This document shows positions 1 to 64,000 of a DNA stretch of 64,000 nucleotides, in pieces. Within the stretch, counting starts at the first letter, position 1, and every line of letters begins with the position of its first letter. Below the pieces are notes generated by a model. The model searched no databases and was not told the DNA's origin. It worked only from the letters and a program-made list of their open reading frames with translations. The translations under genes were made by a program, and so were the position numbers. The DNA is from Hyphococcus sp. (lineage in GTDB: Bacteria > Pseudomonadota > Alphaproteobacteria > Caulobacterales > Parvularculaceae): the NCBI GenBank assembly GCA_028284345.1, contig JANQRY010000006.1, forward strand, positions 186,001 to 250,000, in the 5' to 3' direction.

Positions 1-1
1 C

Positions 2-295
2 GATATCGGCCTGATGGAAGACCGCGCGACGTTACGCATATCTTCGCAGCACATGGCGAACTGGCTCCTCCATGGCGTCTGCACGGAAGAACAGATCGAC
101 GAGGCCTTCCGGCGCATGGCGGAGAAAGTCGATGGGCAAAATGCGGGCGATCCGGAGTACAAACCGATGACGCCGGCGTTTGACGGCGTTGCCTACCGCG
201 CGGCGCGGGCGCTGGTCTTTGAGGGCGTCGTCCAACCGAGCGGCTATACCGAGCCGCTGCTGCACAAGCACCGGCTGGAGGCGAAGGCGGGCTAG
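2..295 (+). CDS. glcB: Malate synthase G, C-terminal end (5' truncated by window edge)
   Basis: Frame 2 reads [22 protein letters not shown]...[14 protein letters not shown]...[20 protein letters not shown], the typical malate synthase G C-terminus; open to the left edge. Confidence 0.9.
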
Positions 296-358
296 CGGTT
301 GAACTGTGTCGGCGCGCTTTGATAGGATGGGCGCGAGCGAACTGGAGAAGGGCCCGCG

Positions 359-667
359 ATGACGCGTTTGAGCGAACAGGATCAGGAAAAACTCGACGCG
401 GCGGTCATGCGCCGCCTGATTGATCATCTCGACGCCAACAAAGACGTTCAGAATATCGATCTGATGATCCTCGCCGGCTTCTGCCGGAACTGTCTCGGCA
501 AATGGTACAAGGCGGCGGCCGACGAGCTTGGCGTCGATGTTTCGGACGGCGACGCCCGCGAGCGCATTTACGGCATGCCCTACGGCGAATGGAAAGAAAA
601 ATACCAGACGCCGGCGAGCCCGGAACAACTGGCGGCCATGGACGCGCGCGCCAAGGCCGGGAAATAG
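359..667 (+). CDS. DUF1244 family protein
   Basis: Small protein with LILAGFCRNCLGKWYKAAADE...MPYGEWKEKYQ, typical of DUF1244. Confidence 0.85.
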   Translation: MTRLSEQDQEKLDAAVMRRLIDHLDANKDVQNIDLMILAGFCRNCLGKWYKAAADELGVDVSDGDARERIYGMPYGEWKEKYQTPASPEQLAAMDARAKAGK

Positions 668-824
668 AGGCTGGCGTTGGCGGCGGGTTAAAGGGGGGCG
701 AAAGCCATAACCCGCTCATCCCGGCGAAGGATCGGAAATTTCGATTTAATTTGAGGGCAAAACGCTTAAACGGTCCGCACGCACGCAATAGCCGACGGCG
801 GTCCGGCGTGTTAGATTGCGAGCT

Positions 825-1829
825 ATGAACGACACCCTTCTGAAAGACAGTTTTGGCCGGCGGATCACCTATTTGCGGCTTTCCGTGACGGATCGCTGCG
901 ATTTGCGGTGCCGCTACTGCATGGCCGAACAGATGACGTTCCTGCCGAAGCGGGACGTGCTCAGCCTTGAAGAGCTTGAGCGCATCGCCGGCGCCTTCAT
1001 CGACCGCGGCGTAAAGAAAATTCGCATCACCGGGGGCGAACCGCTCGTGCGGCGCGACATCACCACCTTGCTGGCGCGTCTGTCGCGACGTTTGAAAAAC
1101 GGCGACCTCGATGAATTAACGCTGACGACCAACGGCACGCAGCTTGTTCATCATGCCGATGTTCTGAAAGAACTTGGCGTAGAGCGCATCAACGTATCGC
1201 TGGACACGCTCGATGATGAAAAATTCGAACGCCTCACGCGACGCAACGCGCTTTCCCAGGTATTGCGGGGTCTCGATGCGGCGCAGGCGGCCGGGCTGAG
1301 AGTCAAGATCAACGCGGTTGCGCTCAAGGGCGTCAACGATCAGGAACTGCCGTCCCTCATCGAATGGGCCCATGGCCGCGATATGGACGTGACGCTGATC
1401 GAGGTCATGCCTCTTGGCGAAATCGAAGAAGATCGAACGGATCAGTATTTGCCGCTGACGGCGGTGCGCGACGGGCTTGAAGCGCAGTGGACGCTGACGC
1501 CGATGGACAAGCGCACGGGCGGGCCGGCGCGCTATGTTCGCGTTGAGGAAACCGGCGGCGTGCTCGGGTTTATTACGCCGCTCACGCAGAATTTCTGCAA
1601 CGGCTGCAATCGCGTCCGCGTCACCTGCACGGGGCGGATCTATACGTGCCTGGGCCACGACGACTATATTGACCTGCGCGCGGCGCAACGGGGCCCCGGG
1701 CCCGAGGCGGCCCTGTCGGCGGCGCTCGACCGCGCCATGCTGACAAAGCCCGAGCGCCACGGCTTTCAAATCAAGACGCCCGGCGCTGCGCCGGCCGTGT
1801 CGCGTCATATGTCGGTTACGGGCGGCTGA
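825..1829 (+). CDS. moaA: GTP 3',8-cyclase MoaA (radical SAM)
   Basis: [28 protein letters not shown] with CxxxCxxC; C-terminal [17 protein letters not shown] at 825 preferred over the upstream TTG. Confidence 0.95.
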
Positions 1830-1830
1830 C

Positions 1831-2079
1831 ATGGCCCGGCTCCTGTTTTTCGGAAAGCTCGGCGACATCGCCGGGGGCCGCGCGCGCGACTTTCCCTTGG
1901 GCGCCGCGAACACCGTGTCGGCGCTGAAGGCGGCGATTGCGAAGGGCGATCCGGTGCTCGGCGATGCGCTTGCGGCCGCATCCGTGCGCTGCATCGTCAA
2001 CGAAGAAATGACCCACGGCGATGCGGCGATTACGGACGACGATGAAATCGCCTTCATGCCGCCGGTAAGCGGGGGATAG
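1831..2079 (+). CDS. moaD: Molybdopterin synthase sulfur carrier subunit MoaD
   Basis: 82 aa ending in the Gly-Gly tail (PPVSGG); between moaA and moaE. Confidence 0.92.
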   Translation: MARLLFFGKLGDIAGGRARDFPLGAANTVSALKAAIAKGDPVLGDALAAASVRCIVNEEMTHGDAAITDDDEIAFMPPVSGG

Positions 2080-2083
2080 GCCC

Positions 2084-2539
2084 GTGATCAGAGTTCTGGA
2101 AACGCCCTTCGATCTCAATCGCGAAATCGCCGCGTTCAACGCCCGCGCCGGCGCGGCCGGCGCTGTCGTGACGTTTTCCGGCGCCGTGCGCGGCGCGGCG
2201 GGCGAGGCGCGCGTCGATGCGCTTGAGCTTGAGCATTTTCCGGGCGTGACCGAACGCTCCATCGCGGCGATCGAAGCCGAAGCGCGCGAACGCTGGCCCA
2301 TAACCGACATCGACATCATCCACCGCGTCGGACGCCTGGCGCCGGGCGAGCCCATCGTCCTTGTCTGCGTCGCCGCGGCCCATCGCCGCGAAGCGTTCGA
2401 GGCCGCTGATTTCCTGATGGACTATCTGAAAACAAAAGCCATGTTCTGGAAAAAGGAATCGCGCAGCGACGGCGAGACATGGATTGAACCGCGGGCGGAG
2501 GATTATAAAGACGCCGCGCGCTGGAAAGAGAGCAAATAG
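2084..2539 (+). CDS. moaE: Molybdopterin synthase catalytic subunit MoaE
   Basis: VVTFSGAVR...LELEHFPGVTERSI...HRVGRLAPGEPIVLV...YLKTKAMFWKKE. Confidence 0.95.
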   Translation: MIRVLETPFDLNREIAAFNARAGAAGAVVTFSGAVRGAAGEARVDALELEHFPGVTERSIAAIEAEARERWPITDIDIIHRVGRLAPGEPIVLVCVAAAHRREAFEAADFLMDYLKTKAMFWKKESRSDGETWIEPRAEDYKDAARWKESK

Positions 2540-3070
2540 ATGGGCAAGCGCAAGGACAACGCGCCGTTCAAGCCGGTGCGGATCGCGCTTCTGACCGTTT
2601 CGGACAGCCGCGACGCGTCGACGGACACGTCCGGCGACATCCTGGCGGAGCGCATCACCGACGCCGGCCATGGCCTCGCGGCGCGTGACCTTGTGCGCGA
2701 CGACATTGTGAAAATCCGCGAGACCGTATCGGCGTGGATCGACGATCCCGAAATCGACGTCGTCATCAGTACCGGCGGAACGGGGCTCACCGGCCGCGAC
2801 GTGACCGTCGAGGCGTTGACGCCGCTGTTTGAAAAAACCATCGACGGCTTCTCGGTGGTCTTTCACAATGTGAGTTTTGAAAGCATCGGCCTGTCGACCA
2901 TCAATTCCCGGGCGACGGCGGGTCTCGCCCGCGGCACGATTATCTTCGCTCTGCCGGGATCGAACGGCGCGGTAAAAGACGGCTGGGACAAGGTGATTTC
3001 GCATCAGCTCGACGCCCGCTATGGCCCCTGCAATCTCGTCGAACTGATGCCGCGCCTGTTGGAACAATAA
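2540..3070 (+). CDS. moaB: Molybdenum cofactor biosynthesis protein MoaB
   Basis: RIALLTVSDSR...STGGTGLTGRDVT; MoCF/MogA-type domain. Confidence 0.93.
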   Translation: MGKRKDNAPFKPVRIALLTVSDSRDASTDTSGDILAERITDAGHGLAARDLVRDDIVKIRETVSAWIDDPEIDVVISTGGTGLTGRDVTVEALTPLFEKTIDGFSVVFHNVSFESIGLSTINSRATAGLARGTIIFALPGSNGAVKDGWDKVISHQLDARYGPCNLVELMPRLLEQ

Positions 3071-3550
3071 ATGTCGGATCTCACCCATTTCGATAAGGAC
3101 GGACGCGCGCGGATGGTTGACGTCTCCGCTAAGGCGGAAACGACGCGGCGCGCTGTCGCCGAGGGCCGCGTCGTCTTTTCAAAAGAAACCTATGCGGCGA
3201 TATGGGACGGCGGCGTCAAAAAAGGCGACATCGCGTCTGTCGCGGAACTGGCGGGCGTCATGGGCGCAAAACGAACCAGCGACCTAATCCCATTGTGCCA
3301 TCCGCTGCCGATCGATAAAGTCAGCCTGCGCATTGAACCGAACGATGCTTCTCTCGCGTTCGTCGTTACGGCCGAGGTCAAAACCTCGGGCAAAACCGGG
3401 GTTGAGATGGAAGCGCTGACCGCGGTCAGCATTGCCTGTTTGACGATTTACGACATGGCCAAGGCCGTCGATAAAGCGATAACAATCGAAAACATTCGAT
3501 TGCTGGAAAAATCCGGCGGCAAGTCCGGCGATTACAAACGAATGACATAG
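3071..3550 (+). CDS. moaC: Cyclic pyranopterin monophosphate synthase MoaC
   Basis: [21 protein letters not shown]...[12 protein letters not shown]...[25 protein letters not shown]. Confidence 0.95.
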
Positions 3551-3597
3551 TTCGCTTCGTTTCAAGCCAGTGCAAAATGCAAATACATATTCCCGTC

Positions 3598-3672
3598 CTT
3601 CCCGGCGAAAGCCGGGATCCAGAGACGCGAGCGCCGTCTCTGTTGCAGTGGATCCCGGCTTTCGCCGGGAAG
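3598..3672. repeat. Intergenic palindromic element (perfect 24-bp inverted repeat, nested stems)
   Basis: CTTCCCGGCGAAAGCCGGGATCCA (3598-3621) is the exact reverse complement of TGGATCCCGGCTTTCGCCGGGAAG (3649-3672); each arm also folds as CCCGGC-GAAA-GCCGGG. Confidence 0.9.
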
Positions 3673-3727
3673 AGCGGTTGGGAGGCGTGAATACGTCAAT
3701 TATTTGCGCCAACAACAACAGTATAAA

Positions 3728-4903
3728 ATGATCAGCGTTGAAGAAGCCCTTTCCATCGTCCTCTCTGGCGCAGCGCCGCTTGGCGTGGAATCGATTGCAC
3801 TCGGCGATTGCGCCGATCGCATCGTCGCCGCCGATATCGTCGCGCGGATCACGCAGCCGCCCTTCGCTGCCTCGGCGATGGACGGTTACGCGGCGCGCTT
3901 CGCCGACGCGACCAAGGGCGAGACGCTGCGCGTGATTGGCGAGGCGCCGGCGGGCGCGCCCTTTGATGGCGGCGTCGGGGCGGGCGAGGCGGTGCGCATC
4001 TTCACCGGCGGCGTCGTTCCACCCGGCGCCGATCATGTGGTGATCCAGGAAGATGCGGCGCGCGAGGGCGACGCCATTACGATTTCCGAAGCGCAGGAAA
4101 GGCCGCGTCATATCCGGCCCGCGGGCGTCGATTTTCAGAAGGGCGATGTGCTTGCGCGCGCGGGGGAGCGGCTTCACGAAATCCACGGCGCGCTGTTCGC
4201 CGCTGCAAACATCGACTCAGTCTCCGTGTTTCGGCGCCCGCGGGTCGCCGTTTTCTCGAATGGCGATGAACTGATTGAACCGGGCGCCGATTTAAAACCC
4301 GGTCAGATCATCAATTCAAACCATTATGCGCTTTGCGCCCTGATCGAAAACTGGGGCGGCGAGGCGACCTATCTCGGTTGCGCCCGCGACAGCGAAGCCG
4401 ACATCGAGGCAATGTTTAAGAAGGCCCGCGACGCCGACATGATCGTCCCCATCGGCGGCGCGTCGGTGGGCGATTATGATTTCGTCAAGACGGCGTTCCG
4501 AAAGCTCGGCGGCGAAACCGGTTTTGAAAAGGTCGCCGTGCGGCCGGGAAAACCGACCTGGTTTGGCAGGCTCCGGTCCGCGCGCATTGTCGGCCTGCCG
4601 GGCAATCCGGCGTCTGCGATTGTCACGGCGACGCTCTTTGTCAGACCGCTCGCGGTCGCGCTCGGCGGCGGCGACCCGACCGCCGCCGAAGGAACGGCGC
4701 CGCTCGCGGCGCCGGTTCCCGCCAATGGCGGGCGCGAAACCTATTTGCGCGCGGTCGTCAGGGATGATGCGATTGCGCCGGCGCCCGATCAGGACAGTTC
4801 GTTGCTGCGCCCCTTCGCCGAGGCGAATGCGCTGATAAAACGCCCGCCGCATGGCGAAGCGTTGCGCGTCGGCGACGCCGCGCCCTTTGTGCGGTTGCGA
4901 TGA
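3728..4903 (+). CDS. moeA: Molybdopterin molybdenumtransferase MoeA
   Basis: MISVEEALSIVL...SAMDGYA...FTGGVVPPGADHVV...SNGDEL...GLPGNPASA. Confidence 0.95.
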   Translation: MISVEEALSIVLSGAAPLGVESIALGDCADRIVAADIVARITQPPFAASAMDGYAARFADATKGETLRVIGEAPAGAPFDGGVGAGEAVRIFTGGVVPPGADHVVIQEDAAREGDAITISEAQERPRHIRPAGVDFQKGDVLARAGERLHEIHGALFAAANIDSVSVFRRPRVAVFSNGDELIEPGADLKPGQIINSNHYALCALIENWGGEATYLGCARDSEADIEAMFKKARDADMIVPIGGASVGDYDFVKTAFRKLGGETGFEKVAVRPGKPTWFGRLRSARIVGLPGNPASAIVTATLFVRPLAVALGGGDPTAAEGTAPLAAPVPANGGRETYLRAVVRDDAIAPAPDQDSSLLRPFAEANALIKRPPHGEALRVGDAAPFVRLR

Positions 4904-5490
4904 CGGGATCGCCGCGCTCACTCGGCGTTATCCTCGCTGGCGGCGCGGCGCGGCGCATGGACGGCGTCGATAAAGGCGCCGTGTCGCTGGCCGGCAAACG
5001 ACTCTTTGATCACGTTTACGAACGCCTGGCGGCGCAGGTCGATCGCGTTCTTGTCGCCGGACCCCATGATTACGACGCCGGCCTCACGGCTGTCGAAGAC
5101 CGGCCTGACGGTCCCGCGGGCCCGGCGGCGGGTCTTTATGCAGCGCTCGCCTGGCTGGAAAAAAACGCAACCGACGCGCGCGGGTTCGTCACGGCGCCGG
5201 TCGATGCGCCGTTCCTGCCGCGGGATCTGGCGGACCGATTGCACGGGGAGGGTGGATCGGCCGTCGCGCGATGCGCCGGCCGGCGTCATCCGACCTTTGC
5301 TTATTGGGACGCGGGCGATCTGTCGGCGTATCTTCGCGCACGCAACCGCGGCGAGGCGCCGGCGCTCCATGACATTGCAGCGTCGCTAAATGCGCGCGAC
5401 GTCGATTTTGACGATGAGACGGCGTTCTTCAACGTCAATGCGCCGGCGGACATAAAAGCGGCGGAAGCGTTGATCGTTGGAGGCGGGTAG
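4900..5490 (+). CDS. mobA: Molybdenum cofactor guanylyltransferase MobA
   Basis: GVILAGGAARRMDGVDKGAVSLAGKRL...DRPDGPAGPAAGL; overlaps the moeA stop by 4 nt. Confidence 0.93.
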   Translation: MTGSPRSLGVILAGGAARRMDGVDKGAVSLAGKRLFDHVYERLAAQVDRVLVAGPHDYDAGLTAVEDRPDGPAGPAAGLYAALAWLEKNATDARGFVTAPVDAPFLPRDLADRLHGEGGSAVARCAGRRHPTFAYWDAGDLSAYLRARNRGEAPALHDIAASLNARDVDFDDETAFFNVNAPADIKAAEALIVGGG

Positions 5491-5546
5491 GGTCGGTTGC
5501 GGGTTGTGCGGGTATTGAGTTTTACGCTCCAACCTCTCCCCCCGTT

Positions 5547-5651
5547 CTTACCGGCGAAAGCCGGTATCCAGGAAAGTTGGTTTTTTTGGATCGTCTCAAA
5601 CGAAGCGATGAAGTTTAACGTTCCTGGACCCCGACTTTCGTCGGGGAAGAC
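5547..5651. repeat. Second copy of the palindromic intergenic element (degenerate)
   Basis: TTACCGGCGAAAGCCGGTATCCAGGAA ... TTCCTGGACCCCGACTTTCGTCGGGGAAGA; same architecture and core as 3598-3672. Confidence 0.75.
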
Positions 5652-5698
5652 GGAGTTAGGATTTTAGCCGCGCAATCCTTAGCCGACTCCAACAAACG

Positions 5699-6145
5699 TC
5701 ACTCCATAATGTCTTCGTTCCAGAGCGCCTCATTGGCGGCGATGAACGCCTTCATCTGCTCTATGGATGGCGCGTGCGCCGCGTCGATGACGTCGACGCC
5801 GCGTTCGCGCAGGAAATCTTCATTGCCGCCGAAGCTTTGCGTATCGTTGATGACGACGCGCGGGATCTTGAACTGCACGATCGTGCCGGAGCACATCATG
5901 CAAGGGCTGAGCGATGTATAGAGCGTCGTGTCCTTGTAGGTCTTTTGCCGGCCGGCGTTTCTCAGCGCGTCCATTTCGCCGTGGGCGATCGGATCGTTTT
6001 TCTGAACCCGCTGATTGTGGCCGGCGCCGAGAACGGTTTCGCCGCGCGCAAGCACCGATCCAATGGGGAGCCCGCCGGCGTCGGCGCTGATCTTCGCCTG
6101 ACGAAACGCCAGTTCGATCATCTTGCGGTCGAAATCGGTCAGCAT
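5699..6145 (-). CDS. Nucleoside/cytosine deaminase family protein
   Basis: MLTDFDRKMIELAF... with HGEMDAL and PCMMCSG zinc motifs; ATG at 6145 preferred over the 298-aa ORF start. Confidence 0.88.
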   Translation of the reverse strand: MLTDFDRKMIELAFRQAKISADAGGLPIGSVLARGETVLGAGHNQRVQKNDPIAHGEMDALRNAGRQKTYKDTTLYTSLSPCMMCSGTIVQFKIPRVVINDTQSFGGNEDFLRERGVDVIDAAHAPSIEQMKAFIAANEALWNEDIME

Positions 6146-6226
6146 GGCTTGGGTTCCGTTTTGCTGCATGATGGACAGGGGCCGTCCCTTCGCCGATAAA
6201 ACGCCCGCGCAAGCGTAGGATTTCTC

Positions 6227-6865
6227 ATGACCGCCGACAATCTCACCCTTGTTCGCCACCCGCTGGTTCAGCACAAGCTGACAATCCTGCGCAACAAGGA
6301 GACCCCGACCGCGCAGTTCCGGCAGGTCTTTCGCGAAATCGCCTTTGTTCTCGGTTGCGAGGCGACGCGGGATCTGGCCCTCGGCGCGGTTGAAATCGAA
6401 ACGCCCCTGGAGCGCGGGTCTTTCCCTTATCTGGAAGGCAAGAAGCTCTGCTTCGTCTCTATTCTGCGGGCCGGCAACGGGTTTCTCGACGGGTTGCTGG
6501 ACCTCGTGCCCTCGGCCCGGGTCGGCCATGTCGGGATCGAGCGCGACGAGGAAACGCTGCAGCCGAAGCTTTATTACTTCAAGGCGCCGGATCACTTGAG
6601 TGAACGGCAGGTCATTCTGCTCGATCCCATGCTGGCGACCGGCGGCACGGCGATTGAGGCCGCCGCGGCGTTAAAGAAGGCGGGTGCAACCCGCATCAAA
6701 TTCCTCTGTCTCGTCGCCGCCCCGGAAGGCGTCGCGGCGTTTGGCGAGGCTCACCCGGATATTCCCATCATCGCCGCAGCGCTCGACCGACGGTTGAACA
6801 AGGTTGGCTATATCCTGCCCGGTCTGGGCGACGCTGGGGACCGGATTTACGGCACAAAAGGCTGA
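6227..6865 (+). CDS. upp: Uracil phosphoribosyltransferase
   Basis: [27 protein letters not shown]...[13 protein letters not shown]...[11 protein letters not shown]. Confidence 0.96.
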
Positions 6866-7013
6866 AATTCGGGCATTTTTTGCCAAAGCGCGGCGATTCG
6901 GCGCTGAGATTTCCTATTCCAATTCTGCTCATCCCGCGCTATTTTCTGTCGCTTATAGCCGGCGTAGTAGCATCGCCGTCCCGCGCAATCAGGAAAGAGA
7001 ATTCGCCTTGAAT

Positions 7014-8033
7014 ATGGCCGTCACCCCGCCGTTCGACCTCAACACCCATGCGCTCAAATATGCGCCGGAATATGGGGAGCACGACTTTTCCGATCATCTG
7101 CCCATGGCCGTGACGGCGTTGCGCGAACTGGGCGCGACCCCGGAGAGGGTGGAAGCGTTCGCCAAAACCTATCGCAAGAAGCTAAGGCGGAAAAAGGTCG
7201 GAAAAACAAAGATCGACGGGCTTCTCCTTTCTGCGCGCCTTGGCGATCCGACGGTTTACCCGGCCGCGCTCAACTACTTCCTGACGTCGATTGAAAGCGA
7301 GGGGCGGGCGCAGACCCTGGCGGAGCATCTGCCCGAGCTGACGGGCGCCATCGCCGCGGCGGCCTTTCACGGCGTGATCCGGGTGTCGTTCGGCCTGATC
7401 GCCGACAATGACGTGGAAATCGCCGCCGGGCTCGCTTACTGGCACGCTCATGCGACGCCGGTGAAGTTCGCCCGGTCCATCGGCGCCGCTAATAATGATG
7501 CGCAGACGCTGCTCGATGACGTCACCGCGACGTTTTCAAAGCACCGGCGCAAGCTGAAACTGGATCAGCCGACGATTTCCGAACGCATCGCCGAGATCGT
7601 TTCCAATCCGCAGCTCGGCGCCGTTTTGACGCGCGCCGCCGCCGCCGACGTGCCGTTCGAACAGATTGCGGCGACGGCCTTGCGGATCTACATGGCCTCG
7701 CTCGATTTCACGGCGTTGCATTGCGTTACCGGCGTCCACGCAACCCGTATTCTTGCCGAACATGTGGTGATGGACGATCGGCAGTTGCGCAAAGCGCTGT
7801 GGTCGAGCCTGCTCGCGGCCTATGCGTCCATCGGCGCGCCGGCGCTGGAGCCTCTGGCGCCGCCGCCCTCCGGCGCGCCGGACTGGCATGTGATTGCGTC
7901 GGCGGCCCAGTCGTCAGACGACGAACATGACATCAAATTCGCCTATTCCTGTCAGGAAGAAGCGCGCCATTATGGCCGCGACGCCCATTACCGCTTTGCC
8001 GCGGCGAAGCGTCTGAAACTGATCCGGGGGTAA
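7014..8033 (+). CDS. Questin oxidase-like (DUF4243) family protein
   Basis: YAPEYGEHDFSDHLPMAVTALRELG...; His-containing AAAAFHGVIRV, LAYWHA, FTALHCVTGVHATR, IKFAYSCQEE. Confidence 0.7.
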   Translation: MAVTPPFDLNTHALKYAPEYGEHDFSDHLPMAVTALRELGATPERVEAFAKTYRKKLRRKKVGKTKIDGLLLSARLGDPTVYPAALNYFLTSIESEGRAQTLAEHLPELTGAIAAAAFHGVIRVSFGLIADNDVEIAAGLAYWHAHATPVKFARSIGAANNDAQTLLDDVTATFSKHRRKLKLDQPTISERIAEIVSNPQLGAVLTRAAAADVPFEQIAATALRIYMASLDFTALHCVTGVHATRILAEHVVMDDRQLRKALWSSLLAAYASIGAPALEPLAPPPSGAPDWHVIASAAQSSDDEHDIKFAYSCQEEARHYGRDAHYRFAAAKRLKLIRG

Positions 8034-8045
8034 CGGCGGCGCCCG

Positions 8046-8957
8046 TCAGTTCGCGGCGCGGGCGTCCTCAATGGACTCGATCAACGTCTCCACGTCAAAG
8101 CCTCGCACGACGTTGACGTAGTCGCCCTCAAGCGACGCGATGACAAAGGCTGGCGTGCCGCTGACGCCCATCTCGCGGACAATGTCGTGGGTTTCGATGA
8201 TCGACGACGCGACGTCCGGAGCGTTCCGGTCTTTTTCAAGTTTGGCGAAATCGACGCCGTGTTTTTGCGCGATTTTCCGGATGCGGTCTTTGGTCAAATC
8301 CCCGGACGCTTCCATCATGGCGAAATGCATGTCCAGAAACTTGCCCTGGTCGCGAGACGCCAGGGCCATTTCCGCGGCGTAGTCGGACTTTTGCCCGAAG
8401 ATCGGATATTCGCGGAAAACGAGTTTCACGTCCTTTTCGTTTTCCAGGATGGATTTCATCAGCGGCGCGGCGCGTTTGCAGTAGCTGCAATGGTAGTCGA
8501 AGAGTTCGACCACCGCGACTTTCGCCGTTTTCGGATTCGCCGCCGCAACATATCCGTGTTTCGGATCGAGCAGTCGGGCGAGGTTTTCACGCGCGCCCTT
8601 GACCGCTTGTTCTTGCTGGAGCGCCTCCCGCCGCCGTTGATATTCATTGACGGCTTCCAGAATGACCTCCGGATTGGTCATCAGATATTCGTGAATGAGC
8701 GCGCGGATTTCGTCTTCCTGCAGATCGGAAAAGGACGTTTCGACGGGCGCGCGCTCCGTGATCATGACCGGCGCCGGGATGCGGACCGTCTGCTCGGCGT
8801 CCGGCGTCGCTCCGCCCGCGCCACTCGTCGCGGACGGTTCCGCTGTGGAGAAGGCGACCATCGACACGCCGCCGAGGGCGAAGGCGCCGACGAGGGCGGC
8901 GCCGAGGCCGAGTTTTGTCTTGCTGTCCACCGATTGTTCTCCAGCTACGGCGCCCAT
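8046..8957 (-). CDS. DsbA family thiol oxidoreductase (membrane-anchored/secreted)
   Basis: N-terminal hydrophobic segment; VVELFDYHCSYCKRAAPLMKS (CxxC); VSGTPAFVI cis-Pro motif. Confidence 0.88.
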   Translation of the reverse strand: MGAVAGEQSVDSKTKLGLGAALVGAFALGGVSMVAFSTAEPSATSGAGGATPDAEQTVRIPAPVMITERAPVETSFSDLQEDEIRALIHEYLMTNPEVILEAVNEYQRRREALQQEQAVKGARENLARLLDPKHGYVAAANPKTAKVAVVELFDYHCSYCKRAAPLMKSILENEKDVKLVFREYPIFGQKSDYAAEMALASRDQGKFLDMHFAMMEASGDLTKDRIRKIAQKHGVDFAKLEKDRNAPDVASSIIETHDIVREMGVSGTPAFVIASLEGDYVNVVRGFDVETLIESIEDARAAN

Positions 8958-8971
8958 GCCCGGCGCATGTC

Positions 8972-10471
8972 CTAAAAATTGTTAGACCGAATATATTGTT
9001 CAGACGCAAATGTCGGGTCAGGGACGTCCGGGGCCTTCTCCGGTTCCGGTTCGGGCCTGCGCGGGGCCGGGGCCGGCGGCTCGACGCCCGGCGGCAGGGG
9101 TTGCGCCTGTCCCTCGGGTTGCGTCGCCAGAATGATATCGGTCGCCTGGCGCCATTCCGGCGTGCCGCGCGTGAGACCGGCCATGGCGCGGCGGGCGAAC
9201 CGGTTCGCATCGGCCTCGGCGCCGGCGTGATAGCGGGACTCTGCCGTCGCCAGCATCGCCAGCGGCTCCTGATTGAGCGCGCCATAGGCGCGTGCGAGTT
9301 CAAACCAGCCGAAACTGTTGTCCGGCTCCAGCAGCAAGGCGCGCTTGAATTCGCCCGTGGCTTCCTCGATCAGCGCGGGCTCGTTGGAAGCCAGCAGCGA
9401 GCGGCCGAGGTTAATCCGCAACAGCGCATTGTCGGACAACAGGCGGATCGCGTTCCGGTGCGGTTCAATGGACTCGTCCGTGCGTCCGAACTCAAACAGC
9501 ATCTGTCCTTCGAGTTCGTGGAAATAGGGATTGTCCGGATCGTCTTCCGTCAGCGTGCGGATTTCGGACAAGGCCTCGTCAATTTTCGCCACCCGGAAAT
9601 AGGCGACGGCGCGCGCGTAGTGAGCCGGTCCGGATTGATCGGTCAGGGGAAATTTTCGCAGCGTCGCATTCGGGTCATGCAGGAAGCCGTAAATCTTCGC
9701 CTGGATATATTTGAGCCGTTCGATTTCTTCCGGCGTGTCTGTAACGTCCACGTAAGGAGACGCCTCCACCCGGGTCTGCAACGCCGTCAGGCGTTCATTG
9801 GCGAGGGGGTGGGTCAGGAAATAGGGGTTCACATTGTAGCCGCGAATAATCTGACTGTTGCGCAGCTTGCGCCAGATTTCGAGAGCGCCGCGGCTCGAAC
9901 GACCGATGCTGTCCATATAGGTGATCGACGCCTGGTCGGCGGACGCCTCCTGACCGCGGCTGTATTTCAGGAAATTCGCCTGGCCGACCGTTTGCCCGAG
10001 GGATAAAATGCCAAGCCCAGCGTCGGGCGCCCCTGCGGCAATCGCGGCGGCGCCGAGCAAAAGACCAAGCAGCATGGGGCGCGACGCGGCGGCAATCGCG
10101 TCGCCGGTTCGCGCAGTATGGCCGCCGGCGAGGTGCCCGGCTTCGTGGGCGATCACCGCCTGAACCTGGTTGGGCGTGTCCGCCGTCGTCAGAAGGCCGG
10201 TGTTGACGCCCATGTAACGCCCGCCGGCGAAGGCGTTGAACGAGCCGTCATTGACGATGAGAATTTTAATCGAGTCGGGCGGCAGGCCGGCGGCGGCGAA
10301 GATCGGCCGTGAATAGTCGTCGAGAAATTTTTCGATTTCAGCGTCGCGCAACAGGCTGATGCTTTGGGCCTGGGCCGCGGCGCCGCCAAAGGCAAATACC
10401 GGCGCGGCGAGCGCCGCGGCGATTTTTCGCCACGACGTTGAAACGCGCCTGAACACAGAACCCTTCCACAT
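8972..10471 (-). CDS. M48 family metalloprotease with TPR region (BepA-like)
   Basis: VIAHEAGHLAGGHTAR (HExxH); EASADQASITYM; C-terminal TPR-like helices; signal peptide. Confidence 0.9.
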   Translation of the reverse strand: MWKGSVFRRVSTSWRKIAAALAAPVFAFGGAAAQAQSISLLRDAEIEKFLDDYSRPIFAAAGLPPDSIKILIVNDGSFNAFAGGRYMGVNTGLLTTADTPNQVQAVIAHEAGHLAGGHTARTGDAIAAASRPMLLGLLLGAAAIAAGAPDAGLGILSLGQTVGQANFLKYSRGQEASADQASITYMDSIGRSSRGALEIWRKLRNSQIIRGYNVNPYFLTHPLANERLTALQTRVEASPYVDVTDTPEEIERLKYIQAKIYGFLHDPNATLRKFPLTDQSGPAHYARAVAYFRVAKIDEALSEIRTLTEDDPDNPYFHELEGQMLFEFGRTDESIEPHRNAIRLLSDNALLRINLGRSLLASNEPALIEEATGEFKRALLLEPDNSFGWFELARAYGALNQEPLAMLATAESRYHAGAEADANRFARRAMAGLTRGTPEWRQATDIILATQPEGQAQPLPPGVEPPAPAPRRPEPEPEKAPDVPDPTFASEQYIRSNNF

Positions 10472-10591
10472 AGCTGTAAATCCTTAGCGACGAACCGGGG
10501 CGATTTCGAGGCGGCGCCGGGCTGCGGCGCCGCAATTGTGATCACCTATAACGCGCGAGGGCGCTTAATTCCGTCGCCCGCGCGGCCCCGG

Positions 10592-13393
10592 TCAGGAAGC
10601 GGACCGATGCCACCAGCCGCGTCGCGCCGGTTTTTGCGCCGCGGAGGGCTCTTCCGGAGCGGCATCCTCGTCAGCGGCCGCCGCGGGCGGCGCTGCATCG
10701 TCCTCGGCGGCGGCGCTGTCATCATCGGGCTGCGCGCCATTGGCTGACGCCGTCGGTGAGGCCGCATCTGCGTCGTCGCCGGAATTCACTTCTTCCGCGG
10801 CGACGGGGTCCTGATCTGCGGTCTCCGCTGGGGCGTCGCCGGCGCCGTCCGGCTTCGCAGTCGGGCCGTCGCCTTTGCCCGTGTTGGCTTTGTCCTTGTC
10901 GGAATCCGCAGCGGCGTTGTCGGCGCTGGCGGGACCGGGTGCATCCGTCTCGACCGTTTCCTTGCGATTGCGACGCCCGCCACGGCGGCCTCTGCGCCGG
11001 CGCTTTTTCGGTTTTTCTTCCGAGTCGTCATCGGAACCGGATTGCGCATCCGCCGCAGCCTCGTCCTTGTCGCCGGCCTCGGCGGTTTCGGTCTGGTCCT
11101 TATCGTCGCGATCGCGCCGGGAGCGTCGACGGCGACGACGCTTTTTCGGTTTCTCGTCAGCCTCGGCGCTTTGTTCGATATCGTCTTCTTCTTCGTCCGC
11201 GTCCGCTTCGATGGGTTCGGTCTGGTCGGCGCGGATGACGGGCTGGTCTTTCCGACGCTCCCGCGGCGTTCCGCTCGATTCCAGTTCGTAGTCGTCGCCG
11301 TGCTTGTCGGTATCGGCGACGATCTCGACACTGACGGCGTTGGCGTCTTCGATGCGGTTGATCCAGTCACGGTGATGGTTGAGCACATGCAGCGACACGT
11401 CGATGGACGTTCGCACGGCAATGACGCCGACCCGGCCGGAAATCGCTTCGCCTTCGATCGCCCGCAGAATTCTGAGCGCGGCCATGTTGTGAGAGCGAAT
11501 AACGCCGGCGCCGGCGCAGGTCGGACAGGTCTGCGTGGTGCCGTCGACAATGCCGGAGCGCCGTCGCTGTCGCGACATTTCCAACAGACCGAAAGACGAA
11601 ATCCGCCCCACCTGCACGCGGGCCCGATCGGCCTTCATGGCGTCTTTGAGGGCGCGCTCGACTTTGCGGTTGTTGCGCTGTTCTTCCATGTCGATGAAGT
11701 CGATGACGATCAGACCGGCGAGGTCGCGCAGCCGGAACTGGCGCGCCGCTTCCTCCGCCGCTTCGATATTCGTTTTCAGCGCCGTCTGTTCGATGTTGCG
11801 TTCGCGGGTCGCGCGGCCAGAGTTGACGTCGATGGCGACCAACGCCTCGGTCTGATGGATAACGATATAGCCGCCGGACTTCAGGCGAACCGACGGCTGG
11901 TACATGCCGTCAAGCTGCGTTTCGACACCGTGCTTTAAAAAGATCGGCGCCCGATCCTTGTAGGGCTGCACGTTTTTCGCGTGGCTCGGCATCAACATTT
12001 TCATGAAGTCTTTCGCTTCACGATAGCCGTCTTCGCCTTCCACATAGACCTTCGAAATATCCTTGTCGTAGAGATCGCGGATGGCGCGCTTGATGAGGCT
12101 CGCCTCTTCGTAGATGAGGCAGGGCGCAATGGACTTTAACGTCAGGGAGCGGATGTTCTCCCAGAGACGCAACAGGTAATCATAGTCGCGCTTGATCTCG
12201 GTTTTCGTGCGCTTGGCGCCCGCCGTTCGGATGATCAGCCCCATGCCGCGCGGGACTTCCAGACTGTCGACGACGCGCCGCAGGCGGCGCCGGTCCGACC
12301 CGTTGGCGATCTTGCGCGAAATGCCGCCGCCGCGCGCCGTGTTGGGCATCAACACGCAATAGCGCCCGGCCAGCGACAGATAGGTGGTGAGCGCCGCGCC
12401 CTTGTTGCCGCGTTCTTCTTTCACGACCTGAATCAACAGGATCTGGCGACGCTTGATGACTTCCTGAATCTTGTAGTTGCGCAGGAGGTTCGCCCGCTTG
12501 CGTTTGGCGTTCTTATAGCGCTCGAAAAGCGCGTTGCGTGCCGCGCGGGCGCTCTTGGCGCCGGCTTTGTCGTCGCCGGGGCCTTCTGCGTCATCGGCCT
12601 CGGCGTCTTCGTCTTCGCTTTCGTCCTCGGACGAGGCGTCGTTCGCCTCGGCGCTGTCGACGGGCGCGTCTTCGTCATCGCTGTCGGAATCGTCTGACGG
12701 CGTTTCTTCCGCCGCGTCTTCCGCTTTCAGCGACGGTGCGTCGCCGTCTTCGTCGGCGCCGTCCTGCGGCTCGGCGTCGTCGCCGGGCTCGTCGTCTTCC
12801 GTCGACGCAGGCGCTTCATCGTCGTCATCGCTTTCGCCGCTTTCCTCTTCTTCCTCTTCCTCCTCGGAGTCGCGGCGTTCCGGTGGTTGCTCATCCGCCG
12901 ACGCGTCGGCGTCCTTTGTCTCTTCGTCCGCCGCCGTCTCATCGTCAGCCTGGGCGCGGACGGCGTCCGCGTCGTCGTCGTCTGTCTCTGCATCGGAAAC
13001 GGGGTCGGCGAAGCTTTCGTCCTCGTCGGACGCGGCCTCCGGCCCGTCCTCGTCGTCCTCTTCATCGCCCCGTTGCGACAGCTCCAGCTCGGCGGCGAGT
13101 TCGGCGACTTCCTGCTCGGCCTCCTGCAACAGATTCCGGTCCGACACCGGGATCTGATAATAGTCGGGATGGATTTCGCTGAACGCCAGGAAGCCATGGC
13201 GATTGCCGCCATAGTCGACGAATGCGGCTTGCAGGGAAGGTTCGACGCGGGTGACCCGCGCGAGGAAGATATTACCGCGTAGCGGCTTTCGCGCTGCGGA
13301 TTCGAAGTCGAAGTCTTCGATTTTGTTCTGGGATACGACCGCGACGCGCACCTCTTCCGGGTGGGCGGCGTCGATTAGCATTTTCTTGGACAT
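10592..13393 (-). CDS. rne: Ribonuclease E/G
   Basis: MSKKMLIDAAHPEEVRVAVVSQNKIEDFDFE; YGGNRHGFLAFSEIHPDYYQ; LIVIDFIDME; CPTCAGAGVIRS; acidic and Arg-rich tails; C-terminal GWW. Confidence 0.96.
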   Translation of the reverse strand: MSKKMLIDAAHPEEVRVAVVSQNKIEDFDFESAARKPLRGNIFLARVTRVEPSLQAAFVDYGGNRHGFLAFSEIHPDYYQIPVSDRNLLQEAEQEVAELAAELELSQRGDEEDDEDGPEAASDEDESFADPVSDAETDDDDADAVRAQADDETAADEETKDADASADEQPPERRDSEEEEEEEESGESDDDDEAPASTEDDEPGDDAEPQDGADEDGDAPSLKAEDAAEETPSDDSDSDDEDAPVDSAEANDASSEDESEDEDAEADDAEGPGDDKAGAKSARAARNALFERYKNAKRKRANLLRNYKIQEVIKRRQILLIQVVKEERGNKGAALTTYLSLAGRYCVLMPNTARGGGISRKIANGSDRRRLRRVVDSLEVPRGMGLIIRTAGAKRTKTEIKRDYDYLLRLWENIRSLTLKSIAPCLIYEEASLIKRAIRDLYDKDISKVYVEGEDGYREAKDFMKMLMPSHAKNVQPYKDRAPIFLKHGVETQLDGMYQPSVRLKSGGYIVIHQTEALVAIDVNSGRATRERNIEQTALKTNIEAAEEAARQFRLRDLAGLIVIDFIDMEEQRNNRKVERALKDAMKADRARVQVGRISSFGLLEMSRQRRRSGIVDGTTQTCPTCAGAGVIRSHNMAALRILRAIEGEAISGRVGVIAVRTSIDVSLHVLNHHRDWINRIEDANAVSVEIVADTDKHGDDYELESSGTPRERRKDQPVIRADQTEPIEADADEEEDDIEQSAEADEKPKKRRRRRRSRRDRDDKDQTETAEAGDKDEAAADAQSGSDDDSEEKPKKRRRRGRRGGRRNRKETVETDAPGPASADNAAADSDKDKANTGKGDGPTAKPDGAGDAPAETADQDPVAAEEVNSGDDADAASPTASANGAQPDDDSAAAEDDAAPPAAAADEDAAPEEPSAAQKPARRGWWHRSAS

Positions 13394-13980
13394 TGAATAG
13401 GGCTCCGCGGCGCGCGCGAGTCCCGAGGGATCCACAGCCGGCGCCGCTTTTGTTGGTTCGCGGATGTGCGGACGCGATTGCGCGGGCGGCCCGGAAACGG
13501 GCGCCGTCGCAAGTCGAAGTCAGTTTGTGCAACATCGGCGATGTTTCTGTTGTGTGCCGGCGGGGCCGGCGTGTTGTTTTTCTGGCGCTGGAGAATTTAG
13601 CGCCTGCTTTCGCTCCGCGCGTCGTCCTTTCCGACGCGGGCCGGCGAATGGAGCTGCCGGCGCTGATACCGGGACCGGTGAGGGTCCGGAATTTCGCTGG
13701 CGACCGCGGGAGCGCGAGGCGTCCGCAAAATCGCCGATTATTCATCCTGTGCGATGTGGCTAAATACGGCCCGAATCGCAAGTGATTTTTACCATGCCGG
13801 AGCCGGTGGAAAAAGAAAAGGCGGCTCGCGGCGCGACTCAATCTCCCATGTGTTTCTGGACGAACTCTTAATTGCGCTTTAACGGTGTGGCGAGAAAATT
13901 GGGGGTCCCGGAGTATCTTGCGCAATCGACCCGAAACCGGTCGAATGCGGCATTGTGTCGGCGCGGCCGCGCGAGGAACG

Positions 13981-15270
13981 ATGTTTGAGGCCATGAAAAA
14001 CGCCGTCGTCACTGCCGTTTTCGGCGTCGTCGCGCTTCTGGCGACGGCGCTGCCGGTTGAGGCGGCCGAGCTGAAATCGGTGCGATTCGGCCCGGAATCG
14101 GGCAAAACGCGCATTGTCTTCGATATTGCGGGGGCGCCGGCCTACGCCCTTTCGGGCGACGACCTAGGAAATGGCCGCTTATTCGTTGATTTTAAAGACC
14201 TTTCCATCCCCCCGGCGGCGCTCGCCCTGCAACCGGCCATGGGCCATGTAGCCAACTACCAGTTCGTCAAACAGGACGGCGGCGCCATGCGCGCTGTGTT
14301 GACGCTCAAGAAAACGGCCAAAATCGGGGAAAGTTTCATCATTGAGCCGTCGGCGAAGGTCGCGAACCATCGCCTAGTGATCGACCTCGTCAAAGGGGAC
14401 AAGGCCGCGTTTATCGCCAGCATTCCGGCGCAATATCCCGATCTGGGTCCCGTGATCGAAAAGGCGACCGCGGCGGGCGAAGACGACGTCGCGCCGGCCC
14501 CTACGCTGAAGCGGGAAGTCGCCGCGCCACCGGCCAAGCGCGTTATCGTTGTCGACGCCGGCCATGGGGGCGTCGATCCCGGCGCGATCGGGCCGGGCGG
14601 CACGATGGAAAAGACCGTGACCCTGAAAGCGGCGCTGAAACTGAAGGAAATTCTCGAAAAAACAGGCCGTTACGACGTCGTCCTCACACGAGAGTCAGCG
14701 AAGGATCCGCGTCTGATCCCCAACCAGGCCAAAGAACTTGCGCGCCGCGAGACGCTGGCGCGGGACGCTAATGCGGCGTTGTTTATCTCCATCCATGCGG
14801 ACGCGCTTCGCGACAAGACCATTCGCGGGGCGTCGGTCTACACTCTTTCTGACAAGGGAACAGAGCGTTCGGCCCGTCTGGCGAAGTCGGAAGGCAACTA
14901 TACCGTCTATCGGCTTGATACGCGGGAGTTTCAGGATGATGAGTTTGTGGGCGACATCCTGTTCGACATCGCCCAGGGCAAAACCAAAACAGCGTCGTCG
15001 CGGTTTGCGGACGTGCTGTTGAAGGAACTGTCCGGGAAGGTCCCGCTCCTCAACAGATCCCACCGCAAGGCGGATTTGCGCGTGCTTCTTGCGCCGGACG
15101 TGCCGGCGGTGCTGTTTGAGATGGCGTTTATTTCCAACGCCAAGGATGAAGCGAACCTGAAATCAGCGCCCTGGCGCAACCGCACCATGGCTGCCGTGGC
15201 GAAGGCGATCGACAAGTATTTTGAAGAAAACCCGCAGCAATACGCACAGACCGGCGGCGCCGGGCGGTAG
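13981..15270 (+). CDS. amiC: N-acetylmuramoyl-L-alanine amidase (AMIN + Amidase_3)
   Basis: AMIN-like N-terminus; VIVVDAGHGGVDPGAIGPGG; FISIHADAL; VLFEMAFISNAKDE. Confidence 0.92.
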   Translation: MFEAMKNAVVTAVFGVVALLATALPVEAAELKSVRFGPESGKTRIVFDIAGAPAYALSGDDLGNGRLFVDFKDLSIPPAALALQPAMGHVANYQFVKQDGGAMRAVLTLKKTAKIGESFIIEPSAKVANHRLVIDLVKGDKAAFIASIPAQYPDLGPVIEKATAAGEDDVAPAPTLKREVAAPPAKRVIVVDAGHGGVDPGAIGPGGTMEKTVTLKAALKLKEILEKTGRYDVVLTRESAKDPRLIPNQAKELARRETLARDANAALFISIHADALRDKTIRGASVYTLSDKGTERSARLAKSEGNYTVYRLDTREFQDDEFVGDILFDIAQGKTKTASSRFADVLLKELSGKVPLLNRSHRKADLRVLLAPDVPAVLFEMAFISNAKDEANLKSAPWRNRTMAAVAKAIDKYFEENPQQYAQTGGAGR

Positions 15271-15446
15271 CGGATCGACGGCCGGGAATATGAGCAAATC
15301 AGCCAATATGTAACCAAAATGGGCGCGCTTGCGCCTCGCTGCCGTCGCAATTATGCGCTAGCAATGCACTCGAGGGGCGGCGCGCCGTCGGCGGTCAAAG
15401 TCAAGGCCAGACGAGACGCCGACGATGCGCGGCGCGGTGAGATGCG

Positions 15447-18212
15447 ATGAGCGACGACAGCAACGGAAAGAACGGCGCAAAGGGGGACGGAGACGCGCCC
15501 ATTGAGCACGACATGTTCGCGCCCGACGCGAAAAAAAACCCGGCAGACAAGGCGGAGACCGCCGAGGCTGATGACGTGATCGAACTTGGTCCGTCGGAGC
15601 GCTCCGACGCGCGCCCAAGGGATGAAATGACGGCGCCGAAACGTGCTGAAGAAAATCCTGAGCGCGAACCGGCCGCCAAATCCGGCGGGCTGCTTTCAAC
15701 GGCGGTGAATCTCGTCGGCGTTGGTTTCGCCGCCGCGGCCTTCGCCGTCATCGGCGCCGCGATCTTCGTCGCCGGCTATCTTGGCCGGCTTGCGGAGGAT
15801 CTGCCGCCCTATGGCCAGCTTGCAGAATATGCGCCGCCGGTAACGACGCGCGTCTATGCGGGCGACGGCTCGCTGGTCGCGGAATTCGCCCGGGAGCGAC
15901 GCCTGTTCGTGCCCATCGAACAGATCCCCGATCACGTCAAAGGCGCTTTTGTTTCCGCCGAAGACAAGACCTTTTACGAGCATACCGGGCTGGACATGCG
16001 CGGTCTTATTCGCGCGCAAATCTCCAATATTTCGAACATCCTGCAGGGACGGCGTCTCGAAGGCGGCTCGACCATCACCCAGCAGGTTGCGAAAAACTTT
16101 CTTCTGACGAGCGAGCAAAAGATAGACCGCAAACTGCGGGAAATGATGATCTCGCGGAAGATGGAAGCGGCCTTTACCAAGGATCACATTCTCGAACTTT
16201 ATCTCAATGAAATTTATCTCGGCAATCGCTCTTACGGAGTCGCGGCCGCGGCGCTCAATTATTTCGACAAATCCCTGAGCGACCTTTCCGTTGCGGAAGC
16301 GGCCTATCTCGCGGCGATCACCAAAGGCCCGTCGAATTATCATCCGATTGAAAACGAAAAGCGCGCTGTGGCGCGGCGCAACTGGGTGATCGGCCGCATG
16401 CTTGAAGACGGCCGCATCGCGCAAGCCGAAGCCGACGAAGCGCGCGAGTTGCCCCTCGGCGCGCAGATGGCCGACCCGCTGGGCGCCCGCGAATGGACCA
16501 TGGAGTATTTCGCCGAGGAAGTCCGTAAGCAGATCGTCGATCTTTACGGCGTTGAAGCGCTCTATGATGGCGGGCTGGCCGTGCGCACCTCCGTCGATCC
16601 GCGGTTGCAGCGGGCCGCGGGCAAGGCGCTGCGCCGATGGCTTGTCGAATATGACCAGCGTCACGGCTGGCGCGGGCCCCTTGCGACCATGGATATTGAC
16701 CAAAGCGCGGACTGGGGCGCGGACTGGAACGAGGCGTTTTCCGCGACCGTCGCCGACATGGTCGAGACCCGCGCCATCTCCGAAGATTTGGCGCCGTGGC
16801 GCCCGGCGCTCGTCCTCGCTGTCGAGGAAAGCGGGGCGAGGATCGGCTTCGGCGACGGTACCGAAAGCGTTATTCCCGTTGAACAGCTTTACTGGGCGCG
16901 CGAACACATCTCCGCCAATGAACGCGGGCCCGCCATTGAGTCCGCGGCAGATGTCCTTTCCGAAGGCGATATCGTCTATGTCGACGTCGCCCGGGAAATC
17001 ACGGAAGACGAAGACGGCGCGCGCAGCGTCGCCGCCGACGCGCCGGTCATTGACGGCGCCTTTGCGCTGCGACAACCGCCGGCGGTCAATGGCGGCCTCA
17101 TCGCCATTGATCCCCATACGGGCCGCGTCCTCGCTATGGTCGGCGGGTTTTCCTTCCGCATGTCGGAATTCAATCGCGCGGTGCAGGCGGAACGCCAGCC
17201 CGGTTCGACCTTCAAGCCGTTTGTTTATTCCGTCGCCCTCGACAATGGATACACGCCGTCTTCCACCGTGCTTGATGCGCCGTTCGTCGCGCCGGGCGAG
17301 GATAGCTGGTACAAGCCGGGCAATTATGTGGAGGGGCGTTTCGGCGGCCTGTCGACCCTCCGTACAGGGATTGAAAAGTCCCGCAACACCATGACCGCGC
17401 GTCTGGCGCAGGACCTCGGCATCGGCCCGATCATGGAATATATTGAGCGGTTCAAGCTGTCCGACCGGTTGCCGCGCGAACTGGCGATTTCGCTTGGCTC
17501 CGGCGAGACGACCCTGATGAAGATTACCGCCGCCTACTCGATTTTCGTCAATGGCGGCAAGCGCGTCGATCCGGCGATCATCGACCGGGTTCAGGACCGC
17601 GCGGGCGCGACCATCTACACCCGCGACAATCGCATCTGTTCGGCCTGCGATGCGCCGTTCTGGTACGGGCAGGCGGAGCCGCAACTGAACGATCCGCGCG
17701 AACAGGTGCTCGATCCGCGCACGGCCTATCAGATCACATCGATCCTCGAGGGCGTCGTCGTGCGCGGCACGGGCAGCGCCGTGCGGCGCGCTTCCGCCAA
17801 GCCGCTCGCCGGCAAGACCGGCACGACCAACGACTATAAGGACGCGTGGTTCGTCGGCTTTTCGCCGGACCTTGCGACCGGCGTGTTTGTCGGTTTCGAC
17901 CTGCCGCAGACGCTGGGGCAGGGTGAAGCGGGCGGCAAGGTCGCCGCGCCGATCTTCGCCGACTTTATGGTTGAGGCGTTGAAGGACGAACCGGGCATTC
18001 CGTTCCGCGTGCCGTCAGGCGTGCGTCTTGTGCGCGTCGACGCCAAGACAGGCAAGCCGGCCTCCAGCGGCAACGTCATCCTCGAAGCCTTCAAGGCCGA
18101 CGACATCATTGGCGGCGGCCCGTCGTCGGAGGACCTGATCCTCGATCCGCTGTCTTCGGCGGGGCTCGCGGAGGATGAACCGGTCGAAGACGATCTCAAC
18201 GGGCTTTACTAG
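15447..18212 (+). CDS. mrcA: Penicillin-binding protein 1A (transglycosylase/transpeptidase)
   Basis: FVSAEDKTFYEHTGLD; GGSTITQQVAKNF; RQPGSTFKPFVY (SxxK); LAGKTGTTNDYKDAWFVG (KTG). Confidence 0.95.
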   Translation: MSDDSNGKNGAKGDGDAPIEHDMFAPDAKKNPADKAETAEADDVIELGPSERSDARPRDEMTAPKRAEENPEREPAAKSGGLLSTAVNLVGVGFAAAAFAVIGAAIFVAGYLGRLAEDLPPYGQLAEYAPPVTTRVYAGDGSLVAEFARERRLFVPIEQIPDHVKGAFVSAEDKTFYEHTGLDMRGLIRAQISNISNILQGRRLEGGSTITQQVAKNFLLTSEQKIDRKLREMMISRKMEAAFTKDHILELYLNEIYLGNRSYGVAAAALNYFDKSLSDLSVAEAAYLAAITKGPSNYHPIENEKRAVARRNWVIGRMLEDGRIAQAEADEARELPLGAQMADPLGAREWTMEYFAEEVRKQIVDLYGVEALYDGGLAVRTSVDPRLQRAAGKALRRWLVEYDQRHGWRGPLATMDIDQSADWGADWNEAFSATVADMVETRAISEDLAPWRPALVLAVEESGARIGFGDGTESVIPVEQLYWAREHISANERGPAIESAADVLSEGDIVYVDVAREITEDEDGARSVAADAPVIDGAFALRQPPAVNGGLIAIDPHTGRVLAMVGGFSFRMSEFNRAVQAERQPGSTFKPFVYSVALDNGYTPSSTVLDAPFVAPGEDSWYKPGNYVEGRFGGLSTLRTGIEKSRNTMTARLAQDLGIGPIMEYIERFKLSDRLPRELAISLGSGETTLMKITAAYSIFVNGGKRVDPAIIDRVQDRAGATIYTRDNRICSACDAPFWYGQAEPQLNDPREQVLDPRTAYQITSILEGVVVRGTGSAVRRASAKPLAGKTGTTNDYKDAWFVGFSPDLATGVFVGFDLPQTLGQGEAGGKVAAPIFADFMVEALKDEPGIPFRVPSGVRLVRVDAKTGKPASSGNVILEAFKADDIIGGGPSSEDLILDPLSSAGLAEDEPVEDDLNGLY

Positions 18213-18223
18213 GCCCTACTGAC

Positions 18224-18670
18224 TCAATCGGCATCGGATCGGCGGTTATTGCGCTTTGGCCGAATCCGGCCGAGTTCGTCTAACTCCTTTACGCGTTCGC
18301 CCGGAAGACCCAGATACTCGTCGATCGAGTGACGATCATTATTGTCGCGAACCGTGACGACAAATCTTCTTCCGTGCGAATCCACCGAGAAGCGTGCTGT
18401 CAATTCACTGAAAGCATCAACTGAAGCGCCGTGCTTTCTGCATAAATCGTCTAACGCCTCTGAATAAAGAGATATTGCTTTAGCCAACGAAGCGGATGGT
18501 TGGGCGCCTGAGGTGGCGCCGGTTAGAAAATCGACCGTAATGTAGCCTTCGGGACTGTTCGATGCTTCCCCAAATATATCCATTTCATAAACGCCGATCA
18601 TCAGCCCGATCCCGCTTCCAAGCGAGTCAGCGATATTGTGACCAATGGATTTGAGTTCCCCAAACTTCAT
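18224..18670 (-). CDS. Hypothetical protein
   Basis: 148-aa ORF, lower GC than neighbours, no family recognised; sits between mrcA and prfB. Confidence 0.55.
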   Translation of the reverse strand: MKFGELKSIGHNIADSLGSGIGLMIGVYEMDIFGEASNSPEGYITVDFLTGATSGAQPSASLAKAISLYSEALDDLCRKHGASVDAFSELTARFSVDSHGRRFVVTVRDNNDRHSIDEYLGLPGERVKELDELGRIRPKRNNRRSDAD

Positions 18671-18900
18671 CGGGTGAGATTATGCCAAAAACGCTTAGTA
18701 TCATAGGCGCGACAGGTTACAGCGGATCGCGCGATCTATTGGTTCAAAGTTGGTTGGAAATCAAAACGACTCGCGTGTTCGCAATCTTCTGCGGCAGGCA
18801 GGACCACATCTGATTGATGCTGGCACGCCTGCTGTTTGAATGACCTGCTTTACTCGCCGTCGAACTGGGGCTAGGCAAACGAAGGAAATGGAGACGATCC

Positions 18901-20026
18901 ATGCGCGCGGAAATGCAGGCGCTCATCGATGAAACAAAGCAGTCGCTGGAACTGCTGAGGAGGCGTCTTTGACTGGGATAAAGCCCGGCGGGACCTCGAC
19001 GAACTAAACGCGCGCGCGGAAGACCCGTCGCTCTGGGACGATCCGGAGGCGGCGCAGGCGCTCATGCAACGCCGCAACGCCCTTGAAGCGCAGATGAACG
19101 CCGTCACGGAAATCGACGGCGAACTCAACGACATTTCGGAACTGGCCGAGCTTGCCGAGGCGGAAAACGACGAGGCGAGCCTCGACGAAGCGCAGGAGAT
19201 GCTCAAGGCGCTGCGCGACCGCGCCGCCAAGGCGGAGATCGAGGCGCTGCTTTCCGGCGAGGCCGACGCCAACAATGCGTTTGTTGAAATTCACCCGGGC
19301 GCCGGCGGCACGGAATCGAACGACTGGGCGGCGATGCTTCTGCGCATGTATGTGCGCTGGGCCGAGCAGCACGGCTACAAGGTCGATGTTCTCGAACAGC
19401 AGGCGGGCGACGAGGCGGGGATCAAGTCCGCGACCATCCACGTCAAAGGCCACAACGCCTATGGCTGGCTCAAGACTGAGTCCGGCGTTCATCGTCTCGT
19501 GCGCATCTCGCCCTATGATTCAAACGCGCGCCGCCATACGTCGTTCTCGTCCGTCTGGGTCTATCCGGAAATCGACGACCGCATCGAGATCGAGATCAAT
19601 GAGAGCGACTGCCGGGTCGATACGTTTCGCGCCTCCGGCGCCGGCGGCCAGCATGTGAACAAAACGGACTCCGCTGTCCGCATCACCCACGAGCCGACAG
19701 GCATCGTCGTTCAGTCGCAGAACGAACGCTCCCAGCACAAGAACCGCGCCACTTGCTGGAACCTGTTGCGCGCGCGCCTTTATGAGCGGGAGTTGCAGAT
19801 CCGCGAGGAAGCGGCGGCGGCGACGGAAGCGGCGAAATCCGACATCGGCTGGGGCCACCAGATACGGTCCTATGTGCTGCAGCCCTATCAGATGGTGAAG
19901 GATCTGAGGACGCAGGTCGAAAGCCCGAGCCCCGACGCCGTGCTCGACGGCGATCTCGACGCCTTCATGTCGGCGGCGCTCGCCGCGCGCATCGCCGGGG
20001 AGGCGGGCGAGGGCGCGGAGGCGTGA
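18901..20026 (+). CDS. prfB: Peptide chain release factor 2, programmed +1 frameshift at 18967-18973
   Basis: ATG18901...CTGCTGAGGAGGCGTCTTTGAC: zero frame stops at TGA 18970-18972; +1 shift gives ...[38 protein letters not shown] joined in frame to the tracked [19 protein letters not shown] motif. Confidence 0.95.
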
Positions 20027-21099
20027 CTCTGTTTCGCGCCGTTGCTGTCCTGTTAGCGGGCGCAACGTTCCTCTTTGCGTGCGGCAATGGGAGTATTGCA
20101 GCCGACAATGCTGACCCGCCAATGAAGGAAAACGAACTGATCGTACTGGCCGCGCCGCGCGACGGCGATCCCTATTACGCCGACGTCGCCGCCGCCATTC
20201 GTGATTTTCACATCGCCTATGCGCAGGCGATATTAGATCACGGCGACGATGTTCTGATCCTCGTGGGCGAAAAGTCCTATTCGCGCTATGCGCAATCGCT
20301 TGACGCGCGCCATCTCGTTATCGCGCCGATGGACGATATCTGGATGCGGGATTTTAGCCTATCAAACGCCGCGGCGCCGGTGATGTTTCGCTATACCGCG
20401 GCAGGGCAGGGCGGCGGCCGCCGCGGCCAGACGGACGCCGACGCTGTGCAGGAGAGGCTTGCGGCGCATCTCGAAGAGGCCGGGCTTGTCTTTGGCGAAA
20501 GCGATCTTCTCAATGACGGCGGCAATGTCGTCGACGATTATGCGGGCCGCGCCGTCGTCAGCCGGAAATTTCTACGCGATAATAATCTCGACGAAGAACG
20601 CGGGCGGCGCGCGCTGCGCGAAGCGCTTGGTCTTCGCCATGTGGCTTTCATCGAAGCCGATGAACAGGGCGGGCTTGAACACGCCGACGGCGTCGTCGCG
20701 TTTACGGACCCGAACCGTCTGGCGATCAACAGCTATCCTGGAGACCCGGCTTACGCCGCGTCGTTAAAGGCGGACCTTCGGGCCGGTCTTCCCGGCGTTG
20801 AAATCCTGGAAATGACAACGCCTTATGACGGGACCGCAATATACGACGATCGGTTTGGGTCTGCATGCGGCCTCTATACCAATATGCTCGTCACGCCGCA
20901 GCGCATCTATTTCCCGCAATTCGGAATCGCCGAAGACGCCATCGCCTTCGCGGCGATTCGCAGTTGGACCGAAAAAGAAATCGTTCCGGTTCCGTCGGCC
21001 GGCGTCTGCCATATGGGCGGCGGGGTTCGCTGCATGTCCTGGCAGCTTCGTGGGGAAAACGCTGAGAGGCTTCGGCAATGGGCGGCGGGTCGCGGCTGA
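20023..21099 (+). CDS. Agmatine deiminase / peptidyl-arginine deiminase family, predicted lipoprotein/secreted
   Basis: [52 protein letters not shown]-terminal [11 protein letters not shown] lipobox; GTG start overlaps the prfB stop. Confidence 0.88.
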
Positions 21100-21320
21100 A
21101 AAAGACCCCGCCGCCGGCGCAGCGCCCCCTTGGCAAACCCGTGCGGCGCCCGCTAAAACCCGCCGCAATTTGGGGCCGAATGGTCGTTTCGTCGCATTGC
21201 GGCGAGGGGGCTGGCCCGTCCATCACGCTGCTGCTTGGCCCGGTTTCCACGGGGCCCGGCTTTGTCGCCCAGAGTTTCACCCGTTCTCGCCGTCTGGCGG
21301 GATCAGACGCCGGACCGGAC

Positions 21321-21950
21321 ATGATCGGAGCGATCGCTTTTTACCTATTCGCCGCCGCGGCCGTGGGGTGCGGATTCATGGTGATTGCGGCGCGCAACCC
21401 CGTGCATTCGGTGCTGTTTCTGATCAGCGCGTTCCTCTCCGTCGCCGGCCTCTTTGTGCTGATGGGCGCGGAATATCTCGCGATGCTGCTGGTGGTCGTC
21501 TATGTGGGCGCTGTCGCCGTCTTGTTCCTGTTCGTGGTGATGATGCTCGACGTTGATTTCGTCGAGATGAAACAGGGCTTCCTTCAGTACATGCCGATCG
21601 GTTTCGCCCTGTCCGTGCTGGTCGTGATCGAACTCATCATGATCGTCGCCGTCTGGACCTTTCCGCCCGAAAGCGAACTCGCAAGGGCGCACCCGGTCCC
21701 GACCGCAGCGGAAACCGTCGCCGATCCGAACGGGCCGACGAATATCGAAGCGCTGGGCCTCGTTCTCTACACCGACTTCATTCATTTCTTCCAGATCGCC
21801 GGCATGGTCCTGCTGGTGGCCATGATCGGCGCCATCGTGCTCACCTTCCGGACACGGGAAGGCGTCAAGAAACAGGACCCGGTCGCGCAGGTTGCGCGCG
21901 GGCGCGATGTTGAACTCGTCGACATCCAGTCGGGTCAGGGGCTGTCATAG
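21321..21950 (+). CDS. nuoJ: NADH-quinone oxidoreductase subunit J
   Basis: [31 protein letters not shown]...[26 protein letters not shown]. Confidence 0.95.
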
Positions 21951-22273
21951 TGGAAAACAGTTTGCTCGACATCGGATTGGGACACTATCTCGCCGTCGCC
22001 GCGATCCTCTTCGCCATCGGCATGGCCGGCATTTTTCTCAACCGCAAGAATGTCATCGTCATCCTGATGTCGATCGAACTGATGCTGCTGGCGGTCAACG
22101 TCAATCTCGTCGCCTTCTCGCAGTTCCTCGGCGACCTGACGGGTCAGGTCTTCGCCTTCATGGTGCTGACCGTTGCGGCCGCGGAGGCGGCCATCGGGCT
22201 CGCTATTCTCGTCGCTTTCTTCCGTAATCGCGGCGACATCGCCGTCGATGACGCCAACCTGATGAAGAATTAG
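21950..22273 (+). CDS. nuoK: NADH-quinone oxidoreductase subunit K
   Basis: GTG start overlapping the nuoJ stop; [28 protein letters not shown]. Confidence 0.95.
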
Positions 22274-22287
22274 GAGCGGCGTCGGTT

Positions 22288-24399
22288 ATGGGGCAACTTG
22301 TCGTTTTGCTGCCGCTCTTCGGCGCCATGCTGTCGATGCCGGTGGGCCGCACCTTCGGGCCAAAGGCGTCGGAATATGTGACGACCGGCCTCATGGCCGT
22401 TGCGGCGATCCTCTCCTGGGTTTTGTTTTTCGACGTCGCCGTCGGACAAAATGCCCGCACGATCGAACTGTTCACCTGGATTGCGTCGGGCGGTTTCGAA
22501 GCCAATTGGGCCGTGCGCCTCGACACGCTGTCGGCGGTGATGCTCGTCATCGTCAACTCGGTGTCCTTCCTCGTCCATCTCTATTCCATGGGCTACATGA
22601 AGGAGTACGGCGAGCAGTCCCGCTTCTTCGCCTATCTGTCGCTCTTTACCTTCGCCATGTTGACGCTGGTGACGGCGGACAATTTCCTCCAGCTCTTTTT
22701 CGGCTGGGAGGGCGTCGGGCTCGCCTCCTATCTGCTCATCGGCTTTTGGTTCAAGAAAAAATCCGCCAACGACGCGGCGATCAAGGCGTTTATTGTCAAC
22801 CGCGTCGGCGATTTTGGTTTTGCGCTCGGCATCATGGCGGTGTTCTACGTCTTCGGTTCGATTGAGTTCGACGCCGTTTTCGAGGCCGTTCGCACCAACG
22901 CGGTCGTCGATCCTTACGGGGCCGTGGCGGCGGCGCCGATCCAGGAATTGCGGATCAACTTCCTCGATAATGACTGGCATGCGCTCACCGTCATCGCGGT
23001 GTTGCTTTTCATCGGCGCCATGGGCAAGTCGGCGCAGTTTCTCCTGCACACCTGGCTGCCGGACGCCATGGAAGGCCCGACTCCGGTCTCCGCGCTCATC
23101 CACGCCGCCACCATGGTGACCGCCGGCGTTTTCCTCGTTTGCCGTTGCTCCGTCATGTTTGAGTACGCGCCGAGCGCCGCGGCGCTCGTCACCATTGTCG
23201 GTGCAACGACCGCGTTCTTCGCCGCGACCGTCGGGCTGCTTCAGGACGACATCAAACGGGTCGTCGCCTATTCGACCTGTTCGCAGCTCGGCTATATGTT
23301 TTTCGCCGCTGGCGTCGGCGCCTATGACGCAGCGATGTTTCATCTCTTCACCCACGCGTTTTTCAAAGCGCTCCTGTTCCTTGGCTCCGGCGCCGTTATC
23401 ATCGCCATGCATCATGAGCAGGACATGAAGAAGATGGGCGGCGTTAAAGACATCCTGCCGCTCACGCATATTCTGATGGTGATTGGCACGATCGCGATCA
23501 CCGGCGTCGGCATTCCGAAACTTTACCTCTTCGGCGCGCCCTTTGGCACGGCGGGCTTTGTTTCGAAAGACATGATTATCGAAGGCGCCTGGCATGCCGG
23601 CCATCTGGGCCGGGCCTTCGGGAATTTTGCGTTCGTGATGGGCTTGCTCGCGGCGGTCATGACGGCGTTCTATTCCTGGCGGCTGATCTTCCTCACCTTC
23701 TGGGGCAAGTCCCGGGCGCCGGAATCGGTGCGCAAACATCCTCACGCTGTGCCCGATGCGATGATGTGGCCGCTTATCCCCCTCGCCATTGGCGCGATTG
23801 TCGCGGGTATGGTTTTTTACGGCGACTTTGTCGGCAAGGAGAAAGAGCAATTCTGGAACGGCGCGCTCTATTTCTCCGACACGCACCATGGAGAAACCGT
23901 CAAGGACGCCGAGCATCTGAATACGGAGGAAGTCGCCAGTGTTGCCGACGATCACGGCAAGGAGGGTCATGCGGAAAGTGCGAAAAAAGACGAAGAAGAC
24001 AAAATCCCCACGTGGGTTTATTGGTCGCCGTTCATCGCGATGCTTTTCGGCTCTCTCGCGGCGGCGTTCCATTATCTACGCGGCGATCCGTTGCGCCCCG
24101 GTCTCCTGCGCCCCGGCGGCATGATTTACGCCTTCCTCAAGAACAAGTGGTATTTCGACGAGATCTATGACTTCATTCTGGTCAAACCCGCGCTCCTCAT
24201 TGGACGTTTCTTGTGGATTGACGGCGACGGCAAGACCATTGACGCCGTGGGCCCCGACGGCATTGCCGCCACCGTTGCGTCAAATGCAAAACGCATCGTC
24301 AAACTACAGTCCGGCTATCTCTATCACTACGCCTTCGCGATGCTGATCGGCATCGCGGTGCTGGTGACGTTCGTTCTGATCCGGATGGGAGGGGGGTGA
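22288..24399 (+). CDS. nuoL: NADH-quinone oxidoreductase subunit L
   Basis: [64 protein letters not shown]. Confidence 0.96.
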
Positions 24400-25976
24400 T
24401 GACCGAGAGTTTTGCATCCCAACCCTGGCTGACCATGATGACCTTCGCGCCGCTTGTGGGCGCGCTGTTTATCGTCGCCGCGCGCCTCGTCGCGAAAAAG
24501 AACGCCGACGGCGTCGTTGAAGGCGAAGCGTTAACGCAGCTCGAGCGCAGTTCGAAGGTCATTGCGCTCGGCGCAACCGTCGTGACGTTTGCGATTTCGC
24601 TCCTCGTCTATTCGCTGTTCGATCCGTCGATCGGCGGCTTCCAGCTTGTTGAACAGCATCCGTGGATTGGCGGCGGCGTCTCCTACAAAATGGGCGTCGA
24701 CGGCATTTCCATCTTATTCGTGCTGCTCACGACCTTCATCATGCCGATCTGCATTCTGGCCTCGTGGGACTCCATAAAGACCCGTGTCGCCGATTACATG
24801 ATCGCGTTTCTCGTTCTCGAAACGCTGATGATCGGCGTCTTTTGCGCCCTCGATCTCTTCCTTTTCTATGTCTTTTTCGAAGGCAGCCTGATCCCGATGT
24901 TTCTCATCATCGGCGTCTGGGGCTCGAAGGGCGTCAAGGAGTTCGCTGGCTTTCAGATGCCGTCAAAGGTCTACGCCGCGCTGAAGTTCTTCCTCTACAC
25001 GCTGGTCGGATCGCTGCTTTTGCTGATCGCCATGGCATGGATGTATGCGACGGCGGGGACAACGGACATCGTCGCGCTCCAGCAATTTGATTTCCCCGTC
25101 GGCGCGCAGAAATGGTTGTGGCTGGCCTTCTTTGCCTCCTTCGCCGTCAAGATGCCCATGTGGCCGGTGCATACCTGGCTGCCCGACGCGCATGTGCAGG
25201 CGCCGACGGCGGGCTCGGTGGTGCTGGCGGCGATCCTGTTGAAAATGGGCGGCTACGGGTTCCTGCGCTTCTCCCTGCCCATGTTCCCCGACGCATCGAT
25301 GGATTTCTCGCCCCTCGTCTTTGCGCTGTCGATTGTGGCGATCATCTACACCTCTCTTGTGGCGCTCGCGCAGGAGGACATGAAGAAGCTCATCGCCTAT
25401 TCGTCGGTGGCCCATATGGGCTTCGTGACCATGGGCATTTTCACTGGCACCAAGCAGGGGATCGAGGGCGGTCTCTTCCAGATGCTCTCCCACGGCTTTA
25501 TCTCCGGGGCGCTCTTCCTATGCGTCGGCGTCGTTTATGACCGGATGCATACGCGGGAAATCGCCGCCTATGGCGGGCTCGTTCACCGCATGCCGCTTTA
25601 CGCTTTCTTCTTCCTGTTCTTTACCCTCGGCAATGTGGGCTTGCCCGGCACCTCCGGTTTCGTCGGCGAGATCCTCGCCATGACCGGCGCCTTTAAAGTC
25701 AATTCCTGGATCGCCTTTTTCGCCGCCTTCGGCGTTATCCTGTCGGCGGCCTACGCCTTGCGGCTCTATCGTCAGGTGATTTACGGCGATCTCACAAAAG
25801 AAGCGCTGATGGATATCCCCGACCTCAACAAGCGCGAACTCTTTCTCTTGCTTGCGCCGCTGATGTTCTTTGCGCTGTATCTCGGCTTTAATCCGGGGCC
25901 CGCCCTTGGCGTGTTCTCGCCGTCGGTGGATATCCTTATGGAAAATATGAGCGCCGCGCTCGGGAGCACGCTCTAG
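24399..25976 (+). CDS. nuoM: NADH-quinone oxidoreductase subunit M
   Basis: [49 protein letters not shown] 24396/ATG 24399 overlaps the nuoL stop. Confidence 0.95.
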
Positions 25977-25979
25977 GTC

Positions 25980-27422
25980 ATGGGCATTTTCGAACAGCTT
26001 TCCTATGCGCTGCCCGAACTGACGCTCGCCGTCGGGTCGATGGTCCTGCTCGTCGTCGGCGTTTTTCTTGGCGACAAGTCGGCGCGGCAGATCGCATACG
26101 CCAGCGTCGGGTTGCTGATCCTTGCGCTGGTCCTTGTCGTCGCCGGACCGTCGGCGGGCGCCGCGTCCCTGTTTGGCGGCGCGTTCGAAATCGACGCGTT
26201 CTCGTCATTTTCGAAAGTGATCATATTCGCCGCCGCAGCGATCGCCATCCTGATGTCGCAACAATTTATTGACGGCAAAAACGGCGGCCAATTTGAATAT
26301 CCCGTGCTGATCGTGCTTGCGGCCTTCGGCATGGCGCTGATGGTTTCGGCCAACGACCTCATTGCGCTTTACATGGGCGTGGAGATGCAGAGCCTGGCGC
26401 TTTACATTCTCGCCGCCTTCAACCGCGACAGCCGGCGCTCGACGGAAGCGGGCCTTAAATACTTCGTCCTCGGCGCCTTGTCGTCCGGTCTTCTGCTCTA
26501 CGGCGCCTCGCTCGTTTACGGCTTTTCCGGCTCGACCTCGTTTGACGATATCGCCCGGGTCGCGGCGGCTGAAACCGACAATGCGGGGTTGATCATCGGG
26601 CTGGTCTTCCTGATCTGCGGCCTTGCGTTCAAGGTTTCCGCCGCGCCGTTCCATATGTGGACCCCGGACGTTTACGAGGGCGCCCCGACGCCGGTGACGG
26701 CCTTCTTCGCCGCTGCGCCGAAACTCGCGGCCATGGCGCTGCTGGCGCGGGCGATGGTGGTTTCCTTCCCGGGCGTTCTGGAAGACTGGCAGCCGGTGAT
26801 CGCCATGATCGCCGTCGCGTCGATGATCGTCGGCGCCTTTTCGGCGATTGCCCAGACCAACATCAAACGCCTCATGGCCTATTCGTCGATCGGGCATATG
26901 GGCTACGCCCTTGTGGGCCTCGCCGCCGGGACGCGCGAGGGCGTGACGGCGGTCCTCATCTATATGGCGATCTATGTCGCCATGACCATTGGCGCGTTTG
27001 CCTGCATCCTGATGATGCGCCGGCGCGGGGGCATGACCGAAAACATCGACGACCTCGCCGGTCTTTCGAGATCGAACGTGCCGCTAGCGGTGATTTTGAC
27101 TGTTCTGTTGTTTTCGCTCGCCGGGGTGCCGCCGCTCGCCGGCTTTTTCGGCAAGTGGTTTGTATTCTTCGCCGCGGTTGACGCCGGCCTTGTATGGCTT
27201 GCCGTCGTCGGCGTGCTCGCAAGCGCGGTGTCCGCGTTTTACTATCTGCGCATTGTCTGGTTCATGTGGTTTGACGAGCCGGCGCCCGCCTTCGAGCGCG
27301 ATGTCGGCCCGACATTGCGGTTCGCCGCCTGGGGTTCGGCTGCGCTGATGATCCCGTTATTGCCAATTTATATCGGGCAGTTGCGAGGCGTCGCCGAAAC
27401 CGCGGCGGCCGCGCTGTTCTAA
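25980..27422 (+). CDS. nuoN: NADH-quinone oxidoreductase subunit N
   Basis: LYMGVEMQSLALYILAAFNR; FKVSAAPFHMWTPDVYEGAPTPVTAFF; GVPPLAGFFGKW. Confidence 0.95.
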   Translation: MGIFEQLSYALPELTLAVGSMVLLVVGVFLGDKSARQIAYASVGLLILALVLVVAGPSAGAASLFGGAFEIDAFSSFSKVIIFAAAAIAILMSQQFIDGKNGGQFEYPVLIVLAAFGMALMVSANDLIALYMGVEMQSLALYILAAFNRDSRRSTEAGLKYFVLGALSSGLLLYGASLVYGFSGSTSFDDIARVAAAETDNAGLIIGLVFLICGLAFKVSAAPFHMWTPDVYEGAPTPVTAFFAAAPKLAAMALLARAMVVSFPGVLEDWQPVIAMIAVASMIVGAFSAIAQTNIKRLMAYSSIGHMGYALVGLAAGTREGVTAVLIYMAIYVAMTIGAFACILMMRRRGGMTENIDDLAGLSRSNVPLAVILTVLLFSLAGVPPLAGFFGKWFVFFAAVDAGLVWLAVVGVLASAVSAFYYLRIVWFMWFDEPAPAFERDVGPTLRFAAWGSAALMIPLLPIYIGQLRGVAETAAAALF

Positions 27423-27425
27423 CCC

Positions 27426-28172
27426 GTGAAACGCTTACCCTCGGGCGCGCGGCTGGAAATATTCGACAGGCTTGATTCCACAAGCGCCGAGGCCAAACGA
27501 CGCGCAGCGGCCGGCGCGATCGAGCCCGCATGGATCTTCGCCCGCGAACAGACCGCCGGCTACGGACGGCGCGGCCGCCCCTGGGAATCCGGTCTTGGAA
27601 ATTTTGCCGCGACCTATGTGTTTGAACCGGCGGGCCGTCCCGGCGATCTCGGCCAGCTTTCCTATATCACCGCGCTCGCCGTCGCGGAGGCGCTGGACGG
27701 CTACGCAATAGACGGGGCGCTGGCGCTAAAGTGGCCGAACGATGTCCTGCTCGGCGGCGCTAAAATCGCCGGCCTTCTGCTTGAGACCGTTGACGTCGGC
27801 GGGCGTGTCATCCTCTGCATCGGGATTGGCGTGAACCTCAACGCCGCGCCGCGTGGGCTGGAATATCCCGTGGCCCGTCTTGCGGACCATCTGCGCCCCG
27901 GGGTTTCCTCGCCCGCGCCGGAGACATTGGCGGCGCAGATCGACGAACAGTTCGCCGCCTATTACGCCCTGTGGCGGCGCGACGGCTTTTCGCCGATCCG
28001 TGCTGCGTGGCTTGCCCGGGCCAAAGGCGTCGGGGCGAAGGTCCGGGTGCGCCTTCCCAATGAGGAGTTTTCCGGGATTTTTACCGATCTCGACGAAACG
28101 GGCGCGCTGGTCCTGAAAGTCGGCGACGCGGAGCGACGCATCACGGCCGGTGAAATCATGTTTGGCGATTGA
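27426..28172 (+). CDS. birA: Biotin--[acetyl-CoA-carboxylase] ligase
   Basis: GTG start; [41 protein letters not shown]. Confidence 0.92.
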
Positions 28173-28222
28173 ACCGCGCGCGCCCTATAATCCCGAAACG
28201 AACAAAAAGGCTTAGCTCCCGC

Positions 28223-28996
28223 ATGCTTCTCGCCATTGACGTCGGCAATACCAATTCCGTTATCGCGCTTTTTGAAGGCGATGCGCCGACATCCGTCTGG
28301 CGGACCTCGACTTCGTCGACGCGAACGGCCGATGAATATGCGGCGTGGCTGTCCGGCCTGATGGCGATGACGGGCCGGCGTCTGGAAGACGTCGAGGACT
28401 GCATCATTTCCAATGTGGTGCCGCAATCGCTGTTTCACCTGCGCAATCTTTCGCGGCGCTATTTCGGCTGCGACCCTTTCGTGATCGCTCATGACAATAT
28501 CCCGGGCGTTGCGGTGCGCATCCCGAAGCCGTCCGAGGCGGGCGCCGACCGGCTGGTCAATTCGGTCGGGGCGTTTGTCGCCCATGGCGGTCCGTTGATT
28601 GTCGTCGACAGCGGCACGGCGACGAATTTCGACATTGTCGGCGCCGACGGCGCCTTTGAAGGCGGGGTGATCGCGCCGGGCATCAACCTTTCCATGCAGG
28701 CGCTCCACGACGCCGCGGCGCGGCTGCCGCGGGTGGCCATCGAACGCCCGCCCAAAGTCATCGGCACGGATACGGTGGGCGCCATGCAGACCGGCGTTTT
28801 CTGGGGCTATGTCAGCCTGATCGAAGGCGTCATCGACCGCATCCGCGCGGAATACGCAAAGCCGATGAAAGTTGTCGCTACGGGCGGAATCGCGTCGCTG
28901 TTTCAGGGGGCGACCGATCGCGTCGACATCTTTGACGCCGATCTCACCATTCGCGGCCTTCACGAGATTTACAAGCGCGTAAAGGCGCAAGGCTAA
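28223..28996 (+). CDS. coaX: Type III pantothenate kinase
   Basis: [44 protein letters not shown]. Confidence 0.94.
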
Positions 28997-30648
28997 TGTC
29001 GCGTAAGGAACTGGTGTTTCTACCGCTCGGCGGATCGGGCGAAATTGGCATGAACATGAACCTCTACGGGTTCGGCACCGAAGCCAACCGCCAGTGGATC
29101 ATGATCGATTGCGGCGTCATGTTCGGCGATCTTGCGACCCCTGGCGTCGATCTCATTTGTCCGGACCCGACCTATATTCTGGAAGAACGTGAAGGGCTGC
29201 ATGGGCTTTTGCTGACCCACGGCCATGAGGACCATATCGGCGCCGTTGCGCTGCTGGCGCCGAGGCTCGGCTGTCCGATTTACGCGACGCCCTTCACGGC
29301 GGCGCTGGTCAGCCGCAAGCTTGACGAATACGGGCTCGCCAATGCGCCGCTGCGCGTCATCGACATGAATTCCAGGTTGTCGCTGGGCCCCTTCGACCTC
29401 GAATATGTCACGCTCACCCATTCCATTCCCGAACCCTCGGCCATTGTCATCCGCACAGAACTGGGAACGGTGCTGCACACGGGCGACTGGAAGATCGACC
29501 CGGCCCCGACTTTGGGGCCCACCGCCGACGACCTCGCCATTCGCAAGCTAGGCGACGAGGGCTTGCTGGCGATGGTTTGCGATTCGACCAACGTTTTTTC
29601 AAAGGGCGAATCCGGATCGGAATCAAAGGTCCGAAAGAACCTCGTCGACCTGATCAGCAAGCAGGAAGGTCGTGTCGCCGTCACGACATTCGCCTCGAAT
29701 GTTTCCCGCGTCGTGTCGATTTGCGAAGCGGCGGCCGCCGCCGACCGCAGCGTCTGTCTTCTTGGACGTTCAATGTTGCGTATCGTCGATGCCGCGCGCG
29801 AAGTCGGGCTCCTGCCGGAAACGCTGTCCTTTGTTGACCCCAAAGACGCAGGCCATCTGCCGCGCCAGCATGTGCTTTATCTTTGCACCGGCAGCCAGGG
29901 CGAACCGCGCGCGGCGCTGGCGCGCATCGCCCGGGACGATCACCGCGATCTCGTGCTGGGCGACGGCGATACGGTGATCTTTTCGTCAAAGATTATTCCC
30001 GGCAACGACCGCGAAATTTACAATTTGCAAAACGACCTCGTCGATCGCGGCGTTCATATCGTCACCGAGAAGGACGAGTTCATCCACGTTTCCGGCCATC
30101 CCTGTCGCGATGAGTTAAAGGCCATGTATGAATGGGCGCGGCCCCATATTGCGATCCCGGTCCATGGCGAGGCGCGCCATCTCGAAGAGCATGCCGATTA
30201 CGCGACGGATCTGGGCGTTGCGGAAACGCTGGCGCCGCGCAATGGCGATCTCATCCGCCTCGCGCCCGAGGGTCCTGAAATCATCGAGGAGGTTCCCGCC
30301 GGCCGCATGTATCTTGACGGCGACGCCTTGCTGCCTGACGGCGCCGCGCCCATGCGCGAACGGCGAAAACTTGGCTATGCCGGGGTTGTGGTCGTATCGA
30401 CGCTGCTCGATTGTTCCGGCGCGCTCGACGGCGCGCCGCAGATTTTCTGCAAGGGCGTGTTCGCTGGCGAGGCGCTGGCGGAACTGGCGGACGATATCAC
30501 GGCCGCCATCGACGATTTGCCGAAGAAAAAGCGTCAGGACGACGACGCCGTCGAGATTGCCATCCGGCGCGCGGCGCGGGCGTTCTTCGACGATGTCTGG
30601 GGCAAACGCCCGCTGATCGAAACGCATATCCATCGGAGCGGCGCATGA
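28996..30648 (+). CDS. rnj: Ribonuclease J
   Basis: LPLGGSGEIGMNMNLYG; LLTHGHEDHIGAVALL; VSGHPCRDELKAMYEWARPHIAIPVHGEARHL. Confidence 0.94.
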   Translation: MSRKELVFLPLGGSGEIGMNMNLYGFGTEANRQWIMIDCGVMFGDLATPGVDLICPDPTYILEEREGLHGLLLTHGHEDHIGAVALLAPRLGCPIYATPFTAALVSRKLDEYGLANAPLRVIDMNSRLSLGPFDLEYVTLTHSIPEPSAIVIRTELGTVLHTGDWKIDPAPTLGPTADDLAIRKLGDEGLLAMVCDSTNVFSKGESGSESKVRKNLVDLISKQEGRVAVTTFASNVSRVVSICEAAAAADRSVCLLGRSMLRIVDAAREVGLLPETLSFVDPKDAGHLPRQHVLYLCTGSQGEPRAALARIARDDHRDLVLGDGDTVIFSSKIIPGNDREIYNLQNDLVDRGVHIVTEKDEFIHVSGHPCRDELKAMYEWARPHIAIPVHGEARHLEEHADYATDLGVAETLAPRNGDLIRLAPEGPEIIEEVPAGRMYLDGDALLPDGAAPMRERRKLGYAGVVVVSTLLDCSGALDGAPQIFCKGVFAGEALAELADDITAAIDDLPKKKRQDDDAVEIAIRRAARAFFDDVWGKRPLIETHIHRSGA

Positions 30649-30890
30649 ACATCGTCGCCGTCATCGTCATCTTCGTCATCTGGTGGTGGATTGCTTTTCT
30701 CGCCGTCCTGCCCATGGGCGTCGAAAGCCGCTGGGAGGCGGGCGACGACGGCGTCGAGGGCGCCGATCCCGGGGCGCCGAACGACCCGCAACTGAAAAAG
30801 AAAGCCTTTCGCGCAACCCTGATCGCCGCGGCGTTAACGATTGTCACGTCGGCGATCATCGCCAGCGGCGTCATCAATTTTCGCGACTGA
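30645..30890 (+). CDS. DUF1467 family membrane protein
   Basis: MNIVAVIVIFVIWWWIAFLAVLPMGV...; typically follows rnj in alphaproteobacteria. Confidence 0.82.
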   Translation: MNIVAVIVIFVIWWWIAFLAVLPMGVESRWEAGDDGVEGADPGAPNDPQLKKKAFRATLIAAALTIVTSAIIASGVINFRD

Positions 30891-30972
30891 GCTCCATTGT
30901 CTTGCCAAGGCCGCCGGGCTGGCATAGCTACGCCCCGCAGGCGCGCGCGCCATGAAGCGCCCGGGAGCGGAT

Positions 30973-32418
30973 ATGAGCGAAGCACCGCATACGGATGACG
31001 TAGGCGAGGACGTCGATGCTGCGGCCGAGGACGCCCAGTTTGCCGAAGACCGCACGCTCAGCACGGATTTCGTCGATGCGGTCAGCGTCGCCATCGAAAA
31101 GGGCGACCCCCTCGAATTCGAATATCTGACGAAAGACCTGCATCCGGCCGACATCGCCGACCTCCTCGGTCTTTTGAGCGAAGATCAGCGCGAGCGCCTC
31201 ATTGAAATCAAGGAAGGCGGTCTCGCCGCGGATGTGCTCGCCGAGCTTGACGACGATCTGCGCGAGGATGTCGTCGAGGCGATGGACCCGACAAAGGTCG
31301 CCGAAGCTGTCGTCGAACTCGACACGGATGACGCCGCCTTTGTCCTTGAAGATCTCGACGCGGAAAAACAGGCTGAAATTCTCGCCGAAGTGCCGCTTGA
31401 AGAGCGGCTCGCGGTCCGCGCCGCGCTTGATTATGAAGAAGAAAGCGCCGGCCGCGTTATGCAGCGCGAGTTTTTCGCCGCGCCCGGCTACTGGACCGTC
31501 GGCCAGATTATCGACCGCCTGCGCTCGACAGAGGATTTGCCCGACCGCTTCTACGAGGTCTTCGTTGTCGATCCGGCGTTCAAGCCGATCGGCGAGGTGC
31601 CGCTGTCGACCCTTCTGAAACGCCCGCGCGAAACGCGAATCGACGAAATCATGCTGACCACCGCGCGGAAGATCCCGGTCACCATGGACCAGGAGGAAGT
31701 CGCCTATCTCTTCGAGCAGTATAATCTGATTTCATCGCCGGTCGTCGACGCGTCGGACCGTCTGGTCGGCATGATCACCGTCGACGACGTCGTTGAAATG
31801 GTGCGCGAGGAAACCCAGGAAGACATGCTGGCTCTCGGCGGCGTTGAAGCGGACACCGGGCTTTCCGACACCGTTGTCGAGACGGTCCGCTCGCGATTTT
31901 CATGGCTGGCCGTCAACCTTGCAACGGCGATCCTGGCGTCGCTGGTGATTGCGTTCTTTGACGGCGCCATCGGACAGATCGTGGCCCTTGCCGTCCTGAT
32001 GCCGATTGTTGCGTCCATGGGCGGCAATGCGGGCACGCAGACGCTTACCGTCGCCGTGCGCTCCATCGCGACGAAAGACTTAACCCCCTCCAACGCCGCG
32101 CGCATCATCTGGCGCGAAGCGCTGGTCGGTCTCGCCAACGGCATGCTGTTCGCTGCGATCATGGGCGCGCTCGCCGGGCTCTGGTATTTCCTGTCCGGAT
32201 GGGGCGACCAGGCCGAAGCGATCGGCCTTGGCGCCGTTGTCGGCGCGGCGATGATCGTCAATCTGCTTTGCGCGGGGCTTGCTGGCATTCTGGTGCCGCT
32301 CGGCCTGCAGCGCGCCGGTCAGGATCCGGCCGTTTCGTCCGCCGTCTTCGTCACGACGGTCACGGACGTCGTCGGCTTTTTTGTTTTTCTGGGACTTGCC
32401 GCCGCGGTGTTGCTTTAA
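30973..32418 (+). CDS. mgtE: Magnesium transporter MgtE
   Basis: LHPADIADLLGLL; CBS region; MPIVASMGGNAGTQTLTVAVRSIA; VTTVTDVVGFFVFLGLA. Confidence 0.94.
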   Translation: MSEAPHTDDVGEDVDAAAEDAQFAEDRTLSTDFVDAVSVAIEKGDPLEFEYLTKDLHPADIADLLGLLSEDQRERLIEIKEGGLAADVLAELDDDLREDVVEAMDPTKVAEAVVELDTDDAAFVLEDLDAEKQAEILAEVPLEERLAVRAALDYEEESAGRVMQREFFAAPGYWTVGQIIDRLRSTEDLPDRFYEVFVVDPAFKPIGEVPLSTLLKRPRETRIDEIMLTTARKIPVTMDQEEVAYLFEQYNLISSPVVDASDRLVGMITVDDVVEMVREETQEDMLALGGVEADTGLSDTVVETVRSRFSWLAVNLATAILASLVIAFFDGAIGQIVALAVLMPIVASMGGNAGTQTLTVAVRSIATKDLTPSNAARIIWREALVGLANGMLFAAIMGALAGLWYFLSGWGDQAEAIGLGAVVGAAMIVNLLCAGLAGILVPLGLQRAGQDPAVSSAVFVTTVTDVVGFFVFLGLAAAVLL

Positions 32419-32427
32419 AACGCAACG

Positions 32428-32464
32428 ACGCCGGCGACAGACCTAGTTGATCTGTCGCCGGCGT
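32428..32464. terminator. Hairpin between convergent genes (mgtE and PEP-CTERM-like gene)
   Basis: ACGCCGGCGACAGA-cctagttga-TCTGTCGCCGGCGT, perfect 14-bp stem; no long T tract. Confidence 0.65.
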
Positions 32465-32478
32465 GAAGCATGTCTCGA

Positions 32479-33002
32479 TTAGCGAAGCGCGGGCCGTAGA
32501 AAGCGCCAGTAGACGAGGGCGCTGGTGATCAAAATAATCAGCATGCCCGGTTCCGGCACGTCGACCGGCGGTTCTTCCGGCGGCGGAATAACCGGCGGCA
32601 CGTGAATAGGCGGCGGCCCGAATATGGGCGGCAAAGACGGCGCAGGCTGCTCCGGCGGATACGCCTTCGGCGCTTCCGTCGGCGCCGGCGGCGCGGCTGG
32701 CGGAACCCGCCCGGTTTCGACTGCCGGCGCCGGACTATAACCGGCGAGGCGCGTCGGAACGGGGCGGGGTGTTAAAAAGAACGGCTGGCGGCCCTCCGCT
32801 GGCCTTCTTCGCCTTCGCCGCAACACCCGCAATTGACCACAATGTCGTTGCGAATGTCGCCGACCGCGCGCGCCAACCAATCGGCGTACTCGTCGTCGCC
32901 AACGGCGTCGCCGCCGCCGCCGCCGAAGCCGCCGGTCCAGATGATCGCGCCCGCGAGAATCAGAGCGGCGATGATGTTTGCGATCCCGTTGCTGCCAAGC
33001 AT
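32479..33002 (-). CDS. PEP-CTERM-like C-terminally anchored proline-rich protein with apparent -1 frameshift
   Basis: ATG 33002 (SD AGAGGA) encodes an N-terminal hydrophobic helix and stops at TAA 32772-32774 after TTCTTTTTAA; the overlapping frame continues LTPRPVP...PPEEPPVDVPEPGMLIILITSALVYWRFLRPALR, a VPEP-TM-basic tail. Confidence 0.55.
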
Positions 33003-33438
33003 GACAATCCTCTACTGCTCCGGAATTCCCCGTGAGACGCCCTGCATTGATACCGGCCGTCCTGCGCCAACGGCCGAAGCAATCGCCATTCGCGCAGGGC
33101 CGAACTTCACAAGTCCCGTGCCAAGCGGCGAATTCCGGCGAAAAATGCGAAATCCGACGCAAATCAACGCCTTATCGCCGATCAGCCGCAGCTATGGAGG
33201 GTATTTCGGGAAAAATTTCTAACGGCGATTGTCTCAAAACCGGCCAGAATCGGCGATTGTACGAAATTGACACAAGAGCAGCGGCGGGATCGGCCCGCCG
33301 GGCGGCGCGTCTACCCAAGGCCGGGCCCATGTGTTACTTAAAGGTTAACGCGGCGCACCGGGGGCGTTGCGGCGTAATTCGGATTTGCCTTGCGTAGCGT
33401 CGGCTCCGTGAGGGTGGTGAAGAGGGGCAGCGGGTCTG

Positions 33439-34410
33439 ATGCGGACGGGTGACACCGGGCTCAATCTGATCAAGGGATATGAAGGGCTGCGCATGGCGGC
33501 CCATTATGCGCCCAGCGAACAGTGGACCGTCGGGTATGGCCACACCTCGTCGGCGCGTCATGGCATGTCCGTCACCGAAGGCGACGCGGAACGGTTGCTC
33601 CGCGAGGACGTGCAACCGATCGAGCAGTTGATTTCGGACACGGTGCGCGCGCCGCTCAACCAGAACGAGCATGACGCCCTTGCCTCGCTGATCTTCAATA
33701 TCGGCGAAGAGAACTGGAAGCGGTCCACCGTTTTGCGCAAGCTGAATGCGGGCGACAAGATCGGCGCCGCCAACGCCTTTGAGATGTGGACCAAGGCGTT
33801 TGTGAACAATGAACTGGTTTCGCTCGACGGGCTTGTGCGCCGGCGCGCGGCGGAGAAATCCCTGTTCCTGATGCCGACCGATGCGTCGCTGGTTGTTCCG
33901 AGCTCTGACGTTTCGCCGGCTGCTGAGTGCGAACCGGAATATGTTTCCGACAAGGTTTTAACGGCGAAGCCCGCCGTTGATTTTGACGAGATCCGCGAAA
34001 ACCGGAAAAAGGCGCTGTCGCCGGAAGAACGCGCGGCGCGCACGCGCGCGCTCTTCGCCGCGACGCAGGCGCTTTCCGGCGAACCCACCAAGATGATTAT
34101 TTCCAAGGAAGAAGAATACGCTGATATGGGCGTTACCGTGGGCGCGGTGCTTGCGGGGCTGCTCGCGCTCGCCATGACCGCGATGGGGGCGATCCTTCTG
34201 TTGGGACAGGAAGCGCCGGGCGTCGCCGAGCGCCTCGGGCTTTCCTATGATCGCTTTGCGGCGATCTTTGAAAACCTGCCCATGTGGCTCGCCGCCATCG
34301 GCGCGGCCATGTGCTATTTCATCCTTTACATCCTGGTGAAGCGCGTCGCGCGGCACGATTTAAAGCGCCAGCGCGCGCAGGATGTCGCCCGCCTCAGAAT
34401 TGCCGAATAA
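33439..34410 (+). CDS. GH24-like lysozyme/endolysin domain with two C-terminal TM helices
   Basis: LIKGYEGLRMAAHYAPSEQWTVGYGHTSSARHGMSVTEGDAERLL...LNQNEHDALASLIFNIG; C-terminal hydrophobic segments. Confidence 0.8.
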   Translation: MRTGDTGLNLIKGYEGLRMAAHYAPSEQWTVGYGHTSSARHGMSVTEGDAERLLREDVQPIEQLISDTVRAPLNQNEHDALASLIFNIGEENWKRSTVLRKLNAGDKIGAANAFEMWTKAFVNNELVSLDGLVRRRAAEKSLFLMPTDASLVVPSSDVSPAAECEPEYVSDKVLTAKPAVDFDEIRENRKKALSPEERAARTRALFAATQALSGEPTKMIISKEEEYADMGVTVGAVLAGLLALAMTAMGAILLLGQEAPGVAERLGLSYDRFAAIFENLPMWLAAIGAAMCYFILYILVKRVARHDLKRQRAQDVARLRIAE

Positions 34411-34440
34411 GTCGCGCGCAACATCGCCAGAACCATTTTG

Positions 34441-34872
34441 ATGGCTTTGCATCTTGTGAAACTGTGCGTCGGCGCCGCGTCGGTCGACGATCAGCGGGCC
34501 TGGATCAAGAAACGCGTTGCGCAAAACGAACGCAACGGTCTTGGCCGCGTCCATGATTGCGTGACCCGGATGCGGCCGAAGCGGGCGGACGAATTGCTCG
34601 ACGGCGGTTCGCTCTACTGGGTCATCAAGGGCGTCGTGTTGGCGCGGCAGCGCATCCTCGCCCTAGAGCCCCGGCGGGGCGGCGACGGCGTCGAACGGAC
34701 GGCGATTATGCTCCAGCCCCGGCTTCATCTTACCGAGCCGCAGCCGCGGCGGGCCTTTCAGGGCTGGCGCTATCTGCCGGCTGAGGAAGCGCCTTCCGAT
34801 CTTTCCGTCCGGCGTGGTAAGGGTGCGCCGCCGGAACTCTCCGCGGCGCTGGCTGATCTTGGTCTCCTTTAA
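34441..34872 (+). CDS. DUF1489 family protein
   Basis: MALHLVKLCVGAASVDDQRAWI...HDCVTRMRPKRADELLDGGSLYWVIKG...RAFQGWRYL. Confidence 0.85.
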   Translation: MALHLVKLCVGAASVDDQRAWIKKRVAQNERNGLGRVHDCVTRMRPKRADELLDGGSLYWVIKGVVLARQRILALEPRRGGDGVERTAIMLQPRLHLTEPQPRRAFQGWRYLPAEEAPSDLSVRRGKGAPPELSAALADLGLL

Positions 34873-34886
34873 GGAACGTCGAAGCC

Positions 34887-35690
34887 ATGAAACTGGAAAG
34901 GCGACATGCGATTTTGGGCGGCGTCGGTCTTGTCGCCGCGGGCGCAGGTGTGATCGGCCTGGCGACGCGCCAACCAGACGAGACGATGGAAACGCCGACG
35001 GTGGTTGCCGCGGACGAGACTGAAATCTGTCTCGATGCGGATATTGCGTTTCTGCCCGGCGATCAGGCTGGGTGTTTCAAGCGCAGCGAATTCGCAAAAT
35101 GGGAAGCCGCGCCGCTCGTCGATCCGGAACGCGGCGCGATTGTCGTCTCCATGAGTCATCCGACCGACGCCAGTCGAGACGCAGCGCAATGCGCGACTTG
35201 CCGTGATTTCAGGGAACTGCGTTTTGACGGCTGGTACGCGTCGACGTCGCGCGACATGCGCCGGGAGGCGTTCTTCACGCGCGCCTGCGGCGTCCTCTCT
35301 GCGCTGCGCGGCGCGGAGGCGGCGACAATCACGTATTTCGGCGAAACCGGCCTTGAGGCCGGCGAGGTCGCATCGCTGGCGGCGGACCGGCTGTTGCGCG
35401 TCGGGGCCGATCCGGCGGCGGCGCCGGGCGACCCTGAAATTGTCCAGACTGCCCCGGCAAGCTGGCGGATCAGCGCCGGCGGGCAGACGGTGCGCATTGA
35501 CGAGGTGGCGCTGGCGGATTTCGACGGCGATAATATCGCGGAAATCCTCGCGGTGTTCATCACCGGCCCCGATGACGCCACCGCCAGAATCGCGGACGCG
35601 GCGCTCCTTGAGAAAGACGCGGCCGGCGCCGCCCTCACTGTGACGCCGCTTGATTCGCCCTCGAAAAATCAGGCAAAAAACAGAATTTAG
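34887..35690 (+). CDS. Hypothetical exported protein with FG-GAP-like DFDGDN segment
   Basis: N-terminal hydrophobic signal (AILGGVGLVAAGAGVIGLA); Cys pairs; VALADFDGDNIAEILAVF. Confidence 0.55.
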   Translation: MKLERRHAILGGVGLVAAGAGVIGLATRQPDETMETPTVVAADETEICLDADIAFLPGDQAGCFKRSEFAKWEAAPLVDPERGAIVVSMSHPTDASRDAAQCATCRDFRELRFDGWYASTSRDMRREAFFTRACGVLSALRGAEAATITYFGETGLEAGEVASLAADRLLRVGADPAAAPGDPEIVQTAPASWRISAGGQTVRIDEVALADFDGDNIAEILAVFITGPDDATARIADAALLEKDAAGAALTVTPLDSPSKNQAKNRI

Positions 35691-35786
35691 GCCCCTATGG
35701 GCGTCATATGCCCGCTTGGCGCGCCGGTCGGCGCCCGGTATGGTGTGCGGGCTTTTGAGCGAATTCCGACCCGTTGGCGCCTCTGG

Positions 35787-36563
35787 ATGGGAGACTGCGA
35801 TTTGCGTGCGGCGAAACTCGTATTGCTGACTTGCGCGGCTGCGCTGCTCGCCGCCTGTTCGACCTTTTCAGGCGATAGCGAGGCCGCGCGCGGCGCGGAG
35901 GACGCCTTCTCTGACCCGAAGGAAATTGAGGCGCAGACAAAACTGGCGCGCCTGCAGACGGAGAATGCGCGGCTCGCCAATCGCGTCCTCGAACTGCAGC
36001 GAGAAAACGACGCGCTGCGGCGCGCGCGCGCCTCTGCGGCCGCCGAAGCCGCGGCGGAGAAAGCCGAGGCGGAAGAGGCGTCTCAGCCGGCCGAGACCGC
36101 CGTCGCCCTGCGCGAGCCTGAAGTGCTGAAGCAGCCGGTTGTCGACAATCCGGAAACGCCGGAGATGACGAGTACGGAGGTGCCGGTGGAGCCGGCGCCG
36201 CGGCTGACGCAACCGACCTTTGAATCGACCGACGCGGTCTTCGAAAACGAAGCGGATTCAGAAACGCGCGCGCCGGCGATGCTGTTTGGCGTTCATCTCG
36301 CCTCATACCGCAAGGAAGACGAGGCGCGGGAAGGGTGGCGCAAGCTGCAACGGGAAAACCCCGACGAGCTGGGTCTCCTCGAGCCGCGTCTAGAAACGGT
36401 GAACGTGCCGGAGCGCGGGCCGTTTCTGCGGCTGATCGGCGGCGGTCTGTCGTCGCGGGAAAAGGCCGAGGCGTTGTGTTCCAACCTCAAGATCAAGGGA
36501 CTTTATTGCGCCGTGTCGGATTTTTCCGGCGAGCGTCTGTCTCTCGTTGAAAACACCGGCTGA
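35787..36563 (+). CDS. SPOR-domain lipoprotein
   Basis: LTCAAALLAAC lipobox; coiled coil; C-terminal FGVHLASYRKEDEAREGWRKLQ...LRLIGGGLSSREKAEALCSNLK. Confidence 0.75.
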   Translation: MGDCDLRAAKLVLLTCAAALLAACSTFSGDSEAARGAEDAFSDPKEIEAQTKLARLQTENARLANRVLELQRENDALRRARASAAAEAAAEKAEAEEASQPAETAVALREPEVLKQPVVDNPETPEMTSTEVPVEPAPRLTQPTFESTDAVFENEADSETRAPAMLFGVHLASYRKEDEAREGWRKLQRENPDELGLLEPRLETVNVPERGPFLRLIGGGLSSREKAEALCSNLKIKGLYCAVSDFSGERLSLVENTG

Positions 36564-36566
36564 GAT

Positions 36567-37361
36567 TTACTCCGGCGGCGCAATCTCAAATCGCCGCTCA
36601 TCGAACACGCGGCCCTGATATTCCGCTGCGCCCTCGTAGCGTAGGGTGAGCTGGCCCGCGCCGAGGGAAAAGAACCCCAGCGGCAGTTCGAACAGGCGCA
36701 TCTCCGCATCCGGATAGCCGGCGATATTTTCTCGCACCGCCAGCGTCTGACGCTCCCCGTCCGCCGGATCGAATATGGCGACCAGCCGGCCGAAGGTTGA
36801 GTGCTCGCCCGTCGGCGCAATCGCCGTTGACAAGAGCAGGAGCCCGTCACTGTCGCGCAACAGTTTCGTATCGGCGATGCTGGCGCGCGCCGCGCCCGAG
36901 CCGCGCAGGATGACGGGGACCGAGACGCCCGCGTCAATGTCCACCTGCAACCCCGTATCGCTCGCCTTGCGCATCAGCGTGCGGGTCGCGGCGGTTTCAA
37001 TCAAGAGATGCGACCGACGCTCGCCGATAGGCGGCGTCGCGCCGTCGCGAACGGCGATGACAATTTCAACGCGCGCGCCTGGTTCGAGCTGGAAGTGCGC
37101 CGGCCGCAGCGTAAACCACGGCGCTGCGCTTAAATCCTCGCGGATCTCGGCGTTGGCGTTTTCGTATCCCAACGGCGTCGCGGAGAGGTCGATCCAGCTT
37201 GCGCGCCCTTCAAGAATGCGCGGCGTCGGGTTGGAGACGACAAACCGGCCTTCGCTGCGGTCGGCGTCCAGAACCTCGCGCAGCGGGCTCACCGCCATAT
37301 CCGCCGCCGCCGGCGAGACGGCCGTCAGGGCGGCAAAAAAGCTGATCAACGCTGTTCGCAT
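36567..37361 (-). CDS. PapD-like fimbrial/pilus chaperone family protein
   Basis: Signal peptide; MAVSPLREVLDADRSEGRFVVSNPTPRILEGRASW...LEPGARVEIVIAVR; Ig-like periplasmic chaperone features. Confidence 0.65.
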   Translation of the reverse strand: MRTALISFFAALTAVSPAAADMAVSPLREVLDADRSEGRFVVSNPTPRILEGRASWIDLSATPLGYENANAEIREDLSAAPWFTLRPAHFQLEPGARVEIVIAVRDGATPPIGERRSHLLIETAATRTLMRKASDTGLQVDIDAGVSVPVILRGSGAARASIADTKLLRDSDGLLLLSTAIAPTGEHSTFGRLVAIFDPADGERQTLAVRENIAGYPDAEMRLFELPLGFFSLGAGQLTLRYEGAAEYQGRVFDERRFEIAPPE

Positions 37362-37476
37362 AACGCCCGCCGTTGCAAGAATCGCATCACTATCTTGGTT
37401 AATGCGAGACGGGTTTCGCTTGCGTAAGCAAACGGCGTTAACGCCGTCCGTAGGGGCGACGGCAAGAGGGTTTCCG

Positions 37477-38325
37477 GTGACTCACGTCATTGTTCTTGGA
37501 AATGAGAAGGGCGGGTCGGGCAAGACGACCACGGCGATGCATGTGGTGATCGCCCTCCTCAAAAGCGGCTGCCGCGTGGGCGCGATCGATCTCGATCTCA
37601 GGCAGCGCAGCCTGACGCGATATTTTGAAAATCGCCGAAAATTCAGTGAACTCAAGGGTAAAGACCTCTGCTTTCCGGTGATTTCGGAAGTCGAGGCCTG
37701 TTCCATCGACAGCCGCGAGGATTCCATGCGGCAAGAGACCGAAAACCTCGCTGCGGCGCTCTCGGCGCTGGAGGGGTGCGATTTCGCCGTCATTGACTGC
37801 CCCGGCGCCAACACGCATCTGTCACGGCTCGCTCATATCCACGCCGACACCATCATCACCCCGCTCAATGACAGCTTTGTCGATTTCGACCTTCTGGCGC
37901 GGATCGATCCGGAAACGGGCCGCATTTCGGGGCCGAGCCTTTACAGCGAGATGGTCTGGGATGCGCGCAAACGCCGGGCGATGACCGGCGTTCCGGGCTC
38001 GATTGACTGGGTTGTCCTGCGCAACCGGTTGTCGGCGACCCGCGCCAACAACAAGAAGCGCATGGGCGAGAAACTCGACGATCTTTCCGCGCGGATCGGC
38101 TTTCGGCTGGCGCGCGGGTTTGGCGATCGGGTCATTTACCGGGAGCTCTTTCCCACCGGTCTGACCCTGCTCGACCTCGGCGGCAAGGATTCGCCGGTGC
38201 GTCTTTCGACGATGAGCCATGTGACCGCGCGCCTTGAGATCCGCTCGCTCATCGCATCGCTGAACCTGCCTCGCGCCGTGTCTAAAGACGGCCAGGACGC
38301 GCCGGACGCCGTCGCAGCAGCGTAA
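37477..38325 (+). CDS. mipZ: Division plane positioning ATPase MipZ
   Basis: GTG start; THVIVLGNEKGGSGKTTTAMHV deviant Walker A; FAVIDCPGANTHLSRLAHIHADTIITPLNDSFVDFDLLA. Confidence 0.93.
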   Translation: MTHVIVLGNEKGGSGKTTTAMHVVIALLKSGCRVGAIDLDLRQRSLTRYFENRRKFSELKGKDLCFPVISEVEACSIDSREDSMRQETENLAAALSALEGCDFAVIDCPGANTHLSRLAHIHADTIITPLNDSFVDFDLLARIDPETGRISGPSLYSEMVWDARKRRAMTGVPGSIDWVVLRNRLSATRANNKKRMGEKLDDLSARIGFRLARGFGDRVIYRELFPTGLTLLDLGGKDSPVRLSTMSHVTARLEIRSLIASLNLPRAVSKDGQDAPDAVAAA

Positions 38326-38421
38326 CGGGCGTCTGCGTTAAGTCATAGCGCTGCCCATCGTCGTCCGTCCGTGCTAGGACGGTCGTCGATTGTCACCCGT
38401 AACGCAGCGCCGCAGGAACCG

Positions 38422-38901
38422 ATGTCGCTTGGACTTGTCGCCTTGTTGATGGCCGCCGCCGGGGCCGGCTGGTTGCTGTTGCGGCTTGCGCGCAAGCAGG
38501 GAGATGGGTCTGCAGGCGGTGCGCGCAACGTGACGATGTTGAAAGCCATCGTCTGGTTCGGCCTCGCCGCCGCGCTGTTCGCGGCGAAACTCTGGCCGCT
38601 CGCCTTCATGGTGTTGATCGCCGCCGGCGGGGTCAGCGCCATCGAGATGTGGCGCGACCGCGCCGTCCGGGAAGACGAGGCGGCCAATGCGGCCGCGCGG
38701 CCGCCCGCGCGCATCATGGATGCGGCGGAGGCGGCCAGCGTCCTCGGCGTCGCCGACGACGCCGACGCCGACGCCATCCGCGCGGCGCACAAGAAACTCA
38801 TCGCGCAGATCCACCCCGACAAGGGCGGCACCGATTATCTCGCGGCGAAAATCAACGAAGCGCGGGACGTGATGCTGGCGAAGGTTGGAAATGGCGCCTA
38901 A
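38422..38901 (+). CDS. Membrane-anchored DnaJ-domain protein
   Basis: N-terminal TM; AASVLGVADDADADAIRAAHKKLIAQIHPDKGGTDYLAAKINEARD (HPD). Confidence 0.85.
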   Translation: MSLGLVALLMAAAGAGWLLLRLARKQGDGSAGGARNVTMLKAIVWFGLAAALFAAKLWPLAFMVLIAAGGVSAIEMWRDRAVREDEAANAAARPPARIMDAAEAASVLGVADDADADAIRAAHKKLIAQIHPDKGGTDYLAAKINEARDVMLAKVGNGA

Positions 38902-39625
38902 AGACGTTGCGCAGAACATCTACGATCCTGATTTCGTAAAAGACGTGTTCGATCGCTGCTCCGAAAAATACATCGCTTTTAGCTATGTCTGCTCCTTCGG
39001 GTTTACCGAACGCTGGCGGCGGCAGTGTGTGGCCGCATTGCCGCGAACAAGTAGCGAGGCAACGCGCGGTTACGATTTGATGGCTGGCACTGGCGAAGCT
39101 TGGCCGCACTTGTTGCGTATCCGCCCGGAAGTCGAAGAAGTAACAGCCGTTGATATTTCATCGGGGATGCACCGGCGTGCGATGGACAGGCTACATCGCC
39201 ACCGCGCAAACAAGATCGCGTTTATTGAAGACGACGTGCTGAAAAGCGATCTTCCCGCCGAAAGCGCGGATTTTGTTATTTCAACCTTTGGTTTGAAGAC
39301 TTTTAACGATACGCAGCTTCAAAAACTTGCTGCGCTGGTGTCGCGCGTGCTGAAACCCGGCGGGGTCTTCTCCATGATCGAAGCATCGGATCCGAAAGGA
39401 TGGACTTTTCGCCCATTATATCAATTCCATTTGCTACGGGTTCTGCCGATGATCGAAAGGCTGTTTCTGAATGGCGCGCAGGATTTTGCGATGATTGGGC
39501 GCTACACTACGAACTTTGGCGACACGCGACGTTTCGCCGAGCATTTAGCCCGCAATGGCCTGCAAACGGAGTATCGTCGATATTTCTTTGGTTGCGCGAC
39601 GGGCGTTGTCGGACGCAAACAGTAG
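38891..39625 (+). CDS. UbiE-like class I SAM-dependent methyltransferase
   Basis: GYDLMAGTGEAWPHLL; VTAVDISSGM; VLKPGGVFSMIEASDPKG. Confidence 0.8.
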   Translation: MAPKDVAQNIYDPDFVKDVFDRCSEKYIAFSYVCSFGFTERWRRQCVAALPRTSSEATRGYDLMAGTGEAWPHLLRIRPEVEEVTAVDISSGMHRRAMDRLHRHRANKIAFIEDDVLKSDLPAESADFVISTFGLKTFNDTQLQKLAALVSRVLKPGGVFSMIEASDPKGWTFRPLYQFHLLRVLPMIERLFLNGAQDFAMIGRYTTNFGDTRRFAEHLARNGLQTEYRRYFFGCATGVVGRKQ

Positions 39626-39634
39626 CGATCGTCG

Positions 39635-40339
39635 TCACCCAAACAACTCACCCAGAAAATTCGTCATGGCCTGCCATGACCGCCGGTCTGCGTCGGCGTT
39701 ATAGACGGTTCCGAAGCCCGGATCGTTGGCGGCGGGGTTGGTGAAGGCGTGCATGGTTCGCCCGTAAGCGTGGAGCTGCCAGTCGGCGCCGGCCTTGGTC
39801 ATTTCCGTACTGAACGCTTCAACGTCCGACGGCGGCGCCATGGGATCGTCCCAGCCGTGCAGGACCAGCACTTTCGCATCGATGTTGTCTTTTGTGGCGC
39901 CCGGCGCGCCGAGTAGCCCGTGAAAGCTGACGACGCCTTTTGCGTCGCCGCCGGAGCGCGCGATATCGAGGACGCAAAGGCCGCCGAAGCAGAAACCGAT
40001 GGCGGCGAGGTTCGAGCCGTCGACCTCCGGCAACGCCTTCGCCATGGCGACAACGTCGCTGAGGCGCGCCTGCAGCATGGCGCGGTCGCCGACGAATGGC
40101 TCGATCAGTTTCTGGTTTTCTTCCGTGGACTGTCCGAGAACGCCCTTGCCGAACAGATCGACAGCGACGCCGGTATAGCCGAGACCGGCGAGGGCCGTCG
40201 CCTTGTTGTTTTCAAAATCCGACCGCCCGGCCCAGGCGTGAAACACCAGAACCCCCGGCGCCGGTTCTCCGTTATGGGCGACGAACGCCTCGAAGGTTTT
40301 GCCGTCAATGTCGTAGTCGTGCGCGCGGGTTTCGGTCAT
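39635..40339 (-). CDS. Dienelactone hydrolase family protein
   Basis: GVLVFHAWAGRSDFENNKATALAGLGYTGVAVDLFG; AIGFCFGGLCVLDIARSG; LHGWDDPMAP. Confidence 0.88.
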   Translation of the reverse strand: MTETRAHDYDIDGKTFEAFVAHNGEPAPGVLVFHAWAGRSDFENNKATALAGLGYTGVAVDLFGKGVLGQSTEENQKLIEPFVGDRAMLQARLSDVVAMAKALPEVDGSNLAAIGFCFGGLCVLDIARSGGDAKGVVSFHGLLGAPGATKDNIDAKVLVLHGWDDPMAPPSDVEAFSTEMTKAGADWQLHAYGRTMHAFTNPAANDPGFGTVYNADADRRSWQAMTNFLGELFG

Positions 40340-40388
40340 GGGGACGCTCCTTGCCTGTGAGACGCGCGCAGATTTGCGCGAAGGTGCG

Positions 40389-41810
40389 TCAGCTTTCAAG
40401 GGCGCCGATGCGGCTGATTTTGAGCGTGTTGGTCTTGCCCGGTCGGCCGAACGGATAGCCGGCGAGAATGATGATGCGGTCGCCGTCCTCGCCGCCATGG
40501 TCGACGGCGAGGCGGTCCGCCTTTTCGATCATTTCATGGAAGTGGGAAATGTCCTCGGTGACGACGGGCCTGACGCCCCAATAGAGGGCGAGGTTGCGCG
40601 CGACCCGTTCATCCGGCGTTGCGGCGACGACCGGGCAATGGGGCCGGTCGCGGGAGAGCCGCCGCGCCGTTGAGCCGGTCTTCGTGTAGGCGACGGCGTA
40701 GCGGCAATGCAGCACTTCGGCGATGCGCCGGGCCGACAGGGTCATGGCGTCGGCGGTGGTGTAGTCTTCGTCCTCGCGCCGGTCGCTCTTATAGCTGCCG
40801 GATTCGTCGTCCTTTTCCGTGGCGACAATGATCCGGTCCATGATGGCGACGGCGGTCGGCGGATGACGGCCGACGGCGGTCTCGGCCGACAACATCACCG
40901 CGTCGGCGCCCTGATAGACGGCGGTCGAGACGTCGGAGGCTTCGGCCCGGGTCGGGGCGATCGATTCGACCATGGATTCCAGCATGTGCGTTGCGACGAT
41001 CACCGGCTTGCCGGCGCGGCGGCAGGCGCGAATGATGCGGCGCTGGATCAGCGGCACGTCTTCGGGCGCGCATTCGACGCCGAGATCGCCCCGGGCGACC
41101 ATGATGGCGTCGGCCTTGTCGATGATCTCGTCGAGATAGTCGACAGCCTGGGGCTTTTCGATTTTTGCGATGATCCCGGCGCGGCCCCTGATCAGCGTTT
41201 TCGCCTCGTCAATGTCCTCGGGCTTCTGAACAAAAGAGAGGGCGACGTAATCGACGCCGAGGCTGAGGGCGAATTCGAGATCTTCGCGGTCCTTGTCCGT
41301 CAACGCCGAAATCGGCAGGACGCGGCCCGGCGCGTTGACGCCCTTGCGGTCTTTCAGCACGCCGGGCGTATCGGCTCTCACCGTAATGGCGTCGCCTTTG
41401 CGCGCGGAGACCGTGACCTGCAGTTTGCCGTCGTCGAATTTGAGCATGTCGCCGGGCTCAAGGATGTCGAGGAGTTCTTTGTGCGGGATCGGGATGACGC
41501 CGGCCTCGTTCGTTTCCCCGGCGTGAGCGAGTTTGTATTCCGCGCCGTATCTCAGCGTGATTTCGCCGCCTTTAAACGCCCCGGTGCGGATTTTCGGCCC
41601 CTGCAGGTCCGCAAAGACGGCGAGCGGCGTTCCGGTCTCCGTTTCGATGCGGCGGATAGCTTTCGAGATCTGCGCCAGTTTTTCATGCTGGCCGTGGCTC
41701 ATATTGAGCCGAAAGACGTCGACGCCGGCGTCGTGGATGAGCCGCAACATGGAGGGCGAGGAACTCGCCGGTCCGATGGTTGCTACGATTTTCGCCAGGC
41801 GCTTTCGCAT
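40389..41810 (-). CDS. pyk: Pyruvate kinase
   Basis: AKIVATIGPASSSPSML; FRLNMSHG; MVARGDLGVE; THMLESM; SAETAVGRHP. Confidence 0.96.
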   Translation of the reverse strand: MRKRLAKIVATIGPASSSPSMLRLIHDAGVDVFRLNMSHGQHEKLAQISKAIRRIETETGTPLAVFADLQGPKIRTGAFKGGEITLRYGAEYKLAHAGETNEAGVIPIPHKELLDILEPGDMLKFDDGKLQVTVSARKGDAITVRADTPGVLKDRKGVNAPGRVLPISALTDKDREDLEFALSLGVDYVALSFVQKPEDIDEAKTLIRGRAGIIAKIEKPQAVDYLDEIIDKADAIMVARGDLGVECAPEDVPLIQRRIIRACRRAGKPVIVATHMLESMVESIAPTRAEASDVSTAVYQGADAVMLSAETAVGRHPPTAVAIMDRIIVATEKDDESGSYKSDRREDEDYTTADAMTLSARRIAEVLHCRYAVAYTKTGSTARRLSRDRPHCPVVAATPDERVARNLALYWGVRPVVTEDISHFHEMIEKADRLAVDHGGEDGDRIIILAGYPFGRPGKTNTLKISRIGALES

Positions 41811-41892
41811 TTGGCGACGTTATGGCCGTTTTCGGCGATAGGAAAGCCGCGAGTTTCCGTTGTGGCGTCCCCTTTAGGGGACGCCCGCCGCG

Positions 41893-42819
41893 TCAATGGG
41901 CGTCGGACCAGATTTTGCGGTAGGACCAGTAAAGCAGGCCGGCGAGGATCACGAGGTAGATGATCGTGACGAAGCCGAGGGATTTACGCGCTTCCATTTT
42001 CGGCTCAGCGGCCCACATCAGAAACTCGGTGACGTCGGCGGCATACTGCTCAACCGTTTGCGGCGAGCCGTCGGCGTATTCGATCATGCCGTCGGCCAGC
42101 GGCGGCGCCATGGCGAGAACGCCGCCCAGCGGGACCTCGACGCCCTCCTGCGCATAACCCTTTTCGTCCACATATTCCGGTTTCAGGTTCTGGGACATGT
42201 CGCCGGGGAAATAGGGGTTGTAGTAAAGGCCCGGGGCGACCTCGACCGTTGACGGCGCGTCTTCGTACCCGACAAGCAGGCTATAGAGATAATCGGGCCC
42301 GTGATGGCGCGCCTTGGTGATCAGCGACAGGTCCGGCGGCAGCGCGTTGTTGTTGGCGAGGCGCGCAATCTGTTCGTTGGCAAAGGGCCCGGGAATGCGG
42401 TCGGAAGGCAGGGCCGGGCGTTGGAACATCTCGCCGAACTCGTCCGGCCCGTCCGTCACCTGAAATCTGTAATTCGCGGCAATCGCTTTGACCACCGGGT
42501 TTTCGTTCGGGTTGGAACAGTCAACGCTCTCCGGGACGCCGGCCGGGCATTGGTCAAGATAAAACGGCCCGCCCTTTTGTCCGAGATTGCGGAAGGACAG
42601 GAGCTCCACGCCGTGACAGTTTGAGCACAAGGCCTCGTAGACCTGGAAACCCCGTTGCAGCGCGTATTGGTCGAACGTTCCGAAGGGGCCGGCGAAGTGC
42701 CAGTGATGATGCTGGACCTTCTTGGCTTTGCCGGCCGCTGCGTTGGCGGCGGCGGCGGCGGCGAAGGAGGCGCAAAGCGCAAGGACGATCAGGCGGGCGT
42801 GTTTCATCGTAATGCTCAT
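41893..42819 (-). CDS. petC: Cytochrome c1
   Basis: ATG 42819; signal peptide; ALCSNCHGVELLSFRNLG; MAPPLADGMIEYADG; C-terminal TM. Confidence 0.95.
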   Translation of the reverse strand: MSITMKHARLIVLALCASFAAAAAANAAAGKAKKVQHHHWHFAGPFGTFDQYALQRGFQVYEALCSNCHGVELLSFRNLGQKGGPFYLDQCPAGVPESVDCSNPNENPVVKAIAANYRFQVTDGPDEFGEMFQRPALPSDRIPGPFANEQIARLANNNALPPDLSLITKARHHGPDYLYSLLVGYEDAPSTVEVAPGLYYNPYFPGDMSQNLKPEYVDEKGYAQEGVEVPLGGVLAMAPPLADGMIEYADGSPQTVEQYAADVTEFLMWAAEPKMEARKSLGFVTIIYLVILAGLLYWSYRKIWSDAH

Positions 42820-42824
42820 TGCGA

Positions 42825-44114
42825 TTATTCCGCAGGGACGGCGCCGGCCGGCGCGGCCGCTTCGGGCGGTTTCGGTTTGGTCACGGCCTCGGCGATGGAT
42901 CGCGGCATGGGCTTCGGCGTTTCCATGATGCCGAGGAGGGGCAGGATCAGGAGGAAGAACGCGAAGTAGTAGGCGGTGAAGATCTGCGCCCACATGACAT
43001 AGATGCCTTCCGCCGGTTTGCCGCCCAGCCAGCCAAGCGCGAGGCAGGCGACGACGAAGAGGAAGAACCACAACCGCGCCACCGGGCGATAGCGCATGGA
43101 GCGCACTTTCGACGTGTCGAGCCAGGGCAGGACGAACAACACCAGGATCGAACCGAACATGGCGAGGACGCCGCCGAGTTTCGCCGAGATCGGGCCGATG
43201 TCGAAGGTGATGGCGCGCAGGATCGCGTAGAACGGCAGGAAGTACCATTCCGGCACGATCGAGGGCGGCGTCACCAGCGGGTTCGCTTCGATATAGTTGT
43301 CGGCGTGCCCGAGCGCGTTCGGATTAAAGAACACGAAAGCGGCGAACAGGATCAGGAACAGAACGATGGCGAAGCCGTCTTTCACCGTGAAATACGGGTG
43401 AAACGGCAGCGTGTCCTTTTTCACGTCCTTTACGTCGACGCCGGTCGGATTGTTGTTGCCGCTGGTGTGGAACGCCCAGATGTGCAGCGCGACGACGCCG
43501 AAGATGGCGAAGGGCAGGAGATAATGCAGCGAGAAGAACCGGTTCAGCGTCGGATTGTCGACGGAGAACCCGCCCCAGAGCAGCGTGCGGATGCTTTCGC
43601 CGACCACCGGGATGGCCGAGAACAGATTGGTGATCACCGTCGCGCCCCAATAGGACATCTGACCCCAGGGGAGCACATAGCCCATGAACGCCGTCGCCAT
43701 CATCAGGAGGAAGATGATGACGCCGAGAATCCAGCTCATCTCCCGCGGCGCCTTGTAGGAGCCGTAATAAAGACCGCGGAACATGTGAATATAGACAGCG
43801 AGGAAAAACAGCGACGCGCCGTTGGAATGGAGATAGCGCATCAGCCAGCCATAGTTCACGTCGCGCATGATGTGTTCCACCGACGCGAAGGCGTAATCGA
43901 CATGGGGCGTATAGTGCATGGCGAGGATAACGCCGGTGATGATCTGGATAACGAGGCAGATCACAAGGATGGCGCCGAAGGTCCACCAGTAGTTGAGGTT
44001 CTTCGGCGTCGGGAAGTCCATGAAGTCGGCGCTGAAACGGACAATCGGCAGACGCTTGTCGAGCCATTTCTCGAAGCCGGTGGACGGATTGTATGTAGAC
44101 GGATGACCGCTCAT
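42825..44114 (-). CDS. petB: Cytochrome b of bc1 complex
   Basis: [77 protein letters not shown]. Confidence 0.97.
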
Positions 44115-44128
44115 TTGTTGTCTTCCTG

Positions 44129-44722
44129 CTAGCCGATGCGCACGACAGTGTCGGATATGAACTGGAATGGCGGGATGGGGAGGTTCTCCGGCGCCGGTCC
44201 TTTTCGAATACGGCCCGCCGTATCGTAATGAGAGCCGTGGCACGGGCAGAACCAGCCGCCATATTCGCCCTTGTTTTCGCCGGACGTCGTGCCGAGCGGG
44301 ATGCAGCCGAGATGGGTGCAGACGCCGACGAGGACCAGCCATTCCGGTTTCGCTTCGCCGTCGGCGCTGGTCGTGCGCGCATTGTCGCTCGCCTCGGCGC
44401 CGGACAGATTGGCGTTGCGCGCGTCGTCATCGACGAGGGCGGATAACGGTGTTGTTTCGGCGTCTTCAATTTCCGCCGGCGTGCGCCGGCGGATGAACAC
44501 CGGCTTGCCCTGCCAGAAGATCTTGATCGCTTGGCCCACCTCAACGGCGGAGAGATCGACTTCCTTGGTCGACAGCGCCAGCACCGAGGCGTCCGGGTTC
44601 ATCTGATGCACCAGCGGCCAGGCGACCGCGGCCGCGCCGACGGCCGTGGCGGCCGTGCTGAAGATATGAATAAAGTCCCGGCGGGTTGGTTCGCCCGTTT
44701 GCGTCGGATCGCTGGTCGTCAT
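44129..44722 (-). CDS. petA: Ubiquinol-cytochrome c reductase Rieske iron-sulfur subunit
   Basis: [60 protein letters not shown]. Confidence 0.96.
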
Positions 44723-44882
44723 TGCAAATGTCGCCCCTGACAAGTTATCGCGCTGTTATCTCGGTGGAATTGCGCGCGCGTGTTTTGCATGTCCTATGTA
44801 CTAAGTCTAGGCGGTGAGGGACTGCGGCCTAGCGTCGCTCACCGGGCGGCGCATCGGCGCAAACGATAAGGAAAAGGCGACC

Positions 44883-45338
44883 TTGCGACTGGCGCTCTAT
44901 CAACCGGACATCCCCCAGAATGTCGGCGCGGCGATTCGGGCGGCGGCCTGCTTTGGCGCTGCGGCGGAGATTATTGAGCCCTGCGGGTTTCCGCTCAATG
45001 CGCGGGACGTGCGGCGTGCGGCCATGGATTACAGCGCAATGGCGCCGCCCGCGGCCCATGCAAGCTGGCGCGCCTTTCTCGACACGGTTGGCGGCGCGCG
45101 TCTCGTCCTGCTGACGACGGCGGGGGATGCGTCCTTGTGGTCGTTCGGCTTTCGCGACGACGATATCTTGATCCTCGGCCGGGAAAGCGCCGGCGTTCCG
45201 CAAGAGGTCCACGACGCGGCCTCGGCGCGCCTTCGCATCCCGATGGCCGAAGGCGCGCGATCGCTCAATGTGGCGACCGCCGGCGCCATCGCGCTCGCCG
45301 AGGCCCGCCGGCAATTGGGGTGGGGAAGTCGAGCCTAG
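44883..45338 (+). CDS. trmL: tRNA (cytidine(34)-2'-O)-methyltransferase (SPOUT)
   Basis: LRLALYQPDIPQNVGAAIRAAACFGA; ILGRESAGVPQEVHDAA; RSLNVATAGAIALAEA; TTG start inferred. Confidence 0.9.
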   Translation: MRLALYQPDIPQNVGAAIRAAACFGAAAEIIEPCGFPLNARDVRRAAMDYSAMAPPAAHASWRAFLDTVGGARLVLLTTAGDASLWSFGFRDDDILILGRESAGVPQEVHDAASARLRIPMAEGARSLNVATAGAIALAEARRQLGWGSRA

Positions 45339-45712
45339 AAGGCCCAACTGCCGGGATTGTCGATGGGTTCGCCCTTGGACAGCGCCTGCATGCCTTTGAC
45401 GATGCGGACGATGTACCAGACCAGCACGACAATGATCAGCACAAACCCAATCAGAACAACCATCAGCAGACAACTGATCAGACCGTATAGAAGGCCTTTC
45501 CAGAAGATATTGATCTGATTGTTATAATGAGATTTCAGCCAATCCGGCGCTTCGCCCTTGGCCATATAGGCCATGACGACGCCGACGATTGAGGTGACGC
45601 CGACGATGAAGGCGACCAGATAGAGAATATAGATCAGGTTGGCGTTGCCGCGCTCGCTGGGGTTGGTTGAGATGGGCGGCTCCTGGCTCGGCGTCGGCTG
45701 CGTGTCGGACAT
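45335..45712 (-). CDS. DUF4870-like membrane protein
   Basis: [55 protein letters not shown]. Confidence 0.75.
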
Positions 45713-45864
45713 CGCTCGGTTCCTCTTATGGCTGCGGCGTCAGGGCCGTCACGATGGGCCGGTTCGGCATCGTTCGCAAATGCAACGCAAACGCTTGTCG
45801 CCCGCGCCGCCCATTGATAGGAAGCCGCCCGAATCACCTGTTTTCACCCGCAAGGACAAATATC

Positions 45865-46287
45865 ATGGCGCTCGAACGCACCTTTTCCATCATCAAGCCC
45901 GACGCAACCCGTCGCAACATCATCGGCAAGGTCATCGCCAAGCTGGAAGAGGGCGGCCTGCGCGTCATCGCCCAGAAGCGCATTCACATGACCCGGGAGC
46001 AGGCGGAAGGGTTTTACGCCGTCCACAAGGAGCGCCCGTTTTTCGGCGAGCTTGTGGAGTTCATGATGTCCGGCCCCGTGGTCGTCCAGGTCCTCGAAGG
46101 CGATAACGCCATTAAACGCAATCGCGAAATCATGGGCGACACCAACCCGAAAGACGCCGCCCCCGGCACCATCCGCGCCGAGTTCGCCGAATCCATCGGC
46201 GAAAACACCGTACACGGATCCGACGGTCCCGACACGGCTCGGGACGAGATCAAGTTCTTTTTCTCCGACGACGAAATCGTCGGCTAG
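45865..46287 (+). CDS. ndk: Nucleoside diphosphate kinase
   Basis: [40 protein letters not shown] (active-site His region NTVHGSD). Confidence 0.97.
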
Positions 46288-46334
46288 CGGCGGCGGGTTT
46301 TCGTTCCTATATCGGTTCCGGGAGGGATTCGCAT

Positions 46335-46502
46335 ATGGATCGGAAAATCAAAATTGAACAGCATGGCGGGCTCGGCGTCCTCTGGATGATCGGCTGGCTC
46401 TTTACGATCGGGTTCTTGAAATTCGGCTTCTGGAAAGGCGTCCTTGCGCTGATTGTCTGGCCGTATTTCCTCGGCGCCCATTTCGCCGCGATCACAGGGT
46501 AG
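46335..46502 (+). CDS. Small hydrophobic protein (55 aa)
   Basis: ATG 46335 to TAG 46500-46502: MDRKIKIEQHGGLGVLWMIGWLFTIGFLKFGFWKGVLALIVWPYFLGAHFAAITG; SD-like GGGAGG upstream; absent from the ORF track. Confidence 0.6.
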   Translation: MDRKIKIEQHGGLGVLWMIGWLFTIGFLKFGFWKGVLALIVWPYFLGAHFAAITG

Positions 46503-46549
46503 GGGCGACGCGCCGCCGATATGGCGTAGCCCTACATTCCGTAAACTGA

Positions 46550-46945
46550 GTGACCGGAAACTTACTGATCGATTCGGCGATTTCCCTCAGCGCCATTGCG
46601 TTGATGGTGTTCGCCGCCTGGCTCGCGTTCAGGGCGCCGCCGGCGGTCGTCGATGAAAGCGCCGCCCAGTCGCGCCTTGCGTTCGACGAGCCCGATTTTC
46701 AGCCCTTGGCGTGGCTTTTCGACGGTGAAGGCCGGGCCGCGCTTGCCGAAGGCGCCGACGGAGACTTCGCCCTTGTCTTCCGCCTTGGCGCCGATCTCGT
46801 CACGCGCCGGTTCCCGGCCGGCGTGGCGTCGGCAACGGCGAAGGAGGGTGCGCTTATCGTCAGGCCGGCCGATCCGGGGGCGGGCCCGGTGACGTTGCGC
46901 GCAGCCGGCGCTGACGACTGGGCTCGCAAAATCGCCGCCGGGTGA
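46550..46945 (+). CDS. Hypothetical protein with N-terminal TM
   Basis: GTG start; LLIDSAISLSAIALMVFAAWLAF then a soluble domain. Confidence 0.5.
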   Translation: MTGNLLIDSAISLSAIALMVFAAWLAFRAPPAVVDESAAQSRLAFDEPDFQPLAWLFDGEGRAALAEGADGDFALVFRLGADLVTRRFPAGVASATAKEGALIVRPADPGAGPVTLRAAGADDWARKIAAG

Positions 46946-46957
46946 TATCAACAGACC

Positions 46958-47878
46958 ATGGAATTCCCGAACGTTATCGCCTGGGCGGTGCCGGCCTTTG
47001 CGGCGCTTGTTCTCGCCGAGATCGTCATGGCCCGGATCACCGGCAGGGGTCGCTTTGAGGCGCGTGATTCCGCGGCGAGCCTGATCATGGGGTTCGGTAG
47101 CGAACTGGCGCCGCTCCTGGGCGGCGGCGCCGTCGTCGCCGCGGTCTTTTATGCGGCCTACGAATTTCGTCTTGCAGACATTCCAAACACATTTTGGGCG
47201 GTCGTTCTGTGCTTCGTGCTGGACGATCTTCGATATTACTGGTGGCATCGCATCAGCCATGAGCGTCGCTGGTTCTGGGCGAGCCATGTGGTGCACCATT
47301 CCTCGCAGCACTACAATCTGACGACGGCGCTGCGGCAGACATGGACGGGACAGATCATCGGGCAGGTGCTCTTTAAAACCCCGCTCGTGTTTCTCGGTTT
47401 TCATCCGGCGATGGTCTTGTTCGTCGGCGCCGTGAACCTGATCTATCAGTTCTGGATTCACACCGAGCTGATCGGTCGCCTGGGGCCGTTCGAATGGATC
47501 TTTAACACGCCGAGCCATCACCGCGTTCATCACGCGACCAACCCGCGATATCTCGACGCCAACTATGCCGGCACGCTGATCATCTGGGATCGGATGTTCG
47601 GGACGTTCATCGCCGAAACCGACGAGGAGAAACCGCGCTACGGGATCGTCAAAAATCTCGGCACGTTCAATCCGCTGGTCATTTCCTTCCATGAATGGAT
47701 CGGCATCGCCAAAGACGTCCTCGCGGCGAAGTCCTGGCGCGACCGCATGGGTTATCTGTTCGGGCCGCCGGGATGGTCGCCGGACGGCTCGCGCATGACA
47801 TCGGCGATGATCAAGGCGCGCTGGGCGAGGATTCATGCGGAAAACGCGCCCGGCGGCGGCCCAATTGCGGCGGAATAG
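46958..47878 (+). CDS. Sterol desaturase / fatty acid hydroxylase family protein
   Basis: WWHRISHERRWFWASHVVHHSSQHYNLTTALRQ; NTPSHHRVHHATNPRYLDANYAGTLIIWDRMFGTF His boxes. Confidence 0.92.
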   Translation: MEFPNVIAWAVPAFAALVLAEIVMARITGRGRFEARDSAASLIMGFGSELAPLLGGGAVVAAVFYAAYEFRLADIPNTFWAVVLCFVLDDLRYYWWHRISHERRWFWASHVVHHSSQHYNLTTALRQTWTGQIIGQVLFKTPLVFLGFHPAMVLFVGAVNLIYQFWIHTELIGRLGPFEWIFNTPSHHRVHHATNPRYLDANYAGTLIIWDRMFGTFIAETDEEKPRYGIVKNLGTFNPLVISFHEWIGIAKDVLAAKSWRDRMGYLFGPPGWSPDGSRMTSAMIKARWARIHAENAPGGGPIAAE

Positions 47879-48000
47879 CGGCCGGAATCCCTTCAGAATC
47901 CACGAAATTTCCCAATCCGCCCGAGAAAGATCACGAAGTTTCCACGCGCCTGACGTGATCGGGGGCGAACATTCCTTCGGACGACGAAGGAGAGAGTGCA

Positions 48001-48534
48001 ATGATTTCCGTCGCAATGAAAATCGCCGCCGCCGCAGTCGCCGCCGCCGGCCTCGCCTACACCTCCGCGGAGACCGCCTTGTCCGGCGCCGCTTATGGCG
48101 ATGAGGACCGCCTGACGGCGTTGACGGAGGCGGCGCTGGTCGAACACGCCGCGGCCGTCTTCCAGCGCGCCGACCGCGATCAGAGCGGCGCCCTCGACAA
48201 TGACGAATACGCGGCCCTGTCGATTGTCTCGGCGGAACTGGCGCGGCTCAACGGATTTGTGGTCATTGAAAGCGCGGACGGCTTCGGGACGCTGGCGCTG
48301 TCCGGATCGACGCCGTCCGCCTTGAGCCAGATCGAACATGTGCGCGTCGATGCGGTCGCGCGCTCGACATTTTACCAGCACGCCGGCGATGACGGGCTTA
48401 TGAGCGAACAGGAATATGCGGACGCGCAGCGGGCCGTGTTCGATGTTGCGGATTTCAATCGCAACGGCGTGTTGAAGCGCGGCGAGCTAAAGGCGTTCGC
48501 CCACCGGCAGGCCCTGCTTTCCGCCGGCGCCTGA
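48001..48534 (+). CDS. Exported EF-hand domain protein
   Basis: Signal-peptide-like N-terminus; DRDQSGALDNDEY and DFNRNGVLKRGEL calcium loops. Confidence 0.8.
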   Translation: MISVAMKIAAAAVAAAGLAYTSAETALSGAAYGDEDRLTALTEAALVEHAAAVFQRADRDQSGALDNDEYAALSIVSAELARLNGFVVIESADGFGTLALSGSTPSALSQIEHVRVDAVARSTFYQHAGDDGLMSEQEYADAQRAVFDVADFNRNGVLKRGELKAFAHRQALLSAGA

Positions 48535-48549
48535 CGCGGAGCGGGTATG

Positions 48550-48589
48550 GAAAAAGGGCCGCCGGCAACAACGCCGGCGGCCCTTTTTT
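48550..48589 (+). terminator. Rho-independent terminator
   Basis: AAAAAGGGCCGCCGGC-aacaac-GCCGGCGGCCCTTTTTT. Confidence 0.92.
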
Positions 48590-48724
48590 GACGTCCCCGC
48601 GTCCAGTGCAAAGAGGACTTCTGACGGGATTAGCCTCGTGATCGCGCAGGCGATCAAGAGGCGCCGGCGCCATTTGACGACTTCTGCGCCGAATGTCGGA
48701 TGAAATGGTTCATCCTGCTGAATT

Positions 48725-49783
48725 CTAGGCAAAACCGGCTATTTTCTTCGCGTCGATATCGTGTTTGCGAACGATGCCGCGGAGCTGATCGTAGCTGAGG
48801 CCGAGACCCTTGGCGGCGCGCGTCTGGCTGCCGCCGGCGACGGCGAGGGCGTCCGTGACGAGGCGCCGTTCGATTTCATCGAGATGGGCGCGGAGGTCGT
48901 TGGTCGGTCCGGTCAGGGCCGGCGCGGCCCGGGGGACAGGCGCACGGGCGGCCGATCCGTCCGCGGCATCCGCTCCGATTTGCGCGCCTTTCGGCGCGCC
49001 CGCCTGATCAAATGGGTCAATGGTTACGCTTTCGATCTGCGCCGGGCCGCTGGCGCGCGACCAGTGAAACATCGCCCGTTCCGCGGCGTTCTTCAGTTCA
49101 CGGACATTACCGGGCCAGGAATGGCTTTGCAGCGCCGCGACGGCGGCGGGCGCGAGGCCGGGAAAGGGAACGCCAAGTTCCGCCGCCATGGCCGCAGCGA
49201 AATGGGCCGCCAGCAAAGGGATATCCTCGCGCCGGTTTCGCAGGGGCGGCGCAACGACCACGTCGAAGGCCAGCCGGTCGAGCAAGTCGGCGCGGAAGCC
49301 GCCGCGCGCCGCGCGGGCGCGCAAATCAACATTGGCGGCCGCGACGATGCGGACATCGGCGATGCGCGCTTCCTCACCGCCGACCCGCTCATATTCGCCA
49401 TATTCAATGACGCGCAGGAGTTTTTCCTGAACCCGTCCGCTGGCCGAGGCGATCTCGTCAAGGAACAACGTGCCCCCTTCGGCGCGCTCGAACCGGCCGC
49501 GATGCTTTTTTGCGGCGCCGGTGAAGGCGCCGGCCTCGTGTCCGAACAATTCGCTTTCAAGCAGCTCCTCGTTCATTGCCGCGCAGTTGAGTTTCACGAG
49601 CGGCGCCTCCCAGCGCGGCGACAGGAAATGCAGCCGCGCCGCCAAGAGTTCCTTGCCCGTGCCGCGCTCGCCGAGAATCAGCACCGGGCGATCGACCTCC
49701 GCCACATCGGAGGCATGGGCGAGGGCGTCGAGAAAAACAGGGCTCTGGCCGATCAGTTCAGGCGCGGTGGGTTGCGGTTCCAT
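48725..49783 (-). CDS. pspF: Sigma-54-dependent phage shock transcriptional activator PspF
   Basis: LILGERGTGKELLAARLH; ELFGHEAGAFTGA; LDEIAS; WPGNVRELKNAAERA; C-terminal Fis-type HTH; divergent from pspA. Confidence 0.92.
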   Translation of the reverse strand: MEPQPTAPELIGQSPVFLDALAHASDVAEVDRPVLILGERGTGKELLAARLHFLSPRWEAPLVKLNCAAMNEELLESELFGHEAGAFTGAAKKHRGRFERAEGGTLFLDEIASASGRVQEKLLRVIEYGEYERVGGEEARIADVRIVAAANVDLRARAARGGFRADLLDRLAFDVVVAPPLRNRREDIPLLAAHFAAAMAAELGVPFPGLAPAAVAALQSHSWPGNVRELKNAAERAMFHWSRASGPAQIESVTIDPFDQAGAPKGAQIGADAADGSAARAPVPRAAPALTGPTNDLRAHLDEIERRLVTDALAVAGGSQTRAAKGLGLSYDQLRGIVRKHDIDAKKIAGFA

Positions 49784-49916
49784 GCGTGAAAAATACCATA
49801 TTTACCGGCGAAATTATCCAATAGTTAGGTAAATTTTACGCGAATTGCAATGCCATTGAAAACCGGCTTTTCATAATATCGTTTGAAATCAGTATCTTAT
49901 AAAAATTCGCGAAAGT

Positions 49917-49933
49917 TGGCACGGCTTTCGCAA
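49917..49933 (+). promoter_or_regulatory. Sigma-54 (-24/-12) promoter of the psp operon
   Basis: TTGGCACGGCTTTCGCA: GG-N10-GC spacing, close to TGGCAC-N5-TTGCA, ~50 nt upstream of the first psp small ORF. Confidence 0.8.
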
Positions 49934-49980
49934 TGGTTAAGGCCAGACGGGAAATCTAACCCCGCAAACAGGAGATCAGA

Positions 49981-50106
49981 ATGAGCCGATACCGATATGA
50001 CGACCGTTATTGGGAGAACCGGTTGGAACGGGCCGTCACCGGCCGCGCCGGTTTCGCCTGGGGCGCTTTTTTCCTCGGTTTCATACTTGGCGGGATCATT
50101 TTTTAA
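49981..50106 (+). CDS. Small single-TM protein at the head of the psp operon (41 aa)
   Basis: ATG 49981 to TAA 50104: MSRYRYDDRYWENRLERAVTGRAGFAWGAFFLGFILGGIIF; upstream AGGAGA; 14 nt before pspA; absent from the ORF track. Confidence 0.7.
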   Translation: MSRYRYDDRYWENRLERAVTGRAGFAWGAFFLGFILGGIIF

Positions 50107-50120
50107 GGAGACCATGACCC

Positions 50121-50795
50121 ATGGGCGTTTTTTCCAGACTGAGCGACATCGTCAATTCGAACATCAACTCCATGCTCGACCACGCCGAGGATCCCGAAAA
50201 GATCGTGCGGCTGATTATTCAGGAGATGGAGGACACGCTGGTCGAAGTGCGGGCCAACGCAGCGCGCGCCATCGCGGACAAGAAGGAAATCACGCGCAAG
50301 CGTGACGAATTCAAGCGCCGCGCGGCCGAGTGGGAAACCAAGGCGGAACTGGCCATCGGCAAGGACCGCGAGGACCTGGCGAGAGGCGCGATCGCCGCCA
50401 AACGCAAGGCCGAGGAAATGATCGACCTCCTCGACAAGGAACTGGAGGCGATCGACGAGACGGTCGACAAGACCAATGACGACCTCGCCAAATTGCAGGG
50501 CAAGCTCAAGGAAGCGCGCGCCAAGCAGCGCTCGCTCGAAGTTCGCCGCAATGCAGCATCCGACGCGGTGCGCATCAGCCGTCAGGTCCACGACGGCCGC
50601 ATCGACGAGGCGTTGGCGCGGTTCGAACGCTATGAGCGCCGCGTCGACGAACTGGAGGCGGAAGCGGAAAGCTGGGCGCTCGGTCGTCCGCGTACGCTGG
50701 AAGACGAATTCGCCGAGCTGGAATCGGAAGATGCAGTAAAAGCCGAGCTCGACGCCTTGAAAGCGCGCCTTGCCGCACGCACATCGCAAAGCTGA
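50121..50795 (+). CDS. pspA: Phage shock protein PspA
   Basis: MGVFSRLSDIVNSNINSMLDHAEDPEKIVRLIIQEMEDTLVEVRA; PspA/IM30 coiled coil. Confidence 0.96.
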   Translation: MGVFSRLSDIVNSNINSMLDHAEDPEKIVRLIIQEMEDTLVEVRANAARAIADKKEITRKRDEFKRRAAEWETKAELAIGKDREDLARGAIAAKRKAEEMIDLLDKELEAIDETVDKTNDDLAKLQGKLKEARAKQRSLEVRRNAASDAVRISRQVHDGRIDEALARFERYERRVDELEAEAESWALGRPRTLEDEFAELESEDAVKAELDALKARLAARTSQS

Positions 50796-50819
50796 GCGGG
50801 TTAGAGAAGGGATTGGGCG

Positions 50820-51065
50820 ATGGCAGATTTTATCTGGGTTGTGGCGATTGTCGCCATCATCTTCGTGGCTTGTCCGGCGGTGTTCCTGCACTACCAGACG
50901 GAACTCCGGAAAACGAAGTCGATTTCCGCCGACGACGAACGTCTTGTCGATGATCTCTGGCGCACGGCGCAACGGCTGGAACGCCGCGTTGAAGCGCTGG
51001 AAACAATCCTCGACAAGGAAGCGCCGGACTGGCGCGACGACTATCCGGAGCGCCCCAATGCCTGA
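50820..51065 (+). CDS. pspB: Phage shock protein PspB
   Basis: N-terminal TM, DLWRTAQRLERRVEALETILDKEAPDWRDD; between pspA and pspC. Confidence 0.92.
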   Translation: MADFIWVVAIVAIIFVACPAVFLHYQTELRKTKSISADDERLVDDLWRTAQRLERRVEALETILDKEAPDWRDDYPERPNA

Positions 51066-51528
51066 GCATCATCACCATCACCACCATCATCACTGGCGCG
51101 ATCGTTCAAGCTACGCCTTTCGCGCCGGCGCGCCCGGACCCGGCCCCAATCGCCATCGTCTGTACCGGGATAAAAAGCGCGGCATGCTCGCGGGCGTTTG
51201 CGCCGGCATTGCGAATTATTACGGATGGCCGGTTGAATTTGTCCGCATCGCGGTGATCGCGTCGTTCTTTTTCTTCGGACCGTTCACGATCCTCGCCTAT
51301 GTGGTCGCGGCCTTTCTTATCAAAACGGGCCCCGCCATTCCGGAATATGGATCGCGGGAAGAAGAAAAATTCTGGCGCACCTTTTCGACGCGGCCGCGGG
51401 TCACGTTCTCGGAACTGAAGCACCGGTTCCGGGCTCTTGATGCGCGCATTGTCGATCTCGAAACGGCGGTGACGTCGAACGAATACGGGCTGCGCAAGGC
51501 GTTTCGCGATCTCGAACGCGGCGCCTGA
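51058..51528 (+). CDS. pspC: Phage shock protein PspC, with natural N-terminal His9 tract
   Basis: RLYRDKKRGMLAGVCAGIANYYGWPVEFVRIAVI (PspC domain); ATG 51058 overlaps the pspB stop. Confidence 0.92.
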   Translation: MPEHHHHHHHHHWRDRSSYAFRAGAPGPGPNRHRLYRDKKRGMLAGVCAGIANYYGWPVEFVRIAVIASFFFFGPFTILAYVVAAFLIKTGPAIPEYGSREEEKFWRTFSTRPRVTFSELKHRFRALDARIVDLETAVTSNEYGLRKAFRDLERGA

Positions 51529-51663
51529 CTAAATAAAACGGCTTGAGATTTCTGCGCCTCGACGCGGGCGAACGGGCGGAGTCCGTTCTGCGCGACGCGC
51601 CAGAGGAAGGGTCTGCGGAGCGGTCTGGAGACAGGCCGACGGAGAGGACGGGAGAGAGGAACC

Positions 51664-51828
51664 ATGACGATATTGCTGATGATCGCCAGGGCGCTGGGAT
51701 TGATCCTCGCGGCGACGCTCCTTTTCCTCGGCTTCGCCGAAGCGCTTGATGCAAAAATGATCGGCGTCTCCCAGCAGGGGCTCTGCGCCGGCCAGCCCAT
51801 TACCGGGTGTTTTCTGACAATCATTTAG
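51664..51828 (+). CDS. Small hydrophobic protein after pspC (54 aa)
   Basis: ATG 51664 to TAG 51826: MTILLMIARALGLILAATLLFLGFAEALDAKMIGVSQQGLCAGQPITGCFLTII; purine-rich SD GGGAGAGAGGA; absent from the ORF track. Confidence 0.6.
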   Translation: MTILLMIARALGLILAATLLFLGFAEALDAKMIGVSQQGLCAGQPITGCFLTII

Positions 51829-51936
51829 AAGGCGCTTGCCGTGATCTCTCTTGCTGTGATCTCTGGCGGCGCCTATCCTCGTCGGTCTATGCCGCGCCTT
51901 TAAATCGGCGCGGCTTCAGCGAGGACGCAGGCAAAA

Positions 51937-53016
51937 GTGAGTAAAGGGGACGGGAACGGCGCTTCCGGCGCCGGCCGCGGGAAGAAGAAGCGAGCGCCAA
52001 GCAAAAACGCCGGGCGGGCAGCGCAGCGGCGTCTGCGCTTCGCGGCGCTTGATCTCGGCACCAACAATTGCCGCTTGCTGATCGCCGCGCCCCAGGGCAG
52101 GGAGCTGCGGATCGTTGACGCCTTCTCGCGCATTGTGCGCCTCGGCGAAGGGGTTTCGACCAACGGCGTTCTTTCGCAGACGGCGATGGACCGCGCCGTT
52201 GACGCATTGAAAGTTTGCGCCCGGAAGATGACCCAGCGCGGCGTTACCCATCAACGCTGCATCGCCACGCAAGCCTGTCGGTCGGCGGAGAACGGCGCGG
52301 CGTTTCTTGCGCGCGTCAAAAGCGAAACCGGCCTCCGGTTCGATGTCATCACGCCCGAGGAGGAAGCCCGGCTCGCCGTCGCCGGGTGCGAGGATCTGAT
52401 CGATGCAAAGGCCGGCGCCGCGCTGATCTTCGACATTGGCGGCGGCTCCACGGAATTGTCATGGATGAAGCGCAACGGCGACGGCGGGTACGACCTGGCG
52501 GCGTGGACGTCGATCCCCTTCGGCGTTGTCAGCCTCGCGGAAAAATATGACGGCCGTCAGTTGACGGAAGACGCCTATCAAAGCGCTGTCGATGAAGTGC
52601 GCGCGGCGCTTGTTGCGTTCGGCGATCCGGCGGGGCTGGCCGACATTTTCAGCGCCGGCGAGGCGCATTTTCTCGGCACCTCGGGGACGGTTACGTCGAT
52701 CGCCGGCGTGCATCTCAAACTGCCGCGATATCGACGCGACAAGGTCGACGGCCTCTGGTTGACGACGGACGAGGCAAGCGCCGTGACGAAGCGCTTGAGC
52801 GCGATGTCGCTTGCCGAGCGCGCGGACGAACCCTGCATCGGTCCCGAACGCGCCGATCTCGTCGTTTGCGGCTGCGCCATTCTAGACGCACTGACGCGCC
52901 AATGGCCGGTCACGCGCATTCGCGTCGCCGATCGCGGTCTGCGCGAGGGGCTCCTTGCCGATCTCGCCAGGCAGGCGCGCAAGGAACGCCGGCGCAAGCG
53001 TCGCCGCAAAGCGTAA
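51937..53016 (+). CDS. ppx: Exopolyphosphatase / Ppx-GppA family phosphatase
   Basis: FAALDLGTNNCRLLIA; IFDIGGGSTELSW; GTSGTVTSIAGVHL; GTG start. Confidence 0.9.
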   Translation: MSKGDGNGASGAGRGKKKRAPSKNAGRAAQRRLRFAALDLGTNNCRLLIAAPQGRELRIVDAFSRIVRLGEGVSTNGVLSQTAMDRAVDALKVCARKMTQRGVTHQRCIATQACRSAENGAAFLARVKSETGLRFDVITPEEEARLAVAGCEDLIDAKAGAALIFDIGGGSTELSWMKRNGDGGYDLAAWTSIPFGVVSLAEKYDGRQLTEDAYQSAVDEVRAALVAFGDPAGLADIFSAGEAHFLGTSGTVTSIAGVHLKLPRYRRDKVDGLWLTTDEASAVTKRLSAMSLAERADEPCIGPERADLVVCGCAILDALTRQWPVTRIRVADRGLREGLLADLARQARKERRRKRRRKA

Positions 53017-53454
53017 GCGATTGCAGCCTGCTCTAAGACGCGACATGCTCAAAAGAGCCGCCGCTTTCGGCGACGCAATTAAGAACTGCCCAACCGCTCT
53101 TTGCTGCTCGCGCGGCATCACTACTCAAATTTTTATATCAGTCGCCTTTACACGCCCTGGCGCCGACGGCTGCCATTGACGAATTGCGGCCTCAAAACCG
53201 GACCACAGATCGGCGTTTGGGGCCGATGAATCGTTTTGTCGGATTGCTCCGCGCCCGAACTTTCCCTCACGGAACACTATAGAGTTTTCCGGCTTCGTGA
53301 CCACGGCGGGCCCGCATGCGCCGGCGTGATTGGCGAGCGTTGTCTGCGGCGTATTGTCGGTCGCGGCGACGCCCGCAATCTGCTATTCAACCTCGTGCAG
53401 CGCATCGAGACCGCGCGACTCACCGTTAAGATATAATCTTGACTTATACCTAAT

Positions 53455-53477
53455 ATCAGAAAAACCGTTTTTCTGAT
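53455..53477. promoter_or_regulatory. Perfect palindrome upstream of TonB-dependent receptor gene
   Basis: ATCAGAAAAAC-C-GTTTTTCTGAT: 11-bp inverted repeat with 1-nt spacer. Confidence 0.55.
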
Positions 53478-53560
53478 TTCCTTCGCGTGTGCAACAATAA
53501 CCGCATCAAAAGAAAAAGACCGCGTTTCAGCGGTCGCGTTGTTTTTGGGAGGGTCTCAAC

Positions 53561-55711
53561 ATGAAATTTTGGATGCGTTCAACGTGCGCTGGACTTGCAC
53601 TGTCTGTGTACGGATTTAATGCTGCTGCGCAGGACGCAGCGCCGGCGGAAGGAAGCACGCGAGCGCTTGAGACCATCGTGGTCACAACGCAAAAGCGTGC
53701 TGAGAGCCTGGAAGATATTCCGATTGCGATTACGGCGCTCGGCGCGGCTTCGCTGGAACGCAATCAGGTCGAAAATTTCATCGATTTGAATGGATTGATT
53801 CCCAACGCTCAGTTCTCGGGCTCATTGGGGATTAATTCCGTTTTCCTGCGGGGTATCGGGACGGCGGCGCTTGGCATCGGCCCGGATGCAAGTATCGCAT
53901 TTCACAATAACGGCGTTTATATCGCGCGACCGAGGGTTCAGGCCGCTGCATTTATGGATGTAGAGCGCATCGAAGTCGTGCGGGGCCCGCAAGGCGACCT
54001 TTACGGTCGAAACGCGACCGGCGGATCGATCAATGTCATTTCGCGGTCGCCAGGCGAGGAAGTTGAGGCGAACGCGTCCGTATCATACGGCAATTACAAT
54101 ACGGTCGCTGTGCGAGGCGGCGTAGGCGGACCGCTTTCTGAGGGCGTTCGCGCGCGCATTGCCGGCATTTACAAATCGAACAACGGCTTCGGCGAGAATA
54201 TCGCGACAGGAAACCCTGTTGACCACACCGATGAGCACGGCGTTCGCGGCGCGCTGTCTTTTGATCTTCTGGATGACCGCTTAACCCTGGATGTGATCGG
54301 CGACTACTATCGTGCTGACGATTCAATCGGCGGCTGGCACTATTTTGGACAAGGCAACCCCGCTGTGCCCTTGGTCGCCACCTCACCCGCCTTTGGAGGC
54401 GTTATCGCCTCTGATATTCGGGATATCGCATCTGATCGCGACGCCAGCCGCGACTTCAGAGCTTATGGCGGCGCGGCCACGCTCACCTATGAGGCGACGG
54501 ACTCCATTACGCTTAGGTCAATCACCGGGTATCGGGAGTCCGATCTCCTTTATATGTCCGATCTGTCCGGCGGGACCGAGCTGGGCGTATTTATCGACAA
54601 CAGCGAAGAGCAAACGCAGTTAAGCCAGGAAATCCAGATGTTGGTCGATGGCGACCGCTGGAATCTCATTTTGGGCGGTTACTATTTCAACGAAAAAATT
54701 GACGGCTTCTCCCGTGCGCCGTTGTTCTTCTTCCCCGGCGCCACTTTTCTCCAAATCGGTACGGGTGAAACAGACGCCTACGCGGCCTTCGCTAATTTCA
54801 GCTACGATATAACCGATCAAATCAAGGTTATTGCGGGCCTGCGGTACAGCTACGAAGAGCGTTTTGCCGACGGGACATTTACCGTTGGAGCAGGCGGACC
54901 CTTTCCAACGGGCGGAATGGCGGATTGGGATTCTGTGACGCCGAGAGTGGTCGTCGAGTATCAACCCAATTCGGACCTCTTGCTCTATGCAAGCGTGTCC
55001 AAGGGTTTCAAAAGCGGCGGCTGGCTGATCGGCGCAACCGGCCCGGTGACGAACCCGGAAATTCTGTGGAGTTATGAAGTCGGCGCAAAAGTCACCGCTT
55101 TTGACGGGCGGGCGCAAGCCAACTTCGCCGCTTTCTATTATGATTATAGTGACTTGGTCGTCAGCCGTGTCGTCGGGCCCAATCTCATTCTGGAAAATGC
55201 GGCGGAAGCCACCAATCTGGGCGTTGAGCTCGAGCTCGCGGCGGCGGTCACCGACCAACTGACCGTCAACGCCACCTTTGGGTATCTCAACGCGGAGTAT
55301 GATGAATACAGCACGGCAAACCCGGTTTTCCTCGCGGACGGCGTACAGGATCTGGCGGGCAATAAACTGAGCAGCGCGCCCGAGTTTACCTATCGAATCG
55401 GGGCGGACTACACGGTTCCTCTCAATACCGGGGACTTGACGCTCAGCGCTGACTTCGCGGGCCAGTCAGAGGTGTTCTTCACGCCGTTTAATGAAGCGGC
55501 CGCCTCGCAAGGCGCTTACGGCATTCTGAATGCGCGTCTAAAATACACGACGCCGGATGAGAGATGGAGTGTCTCCGTTTTCGGTCGAAATCTGACCGAC
55601 AAGACGGTCATCCTCAATAACATCATCTCGGCGGGCTTTTTGGGCTTCCCGCGCCTGGGCACGCTCAACGACCCGCGTACCTACGGTGTGGAGATCGGCT
55701 TCAACTACTAA
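53561..55711 (+). CDS. TonB-dependent receptor (no STN domain)
   Basis: Signal peptide; ETIVVTTQKRAESLEDIPIAI; VERIEVVRGPQGDLYGRNATGGSINVISR; C-terminal beta strand GVEIGFNY. Confidence 0.95.
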   Translation: MKFWMRSTCAGLALSVYGFNAAAQDAAPAEGSTRALETIVVTTQKRAESLEDIPIAITALGAASLERNQVENFIDLNGLIPNAQFSGSLGINSVFLRGIGTAALGIGPDASIAFHNNGVYIARPRVQAAAFMDVERIEVVRGPQGDLYGRNATGGSINVISRSPGEEVEANASVSYGNYNTVAVRGGVGGPLSEGVRARIAGIYKSNNGFGENIATGNPVDHTDEHGVRGALSFDLLDDRLTLDVIGDYYRADDSIGGWHYFGQGNPAVPLVATSPAFGGVIASDIRDIASDRDASRDFRAYGGAATLTYEATDSITLRSITGYRESDLLYMSDLSGGTELGVFIDNSEEQTQLSQEIQMLVDGDRWNLILGGYYFNEKIDGFSRAPLFFFPGATFLQIGTGETDAYAAFANFSYDITDQIKVIAGLRYSYEERFADGTFTVGAGGPFPTGGMADWDSVTPRVVVEYQPNSDLLLYASVSKGFKSGGWLIGATGPVTNPEILWSYEVGAKVTAFDGRAQANFAAFYYDYSDLVVSRVVGPNLILENAAEATNLGVELELAAAVTDQLTVNATFGYLNAEYDEYSTANPVFLADGVQDLAGNKLSSAPEFTYRIGADYTVPLNTGDLTLSADFAGQSEVFFTPFNEAAASQGAYGILNARLKYTTPDERWSVSVFGRNLTDKTVILNNIISAGFLGFPRLGTLNDPRTYGVEIGFNY

Positions 55712-55732
55712 GTGAGATTGCCGGCAAAGCGA

Positions 55733-55762
55733 GAAAAGGGCGGTTCTTACCGCCCTTTTTTT
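55733..55762 (+). terminator. Rho-independent terminator after TonB-dependent receptor
   Basis: AAAAGGGCGG-ttctta-CCGCCCTTTTTTT. Confidence 0.9.
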
Positions 55763-56078
55763 GCGCCGGGTGGAAATAGGAAATTGTAGCAGAAAATGCT
55801 AAGCGGCGCCCCGGGGCAGGGCGCCAGAATGAAAAAAGAACAGCTCGGAAAATCGTGAGACCCCCAATTTTTCCGCCTTTTATCGGGCTTTCTTGAAATT
55901 TGTCCCCCTGTTTCCGGGCGTTTTCCGGTCTCGAAAACAGCTGAGTGCTTCCCAAATTTTGTTCGTTTGGCTTGATTTCGCGGTACGAAAACAAAACGCG
56001 CGGGAATTGATCCGGGTTTTGACGCCTGAATACTCTCATGATTGAGGGGTTGTGCGTCAACGCCCGGAAGGGAGCGCG

Positions 56079-56654
56079 ATGTCCGGCAAGGACAACAAAA
56101 TCACGAATGCGTTCGTTGAATATCGGGACGTGCTCGTTCGGGCGCTGCTCAGGCTTTCCGTCCGGCCGTCAGATGTTGACGATATCCTGCAGGAAACGCT
56201 TGCGCGCACGCTTGAGGCGAATGAGCAGAAGCGGATTGATCATCCCAAGAGCTACCTCTTCACGGTTTCGCGCAACATTGTCTTCCGCGACCAGAAGCGT
56301 CAGTCCCGGGAGATTCAGTGGGAAATCGACGAAGCGGTTCTGGAATCCAACGACGCGCCCACTGACCGGGAGATTTATTACCGGCAGATGTTGGAAGCCT
56401 TTTGGAAGGCGATGGATTCCCTGCCGCAAAACCATCGACGGGCGATTTTGCTACGCCGCATCTACGGCCTGTCGCATAAGCAAATTGCAAAGAAAATGGG
56501 TCTTTCAGTGAACACGGTTGAGAAATATTTCGCGAAGGGCATCAAGCGTTGTCAGGATGTGATGTCCCGCCGGGGGTATGGGGTCGAATTTGTCGGGGAA
56601 AGGACGGTGAAACGATCTCATAAGGTAGACGGAAAAGGCGGCTCTAATGAGTAA
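56079..56654 (+). CDS. ECF sigma factor, FecI-like
   Basis: DVDDILQETLARTLE; HPKSYLFTVSRNIVFRDQKR; ILLRRIYGLSHKQIAKKMGLSVNTVEKYFAKGIKRC. Confidence 0.92.
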   Translation: MSGKDNKITNAFVEYRDVLVRALLRLSVRPSDVDDILQETLARTLEANEQKRIDHPKSYLFTVSRNIVFRDQKRQSREIQWEIDEAVLESNDAPTDREIYYRQMLEAFWKAMDSLPQNHRRAILLRRIYGLSHKQIAKKMGLSVNTVEKYFAKGIKRCQDVMSRRGYGVEFVGERTVKRSHKVDGKGGSNE

Positions 56655-57720
56655 CGAAAACGGCGTCGTATCCTTGCGGCCGACGGAAAACGAAACGCTT
56701 GAGGCTGCGGACTGGCTTGCAAAGCTGGATCGCGGCGATCTGACGGCGGAAGAGAAGGCGGCGTTTCGGCGCTGGCTGTCAGAAGACCCGCGCAACAAGG
56801 ACGCCATTAAAGACGCAGCATCCCTTTGGTTCGGGCTGAATGAGCCATTGAGCAGGCTCGGCGCGATGGATGTTCGAGCCGACCTCGGCGTGAAAGACGA
56901 CCTGTCGCCCCTGGCTGCCTTCGGCGGCGCCTTTGCGCGCCTTCGGACAGCTGCGTTCGCCGGCGTATTTTTCATGGTCGGCGTCGCCGTCGCGGCCTTC
57001 GTCATTATCAATAATCAGCCGTCTGTCGTCGACGGATATTATGCGACAACGATTGGAGAGACGAAGCGGGTCGCCCTTGAAGACGGCTCGGATGTTCATC
57101 TCAACACCAACAGTATCGTTGAACAAAGTTTTTCGCGCAAAGAACGCGCTGTTCGTCTGGTCGCCGGCGAGGCGATTTTTGACGTCGCGCATGACGAAAA
57201 GCGTCCCTTCGTCGTGTACGCTGCGGACGGCGTTATTCGGGCGATCGGAACCCGCTTTGCCGTTCGCATGGCCGACGACAGGGTCAGCGTTACCGTCACG
57301 GAGGGAAGGGTGGCCTTCCAACAGCGCACGGAAGCGATCGCTGGCGATGACGACGCCGCGCCTAGTGCGGCGCAAAAAACTTTTCCGGTGATCGTTGGAA
57401 AGGGCGAGGCGGCGGAAATCAGCCAGAATAAAACCGGAACGCCTCCTCAGGCGGTTTCCGCCGGCGAACTCGCCCAGCGCCTGTCATGGGCGCAAGGCAA
57501 GCTGATATTTTACGACAAGGACCTTCAAACCGTCGTCGACGAAGTCTCGCGATACACGGTGGTCGAAATTCTGATTTTGGATGAGGCGCTGAAAACGGAG
57601 AAAATCTCCGGGATTCTCGAAATCGGCGATGTTGACATGATGTTGGACGGTATTGAGGGGGCGCTGGGCGTCGAGGCGGACTGGATTTCATCAAATCTGG
57701 TGCATCTGACGGCCACATAA
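56647..57720 (+). CDS. FecR family anti-sigma/signal transducer
   Basis: DUF4880-like N-terminus (AADWLAKLDRGDLTAEEKAAFRRWLSEDPRN), TM, TTIGETKRVALEDGSDVHLNTNS; overlaps the sigma gene by 8 nt. Confidence 0.93.
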   Translation: MSNENGVVSLRPTENETLEAADWLAKLDRGDLTAEEKAAFRRWLSEDPRNKDAIKDAASLWFGLNEPLSRLGAMDVRADLGVKDDLSPLAAFGGAFARLRTAAFAGVFFMVGVAVAAFVIINNQPSVVDGYYATTIGETKRVALEDGSDVHLNTNSIVEQSFSRKERAVRLVAGEAIFDVAHDEKRPFVVYAADGVIRAIGTRFAVRMADDRVSVTVTEGRVAFQQRTEAIAGDDDAAPSAAQKTFPVIVGKGEAAEISQNKTGTPPQAVSAGELAQRLSWAQGKLIFYDKDLQTVVDEVSRYTVVEILILDEALKTEKISGILEIGDVDMMLDGIEGALGVEADWISSNLVHLTAT

Positions 57721-57743
57721 AATGTTCGAAGGGAGGGAAAAAT

Positions 57744-57809
57744 ATGACGGTAAAAAAAACGTCAAAAAAAATAGGCGGGTTTTCCACTGCGGCCGCTCTC
57801 ATGAGATAG
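57744..57809 (+). CDS. Putative 21-aa leader peptide upstream of FecA-like receptor
   Basis: ATG 57744: MTVKKTSKKIGGFSTAAALMR, stop TAG 57807-57809; strong SD GGGAGGG; contains two A8 runs. Confidence 0.4.
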   Translation: MTVKKTSKKIGGFSTAAALMR

Positions 57810-57819
57810 GTCGCAACGG

Positions 57820-60582
57820 ATGGATCATTCGAAGCAGCGACTGAGGGATAAAAAGAGGGGCGGAAGTGGCAAGCAATCTTGGATAGTATTGAGTGTTGTG
57901 ATTCTTCTAAGCAGTTTCGCAAATCATGCGGGTGCTGAAGAACACGAAACCAAGCGCTACACTTTATCCATTCCCGCCTCTGACATGGACCTCGCCCTGA
58001 TCGCGCTAGCGCGGGAAACGGGCAAGTCACTAGTCATTCCCTCAGAGGGTATAGCCGGCAAGCGCTCAAAGGCGCTTGACGGTTCATACACGCTGTCTGA
58101 AGCGCTTTCGATAATGCTTGAAAGCGCAAACCTCACCGGCGGCCTGACCGAAAGCGGGGTCATAACGATCTCGCAAAAAAATGGCGAAGGCCTAAACCGG
58201 GAGGAAGAAGTGAACAGCGGTAAGTTAAAAACGGGCTTATTGGCGGGCGTGTCGGCGTTTCTGTTTGGCGCCGGCGGCGCAGCAGCGCAGGACGCCGGAG
58301 CGGAGGACGCCGCCGAAAATCCGGTCTTGGCGTCATCGACCATCGTCGTGACGGCGCGGCGTCGGGCTGAATCGCTGCAGGATGTTCCTGTGTCGTTGGA
58401 GGTGGTCACCGGCGAATATCTGGCTGAAACCAACTCAAACACATTGATTGACCTCGCCTCGTTAAATCCCGCCTTGCGTGTCGTCGAAGGCGGCCGCAAC
58501 ACGGAACTGTTTATCCGCGGCACGGGTTCCGGCGAGAGCCAGGCCTTTGAACAATCCGTCGCCACCGTTATCGACGATGTCTATCACGGGCGCTCGCGCA
58601 GCATCATCGGGCCTTTCTTCGACGTGCAGCGGATCGAAATCCTGAAAGGTCCGCAAACGACCTATTTCGGTGCGAACGCCATCGCCGGCGCCCTGAACAT
58701 CGTCACCAAAAAGCCGTCAAACGAGTTTGAGGGCTATATTCGCGGGCTGATCTCTCCGAAATCGGGCGAAACCAGAGGCGAAAACGGCGGTCAATACGCG
58801 ATTGAGGGCGCCGTCAATGCGCCGCTCTCGGACGATCTCGCGCTGCGGATTGCGGCGACCCATAACGGGCATGATGGCTACTTTTTCGACGTTGTGTCAG
58901 GCGAGACAGGGCCGAAAGACGAGCGCACCGCGGTTCGCGCGACGCTTCGCTACAACCCCGATGACCGGCTGGACGTTACGCTCAAGGGCGAATGGAGCAA
59001 GGCCGATATGAATGCGGGCCTGGCGACGGTTTATGAGCCTTGCCCGCCGGATCCGGCCTTTGGCCCCGGAGGGGCCGGATTCTTTTGCGGCCTCGCGCTT
59101 GGTACAGGCGCGCCGGTCGGCATCGAAAACCATCAATTCGCTGTGACGCCGGGGTCATTCCGTCGGCTGGACAAATATGAGGCCGCGCTCAACATTGATT
59201 ACGACCTCGGCTTTGCAACCCTGACCTCCACAACGGGCTATTACGAGTTTGATCTCGACCTCGAGATCGATACCGATATTCTGGCGCCGAACCTGTTTTC
59301 GGTTGGCGCGCCTGAACAGTCCAGTCAGTTCAGTCAGGAACTGCGCTTAACGTCCGAAACCGGCGGAGCCATAGAATACATCGCTGGCCTCTATTTTCAG
59401 AACGAGGACATGAGCACGCAGCAACCGGCCAGGTTCAACTTTTTGGACTCGGTAATTGCAGGCATTCCGCCCCTGACGCCCCTGGTGCCGTTGCTTCCGC
59501 TCGGTCAGGTGATTACCGCCGATCAGACAACCAACACCTATTCGGCGTTTGCCGCGGTGACCTGGAACGCAATGGATGATTTCAGGGTCACGGGCAGCCT
59601 GCGCGGTTCTATCGTCGACAAGGAGTTTGACTGGTCGCTTTACTACGGGACGGCGGCGGAGCCCTTTGGCGAGATCGTTCGGGACGACGCGTTGAACTTC
59701 GCGGCCTTGATCCTCGCGCTCGAGGGAACCCCGGGCATGCTTTCGCTTGATCGCAACGACAAAGGGCTGATGCCGGGCGTGCGGCTGGAATATGACGCCT
59801 TTGACGATGCGATGGTGTATTTCGCCTTCACGCGCGGTTTCAAGGCCGGCGGTTTCAATGTGGCGGAGACGTCGGCGATCCCCGCGAACTTCGGTTTCAA
59901 TCCGGAATTTGTGAACGCCTACGAAGTGGGCCTCAAAAGCCAGTTTTTTGATCGCAGAGTACGGGTTAATCTCGCGCTCTTCCGAAACGATTTTTCCGAT
60001 CTTCAGGTGTCGTTTTCGGACCCGGGCGGCGGCGGTTTCAACAACGTCATCAGCAACGCCGCCCAATCGCGATCCCAGGGGCTGGAGCTGGAGGCCGAGT
60101 GGGCGGTCAACGAGTTCTTCCGCCTTTCCACGGCGTTTACGGCGCTTGATTCCGAATATGTCAGCTACGAAGGCGCGAACCCAACCGAAGCGCAACAGCT
60201 GGCCGGCCTGACGACCCAGGATCTAAGCGGCGTTCGCACGCCGAACGCGCCGGAGTTTAGCGGCAATGTGACAGGCACGTTCACCGTTCCCGTATTCGGA
60301 GACTTTGAACTCGTCGGCCAGGGAATCGGTATTTTCTCGACAGAGTATAATATCAGGTCGACAATTGATCCGCTCACCGTGCAGCCGGGCTATATGCGCG
60401 TCGACGCCAGAATTACCTTCAGACCGGAAGATGGTCCGTGGGCGTTTGATGTGATTGGCAAGAACCTGAACAATCAGACCATACGGATCTGGACGACCAC
60501 TGGCGCGACGACGGAAGGCGTGTTTGTGATGAACCGCGTCCCTTACAGGAATATCGCGTTCCAGCTTCGCTATGACTTCTAG
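57820..60582 (+). CDS. TonB-dependent receptor with N-terminal STN signalling domain (FecA-like)
   Basis: Signal peptide; STN region YTLSIPASDMDLALIALARETGKSLVIPSEGIAGKRSKALDGSYTLSEALSIML; SSTIVVTARRRAESLQDVPVSL; C-terminal NIAFQLRYDF. Confidence 0.94.
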   Translation: MDHSKQRLRDKKRGGSGKQSWIVLSVVILLSSFANHAGAEEHETKRYTLSIPASDMDLALIALARETGKSLVIPSEGIAGKRSKALDGSYTLSEALSIMLESANLTGGLTESGVITISQKNGEGLNREEEVNSGKLKTGLLAGVSAFLFGAGGAAAQDAGAEDAAENPVLASSTIVVTARRRAESLQDVPVSLEVVTGEYLAETNSNTLIDLASLNPALRVVEGGRNTELFIRGTGSGESQAFEQSVATVIDDVYHGRSRSIIGPFFDVQRIEILKGPQTTYFGANAIAGALNIVTKKPSNEFEGYIRGLISPKSGETRGENGGQYAIEGAVNAPLSDDLALRIAATHNGHDGYFFDVVSGETGPKDERTAVRATLRYNPDDRLDVTLKGEWSKADMNAGLATVYEPCPPDPAFGPGGAGFFCGLALGTGAPVGIENHQFAVTPGSFRRLDKYEAALNIDYDLGFATLTSTTGYYEFDLDLEIDTDILAPNLFSVGAPEQSSQFSQELRLTSETGGAIEYIAGLYFQNEDMSTQQPARFNFLDSVIAGIPPLTPLVPLLPLGQVITADQTTNTYSAFAAVTWNAMDDFRVTGSLRGSIVDKEFDWSLYYGTAAEPFGEIVRDDALNFAALILALEGTPGMLSLDRNDKGLMPGVRLEYDAFDDAMVYFAFTRGFKAGGFNVAETSAIPANFGFNPEFVNAYEVGLKSQFFDRRVRVNLALFRNDFSDLQVSFSDPGGGGFNNVISNAAQSRSQGLELEAEWAVNEFFRLSTAFTALDSEYVSYEGANPTEAQQLAGLTTQDLSGVRTPNAPEFSGNVTGTFTVPVFGDFELVGQGIGIFSTEYNIRSTIDPLTVQPGYMRVDARITFRPEDGPWAFDVIGKNLNNQTIRIWTTTGATTEGVFVMNRVPYRNIAFQLRYDF

Positions 60583-60666
60583 AGCCTGATGCGAGGGGCG
60601 ATGCGGCGCGCGCGGCATCGCCTCCGTTCGGGCCCGTCGGCGCCGGTATCCTGAAGGAGGAGAAGC

Positions 60667-61188
60667 ATGTCGCAAGTTCTCGAAGAGGAAAAATCGTCGA
60701 AACCAGCCGCCACGCCGCAACCGTCCAACGTTCTGACTTGCGCGACGCGCGGGTCCGTCACGATTAACTGCCCGGTCGAATTTGTCTGGCAGGTCTTCAT
60801 CGACTTCCCGAAATGGTCCGTGACCGTCAAGAAGGCGGAATTGGTGAAGGGCGAGTGGGACAAGGAGGGCGGGGTGGTTCTGGTCACCAAGCAGGACGAT
60901 GTCGGCCTGCAGCCCATGCTTATTGAGAACCTGCGGGTCAAACCGCACACGCAGCTCGTCTACAAAGTCGACTCCAAGGACGGCGATCAGGTGCGCGGGT
61001 TTCTCGACGTGACCTTTCAGGACCTCGGCGACAGGACGCAGGTGACCTATAGCAACTACGTCACCTACACGAATGTGTTCGAGTCGCTGAGCCAGTGCCA
61101 TGGCGACGCCGCGGATCGGGAGATGGAGGAGAATTTCCTCACGCTCTACAAGGATTACGCCGAAAAGACGTATGCGGAACGCGGCTAG
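60667..61188 (+). CDS. SRPBCC/START-like family protein
   Basis: GSVTINCPVEFVWQVFIDFPKWSVTVKKAELVKGEWDKEGGVVLVT...; SD AAGGAGGAGAAGC. Confidence 0.75.
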   Translation: MSQVLEEEKSSKPAATPQPSNVLTCATRGSVTINCPVEFVWQVFIDFPKWSVTVKKAELVKGEWDKEGGVVLVTKQDDVGLQPMLIENLRVKPHTQLVYKVDSKDGDQVRGFLDVTFQDLGDRTQVTYSNYVTYTNVFESLSQCHGDAADREMEENFLTLYKDYAEKTYAERG

Positions 61189-61278
61189 ACCCGGGCCGCC
61201 CCGGGTCCCGTCGCTGCGCCGGAATTCATGCGCGTTGTCAGTTCGGAACAACAGGCGGCGATTGCCGGCGAGGCGCCG

Positions 61279-61902
61279 CTAAACGCCGCCGACGTTTTCG
61301 TCGTTGACGTGCAAGATAACCTCTTTGGGGGTCGCCTTTTGAACGGTCTGCCCCGCTATGCATGCATTTTCTGCGGCGCGAATAAAGGACTTCAGCTTAT
61401 CAAGCGGTTCCGGGCTGTCGATAAAAACATGGGTTTCGAAAAAATCCGCTCCAGCCGCAACATTATCCACATCATCTCGACCACTGTCTTCGATAGACAA
61501 CGAGGTGGCGTACCGCGCCCGCTGTTCGACCCGCATGTTGTCAATTTTCAGGTTTTGCCTTCTGGCGAGGATTGTGATGTGGGTCATCAGACAGAAAACA
61601 ACGCCTACGGAAAAATACATCAGAGGAGACGGCGCCGAATCGAAACCGCCGCCTGTGACGCCTTCATCGGAGATAATTTCGAACACGCCCCAGCCCGGCA
61701 CATTTGTGGAAACGCGCGCGCGCTTTAGGAGTGCGCCCTCCAGCATACTCTCCGCAACGACATCAAGATCGAAATTCAGCTTTTCGCCGGGCTTTGCTTT
61801 TTTGAAGGGAACCGCCTCGAAGGCTTTTGGCGCTGCAGAATCTGGCGTTTTCTGCACAATCGTGTTGTCGTTCATCTCCCATTTGACAGTCGTCATCTGC
61901 AC
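61279..61902 (-). CDS. OsmC-like family protein
   Basis: GGGFDSAPSPLMYFSVGVVFCLMTHITILARRQNLKIDNMRVEQRARY and second Cys segment AAENACIAGQTV. Confidence 0.75.
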   Translation of the reverse strand: MQMTTVKWEMNDNTIVQKTPDSAAPKAFEAVPFKKAKPGEKLNFDLDVVAESMLEGALLKRARVSTNVPGWGVFEIISDEGVTGGGFDSAPSPLMYFSVGVVFCLMTHITILARRQNLKIDNMRVEQRARYATSLSIEDSGRDDVDNVAAGADFFETHVFIDSPEPLDKLKSFIRAAENACIAGQTVQKATPKEVILHVNDENVGGV

Positions 61903-62357
61903 ATATTCCTTTTTCTGTTACGCGTTAAAGAGAGCGATTTGGCCTCAGGCAATTCGACTCTGAAGGGGGCGGAAATCATGCGGCGGCGCGATGCCGGAAA
62001 GCGAGGCGGTTCCCATCGTCCGGCCTGTCAGAGCCTCAAGCAATCAATTTCAACCTCTGGGAATGATCTAACGTAATGAGCGACGGGGCGCTTTCAAAAT
62101 AAACATAAAGTATGTTATGAGTCAAATGACGAGCCTTGTCGCCAATACAAGCGCCAAACTCGTCTACGAACTGGTTTTTGTACGGAACAAATGGGGTTCC
62201 AGCGGGTTTTAAGCGGGCAAGTACATTTGAAGCCGATGAAATTGGAAACGATCGATGCTCGTTCGGTTGCGCTTCCGCGAACGCCGCCCGAGTCGTCGAT
62301 CTGCAAATTAACGTGAGCGCGCGCAATGCGATTGGGCGACCGAATTGATAAAGGAGA

Positions 62358-63323
62358 ATGCTAGCGATGCAGGAAATTGACAGCCTGGCGAGAGAAACGC
62401 GCGGGACGCTTGGATATGCCGATGACGGCGTCGCCGGGGCTTCAGGCGCGCCTCTGCGATATGAGCTTTTTCATAGCGCGAAATCGATCTGCTCGCAGAA
62501 AGTACGCGCCGTTCTCGCGCATCACGAAATTCCATATCTCGACAGAGAGATGGACGTGATGAAAGGGGATAATTTTACGCCGAGCTATGTGCATTTGCGT
62601 CTGCTGGGCTGCGAACGTATCGGGGCGCCGTTGGCGAAGTCCCATAAGGGCAGCACATCGGTAAAATCAGCGGGGTGCGATCCGTGTGTGGTCCCGACAT
62701 TGATCGATTGGGAACAGAATGCGGTGCTCGTCGATTCCAAACGGATTTGTCTTGAGTTGGATGAAACGGTTGCTGAAGAAAACAAGCTCATGCCGAAGGC
62801 GCTCGCCGACGACATCAGTCGGGAACTGGAACATGTTGATGATCTGCCCAATGTTCAAATGCTGTTGGCGAAGGCCCCTGGGGGCGTCGACACCAACGTC
62901 GCCAAGCTTGGTCTTAACAGCGGAATTTACACGGGGAGCAGAATAGAGTTTTGTAGGCGTTTCATGGAGAAGTCCGCCGACGACCCCCGCCTGATGGAGG
63001 CTTATTCCGCTAAGATCGACAAAGAGAGCTGCGCGGCGAGCGAGCTGTTCAGCGATCAGGCTGTGGAGATCGCCTATGACGTCGCGGAAAACGCTTGCGG
63101 CGAACTTGAGAAGAAACTCGCGAAGCGTGGTTCCGCATGGCTGTTCGGCGACAAGGTCACGATGGCCGATGTCTTCTGGGGAATAGAGCTGTTGCGGTTT
63201 AGGAACCTGGGCACGGCGTCGTTCTGGGACGACGGGCGTCTTCCACATGTCGCGCACTATGTGAGCGCTGTGTCGGCGCTTCCGTCGATCAGAAAAGCGA
63301 CAATGGGAGACGCGCTTTTTTGA
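62358..63323 (+). CDS. Glutathione S-transferase family protein resembling LinD/PcpC-type reductive dehalogenases
   Basis: YELFHSAKSICSQKVRAVLAHHEIPY (GST N-domain with Ser/Cys), CDPCVVPTLIDWEQNAVLVDSKRICLEL, WLFGDKVTMADVFWGIELLRFRNLG. Confidence 0.75.
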   Translation: MLAMQEIDSLARETRGTLGYADDGVAGASGAPLRYELFHSAKSICSQKVRAVLAHHEIPYLDREMDVMKGDNFTPSYVHLRLLGCERIGAPLAKSHKGSTSVKSAGCDPCVVPTLIDWEQNAVLVDSKRICLELDETVAEENKLMPKALADDISRELEHVDDLPNVQMLLAKAPGGVDTNVAKLGLNSGIYTGSRIEFCRRFMEKSADDPRLMEAYSAKIDKESCAASELFSDQAVEIAYDVAENACGELEKKLAKRGSAWLFGDKVTMADVFWGIELLRFRNLGTASFWDDGRLPHVAHYVSAVSALPSIRKATMGDALF

Positions 63324-63659
63324 CGAATGGCGCCGCCAGCGCAGGGGAGCATACGCGTCGTCTTGCTCGCCGCCTGCTATCTTATTGATATGATATGAGG
63401 GGGTGGTGCCCAGGGCGATTTCTAAACCGGATAAACCTTATTTGGCGCACATAAGGCATTGAAATAATTCCGTTTATTCGGACAGCCCCGAGCAGCAAAG
63501 CCGACAAAACGGGGGCTGTACAAGGGGGCTGATGGTTCGGTGATCGCAGGGAGCTCTATTTCATAGGCGGCTACCCATCTAGTAAGGCCGAGAACTTTTT
63601 AACGCTGGAGCAATTGTGTGGCATCTCTTCAGTCGAACATTCTTTTGGGAGATCGATTG

Positions 63660-64000
63660 ATGAGAACTGCTTCACTTCACCTGCTTTTTTGGGCCTTGGC
63701 TTTTACTGTTTCCTGCCAGAACCAGATAGAGAGTGATGAAGCGGTTAAAAACGCTATTATAGCAACAACGCAGCCCGAAACACTGAGACCAGTTGAGATG
63801 GGAGAGCATGTTCGTAGCTTGCTCGAAGCCCAAGACTACCATGAAGCGCGCATTTGGTATTTTCGGGGATTTGCGAGATCTTCTGTAGAAAGTGAACTCA
63901 CTGACAACTACGCCCTTACGGCATTTAGCCAGCATGCCAAGTCGACGCCGAAGTTCAAGCACATCATAGATATTGAAATCGAAACACTTCGGGCTGTCGT
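63660..64000 (+). CDS. Hypothetical putative lipoprotein, truncated by window end
   Basis: ATG 63660: MRTASLHLLFWALAFTVSCQNQIESDEAVKNAIIATTQPETLRPVEMGEHVRSLLEAQDYHEARIWYF...; open to the end (hence absent from the ORF track); VSC lipobox. Confidence 0.55.
   Translation, partial: MRTASLHLLFWALAFTVSCQNQIESDEAVKNAIIATTQPETLRPVEMGEHVRSLLEAQDYHEARIWYFRGFARSSVESELTDNYALTAFSQHAKSTPKFKHIIDIEIETLRAV

Follow-up and report, generated by a model that had tools for sequence, protein, structure and literature searches.

The window, as we call the whole stretch of 64,000 nucleotides analysed here (Hyphococcus sp., contig JANQRY010000006.1), carries on its forward strand the genes for a FecI-type sigma factor and a FecR regulator and, immediately 3' of these, an open reading frame of 920 codons for a TonB-dependent receptor. 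The features of the locus are:

56052-56654, forward strand: FecI-type ECF sigma factor, 200 aa, GTG start (Pfam Sigma70_r2/r4_2)
56647-57720, forward strand: FecR anti-sigma regulator, 357 aa (Pfam FecR and DUF4880, above cut-off)
57777-57816, forward strand: promoter-like block, recognized by eye, of GGGTTTT (57777-57783), CGCTCTC (57794-57800) and GGTCGCAA (57809-57816)
57820-60582, forward strand: TonB-dependent transducer gene of the order STN, SP2, plug, barrel, 920 aa
57820-57936, forward strand: predicted signal peptide 1 (SP1), residues 1-39, ending in WIVLSVVILLSSFANHAGA
57952-58179, forward strand: STN signalling domain, about residues 45-120 (Pfam PF07660; PDB 2a02)
58199-58204, forward strand: internal Shine-Dalgarno (SD) sequence GGGAGG, duplex dG -10.3
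58210-58212, forward strand: internal in-frame GTG, candidate start (Val131)
58210-58287, forward strand: predicted second signal peptide (SP2), residues 131-156, predicted cut between AAA and QD
58336-58356, forward strand: TonB-box-like STIVVTA, residues 173-179, assigned from its sequence and its position ahead of the plug
58375-58692, forward strand: plug domain, residues 186-291 (Pfam PF07715, above cut-off)
59143-60441, forward strand: β-barrel match, residues 442-874 (Pfam PF00593, above cut-off); the barrel extends to 60579

An exported N-terminal STN domain, a plug and barrel, and adjacent genes for an ECF sigma factor and FecR are traits of FecA-type transducers, and the gene is predicted to encode a nutrient-sensing outer-membrane receptor in a FecI-FecR-FecA-type cell-surface signalling locus. 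The match of PF07660 to residues 70-120 (26.4 bits) is slightly below the curated cut-off of 28.4, and the solved signalling domain of PupA (2a02) aligns with the window STN at an E-value of 1.1e-8 (phmmer). The NCBIfam FecI models match the sigma factor partially and below their own cut-offs. Orthology to the ferric dicitrate receptor FecA was not found with the NCBIfam model NF041676, which scored 30.5 bits against a cut-off of 1100, with its best stretch confined to residues 26-122. The surroundings, with a second, STN-less receptor upstream of fecI (53561-55711) and START/SRPBCC-like, OsmC-like and glutathione-S-transferase-like proteins downstream (60667-63323), are not typical of iron citrate uptake.

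The receptor gene seems to contain two beginnings. The ATG of SP1 at 57820 has a weak SD (dG -4.0). Behind the STN domain, GGGAGG is followed after a spacer of 5 nt by the GTG at 58210, which encodes the first residue of SP2 (VNSGKLKTGLLAGVSAFLFGAGGAAA, then QD). The preliminary description of this DNA had given the reading frame, SP1 and STN correctly, and the internal SD, its spacer and the in-frame GTG correctly to the base. It had also taken the internal segment for a complete second signal peptide, and this is borne out: the segment has an h-region hydropathy of 2.11, an n-region charge of +2 and an AxA site. In hydropathy and charge, SP2 cannot be told apart from signal peptides on STN-less receptors (mean hydropathy 2.15, charge +2.35), unlike segments from the body of the receptors (hydropathy 0.85). 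The TonB-box-like STIVVTA would be shared by both predicted products.

Ahead of the gene, the block at 57777-57816 may be the counterpart of a pattern in relatives, GG(G)TTT..CGTCT..GGTGTGAA, located about 140-160 nt upstream of STN. Six relatives (L126, L128, L130, L142, L125, L062) conserve GGCC-GGTGTGAA ... GTGCTGA(C/T)C ... GGGCC about 140 nt upstream of STN; GTCT-type boxes precede this DNA and its conservation is independent of reading frame. It could represent a FecI-type promoter, a short 5' leader capable of forming a hairpin, or both. Our first promoter guess, GGGAAAAAT-N16-CGTC, was dropped, as this type of pattern occurs in only 2 of 58 loci. A mini-ORF between fecR and the receptor gene (57744-57809, MTVKKTSKKIGGFSTAAALMR) has a very strong SD (dG -12.7) and two A8 tracts; we set it aside as a leader peptide or a frameshifted STN start because its frame differs from that of STN and because the promoter-like block that aligns with the relatives includes it or follows it. 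It is probably located inside or ahead of the promoter. An Rfam search of 56000-60700 gave no match.

Searches with the N-terminal 240 residues of the window receptor against 200 genomes of the order found STN followed by a second signal peptide in receptors of other genera and families. The residue at the head of SP2 was Met (ATG) or Val in 18/18 of these first-seen homologues, all 12 valines being encoded by GTG, compared with a GTG share of 27% among Val codons overall, and an in-frame SD preceded this codon in 18/18. A profile (A1) run against 398 genomes of the order yielded about 53 full-length STN and SP2 matches in about 40 genomes. Full-length matches were rare in a profile search of 289 genomes of the class, where most STN receptors matched over STN only; a phylum-wide search gave more cases outside the class, with the Met conserved and a weak SD. 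None of the full-length matches listed had a stop codon between STN and SP2.

We collected 58 non-redundant SP2-bearing STN receptors (<85% identity) from several alphaproteobacterial families, with named loci including Parvularculaceae, Marinicaulis and Robiginitomaculum MAGs, and from a few Gammaproteobacteria (Colwellia sp. 1_MG-2023, an Exilibacterium MAG and a Woeseiaceae MAG), in which the SDs are weaker. Many of the genomes sampled are metagenome assemblies. In one member, L157, no ATG, GTG or TTG lies between the opening of the ORF and SP1, though SP1 and STN are conserved, which may reflect an atypical start codon or faulty assembly. In another (L185, 4861-5722), the frame of the cassette receptor breaks after 287 aa and the remaining barrel is in a separate ORF, possibly a decayed gene or a sequencing error. 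Among short STN ORFs we looked for split versions of the family, with STN and receptor as separate genes, and found none; the short ORFs were stand-alone STN proteins or classical STN receptors. Two of the former (L198, 4431-5091; L199, 4685-5351) are exported proteins of about 220 aa with a TonB-like C-terminal part, next to a second short TonB-like ORF.

FecR is encoded directly upstream in 55/58 and FecI in 53/58 of the SP2 genes. The same order also has FecIR-linked STN receptors with ordinary linkers and no SP2 (FecR in 28/31), so the internal hydrophobic segment is not a linker common to all homologues; wherever SP2 exists, predicted initiation signals exist too. FecIR linkage was rejected as an explanation for SP2, being equally frequent without it (28/31) and with it (53/57). 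The only other STN match of profile A1 in the window genome (L195, G000:C5:532988) is FecIR-linked, has an ordinary linker and lacks SP2; both receptor designs therefore coexist in one cell. Since FecIR-linked receptors without SP2 exist, a second product is not essential to such signalling.

For each of the 58 genes we scored the best SD before an ATG or GTG within the 21 codons that precede the SP2 core, and applied the same measure to 11,400 random windows in the same receptors. The first codon of SP2 is ATG or GTG in 58/58 genes. With energies computed for a generic anti-SD, the median SD at the SP2 start was -10.3 kcal/mol (<= -6 in 91%, <= -8 in 67%, <= -10 in 55%), against a median of 0 in the controls (3.9%, 0.8% and 0.17%), where at least half of the windows have no usable ATG or GTG. 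The linkers of 32 STN receptors without SP2 gave 16%, 3% and 3% at these thresholds. Genes found after the hypothesis had been formed (41) agreed in these signals with the 17 seen first. In 48/57 genes the best SD of any upstream (SP1) start was weaker than the internal one.

The signal extends to the level of nucleotides. When the six upstream codons were resampled synonymously, the expected SD was -5.9 and the observed one -9.1, stronger than expected in 54/57 genes (p 2e-10), and control codons showed no such excess. Around the internal start (-30 to +30), the mRNA folds far less than it does at other places in the genes (-8.7 vs -14.7 kcal/mol, p 2e-18). The lysine-rich n-region could account for part of these codon and structure effects. 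SP2 cores were located by a simple hydropathy rule, which in its first form misplaced the core in L151, L153, L156 and L158; the SD counts (for the 58 genes and for 17 vs 41) used an anchored rule, whereas the folding and synonymous tests kept the first picks, with 3/57 positions misplaced, which weakens rather than favours their results. The strength of an SD inside a translated ORF does not prove that the start is used.

The history of these elements was traced by correlating pairwise similarities. Those of SP2 follow STN (Mantel 0.27, p 0.0005, 52 genes) and not the plug (Mantel 0.04, p 0.15, 52 genes), though SP2 adjoins both. STN and plug are uncorrelated (Mantel 0.03, p 0.23), as are STN and barrel, while plug and barrel agree (Mantel 0.71). 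As SP2 follows STN and STN and barrel are uncorrelated, the restart is part of a FecI-FecR-STN-SP2 cassette that shuffles, not a leftover of the receptor. The earlier proposal that STN was fused in front of a pre-existing receptor that kept its own signal peptide is therefore unsupported as a general history, SP2 tracking STN and not the plug.

Individual loci have the same character. The nearest cassette to that of the window, L124, is 60% identical in FecI, 43% in FecR and 53% in STN-SP2, with plug and barrel at only 26%; L126 and L165 have a window-like cassette and receptors without convincing relationship to that of the window. Judging from these comparisons, SD, start and SP2 travel with the FecI-FecR-STN cassette and have been joined to many unrelated receptors. 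Four loci (L141, L143, L175, L184) have the cassette ahead of receptors unrelated to the window receptor that carry an extra N-terminal domain, resembling by eye the carboxypeptidase regulatory fold.

The anatomy, its recurrence, the conserved initiation signals, the unbroken frame and the shuffling of the cassette can all be read in the DNA. We infer from them the use of both starts, the arrival of both products at the outer membrane and the purpose of the arrangement. Given the recurrence of the restart in 58 genes, a single gene probably supplies a signalling receptor as well as a plain transporter, and the absence of a stop between STN and SP2 in the full-length matches listed indicates that the long form is also kept. 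The window gene, with its two starts, thus quite probably yields a full signalling transducer and an STN-less transporter. That one gene may give two exported products had been suggested in the preliminary description; the SD, the ATG or GTG, the open mRNA, the nucleotide-level excess and the unbroken frame argue strongly for it, all of them at the level of sequence.

In the mechanism we propose, the SD-poor start at 57820 would give the full transducer, consisting of SP1, STN, SP2 as a linker, TonB box, plug and barrel. Ribosomes starting independently at GTG 58210, under the drive of GGGAGG, would produce a second precursor; SP2 would export it as a receptor that lacks STN, binds and imports the ligand and cannot touch FecR. 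The ratio of the starts would set the amount of signalling domain per transporter, and induction of the receptor would then avoid flooding FecR with STN. In FecA, loss of the signalling domain leaves transport intact and ends regulation (Kim et al. 1997, as quoted in PMC9249621), and an excess of free signalling domain blocks induction (PMC9249621).

As the main alternative, SP2 could be a processing site in a polyprotein: the long form would be translated through, and signal peptidase I would cut it at SP2 while it is exported. The results would be a receptor and a periplasmic STN, either free or tethered to a membrane, with the internal start secondary or only topping up the receptor. In most members SP2 retains an A-x-A motif for cleavage, followed by Q, E or D, and the two receptor bands of Pseudomonas aeruginosa FoxA fit removal of the signalling domain, which when free protects FoxR (PMC11637429). 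However, a mere processing site needs no SD, no first codon restricted to ATG or GTG and no open mRNA, all of which are conserved, and after export driven by SP1, SP2 would presumably have the wrong topology for easy cleavage by signal peptidase; we consider this course unlikely. A doubtful further possibility is that the STN-SP2 unit is an encoded separator, in which the second start gives the STN-less receptor, the long form is in addition cleaved at SP2 by signal peptidase, and STN guards FecR as a free or inner-membrane-tethered periplasmic protein.

Two other accounts dispense with one of the products. If receptors with their own start and signal peptide had been joined to STN cassettes, the internal start and SP2 would be unused leftovers; the great diversity of the receptors behind the cassette and, among the matches listed, the lack of STN in the closest barrel relatives of the window would suit this. 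Yet it is STN that SP2 follows, not the receptor, and the signals are still present where STN identity is down to 25-45%, in two classes and with an excess at the nucleotide level, which makes such a relic very improbable. Finally, only the short form might matter, the upstream STN frame being untranslated or a separate product, as the SD-poor upstream start and the lack of a usual start codon in L157 might suggest; with SP1 and STN conserved at the protein level, FecI-FecR directly upstream and no stop between STN and SP2 among the matches listed, we give this almost no credence.

Signalling receptors are assumed to be single polypeptides for transport and signalling. Transducers of the FecA, PupA, PupB, FpvA and FoxA type share with the window receptor the order of signal peptide, STN, TonB box, plug and barrel and the sigma and anti-sigma genes directly upstream, and the window STN aligns with that of PupA. 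The window receptor differs from them between STN and the TonB box: it has a predicted second signal peptide there and a candidate in-frame start driven by an SD, whereas classical transducers carry a plain linker (32 receptors without SP2 were sampled). Two in-frame starts occur in other bacterial genes, such as infB, clpB and cheA, in which an internal SD and start codon yield a shorter product with the same C-terminal part, as predicted for the window receptor. Their products are cytoplasmic, whereas in the window gene a predicted export signal follows each start and the restart travels with a regulatory cassette among unrelated receptors. We searched the open-access literature and found no publication on an internal start or a second signal peptide in TonB receptors.

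In P. aeruginosa, FoxA appears to lose its signalling domain, which protects the anti-sigma factor (PMC11637429). The outcome resembles that predicted here, with receptors with and without STN side by side; the cause proposed for FoxA is proteolysis, with CtpA suggested, whereas in the window gene the separation would be encoded as a second start and signal peptide. The FoxA study, a recent one, puts forward detachment of the signalling domain as a necessity and leaves open how the domain bridges the periplasm (PMC11637429). Were the encoded-separator reading true, it would settle for the SP2 family how cell-surface signalling bridges two membranes.

Returning to the two-start reading, automatic annotation of SP2 genes will pick one start and miss the other predicted product. 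The family offers natural systems in which silent mutations can separate signalling from transport. As a whole, it appears to use single genes to encode a receptor both with and without STN, and the module concerned can be placed before unrelated receptors.
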